Origin: Flammula alnicola
Lineage: Eukaryota; Basidiomycota; Agaricomycetes; Agaricales; Strophariaceae
Assembly: GCA_015499995.1 (NCBI GenBank)
Contig: JADNRV010000002.1
Location: 1,355,520-1,419,519 of the forward strand
DNA length: 64,000 nucleotides
Reading direction: 5' to 3'
The translations under genes and the position numbers were made by a program. A model generated the notes under the pieces. The model had not been told where the DNA came from, did not search any database, and worked only from the letters and a program-made list of their open reading frames with translations. This document shows, in pieces, positions 1 through 64,000 of the stretch. The first letter of the stretch is position 1. Every line of letters starts with the position of its first letter.

Positions 1-3000
1 CGGCTCTTCCTCGTCATCTTCAATGATGGTCCCAGTTTCTCGGCCAATCTTGTCAGAGGTGACATCTCCTTCAGCTTCGATATCCTCACCATACGATTCT
101 GCGAGGGTGGATTCGGTGCCAAATGATCTCAGATGCCTCGACTTGGCGGCATCACTCGGTCTCCTTGATCGAGAACCAGACACATTGGATAGGCGGCTAT
201 GGGGTCGCGAGCTACCATAGTCTGAATCGTCGATCTCAACGGCCATAGAAGCTAATGCCCTTTCTATCTGAGCTTCAACCTCTGCCACCATCTCCGCACG
301 TTCTTGTTCCATTCTATCCATAGTTTCTTTCATCCGTTCTAGCTCAAGTGTGGCCTCTTTATGAGCGCTCTCAGTATCACGCAGTTCTATTTTGTTCAAA
401 TAAGCGAACGAGGATGCAGTCAATAAGTGCAACTCACGATTTTGGAGCTTGGTCTTTTCAACAGCGGTTAGGGTAACAAGACCAGAAAGTCGCTTGGTCT
501 CTCTCTGCTCTTTGTTAATCTTTGATCTCAGTTGATTGGCTTCGGCGCTGAGCTTCTCTGCATATTGCTCGAAGGTAACAAACTTGTCTCGCCACAAATC
601 TGATTCAGTCATCAGGAAGTTAAGACGACGAGAAAGGCGACCGATTTTGGTTTCGAGGTCGTCTCGAGCGTCGACAAACGCGGTCGCACGTTTACGAATG
701 GAATGCTGGATGAGTTGTTCCGCAGCGGTCAACTGAGGAGGCCGCCTGGGCGTGCCGAACATGCCAATCCGCTTCAAGAACGAGGGCTTCTTGAACTAAA
801 AGAAAGGTAAGCAAGAGCCGTCTAATTCGGTAGGAAAATGACAGACCTTGTCTGCGAGGACGCTATCAAATGCTTGGATGATACGGGTCGAATGCCACCA
901 TTCCGGAGGCTTGATTTGATCCGCGACAGCAGCGGATGAAGCCCCACGCTTCGCCTGTATTTTGCAAACAGGCCGGAATCGTCCAGCTGGGAAAGCCTCT
1001 TTGAATTCGCTATGGAACGCGGCATGAGCAATAGCCGCAGTGAAAGGCAAGTATGCATGCATACCTTGGAACAGAGTGATCAGGATGGTAGTGAGATTCA
1101 AAAGCAGCTAGAAGTCTTTGACGATATCTTTCTCGTTGTTGTTTAACGGACACAACATTCGGCGGAGGCGACGGACAACTCCTGAGAAACAGTCAGTGAT
1201 CTATCTCATAGGAAAATGAAATGGGTAATATACAAGTAATTTATATCCCTGTTTTTGAAGATGAAAAGACGATCAGAATAAAGGGAAGTAACAAAACCAC
1301 GGTTCAAACTCACAAGTCACATACGCAAACCTCAGGCGCGGGCCTGACACTGTACCTCGCCTCAGTGGCAAGACCCATAATCCACGGACCAGGGTCGTCG
1401 ATGTAGATCTTCGCATCCCGAGAATGGACTGCGGGCAAAGCAATGCCATTCCAGCCTCGAAGCTCGACGAGATACTTGATTGTTGAGACTGCAATCTATT
1501 GGACTGTCAGTCAGAGAGAGACGAATGACTTGAGAGGAAGACATACTCCGAGCATCGCAGGATATCTAGAAAAGAAGATAACTCTCCCAGTGGGAGCAAG
1601 GGCAATCTGAGTGCACGAAATTCAGTAATTGCTTTATGAAATCCGACGATGGGGATCTAACCTCGCAAATAGTTAGAATATTGTCGATATTCAAACATTT
1701 GAAGAGAGGCCACATAGTGAAGTTGATGTCAACCAAACCTCGACCAAAATCAAGACCACCTGGGAAACGAGCAATGACTTCCAAGTTGGAGTCGCTGCCA
1801 TCATTCTTTGGACTGGCGTCGAGCTTGATTACGTCTCCTGCTCGAGGGGCAGGATGGGCGAGGATCTTGGAGATCTGAAGGGTGTGCGATTGAACATCCT
1901 TGGAAAAACGGGCCCATGAAAGAGTGAGGTAGTCTCTCATCAAGTCATAGACAGGATGACGAGAGACGAGAGCTTCAATAAAAGAAAGAAAGTGAGTACA
2001 ATGACAATGACAATGCAATTGACAGACTAGACTTACTTAGAGCATACGGAAGCCAGAAAACAGTGTCTCCTGGTAAAAATAGAGTGCTTTCACCAGGGCC
2101 ATGGCCAACAGTACTAGCAACCTCGAAGTCACTCTCACTCATGGCACCCTCAGCTTCTGTCTCGCCATCAGTCTCTGTGTCAGCCCAAGGGCCACGAGAG
2201 CTCCTCTTGGCATTCCGTCGAGCTTGACTGGTGGGATCTTGGGTATCACTCGCTGACCCTGAAATGTCGGCTCTGAGGTTCTTCAGGCGGGCTGTGACGG
2301 CAGACTGAGCAGACTCCTTTCGTGATCTGCCAGCTTCCAGGGTGCGCCTTATGGCATTGCTACGCTCGGCATCGGCGTGCGACCAGACGGTCAAACAAAC
2401 GCCGTAGTATGCAACGGTGTTGCTTGTTGATGGGTTCATATCACCCGAGGTGGCGCCTGATACACCTGCAGGGGTGCTGTGGGAGCCGTGTCCCAAAAGG
2501 CTCGGGGGCCCGAGATAAGCAGAGGATGGGCGCGCAAATGGGTCGTCACTGTATGGGTATGCAAAGGTTGCAGCAGAGGATCGGTTATCTGCGTTTGAAA
2601 GCACAGAAGCGCGAAGGAGATCGCCTGAGGGCGTTGGCGCAAGGGGGGTATTAGGTGCAGGTAAATTAAAAGTGAATGTGTGGATCGTCGACGCTGGTTG
2701 GAGCGTCGATGCGATAACCTCGACTTCGCGAGTAAATGAAAGCTAGCTCAACTAATAAACATCTTGCACACCACAAGTTGCAAATTTTACTCACTTTGAG
2801 AGCCTTGGATAACATTTTTCCAACCTCTTGTTTACTGAGAGCGCCCGCTCCCTTCATGATTTCTTCACTTTTCCCGCCGCGTTTCTTCTTCTTCCCCCCT
2901 CCAGCACCGGGACTCACGGTGCTTCCGAGGACCTCTGGCCTCCACCAGCGGTTTACGGCACTATCGCTGTGATGTAAACCCAAGACAGAATCTGGGTCTG

Positions 3001-3574
3001 CGAGGGTCCAGGTGTGGGGTGATTTTGGCAAACCAGACACGACATAGAGCGAAGTTAGGGGCAAAGTGGGCACGTATGAGGCAACGGGGGGTGGGTCGCG
3101 CAGTGAGCGAGTAGACACGATGGAATTGCGGGCAGAGGCGGGGATGGGCTCCATGCTTTTCCGGTGTCTAATACCCAGAATCCTTGATGCCTTATCGGGT
3201 CGCGCAGGAGCGAGGGCGTTGGGACTAGAGACAGCAGGTGTTGTGACTGTGATATAGTCTAGTTCGTCTGCAAGGGCGGCGTCGGTGTCGGGGGGTGGGG
3301 CTGAGGTAGTCGGGGAGGTGGGAGAAGAAAGAAGGTGGTTTTGAACAGAGATGTTAATGATCGGAGGATTCGTATCGTGAGTACCTGAGCTTGAGGACCG
3401 CCCAACGTCTTTTTTGGGCTCCAACTTCTGCGACGACTTGTATGCGCCAGTTCGACTTTTCTTGGAAATTTCGAGTGACTGGTCAGAAAAGCGAGATTTG
3501 AGGACTCTTTCGGACGGTATTGGACTTGCAGCGACAGCTGTCGCTGGCACCCCTGGTCTTCTAGCAGAAGACAT
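1..3574 (-). CDS. DENN-domain protein (Rab GEF-like), 3' end beyond window
   Basis: Multi-exon minus-strand gene. The ATG is at 3574 and the C-terminus runs off the left edge, where the frame is still open in an acidic tail. The first ~300 residues are Ser/Pro-rich and low-complexity. A short upstream-DENN-like segment follows near 2660. The central DENN core (about 2050-1200) includes YALTLVSRHPVYDLMRDYL, FPGGLDFGRGLVDINFTMW and YLVELRGWNGIALPAVHSR. After the core comes GMHAYLPFTAAIAHAAFH, then a long coiled coil rich in Glu, Lys and Arg (about 770-250), then a Ser/Arg-rich stretch. DENN proteins are known as exchange factors for Rab GTPases in membrane traffic; which Rab this one serves cannot be read here. 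The coiled coil after the DENN core suggests dimerisation or tethering (inference). Confidence in the family is high; exact exon edges were not all resolved. Confidence 0.85.
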
Positions 3575-4894
3575 ATGGAGAGACTGACGGTGAATAGCTA
3601 CAAAATAGAGAAGGAGTGTGTAGTTTGTGTAGAAGAGAATGGATATCGCAGTTGAGAACGTCGTTTACGCGATTCCTCGGAAATGTGTATTTACATGTAT
3701 CCTACTTTCTTTTTTTTGGTACATGGTCCCAAAACATATCAGCTCAGGGTCTTGCCCTTTTTACTAACGCCGACCAGTATACCGTCACGATATGCCCTTC
3801 CCGCCAGCTTCAATGGGCTGCTCCAGCTCATAGAGACCATTAGCGGCCCCAGCGGGGAGATTCTCCACGTCCATATCCATAGTTTCATGGCTCGCGCATC
3901 GTGCCGGACGGCGGAGAGACTGAGAAAGAGTATTCGCGACGGGAAGAATGAACGCGACCACGTGACATTTTGGATCTCGATTGGGCGATCCACGTCGATC
4001 CATCAACAAACATTCCCTGACCTGGGAAAAAAAAGGACGGAATCTCTCACACATGCCCCACTGGGCGCCTTCTAGAATGTGTAGATCAGACATAAAACAT
4101 CTCGCTCAAGGTGGGCGGGAAACGGCGGGGGCTTGCAACCCCCTCTCTTGTACGCCAAGTACTGCTGCTAATGGAATGCGGAGAACGTTCCGGTGAGTTG
4201 AATTAAAAGCCTCCTTCCGCTACCTTGACAACGCTCGAGCGACACCCATATAGACTCATCGACTCCTTTTTTTGGGTCTGCGCTCTACAGCCACGGACAT
4301 GAAGTGAAAATGAAAAGCTGTCCCACATTCAATTCAGAGCTATTCTGAGCCCAAAAAAAAATTCATACCGGTAAAAGTGTTTTCCGACCACGAAACACCG
4401 ATTTTGCGTGACGAACAGTACGTATGATACTCTACATAAGTATGCTGCATTTAAGATCTTTTTCCAGGCTTCTTCCAAGCTTCTTCAAACCAGAATTCGG
4501 CAGCTCAGGCAGGGCCTGGCAGGCTCAGGCTCAATCAATTCCCCTGCCCATGTGAAACATGAGGGACGATCAATGAGACTATGCTGAACAGGGCTGTTCA
4601 CTTAGTCTCCTTTACAGACTCCTTAGTGATGATCAATACTGTTTACTATCAGTTTCACAAAAAGCCCGACATCGTTTTCAAATGTTCTTCCCTCTCCACC
4701 AATTGTTTTTGTGAAGAATACCGAAGAGTGCCATGACAAAGGAGTAGAGAATTTCAAATGTATCAAGATTCATTGAGATGAGAAAAACGACACACTTACA
4801 ACCCATGTATACAGTACAAGGTTCGAGTTGAACAAGGTCTATTGAAATCTTGCATTATTCATTATAATATATAAAATATACATCCAGTAAATGT
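3575..4894. other. Intergenic, 1.3 kb
   Basis: This gap holds the promoter and 5' leader of the DENN gene and the 3' flank of the transporter gene, both on the minus strand. Small open frames on both strands look random. Around 4498-4537 there is a GC-rich patch in which CAGGC and GGCAGG recur. Around 4860-4880 an AT-rich run lies just past the transporter stop and may belong to its polyadenylation region. No RNA gene or mobile element was recognised. Confidence 0.5.
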
Positions 4895-7057
4895 TCAGTC
4901 CCTCCGCGTAAATACATTCCTGAGCCACCGCCATCTTTGTCTGCCAGGTGCGCCCCGATTACTGACCCGTAGCTGGGCATCCGAGTCGTCCACAGCACGC
5001 GTTGTCAAAAGATCCGAATTAGCCTCATCCGCTTCCACATCGACTTCCCCGTCGATATCACCCCGACTGCCTCTTGCCAGCCGACTGGTTGCCTCTCCCT
5101 CGCTCATCGTCCGCCTTCTTTCTCGGGCGCCTCCCACGACCTCGCCAACCACATCAGCAAACGAAGGCCTGGGATGTCTCCGCTCGAGGGGCATGATCGT
5201 GAATCCGGGGCTGAGAGGCGACAAGCCGATCTGGAACCCGGTACTGAGCGTCGATACCGTTCCGAGAGGAGGAGAGACAGACGCGAGGGAGGCGTTCGGA
5301 TGAGGATAGGACACGGTACGCGAATGTGCCAGATGTGACGAGGCGACATCAATAGGTCGCCGGGTCAACCGACGCGATGGGATCCGAGGAGCCGTATAAA
5401 GTTGCGTTTCCGCTCGTGGTCGCTTGCCTCGAAGCAGGATTGTACTTCGAGTTAACCGTTGGTCCACTTCTTCCGGTCCGATATCAAGCCCCAATCCAGT
5501 CTGCGCTTGAGGGGTCAAGATATTCGGCAAACTAGATTCGGAGCGCGTCTCTCGGTCCATGGGCACAGGTCCTATATGTGGTCCGACTTGACTCGCCGCT
5601 GCCTGTTGGGTCATAGCTGTCTCAGACAGCCGTGTATCCTCTTCAGTATATTCTTGACGTTCTGAATACATCGCAACGTCCTCGCCTTCCAAGTTGACCA
5701 CTTCTTCATTCCATGTCCCCACATCAACGCCGCCGCCACTGCCGGGTTGGATACTTACTACCCAGACTCCGCATAATAGCACCAAGATACCAAGGCTGAC
5801 GAGACCAAGGTGTAGGGGCGGAATAAGCGAGAACTGGTTGAAATAAACCAGGCCGTTAACGATGGATGACAGGTTGTAGAAACAGAAGGCAGCTGCAAAT
5901 CATTTAGTGTTTAGAGATAGCAGTATAAATATCTTGATAAAACTCACAGGGGCAAACTAAAGTTGGATCAGCCAGAATGAGGGCCTTGTGGAGATACCAC
6001 AGTTGAAGGAGAGCGAAAGCAACCAATCCGAGAAGGAGCACCCATGACTCCCATCGCCAAAATTGGTTATTGCCACCTAAAGTCAGGACGAGCAGTTCAA
6101 CGCCACTCTTTGCGAAAAGCAAGCACATCCCAGAAATGATGCCTGAAAATGAAGCATAGGAAATGGCCAAAAGCAGACGAGTGCGATTGACTGCACGAAG
6201 GGCGGGGTCGTCTGTTTGGTTGTCGTTCGATGGAGGCGAGACGGCTCCTGACTTGGGGTCAATGAGAGGTGTCCGTTCTGTGGCCAATCTCGAGTCGTTT
6301 ACGGCATCGGAGAGGCCAGTCGTTAGGTTTGTAGAGTGGGTCGGTAAATTAATGGTCATGGATGAAGGTGAGACATCGGCAAAGGATGAATCAGATGGGA
6401 ATTCTTTTGCGAGTCGACGAGAAAGAGAGAACTCCGTAAGATGGGTCTGCAAAGGATTGAATAAGTGACCTTAGACATGTAACCAAAAAAATGCGAAGAA
6501 CTTACAATTGCGAGGCAGACGAAGACAACGAAACCCAAAATGGAAAAATATACAATGAATGTCGGCCGTCTAAATAGTTGTAAAAGATCTTCAAGAGAGC
6601 GCGTTTGTTCTGGAACGATGCCAAAGAAGGCTATCAAGATCGCTCCGCCAGCAATAAGGATGGTGCCCAGTATCATCCATGGAGAGAAGACATCTCCTAG
6701 CAGGAGACGGGCAAAAAAGGCATTCCATAGGAGGGATACTGCCCCCAGTGGGGCAAGAATAACGACAGGAAGAGATGCAATTTGGACGAAGGAGCCGAGA
6801 ATATTAGATGAGATGAATATGGCAAATCCAAGCAGCCATAATCTGTCGTATCAGGAAGAATAGTCAGCGCTCAATTTCGAGGAGGAATAAACAGGAAAAT
6901 CGTACGGTCTCCGATGCTCGACGTGTCTACGGTGCTCCGGTAATGATTGGTTCAAGACGTGGCTCTTTCGCTGAATAGTCAGCCCAAGGGATTGAACGAA
7001 AGAGGCAAGTAGGCCGATGATGATGCCGAGGGGTATAGATATGTGGTTGGCGGCCAT
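4895..7057 (-). CDS. NIPA-like magnesium transporter (DUF803 family)
   Basis: Minus-strand multi-exon gene. The ATG at 7057 opens MAANHISIPLGIIIGLLASF; an in-frame upstream extension has only a TTG. The reconstructed protein has about nine hydrophobic helices. Family landmarks include SLGLTIQRKSH, the segment LGSFVQIASLPVVILAPLG, and ALILADPTLVCPSAFCFYN. These match the NIPA/DUF803 family of membrane Mg2+ transporters in the drug/metabolite transporter fold. Between the fourth and fifth helices there is a ~100-residue hydrophilic loop rich in Ser and Thr. After the last helix comes a ~270-residue cytosolic tail (5740-4895), acidic then Ser/Arg-rich, far longer than in animal NIPA proteins. 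Substrate is inferred from the family only. The gene is divergent from HSP104 across a 530-bp gap. Confidence 0.85.
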
Positions 7058-7442
7058 GAGGCTAACGACCTGGTCAAGCAAGACAACAAGGAGAAATAGA
7101 TGGGCGAGGGTTTAGTTCCTCATTGACCAGATCGTCGAGAAGTCGCTGGTTGCGGTGTGAGTGTGGTGAATGCCAAGTCAATGCTGTCTGCCATGCCTGA
7201 TCATCCAAAAGAGGAAGTAGCACGTGATAAATGACAACAAAAAGATGAGAATTTCCGAACAGACTTGGAACCCTCTCAATACCTTTCACGCCAAAGTCCT
7301 GTAGTGCGCGCAATGGTCATACGTACTAGACCACACTGAGGATGTCGACGGCGCTACAGATATTTCAATTGTGTAACAGTCGCCGTCATGGGGCCAGACC
7401 CGGGCCGGCCACAAATGACATCACCATGAATCCAAAAGACCA

Positions 7443-7547
7443 GAAGTTTCGCCCTGGATCGAGACACTTGTAGCAAGATTCAGGTGAGACTAGAGCGTCC
7501 TTCAATTGTCCCCCGTCTTCTACCGCCCCTCGTAATTTCCTATATAA
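7443..7547 (+). promoter_or_regulatory. HSP104 promoter elements: HSE-like pair, STRE-like CCCCT, TATA
   Basis: A GAA-nn-TTC pair, the core of a heat-shock element, is at 7443-7450. CCCCT, the reverse complement of the yeast stress element AGGGG, is at 7526-7530. TATATAA is at 7541-7547, 40 bp before the HSP104 ATG at 7587. Only one inverted HSE unit pair is perfect; a third unit is not clear. Assignment rests on motif matches and on the known stress induction of HSP104 in fungi. Confidence 0.5.
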
Positions 7548-7586
7548 CCGTTTGCGCCCATCGTTATCCCCCACAAAACATTCATC

Positions 7587-10500
7587 ATGACGAGCAATAT
7601 GGAATTCACCGACAAAACACAACAGTCTCTTGCTGAAGCCATTCAGCTTGCGAAGGACTACGCGAATGCACAAGGTATTTGTGTATGTCTGTCTTTCTCT
7701 TATTCTTTTGCTGACTTTCTTTTCTAGTCCACCCGGCCCATTTGGCCTTTGTCCTACTCAATGAAAGCGGCTCTGCGGAAGCATCATCGCCAGGAGCACC
7801 TCCAACCCAGTCCGGAGGTGCTCCACTCTTTGCTTCCGTGGTTTCAAGAGCAGGCGGCGACCCAGTAAGTTAATCGTCCCAACTCTAATTTAAATTTCAG
7901 AGATACTGACACAGCTGTAGGTGGCCGTCAAACGAAGCATACAGAAACTCATCGTTCGCCTCCCAACACAAAGTCCCCCACCAGATGAGACATCACTTTC
8001 ATCTGCTGCCATGAAAATTCTTCGGGAAGCCCACTCTCTTCAAAAGACCATGCATGACTCCTATATCGCCCAAGATCACATTCTCCTTGCTCTCATCCAA
8101 GATCCATCAATAGCAGGCGTCTTGAAGGAGAACAACCTCACCGAAGCAACCCTCAAGACTGCGATCGAGCAGATTCGCGGCAACCGACGGGTCGAGTCTA
8201 AGACAGCCGAGCAAGGTTTCGACGCTCTGCAGAAATACGCCGTCGATCTGACAGCCCTAGCGGAAGAAGGCAAGATCGATCCAGTTATCGGACGAGACAA
8301 CGAAATTCGACGCGCCATTCGTATTCTCTGCCGAAGGTATTTCTTTTTATTTGTATCCAAATACCCATAATACTGATAGTTGTTCCTAGAACGAAAAATA
8401 ACCCGGTCCTCATTGGTGAACCTGGTGTAGGAAAGACAGCCATCGCGGAGGGTCTCGCCCAACGAATCGTCAAGCGAGATGTTCCCGCCAGTCTCATCGC
8501 TCGTCTATACTCCTTGGACATGGGTGCGCTTATGGCAGGTGCCAAGTACAAGGGAGAATACGAAGAGCGTATCAAGTCCGTCCTCAACGAAGTCGAGAAG
8601 GCAGCTGAAGACGGTGGTCCAGGAGTCATCCTCTTCATCGATGAACTGCATCTCATTATGGCCGGTCGAGGAGCGGAAGGCGGAGGCATGGATGCCGGCA
8701 ATCTCTTCAAGCCTCTTCTCGCTCGTGGAAAGTTGAGGTGTATCGGCGCGACTACACTTTCGGAATATCGCAAATACATCGAAACCGACCCCGCTTTGGA
8801 ACGACGGTTCGCCCAGGTCATTGTCAATGAACCCAGTGTTGCAGAAACCATCAGCATTCTGCGTGGTATCCGAGATAAGTACGAAGTCCATCATGGTGTC
8901 CGCATCCTCGATGGCGCCCTCATCACCGCTGCGACATTGGCCCACCGATACTTGACCTCAAGACGACTCCCAGATTCTGCCATTGATCTGGTAGATGAAG
9001 CTTGTGCTAGGTAAGTCTTTTCATTAAATCCATTTTCCCCGGTCTCTCACGTTTATTCCCAGTGTCCGCGTTACCCGAGAAACGGAACCAGAAGCTATCG
9101 ACAAATTACAGCGCAAGAAGCTGGAGCTGGAGGTCGAAATCCATGCTCTGGAGCGCGAGAAGGATGCGGCTAGCAAAGAACGCTTGCAGCTAGCCAGAAA
9201 AGCAATCGCCGAAGTCGAAGACCAACTCCGACCTCTCAAAGCCGTTTACGAGAATGAGAAGCAGCGAGGAGAGGAGATCAATCAGGTCCGAAGGAAAATG
9301 GACGAGTTGAAGGCCAAAGTCGAAGAGGCTGAGCGACGGTAAGTAATCTATTTTTATTTCCTCTTCTCCAGACCTGTCTCAATGCTGAATTCTACAGATA
9401 CGACCTTGCAACTGCGTCCGACATTCGTTACTACGCGATGCCAGATCTCCAAGCCCGACTTGACAAGCTGGAGGCTAAGAAAGCCGCAGAGGACGCTGCT
9501 GCAGGCGGAGGAACGGATACCGTTACTCCAGACCAGATCGCAGAGATTGTCGCGAAGTGGACCAACATTCCTGTCACTCGTCTTGTGACGACCGAGAGGG
9601 ACAAATTACTGAGGTTGGAGAAAGTTCTGTCCGAGAGCGTGGTTGGACAACTTGACGCGGTTAAAGCCGTCGCCAACGCAGTTCGATTGTCGCGCAGTGG
9701 ACTCTCCAACCCCAACCGACCGATTGCCAGCTTCCTGATGGCAGGACCTTCGGGCACGGGTAAAACGCTTATGGCCAAAACAGTAAGCATTTGGTTTTTG
9801 ACTTGTTGTTTGGCGTGGTATTGATCACTTCTATTTCAGCTCGCAACTGTATTATTCGACTCACCCGATACCATGATCCGAATTGACGCCTCTGAATACT
9901 CGGAGAAACATTCGATCTCCCGACTCATCGGTTCTCCTCCGGGCTATGTTGGGTACGATGCCGGAGGTCAACTGACGGAATACATTCGCCGGAAACCTTA
10001 CTCCATTATCCTCATCGACGAAATCGAAAAGGCCTGCCGCGAATTTGTCACCTTGTTCCTCCAAGTTCTGGACGATGGTCGCCTGACCGACGGTCAAGGC
10101 CGCATTGTTGATATGCGGAATACTGTTATCATGATGACGTCCAATCTGGGCGCGGCGTATCTCAATGAAATGGGCGCAGGACCCGTCAACCCCGAGACTA
10201 AGTCACTTGTCATGGGGGCTATTCAAGCACACTTCCCACCCGAGTTCATCAATCGCATTGATGACATCGTGATTTTCGTGAGTATCCATGTATTTATTTT
10301 ATCAACTTGCCATCATGTGCTGACTTTATCTCTTTTCAGCGTGCACTGTCTCACAAAGATATCCTCAAGATTGTCGACATCCGTCTTAAGGAAGTCAACG
10401 AGCGCCTTGCGGACCGCAAGATCACCCTCGACGTCGACGCAGAGAGCAAGAACTACCTTATGTCCATTGGGTATTCGCCTGCATATGGTGCTCGACCACT

Positions 10501-10711
10501 GAACCGTGCAATCCAAAGCGAGCTGCTGAATCCGTTGTCGGTTCTCATCTTATCGGGACGCGTGTTAGATGGCGAGACAGTGCGGGTTCGGTTCGATGGA
10601 CCCCACAACCGTATCACCATATTGCCCAACCACGAAGGCACGGCTTCAATGGACGTGGACGCCGACGATCTCACGGAGGACGACGATATTGAGATCGAAG
10701 AAATGGATTAA
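7587..10711 (+). CDS. HSP104: Hsp104/ClpB disaggregase
   Basis: AAA+ disaggregase that threads aggregated proteins through a hexameric pore together with Hsp70. The ATG at 7587 opens [19 protein letters not shown], the Clp N-domain. Six or more short introns follow. NBD1 carries Walker A GEPGVGKT (about 8417-8440), the pore loop KYKGEYEER and Walker B FIDELH. The middle coiled coil runs about 9080-9480. NBD2 carries Walker A GPSGTGKT (about 9747-9770), pore loop [11 protein letters not shown], Walker B LIDEIEK, sensor MMTSNLG and the arginine-finger segment [13 protein letters not shown]. The protein is about 900 residues, normal for Hsp104, and ends in the acidic tail [10 protein letters not shown] typical of the cytosolic fungal form rather than mitochondrial Hsp78. 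No lesion seen. HSE-like and STRE-like sites lie upstream. Confidence 0.97.
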
Positions 10712-11061
10712 ATGACTTCCACTAATAGAGGGGACCTCTGACGGACTTTGACATCTCAAACCTCAAACTTGTATCTACACAATTGCATTCACTTCAAAAT
10801 CTGTAATATTATCTACATGTAGTTTTAGTTGTATTATGCAGGGCTCAGCACAATTTTTTCGCACCACATTATGAATCCAGATTTCTCTTGAAACTTTGCG
10901 GGAGCCTTCTAAGGATTGGCGAGGCGACATGGTGGTAAGGATGTGGATGATGTGAACGGAGCGAAGCGGACTTTTCGACTTCCAAAAGAGGAAAATAGAG
11001 ACAGTTGCCAGAGTTGAAGTCGTTTCGGACGTTGAACGTTTCGCTTTACCACACATCCACC
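10712..11061. other. Intergenic between HSP104 and NDUFS6
   Basis: 350 bp holding the HSP104 3' flank and the NDUFS6 promoter. An upstream open frame joins NDUFS6 in frame from an ATG at 11005 and would add 19 residues, but the start at 11062 gives a better mitochondrial presequence. Nothing else recognised. Confidence 0.5.
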
Positions 11062-11809
11062 ATGCTTGGCCGTCGCGCTCTTCCAACTCTCAGCAATGCA
11101 TTGAAGGGCATCACACGTTCTGCCTCATCATCGACTTCCGCTGCTGCTGTCAAAGCCAACGACGCAGCTATCTCCACCAAGAAGGATGCACCAGTGACTG
11201 TGCAACAAGCTCCCAACTATCCTACCACCTGGTCAACAAGCCAGGCGCCTCGTCCTGGCGCCGGCTCTGGCCCACGATTCGAGCAAACCGCTATGGAATT
11301 CCAGCCTTATCCGCTGAGCGCGATGGAACTCGTCTCGCAGGAGCCAGTACGCCTCGTACAAGGACGGAAAGCGACTTGTGACGGAGGTAAGTAGGACCCT
11401 CACCAATTTCCGCGGGCTGCATCAGTTCTCTGACGTGTTTTGGCTGTATGATTGTTCGGAAATTAGGAGGAGGTCCCTTGGGTCACCCCAAAATTTACAT
11501 TAACCTGGTATGTACAAGTAACGCCGGGTTCCCGTCGTTGCTGCGTAATGTCTCGTAAATTTGCTCTCCGTTCTTACACCTATCCGACAGGATCAACCAG
11601 GACCTCGTCCATGCGGGTATGTAAAACCCTGTCGTTATCTACCTTTGTGGGCAAAAGTAACTGAATGTATGGCTACATTGCCGCCGTTTCTCTCTGAAGA
11701 TACTGGTATGTGTGCTTCTCATCCCATTTTGGTTGTACGTCTTTGCCCATCGTGACTGGTTCATTTCAGTGGTATACGGTTCGAACAAGACCCCCATCAT
11801 CACCATTGA
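11062..11809 (+). CDS. Mitochondrial complex I 13-kDa subunit (NDUFS6, zf-CHCC)
   Basis: Accessory subunit of NADH:ubiquinone oxidoreductase that binds one zinc ion. Five coding exons: 11062-11386, 11467-11507, 11591-11616, 11700-11705 and 11770-11809. The N-terminus MLGRRALPTLSNALKGITR is Arg-rich, lacks acidic residues and fits a mitochondrial targeting peptide. The zf-CHCC domain reads CDGGGGPLGHPKIYINL, then DQPGPRPCGYCGIRF. The tail ends EQDPHHHH. The fourth exon is only 6 nt (ATACTG) and encodes Tyr-Cys, giving the last zinc ligand; without it the frame is kept but the finger is broken. Family identity is certain; exon edges follow GT-AG rules and the conserved motif. Confidence 0.93.
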
Positions 11810-12336
11810 TAGTCCATCACCATCTGCTGTCACTGTCATATCAAACAATAGAAATGCAAATTGCTTGAGATTCCTAAGATTCGAAATGTCAATAACGTGG
11901 GACGCCGCGGCAACCAAATTGAGGCCTGGTGGTGTATCCCTTCTGGATTATCCAGCTCTCCAGCTTTGTTGTTACAAGCCAGAGAGCATAAAAATACATA
12001 TTGTCTGTCTACTACTATAAGTAGCTTCCGGCTTTGGATAGTGCAACTAGAGAAAAGTAAGTATGGTACGAGTGGAAAAACGACAAATTACTAGAAATGC
12101 AAAAACAGAGAAGCTAGAGCCAATGGTTCATTATGTGTACGCCGCTGATACAACCTCCTGGGTACAATGGGACAAATGAATGATGAGTGTTTGAGTGCGG
12201 GGAGAAATGTAGACAATGATTGTGGCAAAACTGACAAGACCGAAGAACGAAACAGAGAACAGGAACAAAGAGAAACACGAATAAGCCAAGGGAGTGTGTC
12301 TAGCAGAAGATCAAGCATCTTCTGGCATTGTGAAAA
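11810..12336. other. Convergent 3' gap between NDUFS6 and the kinase
   Basis: About 530 bp between two convergent stop codons. It holds both 3' untranslated regions. Short open frames on each strand have no recognisable product. No repeat or RNA gene seen. Confidence 0.5.
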
Positions 12337-15300
12337 TCATGGGCGAGAGTGGCGGAAGTTCTCCTCCAGCCGCCGCTTCCAACTGGGAGAAAGGTGGTAG
12401 GACATTAGGGATGGTAGTCGGTCACCAGTTGAGGGTGGTAATGGGGGTGGCGGTAACGGAGGCTGAGTGGAGTCGTCAGGGACCAGACCATCCGTACGGT
12501 CCCACTTGTAACTCACCACTTTGAACATAGGGTTAATGGTGGACTTGGCCGATTTGGGTGTATGGCCCGAGCTCGGTGGATACCCGTAAGAGCTCGGCGG
12601 GTGGCCGTATGGACTGGGTGGCAGAGGAGGTAGCTGGCCATGCAAATCCAGAGGACTATGAGGGCCATTATGATTTGAATGAAATCCTGGGGATATGGAT
12701 ATGTAAGGAGGCGATTGTGTCCGAGATAGATGATCGTCCTTGTGGTGCTGTTGCAGTTGGATCCACGGCGGAGAAGGTGATAGTGAAGGAGACATGGTAG
12801 GCGAGAGCGAGAGCAGTTGTAGGGGTGGGGGTGATATACTGCCTGAGAGATGCGACGTAACGGAAGCCTGAGTACGGAAATCGTGCGCCAGTTGACCTTC
12901 CAAAGAGAAAGAATTGGATGAGCGTGCAGATGGAGGGAAATCGTCGAACGACGTTCGCAAGGAAGATCGCGAGGTCATTCTGCTCATATTGTACAGACTA
13001 GGTCGATTGCGTAGTCGAGATGGACCTGGGTCGCTGTCCACAGTGGCGAAGGACATAGAAGACACACGACTAATGCTGTGGACATCCGACGACGACATCG
13101 AATGGTCATCGTCGTATTCTCGCCGGCGAACTTTGGAAACACGCTCTGAGGGACCTCTCCATTCCCGTTCCCGATCAGGCGGGGAAAGAAAAGGCTCGGT
13201 TTGCATGACGAACTTGCCTGCAGCAGCGTTGACGGTATTCAGTTTCGCGCCATTGGCACCATTGCTTTGATCACCGCGTCGGACAGGGCCATACGAAGGC
13301 TGTTTACCCTTCGACTCCATGAGGTCTCTGCGCTCTTCAGGACCAGACGCAGACGTCCACTCAATATCGTCACCGACTTTATTCCGCAGGATCTCTTGAC
13401 GTTTGCCCATGACAGCCCGAGACCGCTCAGCGTAGGTCTTCTTGGCCAACCTGTGTTTCTCCAGTTCGGCTTCATGGTGCAGACGTTGAGCTTCCTTCTT
13501 GTTCAAGTTATGGATCTCCTTGGCATCACGTGGATCTTGCACCGGTTCGCGAACGGGCGACGATTCCCGTAAGGACCTGCTACCTGTGCTTGAGGACTGA
13601 GCGCGTTTCCGTGATGGGAAGACAATAGCAGGGCTAGTTTCGTCCACAGGAGGAAGAGCGTTATGATGCGATTTGTCTCCTCCAAACATACCAAGACCCC
13701 ATCTGATGTTCTTCTTTCCAAATGTTGACAACGTACCCAACTTGCCAAGTTTGTGAGATTGTGCATGCGCATTGGCAACGTCTTGGGAAGGTTCTGCGGG
13801 CCGCGGAGGATCCTGGACCATGGGAGAATCACGCACATCGATAACATGACCGTTGGTATAGGGTTGTGAATGAGATTGATCTTGTGGCAGAGCAATATCC
13901 ATGGGATAGTCAGCCGGCGAATCATGCCATGTACTGTGAGGAGGATGCCGGTATTCATTATGCGCGACGATAGGGCTCGGTAGCGGAGGCAAATGAGGCT
14001 GAGGCGCGGGAATAGGATATGGTATGCGATGAGTAGCGGAAGCATCGGGAAACTGGTGAGGGTGATGTAGATTCTGAGCAGAGTGTGAATGCGAGGGTGG
14101 AATGACGTGGGGCGGAGAAACTAATGATGGATGTGAATGTGTTCCGTTGACATGGGGTGCCGTTGTCGTTATGGACGGGTTGGAAGTAGATATATGCAGG
14201 CTGGATGGGAAAGTGATGTGATTGCGGGGTATTGTCTCTTGCAGATATGGGTGGTCAAGACATTGCCGACTTGTCAGCCGTTTGTCGGGATCGTATCTCA
14301 AAAGATCTCGAATGCAATTCACTAGTGACCTTGGAACTGACTTTTCAAATAGAGCATAGAAGTCCTTTGGCTCACACTAGAAACGTCCGTCAAAAGGAAT
14401 TCATATATGCGACAAAATGTATGCGTACCTTACGGAAAGAAAATCCGTGGTGGGACGCAAGCTGGTTTCCCCTGAGCCAAGGACCTCCACCTATTGGAAC
14501 GCCATTCATGTCGCAACCATAGGCATCTGACGGATCTCCCAGAATTTCCAGTATCTTCTCCACCTGATCACCCTGATCTGCCCCAGGAAAAAGCGGTTTC
14601 AAGTTGACGAGTTCGGCCATAATGGTACCAAATGCCCACATGTCAACGGGATTAGAGTAGTCACGACTAAAAAGCAGCACTTCAGGAGCCCGATACCAAC
14701 GAGTTGACACATATTCGGTGTAAGGAGGTGCACTCTTTGTCTCTCGAGCGAGACCAAAATCAGCCAACTTGATTATGGTCATAACGTCCTTTTCCTTGGG
14801 CGCGTTTGGAGGGGCTATAGGCGACACTGGGGTGTAATCGAAGAGGCCTGTGGTTGTGACCAAGACGTTCTCTGGCTTCATATCGCGATGAAAATAACCG
14901 TTGGTATGGATGTGATCGAGACCCAGTAGGATTTGGTGAAAAATAGAGGAAACAAGACCGCCAGCGAGAGGACGACCTTTTCGAGTTTTGATGAGATGGT
15001 AAAGATTGCCCTCCATGGACTCGAAGACAAAGTATAGCTCTTTGGTATCGGGAAGCAGAAAAAAATCGTACAAAGGAATTATGTTTGGATGAAAGGGGAT
15101 TGCGCGCAGAGACTGAGGGAGATTAGATGGTCAGAAGGGTATTGTGGGGAGAAAAGCACAGCAACGCACCTCAAGCTCTTTGAGTTTCTGGCACTCGTCC
15201 CAACCACCTTCCCATCTTTTCTTCATGAGCTTTACTGCTACCAAACGCTTCCCAGCATACTGAGGGCGGGCGCTGGCCGCACATTGCATGGGGGAGGGAG

Positions 15301-15673
15301 GAGTACCGGGTGGCAGTGTTCCATGCCAATCGCAGAGCCAGACGGTGCCAAATGAACCATTTCCCAGAACCTTGATTGGTGTGTAGGAGCGCTCTGAACC
15401 TGGATGCAGACAAGTGAGATGGGGTATATTTGAACATAAAAATGGAACATACTGCTCTGCGAACTGCCGACGACGAGACGATTGTTCTGAATTGATACGC
15501 TGGGTATGCCGATGACAGTGACTGTGTTGGGAGCCTTGGGTGGTTGGATGTGGGGTGGGGGTTGAATGGTATGGACAGCGGCACCGTTTGGGATGTGATG
15601 TACATGGCCATCTATGAAAGGATTAGATATGTAGTATTTGACTAGGAGGATGAGAGAGATATTGACCTTGCAT
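12337..15673 (-). CDS. Ime2/MAK/RCK-type serine/threonine kinase with long C-terminal tail (Crk1-like)
   Basis: CMGC kinase related to yeast Ime2 and mammalian MAK/ICK, a family that drives meiosis or morphogenesis in fungi. The first coding exon is only 7 nt (15673-15667, ATG CAA G) and joins an exon at 15611 to give MQDGHVHHIPNG. The kinase domain shows GNGSFGTVW (P-loop), VAVKLMKKR (catalytic Lys), FHRDMKPEN (catalytic loop), ADFGLAR (Mg binding) and a TEY activation motif in PYTEYVSTRWYRAPEVL. The TxY triplet is what separates this family from ordinary CDKs. A non-catalytic tail of roughly 600 residues (from about 14200 to 12337) is rich in Pro, His, Ser and Arg, as in basidiomycete Crk1-type kinases. 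No lesion noted. Role in meiosis is inferred from the family. Confidence 0.9.
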
Positions 15674-15945
15674 TTGGCCGCTTGTGTCGAGTAAAGAGGG
15701 GGTAAGATAAAGAGGGAGTTCAATGGAACATGGAAATAAAGATAGAGAAGGGATTCGCTGGCGTGCGGCGAGAGACGACTTTGGCGAGAGAAGCCTTGCA
15801 CAAGGCTGAAAAAAAGAAGACGAAAGCGAGTAGCAAGTTCGGGTGTCGCCCTCCTTCCTTATTCGGCATGGAATCATCCAATCGCTTGGGCCAGATCTTA
15901 TTCGTAGATCATCCGTGTCTTTCGTACATCTTGACTATCTACAGA

Positions 15946-17263
15946 CTAATACGGCACCTCGTGGAATAGCTTCGACACACTCTCTCCGTAGTGGCTGCGT
16001 CGTATCACTTCCCCAAGCACCTTTCCAATATCAATCACCTCGATTTTCTTGCATGCTGCCTGGTTCGCGTTCTGCGGCAACGTGTTCGTCACAATCAGCT
16101 TCTCCAGGTTGCTCTCCTCAATCGTCTCCAGCGCCTTGCCACTCAGAATTCCGTGTGTCACAAAGCCGAACACCTTGAGCGCTCCGGCTTCAGACAGGTG
16201 CGACGCCGCCAGACAGAGCGTCCCGCAGGTGTCCGCCATGTCGTCCACCAGTATCGCTATTTTGTCCTTCACGTTCCCAACCAATATCATGCGCGAGACC
16301 TCGTTCGCTTTCTTTCGCTCCTTGTGGAATAATGCAAAATCCACGCCAAGTCGATCGGCTATTGATGTTGCTCTGCCGAATTGTTAGCTTCGTTTTACAA
16401 CATAATCACTCCACAGTATTCCGCTTACCGTTTAGCGCCACCTGCATCGGGAGACACAATTACCACATCATCAACGTTGAAGTGCGTCCTAATGTACAGG
16501 ATCGCCGATGGTTCTGCGTAAAGCTGGCAAAAAAAATTCAGGCAAAATTCGAAATGAGCAAGGGTTGCGGGCTCCTCACACTAATGGATCGTTATTTACT
16601 TAAAGTAGCCTCGAGAAGCAATAGTAAAACTCACTTGTCAACCGGAACATCAAAGAAACCCTGAATTTGAGATGCGTGGAGGTCCATAGTCTGCGAATTG
16701 TCATGAACAATAGTGTAATTGCCGGTAGAAAACTCTACTCGCAATAATATGGTCGCATCCAGCTTTCTGGATCATATTCGCCACAAGCTTGGCCGTAATA
16801 GGCGCCCGGCTCTTGTCTTTTTTATCCTGTCGAGCATATGGGAAAAGGGGATGACCGCCGTAATCCGTTTAGCGCTCGCAATTTTACAGGCATGGATCAT
16901 GATGCAGAGCTCCATGAGAGCAGTGTTCACTGCACCACAGCCAGTGTTGATAATGTACACATCATCCTCTCGTACCGACTCTGCGATGGTGACGTTCGTT
17001 TCGCCAATACCACTTCGTGTGATTTCAGCCTTCGAGAGGGGCAAACCAATGCTGAAACATGGCGTCAATGAATGTCGAGGTCAAGGACGGGGAAGTGGTG
17101 GGGTGGAATAGAGAAGAGAGCTACCGTCTCGCAATGATCTCAGCAAGTTCAGGATGGCTCGTTCCTGCAGAAAAGCAGTCTGTTAGTCCAAACGCACTCG
17201 ATGCTGTTGCTGACAGTGCGCCTGCGCACCCGAAAAGATTTTGATCCCGCTTCCGTTCAACAT
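15946..17263 (-). CDS. Ribose-phosphate pyrophosphokinase (PRPP synthetase), frame problem in exon 3
   Basis: Makes PRPP from ribose-5-phosphate and ATP for purine, pyrimidine, His and Trp synthesis. The ATG at 17263 opens [12 protein letters not shown]; the next exon reads [13 protein letters not shown]. Conserved stretches follow: [51 protein letters not shown] and [14 protein letters not shown] (PRPP loop). The stop is at 15946. Three oddities: (1) at 16843-16846 a T4 run (minus strand) replaces the T5 needed to read VIPFFPYAR, so the frame slips by one; (2) the intron 16742-16691 begins GC, not GT; (3) the 111-nt gap 16634-16524 only keeps frame if it is two introns around a single-T exon at 16580. 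Everything else is intact, so either this is a working gene with one base missing in the assembly or a young pseudogene among the several PRS paralogues fungi carry. Confidence 0.88.
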
Positions 17264-17891
17264 GTTGCCGTCTTTTGCAATGCAAAGATGTCCGTGAAAG
17301 TCGGAATCAGATAGATGAATAAGGGTCTGTTCAAAGAGGAGAACCGGGAGAGGAGGAGGCTGGAGCTCCGAGAGTTGATGGAGGTTCGTCTGATACCTTT
17401 GCAAAGATAAGATTTTCTGAAATGCAGTGCGTCACAGGCTCACACTGGTTCGTGACAACAAACCAGAGATGAACCGGTCGGTCACCATCCCTGCTTCTAT
17501 TTCCGGCAAGTAACCGGCCCAATTGCAGCACCGTTCCGACACCGGCAGATGATCAGCGGAGCCTTGTCCGGAGATGAAAGGATGCTATAGAGCGCTTAAA
17601 ACACGATGGCCATGTATAAATGGACGCGTACAACGCAGAAGTTTCTCGCCTCACTCTCCTGCTCACGTTTTCGATAGCTCAATAAGGTGACATTTGTCAA
17701 AAGCGTGTTTGATCATGACAAGCGCGGTCCACATGTCGGCGTGTTCCGAAAAGAGACCATGGTCTATCGAAACACAAAAAAGGCTGTGGTAAAGAGACTC
17801 GCCCTCCGCCCGACACACAGAATGGACCAACCTGGAATGATGTGTATGTATCGATATCATCACTCGATGTCATATCTGTCCTTGTTCCTCG
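17264..17891. other. Intergenic, upstream of PRPP synthetase
   Basis: Contains the promoter of the minus-strand PRPP synthetase gene. Open frames on both strands here are short and unlike known proteins. No repeats or RNA genes recognised. Confidence 0.4.
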
Positions 17892-18399
17892 TTATCCTTG
17901 AACCTCGGCGCCTCCGCCTCGTACTGCCGCTGCTGCGTGCTCTATCATATGATTGTCATCAGCCTGATTGTTGGAACATGAGGAACATCTGACATAGACA
18001 AGACGCTCAGCTGGATGAAATTCCTCGTGGTCCACTGTGTCATCCACACCCAGAACAGTTTCCCACCGATCTCCCATAGTCCTTGAGGCTTGGACCGGTA
18101 ATTTGAATCGCGAAAGGTGGCGCATCATAGCGCATCTGGGAATCGTTGGCAATAAAAATGATCAATCTCGCTTGTCTTCACCTACACATATGCCAACACC
18201 CTGCCCCACATAAAAATATCCGTCCATTCGGCCCCGAGGTGCAGATATAGACAAAGTAGTTCGGCTCTATTATACGTGTGAACTGGGTCGATACATATTC
18301 GCGCAGTCGCTCTTCCCCAAGCAGGAGACCGAAACATTTAATTTTGAAGCATGCACCGCGTACCCATACGCCTCTTGCATCTGTCAAATACTTTACCAA
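17892..18399 (-). CDS. Possible hypothetical gene fragment, two exons
   Basis: Two minus-strand open segments join in frame. Segment one (18399 down to about 18189) includes VREYV-like sequence REYVSTQFTRIIEPNYFVY and ends GAGCWHMC. A GTGAAG donor and a TTCCCAG acceptor then link it to segment two (about 18138-17892), which includes MRHLSRFKLPVQASRTMGDR and VDHEEFHPAERLVYV. The join keeps the frame, which is modest evidence of coding. There is no ATG at the left edge of segment one (the first codon is TTG), so upstream exons would be needed; none was found with confidence. I do not recognise the family. It may be a real orphan gene, a pseudogene or chance. Confidence 0.2.
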
Positions 18400-19052
18400 C
18401 AGCAGCCCGCATCCTCAAAAAATCAGAAAATCAAATATGACTTTGTATAGTCGGTAATGCAACGAAAAATGTTGGTGATATACATGATTCACACTCCGTT
18501 GTGACATTCGGCTCTCCCAGAGGCCAGACGAGCAACGCTACTCAGGTAGATGACACTGAGCCAACGCCGAAGATCATCTTGATGATAGAGCAGGATGCGA
18601 GTCGAAAGGGTTCTCCACATTAACAATTTTCAGGGCATCTGACATCCTGTGGGTAAGACAGTGCTTGAGAGTCAATTGCAACGAATCGTCGGCAATCCAA
18701 TACTAATTGCGATGTAAACAAAAGCTGCAACAAGATTATTCCTTCAGTTCCGACTATTTCGTATGTATAAACAATACAGTTTAGACTACTACATGACATG
18801 CAGATAAACACCAATGTGTATGACCTCGAAGTACGAAGCACGAATGAATGTAGGGATCGTGTGATTCAAAAGTGAACAAAAAATAATGTGAACGAAAGTC
18901 AAAGTAGGTCTCCATCAGGAGCTGAGCAAATATTACCAAGAGACGATCTACGGAAAAAGAATGAAGGTAGGGCGCAAGGAGATACACGCAACGTTGGGAA
19001 GGTCAAAATTCCGCAAAAGACAATAAACAATGAATGGTGACAGGCCCAGAAT
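18400..19052. other. Intergenic, downstream flank of DCP2
   Basis: Contains no coding signal I can support. The DCP2 3' flank occupies its right end. A 24-codon ATG frame on the minus strand near 18650-18580 is too short to call. Confidence 0.35.
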
Positions 19053-21539
19053 TTATTGATGGACTTGTGCAGGGACTGCGGGCTGTTGGGTTGGTCTGCC
19101 ATTCAGAATTGACAACAGGGACATGGCGGTTGGGTTGTGTGAATCGGGAGGCGCCATGGTCAGGCCAGGGGCAGGATTAGGGTTAGGAGGTGGGTATGGG
19201 CGGCCGCCTATGGGCTGCGCCTCCAGAGGGTGCGTAGCATATCTCTGCCTTGCAGGTTGAGCAGGAAGATATCGTGGGTTTAGCTGAGGAGGATAGAACT
19301 GCGGGCCAGCATTGAATATCTGAGGTTGCTGCTGTTGTTGATGTATGAACTGAGAGTTCATTTGGTAACTCGCGCTGACTGGTCCAACATGCGGACCATT
19401 GATCGTCGCAAGTAGATGGCTGTGGCTCATGTTAACACTTCCGGTTGGATGATGCATTGGGCCGCGGTGGAAAGCTTGACTGGTCCTCGAACGAACTTGG
19501 AATGGATCAGGATGGCCAGGCCCGAAATTCCCCAAAGGCTGGCGAGTATGGAAGCCAGCTGCACTTGAGGGAGGTATAGGATAAGTCGACGAATAAAATA
19601 CGCCAGTATCGGGTATTGTCGGAGGAGGAAAGGAAGGAGATGGAGGAGGATATGGACTAGCCACCGGACCTTGACTGACCATTGCGGCATGTCGTGCCGC
19701 TATCCTCTCGGATTCATTGGCAACAGATTCAAGCAGTGATAATTGTTGAAGTCTTTTGGCAGAAGTCGGGACTTCCGCCGCGCGTGACAGATACGGCGAG
19801 ATGTCGGCCGTCGATGAAGCTCTACGGGAAGTCTGTGAAGTAGGGGATACTGCAGAAGGCGGAGAGGGTGTGGTGGTACGAATTGCGTTGTTCGGGTTCT
19901 GGTCGGTATGTGAAGCAATTCCATTGACCATCGGTTGAGATGCACGAGTACTTGAAACGGCCAAAGAACTCGAGGATTCGGCAGAGGATGGATTATGACT
20001 CGATTTCGATGGAGGCGGAGCATCCGGAGGTTGTAGGTAATCTGGGGGAACTGAAGACGACCAGTCCGATTGTTCAGGTGGATGGGTGACAATCGGCGAA
20101 TCCCCAGAGACATCAGAAGTAGGGGCAGACGATAAACCCGACTGATTCACTGCAACGCCTGTGCCATTGGACAGCTCATCACGAACTGTGGCCGACAGCG
20201 TCAAAGAAGAAAGCAATCGGGCAAGTTGAGGATCCATCTCACTCGTTTCATCCATTTCAGCAACATCGGGGCCCGTAGCAATGACGTAGTTGTGTCGTGG
20301 CAGAGAGGGTGTTTGTGGGCCGACAGAGGATTGGGAGCTAGGTTCTCGTATGGGTTCATGGTCGCGAGCTGCTTGCTGACTGCTGAAAGACACATCAGAA
20401 GCAGCTGGTTGGGGTTTTCTTTGTTTCGGTGCTTTCCGTTGGTTGTTGCGAGGTTTCCGCTGATTAAGAAATGCCCTAAGAGGTCTGTTAAAGTATTAAA
20501 TAAATACAAGTTCGGGCGAGGACTAAATTAGGACTCACGCTATGAACGGCGATATCAAGTAGAATCTACTGGATGATTCCTTGTTTCGTTTCCAAGTCGG
20601 GAGATCTGTCAACTTAAACCATTCGATTTTCTAAGAGCATAGTCATGAGTGATCAGACGCCAATATGCTACAAAATCCCTTACACTAATCTCTTTGCGAG
20701 TTTGCGTCTTGAAGGGATAATCTTCCGGCACACTAGGAACAATGAACAGGGAGATCTTTTGTTCTTTTATGGACAGTTCAATGACATTTTTTGGATCTAA
20801 CTGGCCCGCAAGGTTGTACCCTGTTTCTTCTAGCACCTACAAGACGTTAAGAGGACGATGACGAGGCTCAATGAAATGCATACCTCTCTTATTGCACAAG
20901 TCGGAGGAGGTTCTGTTTGGTTGATTTTTCCTTTCGGAAAAGACCATCCAGAGGATGATTTCCATCCTTTGACGAGGACGCACTGTAAAGCGACTTCAGT
21001 GTACAGAAAAAAGGAATAGAGAAGGAAAGGAACTGACCTTGTCCATCGAATCATTGAGCATGATAGCTCCGCAGACAGGAACTCTTGTCTTGTATTCCAT
21101 AAAAGTCTTGAATGCTTGCTCGTGAGTGTTGCTCCATTGGTGCAAAATAGGGCAGGCGTGAAATAGCATCTCAGAGAATCGCTTCAAGGGCAGCGATTGC
21201 AGTGTCGTATTCTGTTCGCGGATGAAGTCTTCGTAAAACCAGTGACTAGAAACCTTATGGTTAGTGGACTTCGGACGGGTTTAGACATACTAAGAAAACG
21301 TACGCTTGTTCTACTTGAAAGCATAAGCGCTCTAATGAAACAAGTTCCTCGTCTGGAAGATTGAGAATAAATCGACTGAAAGGGAGAAGAAATGAGTTTA
21401 TATGATTGGTGCAAAGTTGTAACGTGCAGAACCTTGACAGATCGTCAAGAACATCTTCTAGGGAGGCATCTCTATAGGAGAAGCGGGGCTGTGTATCTGC
21501 AGAGGAAATTTCTGGCGATGACGATGATGAGCAGGCCAT
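19053..21539 (-). CDS. DCP2: mRNA-decapping enzyme subunit 2
   Basis: Nudix hydrolase that removes the m7G cap before 5'-3' decay, acting with Dcp1 in P-bodies. The ATG at 21539 opens MACSSSSSPEISSAD; the in-frame frame upstream has no ATG. The Box A/NRD domain follows: VLDDLSSRFILNLPDEEL, FQVEQAHWFYEDFIRE and LKRFSEMLFHACPIL. The Nudix box is perfect, GKINQTE then seven residues then REVLEETGY (about 20925-20815), preceded by GWSFPKG. Box B reads KEISKIEWFKLTDLPTWKRN. A ~450-residue low-complexity tail rich in Pro, Ser and Gln follows (20393-19053), including a poly-Gln run near 19340. It ends with SLLSILNG close to the C-terminus, like the leucine-rich motifs by which Dcp2 tails bind Edc3 (inference). 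Confidence 0.96.
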
Positions 21540-21795
21540 AGAATTGGAGAAAAATAGATGGAGCGATTGGAGGGGAAGACGCTCTATACAAGCGACTGAA
21601 GTTGAGGATGGAACAAGAGAGTTGGTCGTGGTCACAGTAATGGAGAGGTTCAAAGCTGGACTCCAGTGGGAAATAACCTAATCGCATCATGTGACTATAA
21701 TGACATAATTATTTGGGTGTTTATGTAAGCTATTGTTAACCTTCGAACTTCTGGAACTCTCGCGCACAATACTCACTAACTGACCTTGCCATACC

Positions 21796-22323
21796 ATGAA
21801 CATGGATATCACCGTAAACCCTTCTTTATTGCAATCCGATGCTGTGAGGACGGGCAGTCAACTTAACAACCAAGCATTAGCTGCTACGCGTAATGGCGAT
21901 CTAGCCACAGCGGAACGACTTAACCTCGAGGCGATCGCAACCAAAGAACGCGGATTGGGACTCGATCACCCAACAACTGCCTTGTCATACAATGCTCTCG
22001 GAGAGCTTTATTTAAAGCAGAAGAGACTTGATGAAGCTGAAAATTATCTCATGAAAGCTGTTGCAATTCGTAATGTTAAGGGTGCTGCATTTGACGCCGC
22101 AGTCTCCCGCGAAAACCTAGCACAACTTCAAGAACTTCGAGGCGATCTTGTCAAGGCGAAGGAAATTCGTCTTACTGGGTTTATACACCATAGTGCTGGG
22201 TTGTTATCTGCCCGGCAAACTCCGAAACGTCGATTTTCGACTGTTCTTTCAAGCTCAAAAGTCCAGAACTCGTACTATCCCCATGTAATTGGACATGCGT
22301 GTAGCCATACATACATTGAATAG
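21796..22323 (+). CDS. Short TPR protein (kinesin-light-chain-type repeats), 3' end altered
   Basis: Open frame of 175 codons from the ATG at 21796. Residues ~25-130 form tetratricopeptide repeats of the kinesin-light-chain type: GDLATAERLNLEAIATKERG, HPTTALSYNALGELYLKQKR and LDEAENYLMKAVAIRNV. TPRs are protein-binding scaffolds; no partner can be named. Related agaricomycete TPR proteins often continue into a MYND-type zinc finger; none is found here. After ENLAQLQELRGDLVKAKEIR the sequence loses TPR character, and from 22202 it lies inside a candidate inverted-repeat element, so the last ~40 codons are probably not ancestral. It is divergent from DCP2 across 257 bp. Either a truncated but expressed protein or a decaying gene. 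Confidence 0.6.
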   Translation: MNMDITVNPSLLQSDAVRTGSQLNNQALAATRNGDLATAERLNLEAIATKERGLGLDHPTTALSYNALGELYLKQKRLDEAENYLMKAVAIRNVKGAAFDAAVSRENLAQLQELRGDLVKAKEIRLTGFIHHSAGLLSARQTPKRRFSTVLSSSKVQNSYYPHVIGHACSHTYIE

Positions 22324-22409
22324 AATTGTCTACTAACAATTTGAGAAAGTCGAAAGACGCGGGCTGGAAAAATCGAAATGTCAGATACCCGGCCCAATGG
22401 CAGATAACA
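22202..22409. mobile_element. Candidate MITE-like element with 11-bp terminal inverted repeats
   Basis: TGTTATCTGCC at 22202-22212 and its exact reverse complement at 22399-22409 bracket 208 bp with no coding capacity of its own. Beyond the 11-bp arms, weaker similarity continues inward: CGATTTTC on the left and CGATTTTTC read inward from the right. No clear target-site duplication was found. It overlaps the 3' end of the TPR frame. Confidence 0.4.
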
Positions 22410-22449
22410 TGCTGCGCTCGGACCCATGTTATCTGCCATGTTATCTGCC
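22397..22449. repeat. 15-bp inverted repeat plus 12-bp tandem copy
   Basis: ATGGCAGATAACATG (22397-22411) and CATGTTATCTGCCAT (22425-22439) are perfect 15-bp arms around a 13-nt spacer. The unit TGTTATCTGCC is repeated again at 22439-22449, directly after the copy at 22427-22437. The same 11-mer starts the candidate element at 22202, so four copies lie within 250 bp. Confidence 0.75.
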
Positions 22450-22471
22450 ACGTCACGTGATTGCGTCCAAT

Positions 22472-22489
22472 GCGCTCAGCGCTGAGCGC
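22472..22489. repeat. Perfect 18-bp palindrome
   Basis: GCGCTCAGCGCTGAGCGC equals its own reverse complement. It lies 13 bp after a CACGTG-containing TCACGTGA. It may be a protein-binding site or a remnant of the repeat cluster next to it. Confidence 0.7.
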
Positions 22490-23608
22490 TCGCGTCTCTA
22501 ATTATTTTAACGCTTGCCGCTCTGCCTGCTCCTCCGAAGCCTTTCTTGGCATGTAAACATCCTCGCCCTCTTATTTGTCTCATCATGAACACCAGTACTT
22601 TCCCATTGTCTCTTTCTTACATGAATAAGTATGTAGATTAAGTATCGTGCACATAAAGTAGCCTTCAACTTCTAGGTAGTTTACTCGACGATATATTATG
22701 ATATTCAATCAGTAGAAAAGATCTGAAAATATGAAAAGAAGAATCAGACCTTATGCAGAAAAAATCAGAGCAAGGTGTGGGCTCAGAGCATCAAAAGTCA
22801 GCTTGAATGTTGGGAAAAAAATCAAAGCATTGGGAAGCCAAAGTCAAAATAGATGCGGCCTCATTAATCATTACCTACAATTTTTAGCTATAGTCTATTT
22901 TATTAATTTATGATTTTTGGCTGAACTCAGGCAATATGCGATGCGGTGAAGATTTGCGAGGGGTCGCGCGCATAGCGCGCGGAAGTCCGGGCCATATTGC
23001 TTACAAATCTCCTCTTTCCCGCCTCTTTTTGGGTCTTTTTCTTCTTTGGGAACCCAGTACTTTGGTGGGAAAACCTCTTACTGGCGCTCCTGACAAAATT
23101 GCTTGTGCCAATTACCAGGTAATCAACATGTCCAAACACCTATTCTGCTCAAGTCCTTGATTCTGGGAAACCTGCTCGTTACTGACCTCTTAATGGAAAT
23201 GTCCCAGTGTCCAGGGCAAATGTTCAATCTGAGTCAACTCAAATTATGCAGTCGATGCAAGGTGAGGTGGTTCAAATACTCGTTCCTTCACAGACCATCT
23301 ACTTACACCATTACTTTAGTCCGTCTATTATTGTTCCCCAAAATGCCAGGTATTCGACAGGTTCACTCGTCATCAACTTGAATGAGGTGCTGAACGTATG
23401 TTACTGTTTTATAGAACGATGATTGGAAGACGCGTCATAAATCTTTATGCGCGTGATGCGAGGACTTCGTTGCAGATGCACCGTCCCCCTGATTATCAAG
23501 ATGATCGTCAAGACATGGATCTGCCTCTTCTCCTTAAAAACATGCCCGGGAGAATAATCAAAATACTAAATAATACACTAAAATGCCACAATACAAACAC
23601 CCCAACCT
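22490..23608. other. Gene-poor, repeat-like stretch with 70-bp hairpin
   Basis: No gene can be supported. An AT- and purine-rich part (22660-22920) is followed by a strong hairpin: GGCAATATG at 22930-22938 and CATATTGC at 22993-23000, with an inner GCGCGCATAGCGCGC. Short frames at 23100-23600 do not join into a convincing protein. The texture, unlike the coding flanks, suggests remnants of mobile DNA. The right end is the 3' flank of INCENP. Confidence 0.45.
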
Positions 23609-26600
23609 TTACTTGAATCCCATACGACGCGCATAATCCTTTTCCTCTTGAATGGTAAGACGGTCCGTTCCAGTCCAATTTGCTGAACTTGATCGTGCAC
23701 GGAATCGGCTTGTCCTTGTTTTGAAGATCTCTTCCATTCTGAGAGGACGCACAGCACCAAAAATATCATCGGGGTTGATGGTACTCTGCATCTCGAGGGC
23801 TTGTCGAAGTTCAGGTGACTGGGCCCACTCAGGAGGATCGAATGTCCGAACGCGATCTTCGTCTTCAGAATCCGAATACTCGCTGTTGATATCCGGAAGT
23901 TCTATACTTTCGCTGGGAACGGGAGGTTCAATGTGTTTAGCTGCATCAATCTGAGCTTTGGCCCGGGCGGCCATTTGGGACTGGACCAGTTGCGACGGTT
24001 GCGAAACATCATCATCAAGAACCGGTTGCTGTGCTGCACTCTTTCCTTTGTGCAAAGAGGAAGACGACTCGGCGGCCGGAGTCTGAGTTAAGGCCCCAAA
24101 CGCAAACGAAGAATTCGAAGCGGTAGTCTGCTTGAGAGCAGTTTTCAAGTGCGATTTACCCACGAGCACACTTGGACCTGGTTTCTTGATTTCTTGCTTC
24201 TTCTCCGTCTCAAGTTTCCGTTTCTTCTGGGTATCTTCCTCCTATAAAGCAGGAATTATTGAGAAACATACATTAGTAGAGATGGCAGACATGCCTTACC
24301 CTTTTGCCACTTGGAAGCTTGATAGCTCTCTTGTCAGTGAGATCCTCTCGTTCTCTCTTGCGGCGTTCGACCTCCTCTTTCATCTTGCGCTCCTCCTCTA
24401 AAGCCTTGGCTTTCTCTTCCTCTGCCTTCCTTTGCAGAGCAAGCTGGCGTCGGCTCTCCATTTCTTTGAGACGGGCAGCCTTTTTGTCGGCCTCCTCTTG
24501 TTGCTACGCAAACGCGACATGAGTCTCGACCATGGATGACTAGTCAAAGAACGGCGAACCTTCTTAGCCGCAACAGCTGCCATCTGCAACACTTTTTTAA
24601 CTTCGGGTTGCTTCTTCTTACTTGTACCCAGCGCGCTGCTCAGTAGTTTGGATGCTTGTCCTAAGAAGCCAACTTGCGATTGAGACGACTCGGAAGACGC
24701 CATGGACAATTGGCTTTGACTCCTTGCTATTTTTGGCTTTAAAAGGAGATGTCAGGTTAGGATAGCTAGGGTTATTTTCAGAACATACCTCTACGATGCT
24801 TACGGTAGCCTTGGAAGACCTCAGAATTATATCCTCGAGCTCGACATCACGGCGTACGAGGGCTTCATTTTCACATGCGTTGTCCATGTCCACATCAAAG
24901 GCACCAGGAATTTGATGACCGGCTCCCATTTCGTCCAATACCTCTCGAACTGACGACGTCTTTGTGGCAGGTCCAGTGTCCGCTCTCTGACTTTGGGAAG
25001 GTAATGTGCTCCAAGTCATGCTATCCTCTTTGGATGCGCCGAATGTCCATTGTACGCCAGCCGCAAGCTTTTCATCCATGGGCCAACTGTCATCTTCATC
25101 ACATATCTGCGTATCCAGTGGCTGGGACTGACTACCGTACGCAGAAGTGTACACAGTGTCCTGAGAGTTTGGTATCCATGCAGACGCAACATCACGCTCG
25201 AAGATCCCATCAGATTGAACACTTTCGAGGGTAGACTGGGCAGTGAGAGGCGTAGCCGTTTTGCCTTTCGGCGATGTCGAGGATGCCGTTTGAGGAGAAA
25301 AGCCGAAGATCGAGGATGCGCGCACGTTAAACGTGGGCGCAGAATTGAAAACTGACTGTTGAGTGGATGTAGGTGGCGTTGGGTTGCTTAGAGCCGGAGC
25401 CGGAGCCGGAGCTGGAGGAATAAATACTGGAGGTGGTTTATTGAAAACCGAGGTAGGAGGTAACGATTGAGTATTGGTTTGAGCAGGGGGCGAATTTGGA
25501 GGGGTTGTGGATGTACTCTCCCGCGCCGTTGCAGATTCCTTGCTTCGATTGACCGACGGAGGCGCCAAGCTAGGCGTAAACTGGAATGGCTTCTCAGGAG
25601 CCTTATGTTTCTCCTTGATTCTACCATCTGCGGGAAACAGATCGGATATACTCAGGCGGCCTTCGTTTTGGCGCGTCGAAGACATTATTACGTCTGTGTC
25701 TTGAGGTATGTCAGCACGATTGGCTGGCACAGGAGGCATTCCCATCGCCATTGTTATCTCTTCTTCCTTGCGATCTCTTTCGGCTACCCTGGCCTCGGCG
25801 GCTGCTCTAGCTTCAGCGAGAGCTGTTGCCGCATCTCCTCCAAGGCTCTTGCCCAGCGTTTTGCTGACACGAACACCAAGGCCTTCCACGGTTTTCTTGA
25901 GGCGATCAAGAACACCTTCCTGTGTGGGTTCTTCGGGTTGAGAGGTTTGTTGTGTCATTGGAGAGCTCACTGTTGGCTGTTCTTGTGTCTTCGCGTCCTT
26001 CGATTTACGTGAAGCTGTTTCGCCTTCAGCAGTTTTAATCGACTTTAGCTGACGCTCTTCTTCTTCTGACGCGACAGGAGGTATAGATAGCATGTTTTCA
26101 CTCTTTCTCTTCGTACCCTGCTGCAGGAAGACACTCGAGCCCAGATTAAGATTGGCTGGAGCCTTCTTCGTCGGTCCTTCAAGAGCTTTAACTTCCCTGG
26201 CCTTCATTAACCAGGATGTTCGTTTGCCGCCAACGGGTGCGCCTGGTGTTGCAGCTCCAAGCATGACTGTGTTGAGCGAAGGGTCACGAGGAGGCCGCAT
26301 TGACTTTCGTAATGGCATGGGTTCTGGAAGAGTAGGGAAGGAAGGAGCAGTTGGTTTGTCACTCGACTTCCGATCGGTGGGCGATGTGTCTTCTGGAACC
26401 TGCGCCATTGCGGAATCCTGCGTGCTTTTCGAGCGAGGAAGTGGGCCTGTGTCATTTCCGGCAAGCGAGCCCTCAAGTTTGTCCGACAGCGATTGAGAAG
26501 GTTGCGAAGCATCCATGTCGTCGGGACATTGTCCAGTGGGCGAGTCCAACGGGATAGAATGGAAGGTATCGATGGATGATGTCGACTTCAAATTCAATTC

Positions 26601-27425
26601 GTGTTGAGAGATGTTCTCGGCGGGTTGCCATGCAGATAACCGGGGCGAGGCATTTGATCCCTCAAGAACCTCAGGAAATCGAAGAGGTGACTTCGGAATA
26701 GCTTCTGTGCGACCGGAGGTGGAAGTTCGACTGCGTTCAGAAGGTTCGTCGTCTTCTGCAATAACAGAAAGGTCGTTATGTTCCATGCTTGGAAGCGAAA
26801 CAAGTTCAACGGTGGGCTGGTTTGCCGGCGGAGGCACAGAGAGGACATGATGCTCAGGCCTCGTAAACGAGGCATCCTCGAGAGGTTGGACTGGAGCGAG
26901 AGGAGACCTTTGGTTGCTTTCACGTGTGGGAATGTCTGGTGCTCTTTTGTTCTCTTCCGCTTTCAGAGCATCAGATGCCACCTTCTGACTGCTAAGTTTG
27001 TCTAGAGCAGCCTGAAAGCTGTTAATGGGTGCTTGGTTTTCGTCGCCAGGCTGATCCTATAGTCAAGACAGTTATTACCAAGGAAGAAGCGGTCTGATAT
27101 TTTCGTACCTCTAATGATAATGAAACGGTATTCGCCAGCTTCGACGACATTAGTTTCGGTTTCCTTGCAATAGCTTTCTTGCGTCCAGGCGTTTTAACCA
27201 ATTCAATGAGCGGACTGGAGACAACGAGGTGAGTTATTTCAGCATATAAACGCATAGGAAAAGAACATACTCTTGCTTTGCGCCCGAAACAATATTGTCG
27301 AGATAATCGTCGAGAAACATAAAACCATGGGTTTGAACTTGGTCTTTGAAGACCTGGCGGCCTGGATCGCTCGCCATTGTCAAGCGAATTGAATTGGCCC
27401 AGCTCAGAAGACCTGGGTGTTCCAT
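23609..27425 (-). CDS. Inner centromere protein INCENP/Sli15
   Basis: Scaffold of the chromosomal passenger complex: its N-terminus binds Survivin/Borealin and its C-terminal IN-box activates Aurora kinase. The ATG at 27425 opens MEHPGLLSWANSIRLTMAS. The first exon continues FKDQVQTHGFMFLDDYLDNI, the helical N-terminal targeting region. A very long Ser/Pro/Thr-rich middle fills one exon (about 26981-24750). A charged single-helix stretch with EEEKAKALEEERKMKEEVE lies near 24460-24300. The IN-box at the end contains RVRTFDPPEWAQSPELRQAL, DPDDIFG-like NPDDIFGAVRPLRMEEIF and the TSRFRARSSSANW segment, which is the Ser/Trp motif Aurora binds and phosphorylates. It stops at GFK, position 23609. 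No lesion seen. Convergent neighbours are absent on the left, where a repeat-like stretch begins. Confidence 0.93.
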
Positions 27426-27821
27426 GATTGGTGAAGGATTCCGGAGGTCACTTGGAACTGTATATCTTGTTGAAGGGTGTTCAATATTCAACGCTGAGAG
27501 CCACTGTTGTGACTTTTAAGTTTAACTGCGACGCGTGAGTCATGTGACCGTTTACCGATTATGTAACATTGTAAGCTAGACACCTGACTTCCGTTTGAGG
27601 ACGAGGACCACATTTCATCTCATACAGTGACCAGTCTCATACCGAATCATTAACACCATGCTCCGAAGCCTGCAATGCTTGCAGCTGCATATTAATCGCC
27701 TCCAAATTGAGCTATGACTCGACTCAGTCGACCCCAATAATTCTAACCACCCAACTTCATACCGTATCGTTTTTTGTATGCCATAACCTGCAGGTGACTA
27801 TTTCGAACTTAAGGCAGAATC
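27426..27821. other. Intergenic between INCENP and a doubtful gene
   Basis: About 400 bp holding the INCENP promoter on the minus strand. A 20-codon frame from an ATG at 27658 is too short to call. Nothing else recognised. Confidence 0.45.
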
Positions 27822-28687
27822 ATGCACGAGAGTGGTATCTACTTTCAGAGTAGATCGGTTCTGCTCCTCTTTTCCGCTGTTCGTTGCATTTTCTTTTTAT
27901 TGGTTAGCTGTCATATTCCTGTCTTTATCATGCTGATATATCGAAATTCTTCCTTAGTATGCTACGCGACCCCCGAAGTCCAGATCCCGGACACCCCAGA
28001 GGGAGAGAAGTCTGTACCAGGAGTAGAATTCTTCACTGATGGATCCAGCAATAAGCACTTCTCTGGGGACCGGTACGGCTCTCGGAGGGAAGTGACCGGA
28101 CACCAATTCGCAACCAAGAGAAATTTTTTCTCCGACTCTGGAATGCAGATATCCCATGCGTAAGTTCTTCTTCTTGTCTGTATCACGACGCTAGTCCCCT
28201 ACAGAAATCCGTGAGAGCGATTCCCGGTCCATCCTTCCCCAACGCAACCTAAGTCCTGTTAATCATATTCTTGATAACTTTGTTTCCAAGAAAATGCATC
28301 GTTATACTGGCCGTATCCGCTCTTGTTTTTCGCCCTCTGGCCCGCCGACAGAATTGAAGAGGTAAGTTCGTTATCCGTTATCTTTGTGGATTCTAAAAAT
28401 TCCGTTTTCAAGGTGCCTCCATTTTCGGCCGTTTCTGCCAATATAGAACACTCGATGGAAATTATCTCAACGAGTTGAGCAGTCTTTCGAAGGCAATGGC
28501 CAGCCGATTGGCTGTCAGCACTTCGGCTCCTCTAATCACGCTAACACACAACACGGCGCCCTTCACTCCCCTGATGTCAGAAGACGCCATGACGCTCCTT
28601 CGTTTGGCTGCTGTCCAGGGGTTAAAGCAGACCAGACTCCCAAAAGGACTCTGCACTCCGTTACGCGTAGAAAGCGTCTTTCACTAG
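27822..28687 (+). CDS. Possible hypothetical gene with unresolved splicing
   Basis: An ATG at 27822 starts MHES; splicing GTATCT...CTTAG joins it in frame to an open exon at about 27958-28160 (VCYATPEVQIPDTPEGEK, then VTGHQFATKRNFFSDSG). The next open segment (about 28197-28365, ESDSRSILPQRNLSPVNHIL) follows a clean GTAAGT...CTAG intron but is off by one phase, unless the donor is the GC two bases earlier. A further GTAAGT...ATATAG intron keeps frame into a segment ending at the TAG at 28687. An alternative frame of that last segment (TPKRTLHSVTRRKRLSL) also looks protein-like. I do not recognise the product. It could be an orphan gene, a decayed gene or chance. Confidence 0.3.
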
Positions 28688-29107
28688 GCTCAAAGAGCAA
28701 ACAAGTTTCTGTGGGTTGGCGGCGAGATGAGCTCTTTGCCCGCCCGGCGACGAATGAAAGTGTAATGTACTCCTTGATTTTGTAAGGTAGGATCTCCTGT
28801 GGTATTTTTAGTTCATGTTTCTGTATGGCAGGTGTCGAGATGCTTCTAATTGCAAACTCCCTGCAAATATGGGATTACTTCTTTTGTCACTCGGCCGTCG
28901 TTCCTCATAAACAGAATCGTCGAAGACGGTCTTCGTTCTCTCGTTTTCCCCCTTCCAGGGCTTACTGAATCGCATTCACTTCATTACTTTTACTTGCAGT
29001 ACCAATTACTTGGGTCTTTTCGTTCTGCATGTTTGAACCCAACTCACCAGGTTTAAATTGTTCTGTCCCATTGATGTCTTTTTTTTTCTCTCAAGCAGCC
29101 GTCAAAT
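28688..29107. other. Intergenic, upstream of REC8
   Basis: Presumed REC8 promoter and 5' leader. Open frames are short and unlike proteins. A T-rich tract lies at about 29078-29092, 20 bp before the REC8 start. Confidence 0.4.
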
Positions 29108-32100
29108 ATGTTCTTCACTCCTGAATTGCTTGCAAAACGCGATAGTGGATTTGGTCTTCTCTGGTACGCGCTTCTCTGCATACACCTCGTTCTCAGCATC
29201 TAATGCCAGTGTCCTACTAGGCTGGCTGCTACCTTGGGATCCAGATCTACTTTCAAAAAATTACCGAAACGTTCCGTTCTCACTGCAGATATAACCCAGC
29301 TATGCGACTTGATTTCCGAGCCAGCCGAACCGCTCGCTTTACGATTGTCCAGCAATCTGATGTTTGGTGTTGTGCGGTAAGAGAGGCATACAGCTATCGT
29401 ACTGCTCCAGGATGCTAAAATTCATTCATGCAATTCTACAGCGTATACAAAGGCGAGTTTCTTCCCGTCCCGGATTCTGATTTCGTGAAATCTGAAACTT
29501 TTCTAGTGAAGCAAGAAATATTAATGACAGATGTTACGAACTGCGTGACTTCGTTAAAGAAGGTGGTGCAGGACTTACGCAGCTCTGATGCTCTGGATGC
29601 GCAATTACAAATGGCGAACCCGGTTGCTCGGTGGGTTATGGCATCATCAATCATTGCTTTCCCTTGTTGACGAATTTGTAGTGTTGCGGCTCTAACCATA
29701 GTACCAGATCCGAAAGCTGCCTACGTTCTCGACTATGACGCTTTTGTTGCTGTGTGTAAAACCCGCCTGATTTCTGCTCACTTGCTGACTTTGCGGCAGA
29801 ATTGGGAAGACTACTTAAATATCGGAGGTATGTATATTTACGTTACTTGATAGATATCTCGTCCATTCAAAGCTAACAAAAATTGCAGGCGCCGATACGT
29901 CACGGGAAAGTGACCCTATTTTAGAGGACGACGACGCCGACTTTGACCCATCTGAGAAAAAGAAGAAACGAACCAAGGCAGGCCCGAAAGCAGTACCACA
30001 GACGGAGGTTTTGCGCAAAGAGGCGCATACACTTGAGGAACACCATGAACATCTGCTTTCTGCTTCTTTTGACCTATCTTTCAACAATAACACTGCCCAT
30101 GATCTATCATCCTCACAGGCTGAGGCTGCTTTCGACAATTTCTTTCCTTTTTCCGACGGTCTCGATCTCGCGGATGGTCTAGGTGATGATCTCGCAAGAG
30201 AGCTTGGGTGGGGTGCTTCTCCTATCAAAAGTGTGCACAGCAACAGGTACGTTAATTCTTTTTGATATTAACCCTCATCTTTTCTGACAAACCTGTAGAA
30301 ACGTGAATGTCGATCAAGCTCAATCCGAGATGAATTTCAACAATGCCGACGACTTGAACGTAGACATGGACTTCAATTTTAACGCCGATGACCTTCCGAC
30401 GGCTCTAGATCATGCACCCTCCGTTGAGGACGATCAAGCACTTGGGACTGCACGTCTTCAGGAAGCATCGAGGAAAACCAAGGTTAGATATTTATATCCG
30501 TCGTTCATTCTTGCGCTCAACCATTGTGTCCTATCAGGGCTCACGTAAGGGTATGTTGAGTTGGGAATATCTTGTGTTTATTTCACAGTTGCTGAGGCCA
30601 GAAAGAAAATCGATTGCCTTCAAGGATGGGATCCGTCCTCTCTGAAGCTCGCCCACCAAGTCCGGCGACATCGTTCTCTCGTTTACTATTATCACAGGAC
30701 GTTGACCAGCCACAGCCCTTGAGAGATATCACGAAAGAAGAATTGCGTATGAAAAATCAAGGAGAACCTCCTAAAAAGCTCAAAAGGACACGCTTGCTCC
30801 TGGATGCACGAACAGAACTGACGGATGCTGAATTAAAGGTACGTAGTCTCGGCCTTAAATGCATTGTTCAATGTACGCAGATTGACTGACCTGTCGAGAG
30901 ATTGCTAGGGCGAAATATCTTGAGTCTCAGAGCCAGATGAAGCAAGAAATTCTCACCAAAAAACTTGAAAAAGACAACAGCAAGGTCATCGAAGAACTTG
31001 TTTGGGGTGTTCCGAAAGGCAGTCAGTCTATGCATGTCTTCTATTCAATCAAGCGTGGCGCGCTGACGAACCCACAGTCCAAGCGCAAAGTTTGATCAAC
31101 TTCTGGCAAGAGAACTTCAAGGTCCAAGTCGAGGCTAGATCTGGAGTTCTTCGCATTCATGAGGAAGATGGTTCGGGACTTTTTCTTCAAGAATATCGTT
31201 GTATCGAATCATCTCATTTTAGAGGCTGAACCTGCACGCAAGCGTCGAAAGAGCGTACCTACCGACTTTCAGCACAAAGCCATCGATGAAAATATCAATC
31301 GCGACGACGTCGTTCCTCAAGAGATGGACTGGGGAATGGATTGGGCCACAGGTCGGTTCTTTTCCCTCCATTGATCGAAAGTTACCTTCTAATGCCATGG
31401 CTAGACAATAACATGGACATGGCCATGGTTGTAGATGAAACTGGCGACAATCGCCACTCTTCAGAAGTATCTTTTATCAAGCTTGAATTGTCAGAAACTG
31501 CCTGACACATTAACCAGGAACCAGGTCAAGCGCGTCGCATTTCGCGATCCGCGTCGGTCCTTGGAGCAAGTAACTTTGGATTCGACTTAGGCCCCCGAGA
31601 TCCTATGAACGGCTCTCAGCGTAGCTCCCTGTTCCCTTGGGATAACGCAGGGCCGAGTTCATCGACTGGAAACGGGCCATTCCCGCTCCCAGACGATGAC
31701 CACGCCGTCGCACAGGTTGATGTCAGGCTACGTAGTATTTCTCTGAGTCGTCGTAATAGCCCGCTGCTCTCGACTCACCGAGGAAGCATGCTAGCGGCCG
31801 CAGTTATACTGTCATCTCCCGCGGCCGTCGGTAGAAACTCGCAAATATTCGGTGAAGATTTTGTTTTTGACGGTAAGGGTATTTTGTTAGATTCCAGGAA
31901 ATATGCCTTGACATCCTCTAATTCTAGTTGAGAATGCAGCCATTCCGGAGGATACTCAACAGGACACGCAGAAATCCGATCTCAACCTGATTACTCTGGA
32001 AAGAAATTCGTTTAATTTCCTGGAGTCAGTCTCATCATTCATTGACGAGCTATCTAAGCTTGACGATAGAATGGCTTCAGATATGCCAAGATGCAATACC

Positions 32101-32344
32101 AGACTCTAGCCAAGCCAGATGGTCGCTTGACCTTTGACACGATCGTTCCGACAACGACGAGCACTCGGCATGTTGCGGCCGCTGCGTTTTATCACTGCTT
32201 AGGCGCGTTTTGCATGCTTCTACACTGTTCCGAGACCATCGCTGAAGGATAACTCGACAATTATATTTAGTTCTTGCTACGAAAAATCTGCTTCACTTGG
32301 AACAGCCAAGCCCCTACGGATCTGTCATTCTGGGTATTGTTTGA
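29108..32344 (+). CDS. REC8: Meiotic cohesin alpha-kleisin Rec8
   Basis: Kleisin that closes the cohesin ring in meiosis. The ATG at 29108 opens MFFTPELLAKRDSGFGLLW, the N-terminal SMC3-binding helix region. Spliced exons continue ATLGSRSTFKKLPKRSVL, VVRVYKVKQEILMTDVTNCV and SLKKVVQDLR. The middle (30000-31900) is acidic and Ser-rich, and includes KRTRLLLDARTELTDAELK, typical of Rec8/Rad21. The C-terminal winged helix reads TLERNSFNFLEYAKM, TFDTIVPTTTSTRHVAAAAF and LVLATKNLLHLEQPSPYG, ending at the TGA at 32342-32344. Rec8 is favoured over mitotic Rad21 because of the short acidic middle and the VYKVKQEI N-terminus, but this is inference. It contains an 11-nt exon (29442-29452) and two introns starting GC instead of GT (29453 and 32203). 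Many introns (at least a dozen). Confidence 0.88.
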
Positions 32345-32730
32345 GGACTTGCTGGGCTACCAAAGGCGCCATTGCGTTGTGTCAGAATTGCAAAGATAAT
32401 TGACAGCTTTATTAGAGAGTAAATAAAAGTCTTTTGCAGACGAGATGTCGTCCGACCCGACCTTGTCTATGTATTTGTAAATTTGAGAGAAAGCGATGTT
32501 TGCGGCCAATCAACGGACTGCCGAAATTGTTCAGATATCAAGGCAGGACGAATTGTATTTCAGCATCATCTGGCACCACTCTGCCTGTCCAATTATCGTT
32601 ATTTACAAATCTAATATAAACCTTCCCTTCCGCTTTCATCAACCTGTTATCCATACTGTCAAGACTGCCGCGCCTCGCTGCGCAAATCCGTCCTTCACAA
32701 AGACTGACCACCCCTCATTGGCACCGCAAG
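32345..32730. other. Intergenic between REC8 and IDI1
   Basis: 386 bp with the REC8 3' flank and the IDI1 promoter. No clear element recognised. Confidence 0.45.
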
Positions 32731-33659
<929 letters not shown>

Positions 33660-33891
33660 TGTAGTGTGTTTCGAAAGGAAAGCGACATGTAGCGTGTTCG
33701 GGGGTAACAAGAAGTAGGATATACAAGTACAGAGAACAGTCGTCGCAAGGTCATAAATGTACGTATCATCTATAGAAGGGTTTAAGTAGCATAATACCAT
33801 ATACCATAAATCATGGATCTATTGCGGGAAGAGGATCGCTCCTCGACGCATCAATACGACCATAACGTACCAAAATAATACAGTATGTGGC

Positions 33892-35361
33892 TTATACAGT
33901 CGGGTATCCTTTGAAGACGAGAAGTTCTCTCGTGTAGCGGATACCCAGAGGGCCTCGGCGTCCGAGAGGGAGAGTAGCGTCAAGCTGGAAGCCCAGAAAA
34001 TTGAGCACCTTCAGGACTTCCACAAAAAAGATAGATGATTCCACTTCTGGAACTAGAGTCAACGGTGTTAGTTCCCAAAATTTCCACCAATGAGGCATGC
34101 GCCAACCGTTGCTATTGGGTTTCCGTCGTACCTCGAAGGCGCGAGTATATTCTTCAACCGCGTTATCCGACAGGATCTTATGCGGGAAAGCAGAGCGCAA
34201 ACGCGCGCTGATGGAGATATCGAGATCATTTGGTGGTTCGATCAGGGTAAAGCGTCGCCCATCCTGGGAGAAGTAGGCAAGGAAGAATTGCGCACGCGAA
34301 TCTGGTTGAGTCACTTGAAAAATCAGTCGAGGGGTCTAAAACGGCAGGAATGGTTAACCCCTTGCTATAAGGTGATAGACCGTGAAGCGTGGTACGAACT
34401 GGCGTTGAGATATTTACTGCGGTTTGAAATGAGTAGCCCTAGAAGCTTAACATGAAACTCGAGAAATTAGTAGAAAAGCCTTCAACACACCTTGTCTTGG
34501 AATAAACGGAAGAACGCTGCAATCAGTTGGTATGCCCTAGATAAATGTTTCAATTGCGTTCAGAGGCATCAGAAACATAATGGGTAGGCAAGACTCACTG
34601 TCTCACGTTAGGACCGCTCAAATCCCAAGGCGCATTTCTGAATTTAACGATGCAAGTATGGCCTTGGACGCTGTCAGACTCGATGCCGTCGTTCCAGAGA
34701 GGCCAGATTACATTGCGTAAATCGTCTAATGCCTTTTTCATGACATGTTCAATATGAAGTTCGTTATAGCCATGAAAAGATACCAGCATGTGGTCTGGTA
34801 AAAGCAATGTTAATCAATGTTGAGTCCAAGGTTGATATAACGTCTATGCTTACAAGCAATAGGATCTTGAGAATCTGTCTCACGAGCGTCCTCTTTCATA
34901 TGTTGAGGGTTTGTTGGATGTGAATGGACGCGGGGTCTGGGCATGGTAGGGTTGGGATTCTGTGGTTGATGGTGGAATGGATTTGAGAATTGTCTCCCGA
35001 GAGAGGTTTCAGCTGTATGTGTATTGAAGACCGTCATCGTTTTCTTCATAGCGGATTTCAAGGGAGCAGCAGCCGGAGCGGCGGGGATTGTTTGATTTCG
35101 TTGATGTTGATGTTGAGGGCGCTTTTTATCTTTTAAAACGTATGATCCTCCATTGAAGTCGAACGGTTGGATGCCTTTGGGCGCAGGGGGGTTATTATTC
35201 CGGGGCGCAGGCGCAGGGGGTTGTGGCATTGGTGGACCGTAAAAAGGAGGATAGCCGCCAGTACTTGGAACGGGAGGGCCATTGGCGCCCATGTAAGGGG
35301 TCTGTGGATATATCGGAGGACCATAGTATGGATAAGGAGCGTAAGGCCCTTGCTGCTGCAT
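33892..35361 (-). CDS. Basidiomycete family protein with Pro-rich N-terminus, function unknown
   Basis: The ATG at 35361 opens MQQQGPYAPYPYYGPPIYP. The first ~110 residues are rich in Pro, Tyr, Gly and Gln, followed by a basic stretch with PLKSAMKKTMTVFNTHT. After an intron the sequence turns globular: HMLVSFHGYNELHIEHVM, KKALDDLRNVIWPLWNDGIE and FRNAPWDLSGPNVRQ. The last exon (about 34320-33892) has AQFFLAYFSQDGRRFTLIEP, EEYTRAFEVRRKPNSNGW and GPLGIRYTRELLVFKGYP. I recognise the architecture as a recurrent agaricomycete family but know no function. The C-terminal half is well-folded sequence, not low complexity. It is divergent from MPC1 with 160 bp between start codons. Confidence 0.75.
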
Positions 35362-35521
35362 TGTGGGAGGTAAAAGTAGAGAGCAAGGGAAGATATGATG
35401 ACTCTGACCACAGACAATCCCTTGGGCGTTATATCGACGAGCCCAAATTAAACTTATGTACACGTGACCAGGCCTAGTCTACTTTTCAACGACTCGGTCC
35501 TTTCGATCATCTTACCCCGCA

Positions 35522-36169
35522 ATGTCCTCTACATTCTTCACCTGGTTGAGGTCGCCAGCAGCGCGTGAATACTTCTTCAGTACGCGACATCACTGTCATT
35601 CCATACGTACACTGCTCATCATTCTGTTTAGGTACACATTTTTGGGGACCAGTATGTTCAAGTTACCCGACGTCCTGACTCATGGTCTTTCTACATAACA
35701 AAACGTTCTAGGTTGCAAACTGGGGTCTGCCCTTAGCTGCGCTCTCAGACTTGAAGAAGGATGAAGAAGTCATCTCAGGGACTATGACCACCGCTCTCGC
35801 TTGTTATTCGTAAGTAGCCGTCCTTCCTCCTCGTGTGCTCGTCCTCTTCTCACGTACAAGCCAACTATAGCTTCGTTTTCATGCGTTTCGGTGCGTCATT
35901 AAGCCCCCTCTTCCTATGATTTAATCTTGATAATCGGCTTCATGACAGCTTGGAGAGTTCAACCACGCAACTACCTTCTTTTCGCTTGCCATTTCACGAA
36001 CGCTGCCGCCCAGTCCGTCCAGGACATACGTTTTGTCAACTACTGGTACCGAGGTGGCCGTGAAGAGAAGCTAGGGCTCATGGCAGCCGGAGAGGTACCC
36101 GCACCACCAGCTGAGGGCAAGGTTTTGCAGGCTATCAAAGCCGCGGAGGATTCAAAAAAGGCCAACTAA
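35522..36169 (+). CDS. MPC1: Mitochondrial pyruvate carrier subunit 1
   Basis: One half of the inner-membrane pyruvate carrier. ATG at 35522; five short introns. Family core: [38 protein letters not shown] and [20 protein letters not shown], then [15 protein letters not shown]. These are the hallmark MPC1 helices and linkers; STHFWGP and PVANWG identify subunit 1 rather than MPC2/3. The tail is a short soluble extension ending EDSKKAN. The length of about 140 residues is slightly above the yeast form because of this tail. It is convergent with LIG1: the two stop codons are about 100 bp apart. Confidence 0.95.
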
Positions 36170-36270
36170 TAGAGGTCGCTATTTACCACCGGAAAGCCAC
36201 TTGTTTTCCTCTTTATTCATCTAATATACAAAAATACCTAAAGACTCATAAATCCCAGATTCCCGGACAA

Positions 36271-39200
36271 TCACCAAAACCCGTCATCAGCGTCGACTCC
36301 CTTCTTCTTCTTGCCCTTCGTCTGAGCCAGTGCTTGTCGTTCGTACATTTCTGCAATCTGCGTATCCTTAGTTATGCATACGCAATCGTGTCAAACATCC
36401 GAACTTGCCTGCTCTGGTCCGGTCGCGTCGTCGGCGGACTTGTCATCGCGTATCCGAAGGAAGCGCGGGAACCGCAAAGAGATGCCTCTTTCTTCGACCT
36501 ATAAATTCTTGAATTAGGTAACCTCAGGGAGATTAACGGAAAACAAACGTACCAAACCCTGGGCGGCCGTATAGATGGGGCTCAAACTCAAGTCGGCCGT
36601 CAGAATTTCCCAAACAATCTTTGGTTCGAACCAAACGTCTGGTTTCGCGCCTCCAACCTTGATGTCGCCTCGAGGTTTTGACAATTCCAGCGGTTTGAGT
36701 GTCTCGTAATGTGTCTGCAGGACCTCTTCACTGAACCCAGTACCAATCTTGCAAATGGTCTGGAACTCTTCCGAGTCGCTGTCGTAGCAAGCGAGGAGGA
36801 ACGCTCCGTAGACGTTTGTTCGCTTACCCTTACCGTAGTATCCGCCCACCACGACAAGGTCAAGTGAATCTCCAACACCTGCGAGGTAATCCTTCTTAAG
36901 CTGTGAGGAGAAATCAGTGTGGGATCAATTTGTATGCAGTATTTATTTTTACCTTGAGCCAATTAACGCTTCTTCGGCTAGGTTCGTAGAAACTAGCATC
37001 AGAATCAAGCATTTTGACCATAAGACCTTCACATCCATCTTTGACACTCTCCTCCAAGAAAGACTGGATTTCATCAGTTGTTTCGCAGTCAGAAGATCTC
37101 GCAAAGTCGAATTCGCCTGGAACAACTGTGAAATGCTCCCGCAATAATTCACGTCGCTTATACAATGGTAGTTGCAGCAAGGGCTGCAAGGGGCTTTTTA
37201 GTCACTATCCACACCGAAGAAATACAAGACGAACCTCGCCGTTCAGGTATAGAAGGTCAAAGGCAAAAAGGCACACCCGAACCTGGATGTCCTCGACTTT
37301 GACATCTTTGCGTTTTCGTCGGCTAAGTTCTTGGAAAGGCATGAGTTTTCCTGTCGTGCGATCGATGGCGACTGCTTCTGCATCGAATACAAATGATTTC
37401 GTGGACTCTTTAATACACTAGTGACGGAGACGAGTGAGTTCAGGCAATGGATATCACGTTGGAAGAACTTTACTAGAGGCAGTTGGTCCACCAAATCGGG
37501 GTATTTTTTGCTCATGTCTTCAGAATTTCGGCTGAACACACTGACGGTACCATCTTCCAATCTATGTACCTGAATGAATTTTATATATCAGTAAGTGAGG
37601 TTCATACATTCAGCCTGTGCCATTGACTGACCTGTGCCCGCTCTCCATCATACTTGTATTCGCACGTGAAGTGCTTATTCTCGAACCTATCCAGCACTTC
37701 GCCAATGGCCTTCGTTGGCTTGGCCAACATGGGTTTGAGCGGCACTCCGGGGGTGAGCTTGCATTTCTCTCGCAAGCTGTCGATTCCAAATTCGAGCAGA
37801 GCTGGTATTACTTCGTCATATGTTGGAAGTTCACTAATAAGGGCGAAGGGTTGAAATTACAATAAAAGGGAATAAGCTGAAAGGCATCCACCTGTAGACA
37901 CCTTTGATGATGTTGACGCTTTCCTCGAGTCGATTGGCCAGCTGGTCTTGAGTCCATTTCTTCGTGGCTACCCATATAATGAGAAAGTAAATTAAGAAAA
38001 AAGAAGAATGCACCAACAGCGTTCTCGTTCTGCAAGAACAGCAGCCTGGGCTAGCGCCACGAGCACTGACCGCTCTGCATTGCCTATCCGTAGCTTGCCT
38101 TCCAAGCTTCGGACAATATACTTTGCCTCGAAGTCCTGACAAGCAGCCAGCAACTTTGTTATAATGGAGACCTTCTTTGCTTGGGACTGTCGGGAGGGTC
38201 GATAATCATGCAGCAGTCAAATGCAATTCTGCTTACCGATTGGCCTGAAGCTAACGCAATGTCCCGCAGGTTTGAGAAAACAAAGGGCACTGTTAGAGGC
38301 TTGGGTTTGAATAGCGTCCTCTGGCTGTTTTTGGAGTTCTGTTTGTAGATTAATTTAGTTAGATTGAGACCGTTGCATCTCAGTTTGAATTACCATTGCA
38401 ACAAGTCCCAGGTCGCCCTCCTTCTTGAGGTCAGCCTTAATAAGAGACAGACTACGACCCGTTGATTCTCCAATGGCTTTTATCAAAAGACTTTCTCCGA
38501 TTCCGAGTTCAATGCCCACGTAATCCGGACTCAACTAACAATAGTCAGGTACAAAGCTGATACTCGTTCAATAGCACCTACTCGGTTGATGCAGAGGTAT
38601 ATTGACTGAAGGAGGGACTTGGGATCATTTTTGGCGCTCCTTTGGATAACTAGTAGCAGGAATGAGGTCAAGATAGCGGTCTTCTCCAGTCGCTTCGTGG
38701 TAGCCTCAATTAGCGAGAAGGTCTTGGCCAGTGCCGCGTAAGGTACACTGCAAAGAGGTCAGAAAGTACGCTGGTTATGCGAAAGAGTGCTCACGGTTCG
38801 CCAACTTTCCAACCACCTTCGATATCGACATCTTGTCGAAATGACAATGCAAATTGGGCACTGGACGAAAGAGAGACATTAACGGCTTTCAAGTGACAAC
38901 AGCATGCTATCACACCTTTTAGTAGTTGTCACTTTATCAGACTCTAATTCCTCTTCCACTTCCTCCTCTTCAAGTTCGTCTTGTTCCTCCTCACCGCTTG
39001 AGACTGCTTCTTCTTCAACCGCCGAAGTTGCCTTTACTGTTGCTGAGGATACTTCCTTGTCTTTCCCTTTAGCGTTTGGCGAACGGGGACTAGAACTCGC
39101 AGAGCTAGACTCGGACTTTGATTTATCATATGAAGGCGGCTCGCCAGAGCTACTAGCGATGGTTTGCATACCCGCATAAGCTACGGTAAGTTGTGAGATG

Positions 39201-39690
39201 GCTGCATGCGCACACGACAGTGACGACATATCGAATTGACATACTTGGCTGGGCAGGCGCATCATTTGGATCTGCTTCGTCGTCTGATTCTATAATTCTC
39301 CGTTTCTTGAGTTTCGGAGAGCCTATATACGCGTTACTTTGATGGAAATCCAAGGGGAATATGGGACTTACTCGTTGTAGGTGCCACCTTCTCCTTCCGC
39401 TTGGAACTTGCAGCCTTGGCTGCAGATGTTTCGTGGACGGTAGGCGCTGGCTTGCTGGGGTGATCTTTCTTTTCCTCGGGAACTTCAACCTCCATCGCGT
39501 CTGGGTCAGCTTTCGACGCGACTGGCTTTGCTTCCTTTTTCTTGCCCCACATCTCCTGCAGACTCGTTTGTTGGGGCGGTGCTGCTTTCGTAGATTTCGG
39601 CATTTCAAAGAACTTTCCTGTTGGTGGGTCAGAGGGATTGGAGAGATTGGGATTGCTTTAGGACGGACCTAGGGTTTGTTGGCGGCCCAT
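36271..39690 (-). CDS. CDC9: ATP-dependent DNA ligase I
   Basis: Joins Okazaki fragments and seals repair nicks. I place the start at 39690, where a small exon (39690-39669) joins 39617 to give [20 protein letters not shown]. This includes a canonical PIP box for PCNA (Q-Q-T-L-G-K-F-F). A later ATG at 39603 would lose it. A second PIP-like motif, QTSLQEMW, follows. The acidic linker with NLS-like [16 protein letters not shown] comes next. Catalytic part: motif I KYDGERAQ with the adenylated Lys (about 37650), [24 protein letters not shown] (motif IV), NWLKLKKDYL (motif V) and the OB-fold end [19 protein letters not shown]. It stops at DDGFW, 36271. Highly intron-rich. No lesion noted. Confidence 0.95.
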
Positions 39691-39721
39691 TACTCTGAAT
39701 GATGCTCGTGTCAGAAACGAA

Positions 39722-39789
39722 ACGCGAGACGTAAACATAAGCAAATATCGCGTCGCGTCAGTGCCCATTTATTACGCCCGTCGTCGCGT
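39722..39789 (-). promoter_or_regulatory. Cluster of ACGCGA (MCB-like) sites before DNA ligase I
   Basis: Four copies lie within 68 bp, starting 32 bp upstream of the ligase ATG: ACGCGA at 39722-39727 (plus strand) and TCGCGT at 39748-39753, 39753-39758 and 39784-39789 (ACGCGA on the gene's strand). In fungi, MBF-type factors bind ACGCGN and switch on DNA-replication genes at G1/S. The motif count is seen; the factor is inferred. Confidence 0.6.
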
Positions 39790-40401
39790 CAGGTCTTTCT
39801 CCTAATATTATAAGCGTCGAAACATGTAAACACAACAATGTTTGTTCACAACCAGAAAATCAAGCTCTGACCACCAACTCAACTGAGAGGCCAGCTATGT
39901 ACATGGTCAGAAATAGTATACCGCCAGGTACGCGGACTATGAGACGGACACGAAGTGCAATAAAAATGCGATTTGATAGAACTGGAAATACATGTTGACC
40001 CGCCTTCTCAGCGTTTTGGCTTTCTTACTCGCGGTAAGATATTGACCAGATGCCTTTATATACCCGCTGACATCTTGGAAGTTTCCCCGCTGTTTATGAT
40101 ACAATCAACTGGAGACAAGAGAAGATTGAGATAACAATCTTGCCAGTCATTGAGTCTCGAGGTAAAGACAGTGCAGGTCCCAGGACGAAGCAGAGAACTC
40201 AGAACGATACATAAGATATTCACAGACGTGAGGCATGGCCGTCGCGCAGAGGTGTCATCGGGAACGGCTTCGGCAACTTCCGGATTAGCTATACAGTTCC
40301 TCAACGGTGGCTTCCGGCGTATCTACTACAAACAAGTATCAATAACTCGCCAAAAGTTGCAGTAGGCTGTCTCCGCGCTCAACGACCTCAAGACCAACAC
40401 C
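39790..40401. other. Divergent gap between LIG1 and RPS11
   Basis: About 600 bp beyond the MCB cluster. It serves as the RPS11 promoter. Short frames on both strands have no recognisable product. Confidence 0.45.
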
Positions 40402-41148
40402 ATGGCTGACGTTCAAGTGAGTTACATGTCGCTCGTCCTTAAAGTACCTATATCTCATCTTGGTTGAATAATAGATCGAGAAGGCGTATCAAAAGCAAGA
40501 CATCTTCCAAAACGCCAAAGCCCGTGGTGGGTCTCGCTACTATGAATGGTATCGGCTGCATCTCTGACTTTGGAATTAGGCGGAAAGAAAATCGCAACAA
40601 GGGAGAAGCGGTGGTATAAGGATGTTGGACTAGGGTTCAAGACGCCCTCAGAGGCTATTAACGGAACCTACGTTGGTGCGCATGGTTGCTCTGTCTGATG
40701 CTGAATTTATGCTGAGTTTGCCTGAATTGCTTAGACAAGAAATGCCCCTTCACTGGTGACATCTCTATCCGTGGCCGCATTTTGACTGGCAAAGTCGTGT
40801 CAACGAAAATGAACCGCACGATCATCATTCGCAGGGATTACCTGCACTATATCCCTAAATACAGTGCGTACCTATGTCCCATTCTGCTATATCATACTGA
40901 TGATTTCTATGCAGACCGTTACGAGAAGCGCCACAAGAACTTGGCTGCCCACTTGTCGCCCGCCTTCCGTGCTGATATCGGTGATGTTGTGACCGTTGGT
41001 AAGTTGTTTGTTTGACGAGACGAATCGATGGAGTTGTTGATTGATTGAATTAATAGGACAGTGCCGACCACTGTCGAAAACCGTGCGATTCAATGTGTTG
41101 CGGGTGTCGAAGAGCAAGGCTGCGACCAAATCGTTTGGCAAGTTCTAG
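40402..41148 (+). CDS. RPS11: 40S ribosomal protein S11 (uS17)
   Basis: Cytosolic small-subunit protein. ATG at 40402; about six exons. The spliced protein reads [80 protein letters not shown] and [17 protein letters not shown], ending FGKF. These match eukaryotic uS17 along its full length of about 155 residues. The first intron follows four or five codons, common in fungal ribosomal-protein genes. No lesion. Confidence 0.97.
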
Positions 41149-41511
41149 ACGTAGTTAGCTGTATGGGAGTGGATATTATGTTTTGCAATCCATGTTATGA
41201 CATGCAATTATTGAGATTATGACGATGCAAACAAATGGCCAAACAAGTCTTCGTTGTTCGTTCTCTCGAGTTGCAAGTCGAGTTGCTGTGCATTTGCATC
41301 TCACTTACACAGCATTAGTTCTGGGTTACCTAGATTCAGTGTTCATTACGTTCATTAGGATCTTTGCTCCAGTGCCTGTGCTCGACGATTTACATAATCC
41401 TCTCTCCCACATCGTCGCAAGCTGGCTCCCACTCTTCTTTCCGTATTCACCTCTCGGCTGAACAAATCTCGGCCTCAGTCACCGCAGCCTCCAGGTCTTT
41501 CCACCTCTCAT
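41149..41511. other. Intergenic, PPZ promoter
   Basis: 363 bp with the RPS11 3' flank and the phosphatase promoter; a pyrimidine-rich leader precedes the ATG at 41512. Nothing else recognised. Confidence 0.45.
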
Positions 41512-43115
41512 ATGGGCCAACAGCCCTCCAAGAAGTCCAGGAAGGGTGGTAAGGACAAGGATAAAGAGATCCCAGACGCAGCTCCAAATGAACTCCAGCT
41601 CGACGGTACCGACGAAAACACTCCCCAGAGTACTCTCTCGCGTGCAACCGCCTCAACAACCACAAATGGCTCAGACCCCAGTTCGCTTCCCAACGGAACG
41701 CCTGCTATCAATGTGTCGGATCCAGCGGGAGCCCAAGTTCCACCGCCCACGAACAACTCTCGGGCACATGGTTCACCCTATCCTGCAAAGGGGTCCATTC
41801 CTCCCAGCCTTGACCAAACTCCTCAACTTTCGGGTTCAGTTCCTTCTTCTCCACTTCCCTCTCCCAAGCCAGCGATCATTCCTTTAGATATCCCCGTTAC
41901 CCATACAATCCTTTCCAACGCGACTCCGTTGAGCCCCAGCTCCATGACCAGCAATGGCAACGGTGCCACTGCCGAGTCTGTGGGAAATGGCGGAGCCAAA
42001 GACAGACTCAAGCAATTCGATGTCGATGACATGATCCAGCGACTGCTCGATGTGGGCTATACAGGCAAAGTGAGCAAGTCGCTGTGCCTGAAGAACACAG
42101 AGATCACAGCAATATGTCTTGCTGCGCGAGATGTGTTTCTTAGTCAGCCAACTCTTGTCGAGCTCTCGCCTCCCGTGAAAATCGTAGGCGACGTTCATGG
42201 GCAGTATTCAGACCTCATTCGCCTCTTCGAAATGTGTGGATTTCCTCCTGCAGCAAACTACCTTTTCTTAGGTGATTACGTCGATCGCGGAAAGCAAAGT
42301 CTCGAGACCATTCTCCTCCTTCTATGCTACAAGATCAAATATCCCGAGAATTTCTTCCTCCTCCGAGGCAACCATGAGTGTGCGAACGTTACACGAGGTG
42401 CGTATTCATCCCTAATTTTCTCTGGTGTGTTCTCACCCTTGTACAGTATACGGTTTCTACGACGAATGCAAACGACGGTGTAACATCAAAACATGGAAGA
42501 CATTTATAGACGTCTTCAACTGCCTTCCTATAGCCGCTATCGTTGCCTCCAAGATATTCTGCGTCCATGGAGGTCTTTCTCCGTCACTACATTCTATGGA
42601 GGACATAAAGCGCATACAACGACCGACAGATGTCCCGGACTATGGCCTCCTTAATGATCTTCTTTGGTCGGACCCGTCTGATACTGCACTAGACTGGGAA
42701 GACAACGAGAGAGGAGTCAGTTATTGTTTCGGAAAGGCCATCATTAACGAATTCCTCGTACGGTACGACATGGATCTAATATGTCGTGCGCACATGGTTG
42801 TGGAGGATGGATATGAATTTTGGAATGACCGAACTCTCGTGACGGTTTTCAGTGCTCCAAATTATTGTGGAGGTATGTTGTACGTTTTGCTTGTCAAATG
42901 TTCTCCAAGTTGAAACCGTCGTTCCAGAATTTGACAATTATGGCGCCTGTATGAGGTACGTTATTGTTTTTGTCATCTTGTTTTGTGTTCTTCCTGAGAG
43001 TGATATCTTCTTTGCAGTGTTTCTGAGGATCTGCTGTGCGCATTCGAACTGCTCAAACCATTAGATGGCGCTGCACTTCGGAAGGAAATGACCAAGGCAA
43101 AGCGGAAAAGGTGAG
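41512..43115 (+). CDS. PPZ-type serine/threonine protein phosphatase
   Basis: Fungal-specific PP1 relative that regulates cation balance and cell-wall integrity. ATG at 41512. The N-terminus [11 protein letters not shown] fits N-myristoylation (Gly2, Ser/basic residues after), as in yeast Ppz1. A ~170-residue disordered Ser/Pro/Thr-rich region follows. The catalytic domain starts at [17 protein letters not shown] and carries the metallophosphatase motifs GDVHGQ, GDYVDRG and RGNHE, then CVHGGLSP and SAPNYCGEFDN. PPZ is favoured over plain PP1 by the long N-terminal extension and VARV-like linker. The end may be read through as AKRKR and TGA at 43113-43115, or spliced at GTGAGC...CTAG to end in KRKS; both are short variants. 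Confidence 0.9.
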
Positions 43116-44277
43116 CCCTTGGGGTTGTTGTCTGCATGGAAGGTGAACCCTGAACTCTAGTTAAGTGTAATGGCGACCGCTTCTTGAAATTCTGTCTCTA
43201 GATGAGGCTGCGCGGAAGAGAGCAGGTCGTGTGCCCTATGCTTTTCGTCTTGCATGCGGGCGTGTTTTTGATGACCCGATGCATCCTGCCCTTATCATTC
43301 TCTCTATCCACATAATACTCGATCCTCTGTGGAATCCATGCATTATGCTCAGGTTCGGCAACGTCCTGATTCTATGGTGCAGTTACGCGACAGGAACAAA
43401 ATATTTCCAGTCCAAGAAGAAACTGTTATGTATTCGCCATTAATATGCGCACCCACCACCCTTCTCGTCCCTTTGCCCCTTACATTTTTTGCACAACCCA
43501 TTATTCCCGTCTGTTCAGTTTACCCCAAGCAAACTCACGGACTTGTAATCGTATTGTTTTTCTCTCTTTTTTCCCTCGACGCTCTTTATTTGGGTACATC
43601 ATCATTCTGTAGTACTGTCTTTTCGGTCAATTGTGTTTCTCTCTCCTTTCTTTCTTCTGTGTCTCTGATGTTATCTAATGATCCCTGCTGCCCTTCCTTT
43701 CTCTGCCGTACCCATATACATCCATACTTATGTCAAACGCTCAATCACAAATCTTTTCCGAATCATCACTTATTTGGATTGTTCGGGTCATTCGCCTGCA
43801 TTGTCCCAAGGTTCGCCTTCTGAACTTGGTTCTGTTGCATCTGTGAGTGAGATTCGAAGTGTTCAATAGCACATCCCACTCACGAGGATATTCCAGTATG
43901 AACCTTATAATTAACTTTGTCCCGGTATTCCGCCGGGATGGTATTCTCGCATATATGATATAAGCTCTCTTTGACCTCCAATCTAGAAACTTATCACAAA
44001 CAAATTTAATCTAACCCAATCTCTTTACCTTTACTCGTTAACTCAATGGAGAAAACGTGCTTGCGAGTAACCTACCTCTTCTGAAATGTTGAGAATCCTC
44101 GTGGTAGGTCTTCGTCACTGCGACATCGCTGGATCATCATCAACGATTCATTATTAGCAGTTCTATAGGGGTATGCATATTTTAGCTAGTCGTTCTATCA
44201 CTATCTATTCTAGTAACCACCCACAGCAAATCCAGGCAAGTCATTAACTCTCACGCGAATTACTAATGAGATGATAA
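43116..44277. other. Intergenic, 1.2 kb, convergent 3' flanks
   Basis: Holds the 3' untranslated regions of PPZ and of the transporter gene. It is pyrimidine-rich (for example 43440-43700). An open frame of ~160 codons on the plus strand near 43329-43823 is Phe/Ser/Leu-rich as expected from such composition and is not called. No repeats recognised. Confidence 0.45.
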
Positions 44278-45820
44278 TTATAACCTTTTCGTGAACATAT
44301 CGTAAGCCAGGACACCGAATGCAAGCACGATAACCCCAGAACCCAGAAGACTCCAAACGGTTAAAACTTCTGTACCCCCTCCAAATATAACCTGTATTTT
44401 TTAAGCAGACAGAAAAGATACACTCTAATGAACACTCACGTCCGATATTAGAACAAGGACAATAGTCAACAGATTTCCAACAGACACAATTATTGGACCC
44501 CACACTCCCAGCAAAACCTAAACAGAGTCAATAAACCTTTTCGAGCTTAAATTGCTAATGGGACCTACCATGAAGCCTGCATTGAAGACCACTCCGCTCA
44601 AAGCAATTCCGGATATTGCAAAAACGGTTGCGATATTAGGAGGAAGTTTGAATATTTCTGCGCCCGACCAATGAAGGAAGGGGATAGGTATCCACAGCAA
44701 TAAACACGTCGAGAGTCCCAACATTGACGTTAAGATGTTGGGATGAAAGCCGAAAGGAAGAGGATAAACCATATCTGAGGCAGTTGAAACCGCATTGGTG
44801 GTTACGGGATCCAATTCGTCCTCCTCTGGGATTTGTTCATAGAGAAGTTCGGAAGTGACTTCTGGATCCGAAGGTAGGGCTGCATATATCTTGTACAGCA
44901 CCTGATAAAGACCGTATCCAAATGAGGCGACGAGGGTTAAGAGGTTGCCGACCAATGGAGCAGTTGGTTTGAAGGGGATGCTTGTGCTGGACAAAACACC
45001 ATCAGCTCCCATTTGCCCGTCCGCTGGCGAGATACTACTGCCGTACACAACGGCAATCGTGCCAAGTGTGGCCAGGACAACAGCCAAGAGGCGCCTAGGT
45101 TCCCATTGCAGCTTGAAAAGCTTCACGCTGAGTAGATATGCAAAGAAAGCATTGGTGTTCCAGATAGCTTTGAGATTTGACTTTCAGATTTTAAAACGCA
45201 ACGGTGGATGAGCCCAATTATCCTTACCTGTCACGTCGCTCACACTGTATGTCTGCTCAATGAGGGCGGGATATAAACATGTATGTACGAAGAACCACTT
45301 ACGACGCCAAAGATATAGCTAAAAACCAGAGCAGGGCAGGACAAGTGATGCCCACTGTTAGCCCGAGCACCAAACGAATGAATTTGGCGCGTGGAAATTG
45401 AAATCCTCTGGACTTCTGTCCCGGTTCTAGGTGGTTGGAAATGGCGAAAGCAAGGCCTTTCAATAGAGATACAGCGGTGTAGTTTGTGGTCGCCAAAAGA
45501 TACAATAGATGAAGTGGAAAAATTATCGCGAACGAGGAATGTACGAGATAGCTAGATAGATTATGGTAAATTGGACGTCGAGCTTGCAAGATGGTTGACC
45601 CACAAGAGGAAAAATGGTTGTCGGTAGCCTAGGTTTGTCTGAACATACTGCCCATCCATCTGATAAGCGGGTGATGTTGTGAGAATAATATTAGATTGTC
45701 GCGTACCTGGGTAAGCTGGCTTTCGGCAACGAATGCTAAGAGGGTAAAAATGAACAGTCCCACTGCCAATCGGCCGCCTACGTGAGGGGTAGCGAGTGCT
45801 GCTGAGTTTCTAGTATGCAT
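44278..45820 (-). CDS. Drug/metabolite-transporter-family membrane protein (SLC35F-like)
   Basis: The ATG at 45820 opens MHTRNSAALATPHVGGRLAV. About ten transmembrane helices, for example GLFIFTLLAFVAESQLTQ, FAIIFPLHLLYLLATT, GLTVGITCPALLWFLAISLA, LLAVVLATLGTIAVVYGSS and VIVLAFGVLAYDMFTKRL. The segment SDVTAIWNTNAFFAYLLSVK is a typical EamA/DMT motif. The pattern resembles SLC35F and yeast YML018C-type vacuolar or Golgi proteins rather than nucleotide-sugar carriers. An acidic hydrophilic loop with LYEQIPEEDELDPVTTN separates the two halves. Substrate unknown. Divergent from bL36m by 250 bp. Confidence 0.85.
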
Positions 45821-46070
45821 CGAGTGAAGAGCATGCGTCTATGGGAAGAAGGAAGAAAGAATGATACAGATGATGATAACGATAGCAGGACGTAAAGGCG
45901 CGGCTCTATAACGGCAAGAGACTGAACCTGCAGCGATAGACGTTTATAACGAAAGAGGAGTGTCAAGAAGAATTGAGAGGGCTCAGAGGAGGTGAAGAGG
46001 TCACGTGGGCACCGAGCAATTGGCGGGAGACGGCGATCAACTTGTCTTCTCCATCTGCCTCTTCCCCTTA

Positions 46071-46377
46071 ATGCTGCGCGCATTACTCACATCCAGTCGG
46101 CCATTGGTTTCGCGCCTTCGGGCTGCTGCCATCCCGCATGTACACCGCCCTCATTATCATGTCGCACCAACCCTTTCGCAAACACCCATACTCTCGCGAG
46201 GGATGAAGGTTCGGTCGTCAGTCAAGGTCATGTGTGAGGGATGCAATGTCGTCAGGAGAAAAGGAAGAGTCTATGTTGTGTGTTCAAAAAATCCTAAGCA
46301 TAAACAGGTGTGCTGCCCATGTTTTTTTATTTTCCGGAGACAGGCATTCTGACCTGCGTGATTAGCGCCAAGGATGA
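46071..46377 (+). CDS. Mitochondrial large-subunit ribosomal protein bL36m
   Basis: The ATG at 46071 opens [20 protein letters not shown], an Arg-rich mitochondrial presequence. The bacterial-type L36 domain follows: [20 protein letters not shown], then [16 protein letters not shown]. One intron (GTGTGC...TTAG, about 46307-46365) splits the last codons, giving the final RQG and TGA at 46375-46377. The Cys pattern for zinc is CEGC...C...H, as in bL36. Its stop lies 99 bp from the DHFR stop on the other strand. Confidence 0.93.
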
Positions 46378-46476
46378 TTATCTCGGACAGCAGAGCCATT
46401 GCCATTGCCAACAGTGGGACGGGATGCAAAGAGAGTCGATAAATATTTCGGATTCCTTATAATTGTGCACCATAAT

Positions 46477-47171
46477 CTACAGTTCCCGTACCCACATCTG
46501 GAACTCATATTTTACGCCATTCTCCTCCTGCTCTCCCTCCTGCACGTCAAAGCCAACCCATTGCTGCAATGCCTCGTGCGAGGACCTGATCCACCTTGTC
46601 TCCTTTGCCGAATCTTGTTTTAGAAATTCCGGCATAAATACATCGCATTCGTTGAACTCCGGGGAAAGGATACGCGTAAGTAAGATGCGGTCGACGCATG
46701 GTTCTGTGGAGGAAAGAGGAAGAGCGAGAGATTCCGCGTACAATGTCGCGCCTCCGATGATGAATCCTCGATTCAAATTCAACGCATCTGCCTGCGGTGG
46801 CTCTAAAAGCGCGAGTGCCGACTTGAGATTGTCAGTCAGGATAACTTGTGCATCTGAAGTGTCACTGCATTTTTTTTTGATAAGAAGAAATGAGTTCGGA
46901 ATAGATGCTTTGAATATGGATTGACGAACAGATCGTAGTTTCGATTTCTGCTAATTACGATGTTCTTTCGCTTTGACAGTGGTCTGAACTTTTTGGGTAT
47001 GCTCTCCCATGTGTTCCTGCCCATTATTACTGCATTTTGTCGTCCTTCCGGAGCACTTGTGGTGATACGAGCAAAATATTTAAGTTCTTTCGAGAGTCTC
47101 CAAGGCAGAACTGCTTTCGCGCCGATGCCATTTACCTTGGTAGCGGCGACGATGATGGTAAGACGAGACAT
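46477..47171 (-). CDS. DFR1: Dihydrofolate reductase
   Basis: Reduces dihydrofolate with NADPH for thymidylate and purine synthesis. ATG at 47171. The protein reads MSRLTIIVAATKVNGIGAKA, with the WxxxxDL-type region LPWRLSKELKYFARIT, then NAVIMGRNTWESIPKKFRPL, KRKNIVISRNRNYD, and in the second exon GFIIGGATLYAESLALPL, VDRILLTRILSPEFNECDVF and NGVKYEFQMWVREL. One intron (about 46930-46860) interrupts the gene. Catalytic acidic residue in the active-site helix appears as Glu (SKELKYF). Length of about 210 residues is normal for fungal DHFR. Confidence 0.95.
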
Positions 47172-47367
47172 TGGACTAACTGCGATTGTTCCTGAGTGGA
47201 AATGCTTCAAACGAATCATACAAATAATTTTTGTGCAAACAAAGTAGAATATCTTGATACGGACGATAACAGTCAACACAATAGAGCAATCAAAGCATGC
47301 ATAAACGCCAGAGGTCCAAGGACAAAATAGCCCTGACCAACAAATGAAACGGGGAGAAATGGTGGGT

Positions 47368-48143
47368 TTAATTCCATTTCTTCCATTCGGAGCCAGAAGG
47401 TGGCTTGACCTCCACCTTGCCCTTCTTCACCTCGTCCCAGTTCGTGCTTAGGGTAGTGCCTCCGCTCTCCGAATAGCTCTTCATCATAGCTCGTTTTGTA
47501 TCCTCATCTGCATCGCCAAAGATCTTCTGGAAGAATCCGTTGAGGGTGCTGTCGCCTCCGACATTGGGATCTTCATCGACCGACTTCTCCTTGTCGGAAC
47601 TCAGAATTGTGGTGGTCAGCGCATCCCAGTTCTTCTGGGGCTTCCTGACACCAGTTGACGCCTCAGGCGAAGAGACGACAGTAGGTGCGGCGGTCAAGGC
47701 TGTGAAAGTAATCGATGCTGTAGCGCGTTGTGATATCGAAAGATGAGGATAACGTACGATCAGGACTGTCTCCAGTTAGAGATCCCCATCTACCATGGGC
47801 GCGTTTAATGAGCCTGATCTCGATCTTGACTTTGCCCACTGTGTAATCACTCGCGTCGGGATCAATCTGGCCTTTCAGTGGTTCGAGAACAAGTGATTTC
47901 TCGCCGTGTGTATAAGTAAACTGGATCGGCTCGTCAGTAGATATTCGAGATGAAAAGACAGAAAAGGCGATCACACCTTTCTGGGTTCAAAGTTGATTGA
48001 GACCTCAGCTGGGTCCGCGCCACGGTCAAAGATGGAGAGAGTAAGTTTCTCGTCGGTTTCGTAAAATTCGTGTCTATAAAGATTAAAAGATCGGCGATAA
48101 CACAGTAAAGCTGAAGCGGTGGAAGATACCTGAGAACAGCCAT
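47368..48143 (-). CDS. SGT1-like co-chaperone (CS and SGS domains, no TPR)
   Basis: Hsp90 co-chaperone linked to kinetochore and SCF assembly. The ATG at 48143 opens MAVLRHEFYETDEKLTLSIF. The CS domain continues SINFEPRKFTYTHGEKSLVL, KVKIEIRLIKRAHGRWGSLT. The SGS domain has PQKNWDALTTTILSSDKEKS, TLNGFFQKIFGDADEDTKRA, MMKSYSESGGTTLSTNWDEV and ends GSEWKKWN. Together these identify Sgt1. The TPR domain that starts yeast and plant Sgt1 is absent; no upstream exons encoding it were seen before the promoter. This CS-SGS form could come from loss of the TPR. Confidence 0.92.
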
Positions 48144-48460
48144 TAGATTGGATGTGTAAAGAAGAGAAGATGGTCAACACGCGTTGTATTTGAAGGACTC
48201 ATAATGATATTATTCTGGTACATTCGATGCTGTGTTTAGGAGGACCAGTCACGTGGGTGACAATAAAGACAAGTGTGTCTTGCACAATGCACCAAGACAA
48301 CAAGCAATCTTCTTGTATTTTGTACTAGTGCGCGTCGACGGGCGGGGCAGTATCTGCACTGCCCTTTCCTTGTTCTTTTTCACGAAACAGACGCGTTGGA
48401 AACAAAATCGACACACTTGCATCTGGGCTAGTCCAACCAAAGATGCACAAATAGCCTTTA
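48144..48460. other. Intergenic between SGT1 and the Helitron
   Basis: 316 bp with the SGT1 promoter on the minus strand. A GTCACGTGGGTGAC near-palindrome containing CACGTG lies at 48249-48262. A 131-codon plus frame at 48232-48627 crosses into the Helitron and is not called. Confidence 0.4.
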
Positions 48461-48709
48461 TCTATATTATAAAAGCAGGGCGGTTCCCATCACGTGGGCG
48501 GGTTCCCATCACGTGGTATAAAGAGGAGACAAATGCAGGGTCCAATGACGTTGCTGCCTCGCCGACATCACCGCACACTGGCCGAGCTCTAGACAATTGC
48601 CACATAAGGATATCTGTAGATACTTAGGATATTTTCTTTTCTCTCTCTCTCTTTATTTTTATTTCTTAATGCTTACATACTACTAAAGGCATGTTGTATC
48701 TCACAAGAA

Positions 48710-48975
48710 TTCTATGAGCCTCTAATTCTACAAGCCTCTTATTCTACAAAGCTCTAATTCCACAAAGCTCTAATTCTACATGCTACTAATTATATAATTC
48801 TACAAGCCTCTTATTATATTATTCTATGAGGCTCTAATTCTACAAGCTACTAATTCTATAAGCTACTAATGTATGAACTGCTTATGCCATGAGCTGCTTA
48901 TTCTACAGGGCTCTTACTCTATAGAGCTCTTAGTACTTACTCTACAAGGCTCTAATTCTATGGGCTTCTAATTCA
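48710..48975. repeat. Degenerate ~16-bp minisatellite
   Basis: A unit close to GCTCTAATTCTACAAG recurs about a dozen times with point changes and length drift; examples are CCTCTTATTCTACAAA, GCTCTAATTCCACAAA, GCTACTAATTCTATAA and GCTCTTACTCTATAGA. It lies wholly inside the Helitron candidate. Confidence 0.8.
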
Positions 48976-49120
48976 ATATTTAATAGTTGAGTCAGAAAGA
49001 TATTTCATGGGATGAGGTGGCAACATGATACAGTCTGTCTAACTGAGTGTTTATGGAAGACAAACTAGAGAGTCGAGACAAATAATATAATATTTATTGG
49101 CTCAGGGGCACGGTGCACGC

Positions 49121-49148
49121 CCCGGGCAAAGCCCGGGTCAAATGCTAG
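49121..49148 (+). repeat. Helitron 3' terminal hairpin and CTAG
   Basis: A perfect 7-bp stem with an AAA loop, then TCAAATG, then CTAG. It marks the right edge of the mobile element. Confidence 0.75.
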
Positions 49149-49239
49149 TGATAATCATAATGTAGATGAACCATACGACGTCATCTGATTTTCAACCGCG
49201 CCAATCTATCTCGAACCTCTTTCACTTTCTTGCTACACA

Positions 49240-50611
49240 ATGGCGAACATTCCAAAGGCTGTTCTGTATTATTCACCAGTCTCTGTCTGGTCTGCAGTCG
49301 GTAAGCTATTATCTTTTTAGCCTGCCTATCAACTGTGGTTGAACAAACGCCCCTATTAGCTCGTCTGGCAATGTGGGGATTTTGGACTTGATGTTCATTT
49401 ATATTTTTCTTAACCCATGTACAGTTTAGAGAAAGGATATGGGCAGGATGAAGTTGATCTTCGCGTTGTCGATATCGGTATTTGATCCTGTTCCTATGCT
49501 ATTCTATGACTATTGACCACACCCTTAGGCAAAGGTGAAAACTATGACCCCACGTTTCTTCGACTCAACGCCAAAGGTAGATCCTAACGATCCTCGTTTT
49601 CAACTCCACTCAGCTCGGTTTACTGTGCAGCGACCGTACCGACATTGATCGTCCCATATGAGAACTCGCTCACCGATGTTATCGAAAGTCGATATAAAGC
49701 TTTGACAGATACCAAGGTCGGTCAAGGTTCGTGTGACGCGAACTATGATCTCATAAATACCAATGGTAGACTATCGTCGAATTTTTGGACAAATCGCGCT
49801 CAGCAATATCCCGCACTCAAACTACTTCATCGGCACCTGCACCTGCCTTGAGTCCTGCAACGATTGCCGCGACAATGACATGCAAAATCATCATTGATGA
49901 GATCTTGCACAACGAGCTTGCCAATCCCAATACCCTCGCATATGTCAACGCCCGAGATGATGCATCTCTACGCTTGCTTGCCAAAGAGCGCTTGCCGTCT
50001 CTAAAGCAACGGCAGAAGGCATTGACAGATTACCTGTCCCAGGCAGAAAATGGCTCCATTCGTGTCTCTGATAAAGTCAAAAAGTTGTGGATCGAGAAGT
50101 TGGATGCTATCACGGCAATATTAGCCGTGCTTCTTGAGGCTCAGAAAGCGCAGACGGGGCTTGACGAGAGAGGGAAAGCCAACCGTGTTGCTTTCTTCAG
50201 GACTGCACGTCAAGCATGGGAAATTAACCTCTCGGAAGTACTGACACAGCTTAGCAAGGAGATGGTTGGGCCGTACACGCTTGGTAGGCAACTCTAAACT
50301 ATTTTGAGAACCTAGTAAACTGATCATGCACAACAGGCGATCAGTACTCCATTGCTGATTTGCATCTTGCTGGGTGGCTTACTCGTGTTGTCAAGCTGGC
50401 TGGCGGGACCGAGAGTGACGATGGCAATACGATAGTGAAGAAACTGGAAGCTTACATTGGAGGTGGATTTAGCTTGCCCCGGGATTTCATAACAGAACAG
50501 GCGAGACTTGAGAACGCCAAGGTAGATCAGCAGACAAAGGTTGGCGCTTTCTGGGACGCAGTGCGAGAGCGGCCCAGCTGGAGGGAAATATACGGGGGTG
50601 GTCTTTACTAG
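49240..50611 (+). CDS. Glutathione-S-transferase-like protein
   Basis: The ATG at 49240, 91 bp after the Helitron, opens MANIPKAVLYYSPVSVWSAV, a thioredoxin-fold GST N-terminus. A 13-nt exon (49360-49372) is needed to read VARLAILEKGYGQDEVDLRV. Next come DIGKGENYDPTFLRLNAK, ATVPTLIVPYEN and EFLDKSRSAIS, all usual in agaricomycete GST-like proteins. The C-terminal all-helical half includes CKIIIDEILHNELANPNTLA, NRVAFFRTARQAWEINL and DQYSIADLHLAGWLTRVVKL, then PSWREIYGGGLY and TAG at 50611. No clear catalytic Tyr/Ser/Cys can be assigned from sequence alone, so enzyme activity is unproven. Possible role in detoxification is inference. Confidence 0.85.
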
Positions 50612-50889
50612 TCATGAGGCTGTACATAGGAGACGACTCAGATACACGTGAGCGTGAGTGGGAGTTGGATGAAATTCTGATTCAGGGTAAACCGCCAATC
50701 TTTCCCCAACCCACATTTATATTAGTGGGCGTAGACTCTGGGTAAACCACGAACATTGACGGACCAGTCGTTGACGCCCATGGTATTCTGGTCTTGAGCC
50801 AATAATACTCCAAAGATTGACCGAGACGGCGAGTGTGACCCGCTTGACAACCCAATTCAATCGTGCGCAGTACTACCGTTGCAAATAGG

Positions 50890-53249
50890 ATGGCTTTCCA
50901 GTTTCGTTCCCGACCACCACATCTTCGCATGGACAACCAAGTACATGTCCCCGATTATGAGAGCACGGACTCGGAGGATACTGCCAGAAACAACCCCCTA
51001 ACGCGTCCGCCCCCTGGTTCGCCCCACTCTCACTCTCGTTTTCTCTTTCCGCCTTCCATTCCCTCAGGTCGTTCCCGTCGTTCCTCCGTGTCCTCGACAT
51101 CCAGCTCAACTCCCCTCCCCTCTCGCTCCACATCGCCTCTTCCGCAGTTCTACCCCGCCAACCAGTCTTCTTCGTGCCCATCAGATTCAGATGGCGAACC
51201 CGCGTCCCCTCTCCTTCGCGAGCATATCAACAGGAATCCTTGGTGGCGAGAGAATAGGCGTCCCTGGTGGGCAAGCTCTATACACCGCAGACCAAAAAGA
51301 GGATGGAGGGTGGTGAGAGTATCCAAAAGGTGGCTGCGACGCCTAGTTCGTCATCCGTTCTTTCCTGGACAACCCATTACCATTGTAAGCCTTTCTCTGC
51401 CTTCTCAATCCAGAACAGTCTTATCCATCTTATTCAACAGGTTCTAACTCTTGTTTTATTTTCTATCTTTGCCATATCCCTCACCCTGCTTTTGATCTAC
51501 GTTCTCAACCCCGACAAAGAACCCCTACCTTGGCGAGCCTACTGCTCTGTACCTTCTCTAGTCCCTCCATTCGACCACCCCGCACCCCCTGGTTCTCCAC
51601 ATGTCTATCCCAATATTACTCAGGGGCATTCACTTCCACCTTTCCCTCATACCGACCTCGACACGTTACCCCCTGCCGGTGTGCTTGTCGGGGTCTTTTC
51701 GATCGATTCTGCCTTTGAACGTCGCATGTTAGTGAGGACTACGTGGGCGAGCCATCCGCGAAGTAGGGATGGTGCTGGCACGGGAGACGAGGGTGTTGGT
51801 ACTTCCCGCACAATCGTCCGTTTCGTTCTAGCGCAACCACGCAAAGACCGGGAACGTAGGATCAAGCTAGAGATGGAGAGTACGTATCACTTGCTTTAAG
51901 CATCTAACACGCGTCTGACAACATATTATTCACAGTGTACAACGACATAATCATCCTCCCTATTCCTGAAAAAATGAATGACGGCAAATCACATACGTTC
52001 TTCTCCTGGGCTGCTATCAATGCGTGGGTGCCACCTGTCTATACAAATTCCGCCGTTCCTCCACCCCGCTTCTCTTACTCAAATTCAACATCAACACCGC
52101 CATCACTCGCGACGCATGATCCATTCCTTGCATGGCAAGACATCAGCTCCGGTAAACCCAAACCATGGGTTCGGCCAGACTATGTGTTGAAAGTCGACGA
52201 CGATTCGTTCGTTATGCTGGCCGAGCTGGAGGCCAGGCTTCGTCTGGAACTGCACTCAAATCCCCAAAAGGGTACCGCGACAAACAACCAGGACGGAATC
52301 TCCGCGCTTGCCTCTTCGTCGAGTCTGCAACTCCCATTGAACCCTGGACATGGTGATCCCCTTATTTATTGGGGTTATCTGGTCACGAACCGTTTGCATA
52401 TGTTTATGGCTGGGGAACTTTATGCTTTAAGTTGGAGTTTGGTCGATTGGGTGTCGAAAGACCCGACTGTTAAAACCCTCACTCGAGGCGCCGAAGACAA
52501 ACAAACCGCGAAATGGATGCGCGCGCATCCTCGGGCTTCAGAGGTGAGATGGACAAGCGAGCGTTGTTGGATCTACGACCATCCACGATCAGGAACAGTG
52601 TAAGTTTTTATTTATACGTGTGGTTTATAATCAGAAGCTAAACTTTGTTTTTTTTAATTCATTAATAGATACTCCCATGGCTATCTTTTCCCTTCAGAAG
52701 TTACCCGAGTGAAGCGAACTATGATAGCCGACCTCGAGAGATCAGCACAAGTCCCTTTGGGTGCGACGCCTACATCTGCTGCTATTGGCGGCGGCGCTCC
52801 TGCTGCCTGGGGGCATTCGAGTGTCTCAACCTTTGGCGTACGCTACGCCCCGCCCCTGCCGGATCTGTCCCCAACGCACAGTGTAGAGGCTCTCGTTGAA
52901 GGTAGCGACATGTCCTTGCTACGCGAAGGTACGTCTCGCATGATTTTTATATATACTTTGGTCGGATTTTAACTGTGCTGCAGGGAGCCCCATGACACCC
53001 GAATACGCCTGGATGCATCGCGAAGGTCGCAGAGCGCGATACGAAGGCAAACGTGTTGGCGGCACTGTCGTTGTTCATTTTATCAAGAAACACGTGTGGT
53101 ATCTGGAGACGGCGCTTGCTCTCCTTGAAGGCGAGGATCAGTCGGAATCGGAGCGATATGAATCGGGTCGAGTTGATGAAGCTTCGCTAGTTCACGCGCG
53201 GGTTTATGGGCGAAGACCGCGCGATTTTCACCACGAAGGGGTCCATTAA
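50890..53249 (+). CDS. GT31-like glycosyltransferase, type II membrane protein
   Basis: The ATG at 50890 opens MAFQFRSRPPHLRMDNQ; the in-frame upstream frame has only GTG. A ~160-residue cytosolic region is rich in Ser, Pro and Arg and ends in a basic stretch (KRGWRVVRVSKRWLRRLVRH). One membrane helix follows: LTLVLFSIFAISLTLLLIYV. The luminal part resembles galactosyltransferase family 31: GVLVGVFSIDSAFERRMLVR, RTTWASHPR, MYNDIIILPIPEKMNDGKS, and the DxD metal site in YVLKVDDDSFVML. HMFMAGELYALSWSLVDWV and SERCWIYDHPRSGT follow. The type II layout fits the Golgi. Acceptor sugar unknown. The stop is at 53249. Many fungi have several paralogues of this kind. Confidence 0.83.
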
Positions 53250-54066
53250 TTGTCTATTATTATATCTATTACCATTCCCCTACCTGCACGGACTGCCAGC
53301 TCCACTACAATGATACCAGCCTCCTTATCCGCAGTCATTACTTTGAACCTATTATTACTCTTGCGTCCTACAACTGACAATTTATAAAACAGCAATCCTT
53401 TCATACCTGGCCAGCGCTGCAAATGTACTCTAATATCCGTTAACTGACTTTTTAAAAACTTCGATCATAAGGACTTCTTTATATCGGAAAGATGGCGTAG
53501 ACTCGTAGTCACACAATAATTTATGTAAAGGGTTCCCTGCGATTACTGATGTTCCCTGTTTCTTCCCTGGCTCTTCGCGTCTTATGGATAAAGACTGATA
53601 AAACAACTGAGGAGATGAGGCGCTGCGTATACATTTATTTACAACCTTAGTGGTCTTTGGTCCTGGAGGATGTGTAATTGAGAATTGAGAATGTAATTGT
53701 AAAAAAGAAGAGAGAATGGAAAAGAAAGAAAAAAAGCCACCCGGGCCGAAAGATGGTCACGTCCATGCGTCTGTGACAGATCGTGCAAATATCGTGCAAA
53801 GGCTCAGTCACGGTTCGGTTCAAGAATTAGCGCGCAACTTAATACTTGGGTTATTGTTGCCCATTGCAACGCCTTATCCGATCCCCTTGTTCAATACATA
53901 AAGACGGGTCAAAGCCAGCACAAATCTTCCCTAAATACCTTAAAACTTGAGCCACTCTCGTGTACACTTACCTTCTCCACGCTCTTGCATTTCAATTCCC
54001 TTCTTTCAACTTGAACCTAACACCGACACAGGCCCCCTGCACGCCGCAACAGAGGTGAAAAGCAGC
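53250..54066. other. Intergenic, 0.8 kb
   Basis: Glycosyltransferase 3' flank and promoter of the large helicase. A purine-rich stretch lies at 53698-53750. A plus frame continues into the helicase gene from 53947 but begins with TTG. Nothing else recognised. Confidence 0.45.
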
Positions 54067-57000
54067 ATGCCTGCCGGTATCCAAGAAACCGTCAATGGTT
54101 TCGTCCAACTCTTCGAAGATGATCGACTTAACTCACAGGAAAAAATCACGGAGGCTCTTCTCGAACTCGCGACGTCCTTGCCCGAAAGCCACTATGACCT
54201 TTTTTTCAGACGTATCCTCTCTCCATCTTCAGGCGATATTGAGCCAACCTTAGCGCTTATACTCTCCTGTACGTCCATTTCGTTCTGTTTCTCCGCATTC
54301 TTTCTAACCACAAGCTCCGCACAGCGACTGAGTGTGCTGACGTTATTGGAAAATGGCTCTGCAACCATTTCTCTTCAAGTCCAGAAGATTTTTCTGGATC
54401 TCTTGCCGCTTCGGTGCTTACGAACCTTTCTCACTTCCTTCCTTTCGCATACCCTTTCGAGCGAGAAACATTGCTGGAATTGGGATCTTACCGAGCGCGT
54501 GTCGAATATGCGCCTCGGGTCATTCAAGCATTGATTGAAAGCAGACAAAGAGCAGCTGCTCCTGAGCCTATCTCACCCATAACGACCGACGCTGAATTAG
54601 GTATGAAGATCAAGCAGTCGCAACGACAGCGAAAGAGTGCAAAGGTTTACACGAAATCTGTCTTCGATGCGGCCTTGATGAAAGCCTTCTCTGCCTTCCG
54701 AATTGATATTCCAAATGGTGATGACGATGGATACGAGCATGTCTTCACAATTTTAGAAGAGCAACTGGACATTCTAAAGGTTTACAATGATGTCTTATCT
54801 TTCAGTGCCAATTCTAACATTCTATAGTTTTACCTCGATACCCTACGAGACGAAGCAGTTGAAGCATCTATTCGACGAAGATACATGCCACAGGAAAGCT
54901 CGGTAGAGGAGCCAACGACTGCCAGTGCACTTAACGAAAAGCATTTGCCGGAGGAAAGTAGTTCGATCACCAGTACGCCAGCCGCTTTCCCTATGGTTCA
55001 GCCTATGAAAGCGTGAGTTATGCCTTGCTCTAAGCTACAGACCGCTCATCTGTTGTTTAGTGCATTATACTTTGACAGTGCTGAAGGCTTTGGCGAATGG
55101 CGGATTTTGATATCTACGAGGGCTGACCGGGACTTGCGTGAGGCTCGTAGGAAGGATCCCAATTCTTTTAAAATTATCATCAAGAAAATCAAGTAAGCAT
55201 TACCTTCTGGCAGCTAATCATATACTTACAAAATTTGTCGAATAGAGAACTGTCCAAGGGACATTTCTCTGATGACAACCAGAAGCGGCTGAACGGTCCA
55301 AACACAGAAATTCCTATCTACGAAGCCAAGATGAAAAGGGATTCCAGATTGATAGTCAGTGATACTTACATCATCTCTATTCCTTGAAATTTTACCTTCA
55401 TTGTTATACAGTATCAGATAGACTGCATACCCGAATACGATGCCAGTGTAAGATATGGTCTCAGTGGATTATCCGAGAATGACAACTAAATACTTGTTTA
55501 TCTTGGTTACCAGGTCGAAAGACAAAGTACGCTTATTGATTACATTTCTCTGACATGCCACTAAATCATTGCTGAAGTCATCAAGATTTTTGGAGTTTAT
55601 ACTCATGCTCAGATTGATAAGCGTTTGTGGGATTCCATCGGACACCAACTTGCTAGAAAGGGAAGAGAGTACCGACGAAGATGTTTGTTTCGAAATCGAC
55701 CTCACGTTGCTGGTGATAATGTCTTCCCTCCTGCATGTTTTCCGCCCGCAGAACAAGTCAGGGAAGAAGACTCGGTTATCCCAGAACTTCCTCGTGAGAG
55801 CCTGGAGGAGGTCAGCTGTCACATTTTTTGTACATGAAAGTTCATGACTGACGCGGAATTTCAGATGCATTCACTCCTTGTGTAAGCCGTACTTTCGATA
55901 GCCTACTCAGTGCTGTGCTCACTTATTGCTTAGGCTGGAGAAATTCGTTCCCTTTTCACAAGTAAGCTGGTTCTTCCAGAGTGTCGAATGTGTTTGTGTT
56001 AAAACTTATAACTTCTTAGGCATTGCTTAATAGCAAGTCCCTTGACTTCCATGTTATTCCTTGTGCTCATATTTATTGGCAGGCATTATTGCGGATCTTG
56101 ATGTCGCTTATGTATTCAATGTCAGGTCAGCCGCCTTTGTGCAAAAGAGATATGAGGTCAAGGGAATATCAACTAATGAACCTTACTTTAGTCCGCAGGA
56201 GAAGGAAATTATCGAGCATCCTTATTCCTGTTACGTTCTCGGCCGGAGTGGCACTGGGTATGTACCTAATTTCTTGCAGCAGAATGGCTAAACAACGGAA
56301 TTGGAATATCCAGGAAGACGACCACAATGTTATTCAAGATGCTGGGCATCGAACGTGCCTATGCAATGCGTAAAGACTCCATGCCGAAACCACGCCAGAT
56401 ATTTGTGACTCAGTCACGGGTTCTTGCGGGTAAAGTAGAGGACTATTTTACCAAGTTACTTGAATCTCTTTCTACCGCAGAGAGGACCCGCGAAGAGCTT
56501 GCCCAGCTTATCAAGACGAAGAAACAGGAACAAGACGATGGTCTTATTGATATTGATGACGATCGTAATTGGCGGGGTGATCTGCCCCAAAAGTTTAGTC
56601 AACTTCAGGATGAACATTTTCCTCTATTCGTGACTTTCGATCGTGTAAGCTAACTGTCAGATTTATATGAAGTGACCAAGTGCTCATCTTTGTACAGTTG
56701 GCATCGCTACTAGAAGCAGACATCTCCCAGAATTCAACGCGTGGGATATCATCTGGCGATAACTCAATTCCAGACACAAGCGGCAATGCTGTGAAGGCGT
56801 CGAAGCTAATTACTTACGAAACATTTCTGGAGTCTTATTGGCCCCGGTTTACCCAGAATCTCAAGAAGGGTCTCGGTTCGTCATTCACTTGCTTCTAAAC
56901 AACGTTTCGTATGCTAAAACATATTGATCTATGTTCAGATCCTGCACTTGTGTTCAGCGAATTAATGGGTAACGTTATATCCCCCCAATGATCTCAATAA

Positions 57001-60000
57001 TTCTATGTGTCTCATAAGAGGCTAGGTGTTATACAAGGTTCCGAAGAGTCGCTCAGCCATGAAAATCGTTTCCTCGACAAAAATTCTTATGAAAACCTTA
57101 GCCATAGAGCTCAATATGCCTTTGCTAGTCGCCGTGATACTATATACTCAATCTTCCTCCTGTACCTCAAGCAAAAGTATTCAAACAATGAATATGACGT
57201 AGCAGATAGGTATGTTCCCTAAGATTGAAGTATTGCATCACAGCGTCATATCTAATGGATAATCAGGACGCACCGCTTATTGAACGCCTTTCAGGCTCTA
57301 GGCATACCTGGTCAGAAGATTGATTACCTGTGGGTTTCTTTGCTGGCCAATATCTTTTCGTGATGTTCAATTTTGAGCAGCTATGTGGATGAAGCCCAGG
57401 ATAATCTTCTCATCGACGCACTCTGTGAGTTGCCCGTCATCTTGAATATTCTGACCGACTCAAGCAGTTCTTCAGTGTTGAGGTCTTTGGTCCGAAATCC
57501 AGATGGTTTGTTTTGGGCAGGTGATACTGCTCAGACCATATCAGTGGGCAGTTCCTTCAGATTTAATGATCTCAAGGCATTCTTGTTTCGTCTAGAGGTG
57601 CGTTTCTTGCTCTATGACCTTATTGCCGAACATCTCACTGATCTAATTTGCTTCAGAAACGACGAGAGGAGTCTATCTTGGGAAATAACTCTGCTTTTAT
57701 GCAGGAGGCACCGCAAACATTTCAGTTGGCCATTAATTATCGTTCACATGGTGGAATTATCCAATGTGCCCATTCCGTGATCGAGCTAATCACAGAATTT
57801 TGGCCATATGCTATTGATATTCTATCCAGAGAAAGAGGAGTGGTAGATGGGTCCAAGCCTGTTTTCTTCAGTGGTTGGGACAGTGATACAGTGCGCTATG
57901 TAAGACGTAGCACCTTTGACTTGCAAGTATCTTGTCTCACCCTTTCTCTAGGAACAATTCTTATTTGGGGAATCGTGAGCAATTATTATTTCTGGTGGAG
58001 TAAAGTATTAAACCTTTATCTCTGTACAGCGGAAGTCCTATCGAGTTTGGAGCACAACAGTGTGAGTCCCATGATGTTCATTTTATGTAATTCATAGCTC
58101 ATATATCATTCAGGCATCCTCGTACGCGATGAGGCCGCAAGGGAGGAACTTCGTAAACAAGTTGGCGACATTGGTCTGATAATGTAAGCTTAAATGGCTT
58201 ATTTTGACGTTTTCTGATAATTCATCAGGACTTTATATGAGAGCAAAGGCCTTGAATTCGACGATGTAAATATTCTGATGCAGGATCAGGTTTTGGTCAG
58301 GATTTTGACTTCTTTGCCACACTAGGTTCTTCTCTATAAATTTTTCGAGCATTCAACCGTCGACCTTTCGCAATGGCGAATTGTTTTAAACCTACTGGCA
58401 AATACTCAATGTAGCCAGGATATGTCAGCGCCACGGTTCGATGAGATTCGCCATGCAGGGGTCTGCAGCGAGGTATGTATACCTGGCTGAAGATCACTGT
58501 CTGTACTTATGTTTATTCTTCTGCGCTCCAGTTGAAATTCCTATATGTGGCAATCACTCGAGCCAGAAAGAATTTGTGGATAGTAGACTGTTCTGAAAAG
58601 AGTGAACCCATGCGGGTATGGGTTAGATCGTCTCAATGCATCCTTCTATTCTAAAGAAATTCTGTTGATAGGTATTCTGGACCTCGAGGAACGAAATACA
58701 GAATTGTACTCCTGGCACTGACGTTCCTCGTCTTGCGGTTTCGTCGTCTCCTGAAGAATGGGAGAAATCCGGAAGGACGCTTTTCTCAAACAAGCGATAT
58801 TTGCAAGCTATGCACTGTTTTGAACGTGCTGGTTTGGACCGCGAAGTCGCTGTCTCCCACACATATTATCTTCGAGAGCAAGCTCGTTCCATATCACCTA
58901 CTAGTTCGAAGCAATGTGTTTCATTGCGTCAGCAAGCTTTCCTCGCTGCAGCAGAGGCTTTCGTACAGTGTTCTGTTTCAGCTATCAACTCAAAGGAAAC
59001 GAAGGCCTACCTCCGGAGTGCTGGGGACTGCTTTGAACATGCACAAGAAGATTTTAGGGCAGCGGATGCATTTTCCCGAGCCGGAGAATACAACAACGCT
59101 GTCAAACTCTATCGCAAGTGTGCCAAATTTGACGAAGCAGTCGCGATCGTGACGAGCAATCGTCGAGATATTGAGATGGAAGTGGCAGAAAATATCATTG
59201 ATATAGCCAGGCTTTTTTACTTCAAAGGAGGAGAGCTTGAGTGAGTCCACATCTACTACATTGTCAGAGCACTTGCTTACTATCTCCATCTAATTTCTTT
59301 TCACCAGGAAAGCAACTCAGCTTTTCGACTCTGTCGAAGAGCAACTGGAATATCTGGAAGACTTTGACCTCGATGTCTCCAGAGCCGCCCTCTTAGAAAA
59401 GTTAGGCAAGTTCCAAGATGCTGCAGATATTCACTTTGCGGAAGGGCGGACTCTGGAAGCCATTCGTTTGTTCCTGATGGACGAAAATGATGAGACCTCC
59501 ATTCGACGCGGGTATCATTGTATCCTACAAGGACTATGGGAAAAAGCTTCTTTCGGCGTTAAATCCCTAGATAGGATCGAGGAGGTTGTTCGATTATTAG
59601 CTCTGGCATCTAAGGTCAAGTCGTTGGGTATGTTGGACTCCATCGACACAGATGAAGTAAGTTTGGTTTTGACTCTCGACCAGCCGTTGCTGATACCTGT
59701 TTTGACTCGATTAGTTATCTATGTTCCAAGCCATTAAAGCGGGCGATGCAAAGGGACTGCGCACTCTTGGAAAGAAGTTTGCTTCCAAAGGCTCTTCCGC
59801 CTCTGCAGTCATGTGTTTCGACCATTGCTTCAGCTCGCTGCCGAATATGTATACCATGCCCTTGGTCGACGTATCCGATATCCTTGGTGATTTCTTTGCA
59901 TACTGCAATCTATTGCGACGAATCGTGAACCTGCCGAACCCCTGCAATAGTCCACGCATCCAGAAATTGTTCTCTATTCAACCTTCCACAGAGAACACAT

Positions 60001-62921
60001 TCTTCCTTCCGAATGCAACATTTCTACACAACAAAGTCCTCGAATCGCGAACGCCTCTTACAGGCTCCAATGAACAAGGAGTTTTTATATCCGAGTGGGA
60101 ATTGTCGCGCAAATTGAAAGAGCATCTTATTATCCGGCTCAAGAGTGGAATCAACGGAGAAAACGAGGCGTGTAGACAAGCTCAGGCTTTCAATCCTTGT
60201 GCTTCTTTTGTTGTCAACCAGTATTGCAACAGAAAAGAATGTCCACATCAACACATCCTTTCCGCGTCTCTCACTCGCGAGTGGTATAACCTCCGTGCGA
60301 GGATCCACCTACAGCAGATCCTCATTCTCCAAGTGCTGTTATCCCTTCCTTTCAACCCCATTGACAGAATAAGATACTTGAGGTGGGTCATTTTATAATT
60401 TCTATTCCAAACTAGCAGACTTACTGAAACGTTGAACCTTCTCAGGGAATGGATTCACCGTGTCTTTGAAACCTTTTACCCAGTCTGGTTCCGCCTTGGT
60501 GGTGTGGCGAACCTCGATATTGCCTCCATTCCTGAGTCGCAGAACGCTTTCGCCGTCCTGAAAAGTTGGTGTTTAGACGTTCTTTACTGGGGAGGACATC
60601 GTCTCGAGGCAAAACTATTGACCACAGTGTACCAAGTCGTTAAACTGTGCTTCTATCTCGACAAGCCTAAAGCCCTGGCTCACATTCCGCGTGCCCCGTT
60701 GACGAACATGTTCCGTCCATACTCACAATTCAGTTGTAGAAATGGCGACGCCTCAACAACATACGTCATCCCTGAACTTGTTCACGCTCTATCGACGGTT
60801 AACGCTGACTCTGTATCTCGAGGGATTTTCTTCTTCAAGTAAGTTATTCTGCCATGACTTAACTTTGCTTACCGCTCATTGCCCCCCAGACATGTGTTAG
60901 ATACCATGCTTCCTATTGACGCAAACGTGCTTTGTCAAACAATCGACTTCCTGTGTGGATCAATAATACTTGTCCGAAGGAATTTTGTCCTTCACAATAT
61001 AAGTCTGCCGCGCAGTTGGCTTAAAAGTCTTCTTCAAGCCGTGAACCTGGCGGATGTAAAATGGAAGGTCGATGTTGGCCAACAAATCAATGTGTTCGTG
61101 GCGTCTTTGCGAAAATTAGTAGATAGTCTGTATATGGGGAAGCAACAACTCGGTAAGAACTGCCAACACCATACGTAAAGTCGATTTACAGTACTGATTT
61201 TATTGTCCAGCTCATTTACTAGTCGAAAAGTCTGATCTTTTTAATCTGGTTGGCCCTCGTAATATATATCTTGCACGGATGTGAGTCTTTAATGTACATC
61301 ACGCAACTGTGTTCCCAATCTTCGTTGTTTCAGATGCAGGGCTATTTGCCTACTGGGTTATAACGTGAACAATATCCCTCTTCGGACTGAAATTCTCAAG
61401 ATAATGAAGTCCCTCAAGACTAACAAACCGCCCCATAATCTCTTCAAGGAGTAAGTCCTTAATAAACTGTACTCTCATTTGGCAGTGCCTCTAATCGATT
61501 CAACTCGCAAGCTATGCGCATGCCAAGCAGTGGTGGGACCTTGCCAGACTCGTCCGAAAGTCGACGAGTGACTCGCCTTTGGACGAGATGATTCTGCTTT
61601 CCCATGAAAGCGAAAAGCCATCACCGTACCCTCCTCCTTATGGTGTCCGACGTGTTACATACAAGAGCATCGTGGATATTCCTAGACTAGTGGATAACAC
61701 ACAATCTTCACTCGTATCAAATCTTCGACCTGACGCCCCTGTTTTTGTTCCAAAACCGCGTCTACCGGAGGCGCCTGCAGCCGACGATGCTGAACTGGAG
61801 CAGGATATCGAAGAACCTGAGGCGGACAATATCGAAATCATCAACACAGCCAGCTCTGTAGACTCCATCACAGTTACAGCACTTCCAGATGTCGATTCAC
61901 CACCGTCCGAGGAACAAATCAAAGCTGCTCTCGTCATCCAAACGAAATGCCGAGAATTGATGAAGCGCAGGCGAAAGACCGCAAAATCTTCTCTGGACAT
62001 GTCGAGAACAAGTTGCTTTGAAGAATGCTTGGCAGAGTCCCGCAAAATCGAGTGGCCTATGGGAAGTTTCTATCGCTTGCTGTTCTTGGGACCATTGCCG
62101 CATGTGCTGGTCTGTCTTAAGTCTTTTCACACCTGGGCCATCGACACCAAGAAGCGCAACAAGAAGCGTTACAAAGTTGCATCGCATCAGGAGTTGGAGG
62201 ATATCAACAAACGTTTGACCGAACAAAAGTAGGTTTTGCCTTCTTTTTACACCCGCTGCTGCATATTACTTAACTTTTTGCAAGGAAAATTATTGACCGT
62301 ATACAAGCCCTGCAAAAGGCTCTGAATCCGCCATCTCAACTGCATCGCAGACGTGATATCGAAGAGCTCAAGAAGCGTGTGTTGGAAGTGGAAGCCCTGC
62401 TAAGCCAAATTGCACCCAACGTAGCTCGCGAAGTCAGCGAAGACATGGCCAGGGGTATAAAGGGTATCGTTGCCGTTAAGCAGGTACCAAAGCCCAGACC
62501 GAAACCGCGGCTGAGGATCGACGATGTCGACGAATGCGACTATGTGGATGAGGATGTCGAAGAGCGTGATGATCATTCGGAGCCTGCTGAAGTTGTAGAC
62601 GACATCGTCCAGGAATCAATCGTCGTCGTCACGGATAGCTATGCAAGGAAAGAGGATCCCGGGACGGACATATTCATACAAAACGAGGTACCCAGTGTGC
62701 AAGACAAGGCGCCCAGCATGCACGCCGAGGTGCCCAGCACTGTCATGCAGTCCCTTACGTGGGTCCCGGTTCTGCCTGCAAACACCAACGCGTTGCCAGT
62801 CCAAGGTGAGGATCGAGCCCTCCAACAACAGCCTGACGAAGCGGGGGATTCAAGCTCGGATTCGGATTCCTCAAACCTCGACGCTTTGGTCATGCAGTCG
62901 CTTTCTTGGATTCCCATATAA
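54067..62921 (+). CDS. TRANK1-like UvrD-family (SF1) helicase, very large
   Basis: The ATG at 54067 opens MPAGIQETVNGFVQLFEDDR. The gene has more than 20 introns and gives roughly 2,400 residues. SF1/UvrD motifs are all present: Walker A GRSGTGKTTT (about 56250-56325, split by an intron), Walker B YVDEAQD (about 57380), GLFWAGDTAQTI (III), FQLAINYRSH (IV), LYESKGLEFDDV (V) and FLYVAITRARKNLWIVD (VI). After the motor comes a TPR-like helical repeat region (58790-59600, e.g. YLQAMHCFERAGLDREV). The order matches the TRANK1 family. A CCCH zinc finger (60198-60254) and an IQ-like motif (61918-61976) follow, then a coiled coil and an acidic tail ending VMQSLSWIPI. The Ankyrin part of animal TRANK1 is not seen. 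Substrate (DNA or RNA) is unknown. Several exons are 13-28 nt, and one intron begins GC. Confidence 0.9.
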
Positions 62922-63381
62922 TACAAATATCCATTGCTAGTCTTGCATTTCCTATTATTTAATGTACTGAATTGTCACATACTCATCGTTCCGCTGCTAA
63001 CACATGTCTCATAGTTGTTCAATAATTTTGTTGTATTCCGTATGATCCTTCTTGTATACTAAATTTAACGACAATTGGTCACAAATTCTTCTTCTTTGGA
63101 CACTCTTCGTTCACGTCATTTAGCGATTTTATCTGGCCTTACATCTTTGAAGATACGCGAAGCGAAATGCAAATGCAATTGATGAAATAAAACTAGTTAC
63201 AACGACGAATGACGTGTGATGATTATCAGACAGGAGCGTAGGCTCGACTGGTTGTCGTGTGGTATGATTTAGATGATCTATTGGGTATCGAGACTCTTGT
63301 CTCTCGTCGTGGGTGAGGTCGTGATGCGTATAGCCTTTCCAAAAGGGCCATCGAAGCAATTAGTTGCCTTTGGTTAGTACT
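62922..63381. other. Convergent 3' gap between helicase and ABC transporter
   Basis: About 460 bp of 3' untranslated sequence. It is AT-rich. A minus frame at 63129-63359 is not recognisable as protein. Confidence 0.45.
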
Positions 63382-64000
63382 TTACAAGAATGCGCGGGCT
63401 TGCAACATCCATATGCGCGCGTATTCGCCGTTATGCTGAATTAGCTGGTCGTGTGTGCCCTCTTCTAACACCACCGAGTCGTCCATGTACCTGTAAACGA
63501 ATACATTAAATAAATAAAAACGATAGAAGAATGAATGAAAGGAAGAACACTTGCAATATGAGATCCGCATGACGAGTGAGGTTGCCGAATCGATGGGACG
63601 AGAATATCATCGTCTTGTTTCCGCGCAGCTTCCGCAGGCGTTCGAATAGATCTGAGGACGCGCAAAGAATGAATACACTATATATGCGCGAAAGAAAATA
63701 CAGGGCAGACTTGCCGTGCTCTGCAGTCGGGTCCAAGCTTGCGGACGGCTCATCGAATAACAAGAGCCCCACGCTCTGATCAGACACCACCGAGCGCATG
63801 AACGTCCGCGACCTATTAAAACAAAAGAATCAGACTACGTCAAGCCAAAAAAAAAACCCCTTGAAGCAGAAACCTACAGCGCGATCCTCTGCATCTGGCC
63901 CCCACTCAGACCTTTATTGCCCACACCACCGCCGTCCGACGCACTCGCTATCCCGCCCGCTGCCCTCACACGCCCATAACTGCACGGGCCGGCCAAACAA
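63382..64000 (-). CDS. ABC transporter, C-terminal nucleotide-binding domain (partial)
   Basis: Only the last three exons lie in the window; the gene enters from the right edge. In order the sequence shows GLSGGQMQRIAL (ABC signature, about 63918-63880), VGLLLFDEPSASLDP (Walker B and D-loop), LFERLRKLRGNKTMIFSSHR (switch His) and LILYMDDSVVLEEGTHDQLI. It ends MLQARAFL at 63382. GTHDQLI and the EYARIWMLQARAF end fit the MsbA/HlyB-like group of half transporters found in agaricomycetes. The N-terminal membrane domain is outside the window, so substrate cannot be judged. Confidence 0.9.

Follow-up and report, generated by a model that had tools for sequence, protein, structure and literature searches.

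A Putative Single-Nucleotide Exon between Two Short Introns of a PRPP Synthetase Gene in Flammula alnicola

A PRPP synthetase gene of the basidiomycete Flammula alnicola (Agaricales, Strophariaceae) very probably carries an exon of a single nucleotide, a T at position 16580, between two ordinary short introns. The gene lies on the minus strand at 17263-15946 (a span of 1318 nt) of the window, which is the whole stretch of 64,000 nucleotides that was analysed (contig JADNRV010000002.1, positions 1,355,520 to 1,419,519). We observed directly the anatomy of the DNA in two haplotypes, the uniqueness of one parse among those tried, and the presence of the residue concerned in many short-contig proteins of relatives. 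From these we infer how the transcript would be spliced in Flammula, the likely order of the steps, and a probable sharing of the exon across Agaricomycete orders.

PRPP synthetase is the housekeeping enzyme that heads purine, pyrimidine, histidine, and tryptophan synthesis. The gene product matched PF14572 and PF13793 (Pribosyltran_N and Pribosyl_synth domains) above cut-off, and its best match in phmmer was Ribose-phosphate pyrophosphokinase 1 (best E value 9.6e-131); judged by its domains and its PRPS1-like sequence, it is a PRPP synthetase. Human PRPS1, which contains VDN, aligns without gaps with the gene product through PVDNLYAEP. The other PRPP synthetase gene of this genome encodes PVDNLWSEP in one uninterrupted exon, with no intron between VDN and L; it is present in two copies with few differences between them (G000:C102:77000-83000 and G000:C69:40500-46500).

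Our gene model has seven exons, including the single base, and six introns (65, 73, 52, 54, 56, and 56 nt):

17230..17263, minus strand: exon 1, with the start codon at 17263 (gene model)
17165..17229, minus strand: intron 1, 65 nt, GTGCGC...GCAG (gene model)
17125..17164, minus strand: exon 2 (gene model)
17052..17124, minus strand: intron 2, 73 nt, GTAGCT...TCAG (gene model)
16743..17051, minus strand: exon 3, in the window copy one base shorter than in contig C609, between 16851 and 16850
16691..16742, minus strand: intron 3, 52 nt, GC-AG type, GCGAGT...GCAG
16635..16690, minus strand: exon 4, ending ...GTT GAC AA, phase 2
16581..16634, minus strand: intron 4, the first twin, 54 nt, GTGAGT...TTAG
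16580..16580, minus strand: putative exon 5, the single nucleotide, coding-strand T, third base of the Asn codon AA/T in VDNLYAEP
16524..16579, minus strand: intron 5, the second twin, 56 nt, GTGAGG...CCAG
16429..16523, minus strand: exon 6, beginning CTT TAC GCA GAA
16373..16428, minus strand: intron 6, 56 nt, GTAAGC...GCAG
15946..16372, minus strand: exon 7, to the stop codon TAG

The boundary of intron 3 yields HIITMDLH, as in PRPS1 in the alignment. This intron is of the GC-AG type in both haplotypes, and P0056, the deposited Flammula alnicola model of the window's own gene, has extra residues there. Owing to the base missing from exon 3, which an earlier note on this DNA had overlooked, no full-length protein can be read from the window copy by itself; the loss is either an assembly error or the mark of a broken allele. 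P0056 skips ten residues at this point (16851/16850).

Exon 4 ends ...GTTGACAA at 16635, and CTTTACGCAGAA resumes from 16523 on the minus strand. The gap between them (16634-16524, 111 nt) divides into 54 + 1 + 56 nt, with TTAG/T/GTGAGG at the centre. When we re-read the sequence, the coordinates that the earlier note had given for the exon ends, for both introns, and for the T proved correct. The note had also described the gap as about twice the usual intron length, which agrees with the 65, 73, 52, and 56 nt (52-73 nt) of the gene's remaining four introns, and had held that removal of the whole gap loses the frame. Such removal does shift the frame of the downstream sequence, so that in C609 a stop follows VDN at a distance of 20 codons, and the 320-aa protein is obtained from C609 only with the T.

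We enumerated the parses of the gap with GT or GC donors, AG acceptors, and a length of at least 40 nt for each intron, which gave 71 single and 359 double parses in the window (430) and 64 single and 283 double parses in C609 (347). VDNLYAEP resulted from exactly one parse per allele among these 430 and 347, and in both it was the two-intron parse that retains the T; the claim that the T restores a conserved Asn thus holds in both haplotypes, with gap-free alignment to PRPS1. The note had further stated that those of the other AG/GT pairs that give the right phase create a stop. If the outer ends are fixed, the T-retaining parse is the sole open in-frame parse. If they are left free, other parses are also open: 10 single and 4 double in the window and 4 and 1 in C609 with GT-AG introns only. 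Admitting GC donors as well raises these numbers to 14 single and 36 double in the window and to 5 and 39 in C609. VDNLYAEP was absent from every other open parse of the GT/GC-AG enumeration in both alleles.

In both alleles, then, exactly one base lies between two canonical introns, the conserved protein loses its reading frame without it, and no other parse among those tried explains the protein. The site is not a zero-length recursive splice site, in which AG is directly followed by GT, as one frame-essential T stands between the two. By chance, AG[TC]GTRAG would lie 40 nt or more inside either end of such a gap with an estimated probability of 0.0004 in a Markov simulation and 0.0024 from its frequency in the window; for the loosest form, AG[TC]GT with the same placement, the estimates were 0.029 to 0.038. 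A recent duplication of one twin intron is unsupported, as introns 4 and 5 gave no blastn match to each other.

Contig C609 (19801 bases) contains the same gene, 97% identical across the 401 bases compared (second copy of the region, G000:C609:13196-16597). It is probably the other haplotype, in which case the assembly would hold both haplotypes at least in part. With the T, this copy encodes an intact 320-aa enzyme, and the exon 3 base is present. Besides the exon 3 indel, the coding sequences of the two haplotypes differ in 6 codons, all of them synonymous (0 nonsynonymous), which suggests constraint on the frame to either side of the gap. Within the gap there are 4 substitutions and 1 indel, which spare the four splice dinucleotides and the T. 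Intron 4 of C609 has the same ends and 2 internal substitutions; intron 5 is 57 nt long (GTAAGG...CCAG), and the only donor change is GTGAGG in the window to GTAAGG in C609. Both haplotypes carry the odd junction, so it cannot be put down to a read error confined to a single copy.

We then compared protein models of relatives at the junction, using 184 distinct proteins (the best 120 of about 8000 scored in each of three protein searches). Sorted by hand according to source, the matches listed comprise 106 NCBI-labelled genome models and 78 proteins with jgi or lgn labels only; P0022 and P0047, which carry both ncbi and lgn labels, were counted as NCBI, and the 106 include P0056 and several species twice. 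We take the jgi and lgn labels to denote JGI metagenomes or metatranscriptomes and SRA assemblies. Among the matches listed, 100 of the 106 NCBI models were abnormal at the junction (99 of 105 without P0056) versus 0 of the 78 jgi/lgn proteins (Fisher p of about 2e-45, a value that overstates independence because the rows share ancestry, species, and pipelines). The listed jgi/lgn proteins read VDNL in 77 cases and VDSL in 1. The readings of the 106 listed NCBI models were VDNL (6), VDKL (30), DVP-L (25), VDK[W/Y/C]L (25), N-V-[S/G]... (5), VDK-THFN (2), VDKCY (1), and others (12). Alignment placed an indel near the site in 69 of the 100 abnormal models listed, the rest being abnormal by substitution. 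At the other introns of the gene, indels occurred in 2 of the 106 listed NCBI models, both at intron 3 and one of them P0056; 2 of the 106 had any indel outside residues 138-162, and in the jgi/lgn group 1 of the 78 listed had an indel elsewhere (P0082, which is short at its start).

Contigs shorter than 1318 nt carried 61 of the 78 listed jgi/lgn proteins; 17 were not that short, with 5 above 1600 bases and the longest at 6274. A 320-aa protein on a contig of less than 1318 nt points to cDNA or to a copy with few introns, and the jgi/lgn proteins are taken to be mostly transcripts. An origin in intronless genomic copies is possible for some of them and unlikely for the 61 on the shorter contigs. 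The searches retained proteins of 0.55-1.75 times the query length, a filter under which most T-skipping transcripts would go unseen; the 0 of 78 therefore counts against in-frame alternatives and not against skipping.

Several proteins that are identical elsewhere have been drawn differently at this one junction. P0059 (lgn, VDNLY) is identical at 297/297 positions outside the site to the Pleurotus models P0065, P0097, and P0101, which read VDKLY, DVP-LY, and VDKLTIGYLVSLY, respectively. The same complete identity outside the site links P0036 (lgn, VDNLY) to P0052 (Leucocoprinus, RGYYSLY) and P0073 (lgn, VDNLF) to P0116 (Suillus, DVP-LF). Identity of 297/297 elsewhere also joins Moniliophthora roreri P0047 (VDNLY) and P0090 (VDNVGTLALQ...), Dichomitus squalens P0129 (VDKLY) and P0140 (VDKWLY), Abortiporus biennis P0131 (VDKYLY) and P0157 (CTLKF...), P0121 (VDKLY) and P0124 (VDKCY), and likewise the deposited pair P0065 and P0101. 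This is what would be expected of predictors that are unable to place a 1-nt exon. When the 1-nt exon is forbidden, the Flammula DNA reproduces two of the model classes, DVP-LYAEP (the DVP-L class of 25 listed models, P0056 among them) and VDK-THFN (2 models).

The remaining classes can be read in the same terms. N-V-S or N-V-G stands at the site in P0053, P0055, P0091, P0166, and P0090, which are from other species, and these models look as if translation had passed from AA/T straight into an unrecognised second donor (GTNAGY or GTNGGN). The 25 VDK[W/Y/C]L models would be explained by a donor moved by +4 within GTNNGT, and VDKL by a one-base overrun into intron 4. The VDKL models (30 of the 106 listed) show no change in length, and Lys occurs in 0 of the 78 listed jgi/lgn proteins. 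In some species the Lys of VDKL may be genuine, and no 1-nt exon would then be needed there; the Dichomitus squalens pair, VDKLY versus VDKWLY and identical elsewhere, fits AAG as a run into intron 4. The normal models P0022, P0047, P0064, P0104, P0105, and P0154 either are correctly drawn or come from genes that have lost the introns, and P0047 has the abnormal twin P0090.

Abnormal models were found in Agaricales, Boletales (Suillus), Atheliales (Piloderma), Polyporales (Trametes), and Russulales (Heterobasidion), with one VDKL model as a weak case in Jaapiales (Jaapia). This spread is that of the best 120 matches per search, lineages beyond these orders lying outside the listing. On the evidence of the proteins, the 1-nt exon is probably common to several Agaricomycete orders and usually misannotated.

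Could the gap instead be one 111-nt intron accompanied by a one-base deletion, through assembly error or in a pseudogene, with no 1-nt exon at all? Such events do occur in the assembly, as the window copy has another deletion of this kind upstream. However, both haplotypes share the junction, with 6 synonymous and 0 nonsynonymous codon differences between them, 99 of the 105 other listed models fail at the same junction, and AG[TC]GTRAG would stand at the right place by chance at a frequency of only 0.0004-0.0024. The pattern in relatives makes a private frameshift or a sequencing error very unlikely, and we regard the deletion as a very improbable explanation.

The earlier note had allowed either a 1-nt exon or a twin intron. 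The latter, as a stwintron, would be an external intron that has its donor or acceptor split by an internal one and is removed in two nested steps. It would account for a gap that is twice the usual intron length and holds a second GT...AG unit, and it is of a kind described in other fungi. We enumerated nested GT/GC-AG parses with an internal intron of at least 35 nt and an external intron of at least 20 nt, and VDNLYAEP resulted from 0 of 1164 in the window and 0 of 980 in C609; moreover, both introns have complete canonical ends, and no base is borrowed. Within these limits, a strict stwintron with an interrupted donor, branch site, or acceptor is refuted at the sequence level, and we consider a stwintron extremely unlikely; it is the 1-nt exon that finds support.

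An in-frame alternative uses the donor GTTGAC (16642) and yields a protein without Val-Asp-Asn (DVP-LYAEP), as in the deposited Flammula model. This reading is open in both alleles and was adopted in 25 of the 106 listed NCBI models, including P0056, but 0 of the 78 listed jgi/lgn proteins is without VDN or VDS, VDN is present in PRPS1 and in the second PRPP synthetase of the genome, and by eye GTTGAC is a poor donor beside GTGAGT; we find it scarcely credible. Least probable of all is a single 111-nt intron followed by a -1 ribosomal frameshift in which GAC AAC TTT is re-read as GAC AAC CTT TAC to give the same protein: the arithmetic fits the gene sequence, but inspection by eye showed no slippery heptamer of the X XXY YYZ type there, and the short-contig proteins of relatives have the residue in a presumably uninterrupted frame.

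Read as a 1-nt exon, the Flammula junction adds to the known single-nucleotide exons of APC11, VPS55, and CYP621A. The 1-nt microexons of APC11 (PMC4674806) and VPS55 (PMC8831610) occur in land plants, and the likeness to them is close: one coding base between canonical introns, essential for the frame, conserved over a wide clade (here apparently so), and absent from reference annotations. The reported G to A change in the donor of the VPS55 microexon (GTRAGT; PMC8831610) resembles the GTGAGG/GTAAGG difference between the Flammula alleles. The plant exons are in other genes and were proven by RT-PCR, RNA-seq, and, for APC11, reporter constructs, whereas the Flammula case is read from DNA and has introns of 54 and 56 nt.

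The earlier note had expected a clear fungal case, which is supported as a 1-nt exon but is not the first, as that of Fusarium CYP621A was published in February 2026, has read support, and is described in its report as the first for a fungal gene (PMC12940212). The two cases share a fungal host, a gap of about twice the median intron length (139 nt in CYP621A), a phase mismatch together with a conserved motif, and deposited models that are wrong (PMC12940212). CYP621A is a rarely expressed P450 gene of ascomycetes (with Fusarium and Nectria names), its base is the G in AGGGT, and its evidence is SRA reads (PMC12940212); the Flammula exon, in contrast, is in a basidiomycete housekeeping gene, consists of a T, is apparently present in several orders, and is known from DNA and protein models. 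Stwintrons as described in PMC5639578 likewise place two fungal introns in one oversized gap and are removed sequentially, but in Flammula no splice signal is interrupted and one exonic base stays. For Phanerochaete P450 genes, 6 bp is cited as the minimum exon length (PMC1184071), and an 8-nt Phanerochaete exon is mentioned in PMC12940212; our searches of the open-licence literature listed no single-nucleotide exon of a basidiomycete.

On the strength of those searches, this exon would be the first of its size described from a basidiomycete. If we read the models of relatives correctly, it would also be the most widely shared 1-nt exon in fungi, and in a housekeeping enzyme; the oddity would be old, common to related fungi, and usually overlooked, and the large majority of the genome models compared (100 of the 106 listed) would be wrong at the boundary between VDN and L. 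It would further mean that fungal intron definition copes with the smallest possible exon over long times, and culturable mushrooms would offer a system for asking how two splicing steps are ordered. An unlikely but conceivable extension is that the exon arose once, early in Agaricomycetes, and was kept as useful, inclusion versus skipping (with frameshift and mRNA decay) setting the dose of PRPP synthetase by splicing or nucleotide state.

In the proposed splicing, the T would complete the Asn codon (AA/T) of VDNLYAEP, and skipping it would shift the frame and lead to a stop 20 codons on. The predicted mature mRNA reads GACAATCTTTAC with the T, and the join without it would read GACAACTTTACG. 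Both introns would be recognised by intron definition, and the likely mechanism is that introns 4 and 5 are removed one after the other as two complete introns. Splicing factors cannot occupy the first acceptor and the second donor at once with a single base between the two sites, so the introns would have to go sequentially. Recursive splicing at zero-length exons, which retains no base and involves long introns, is alike in that acceptor and donor all but abut and removal must be sequential; it differs in that Flammula retains one base and its introns are very short.

For APC11, intron definition combined with recursive removal has been suggested, and in potato invertase, as quoted in the same report, the second intron goes first (PMC4674806). 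In Flammula, removal of intron 4 first is mildly favoured, because its donor is stronger and its removal improves the context of the second donor. The first donor has 7 of 9 matches to CAG/GTAAGT; the second has 4 of 9 in the window, rising to 5 of 9 once intron 4 is gone (from 5 to 6 in C609), its context changing from AGT/GTGAGG to AAT/GTGAGG with one more consensus match. In intron 4 of the window there was no full match to a CTRAY-like branch site, the best being 5/6, and the candidates are TTAAG, TAAAT, and ATAAC at 19, 14, and 11 nt; in C609 the candidate is TTAAT at 19 nt. The branch candidates of intron 5 are TGAAT/CTGAA in the window and CTGAT in C609.
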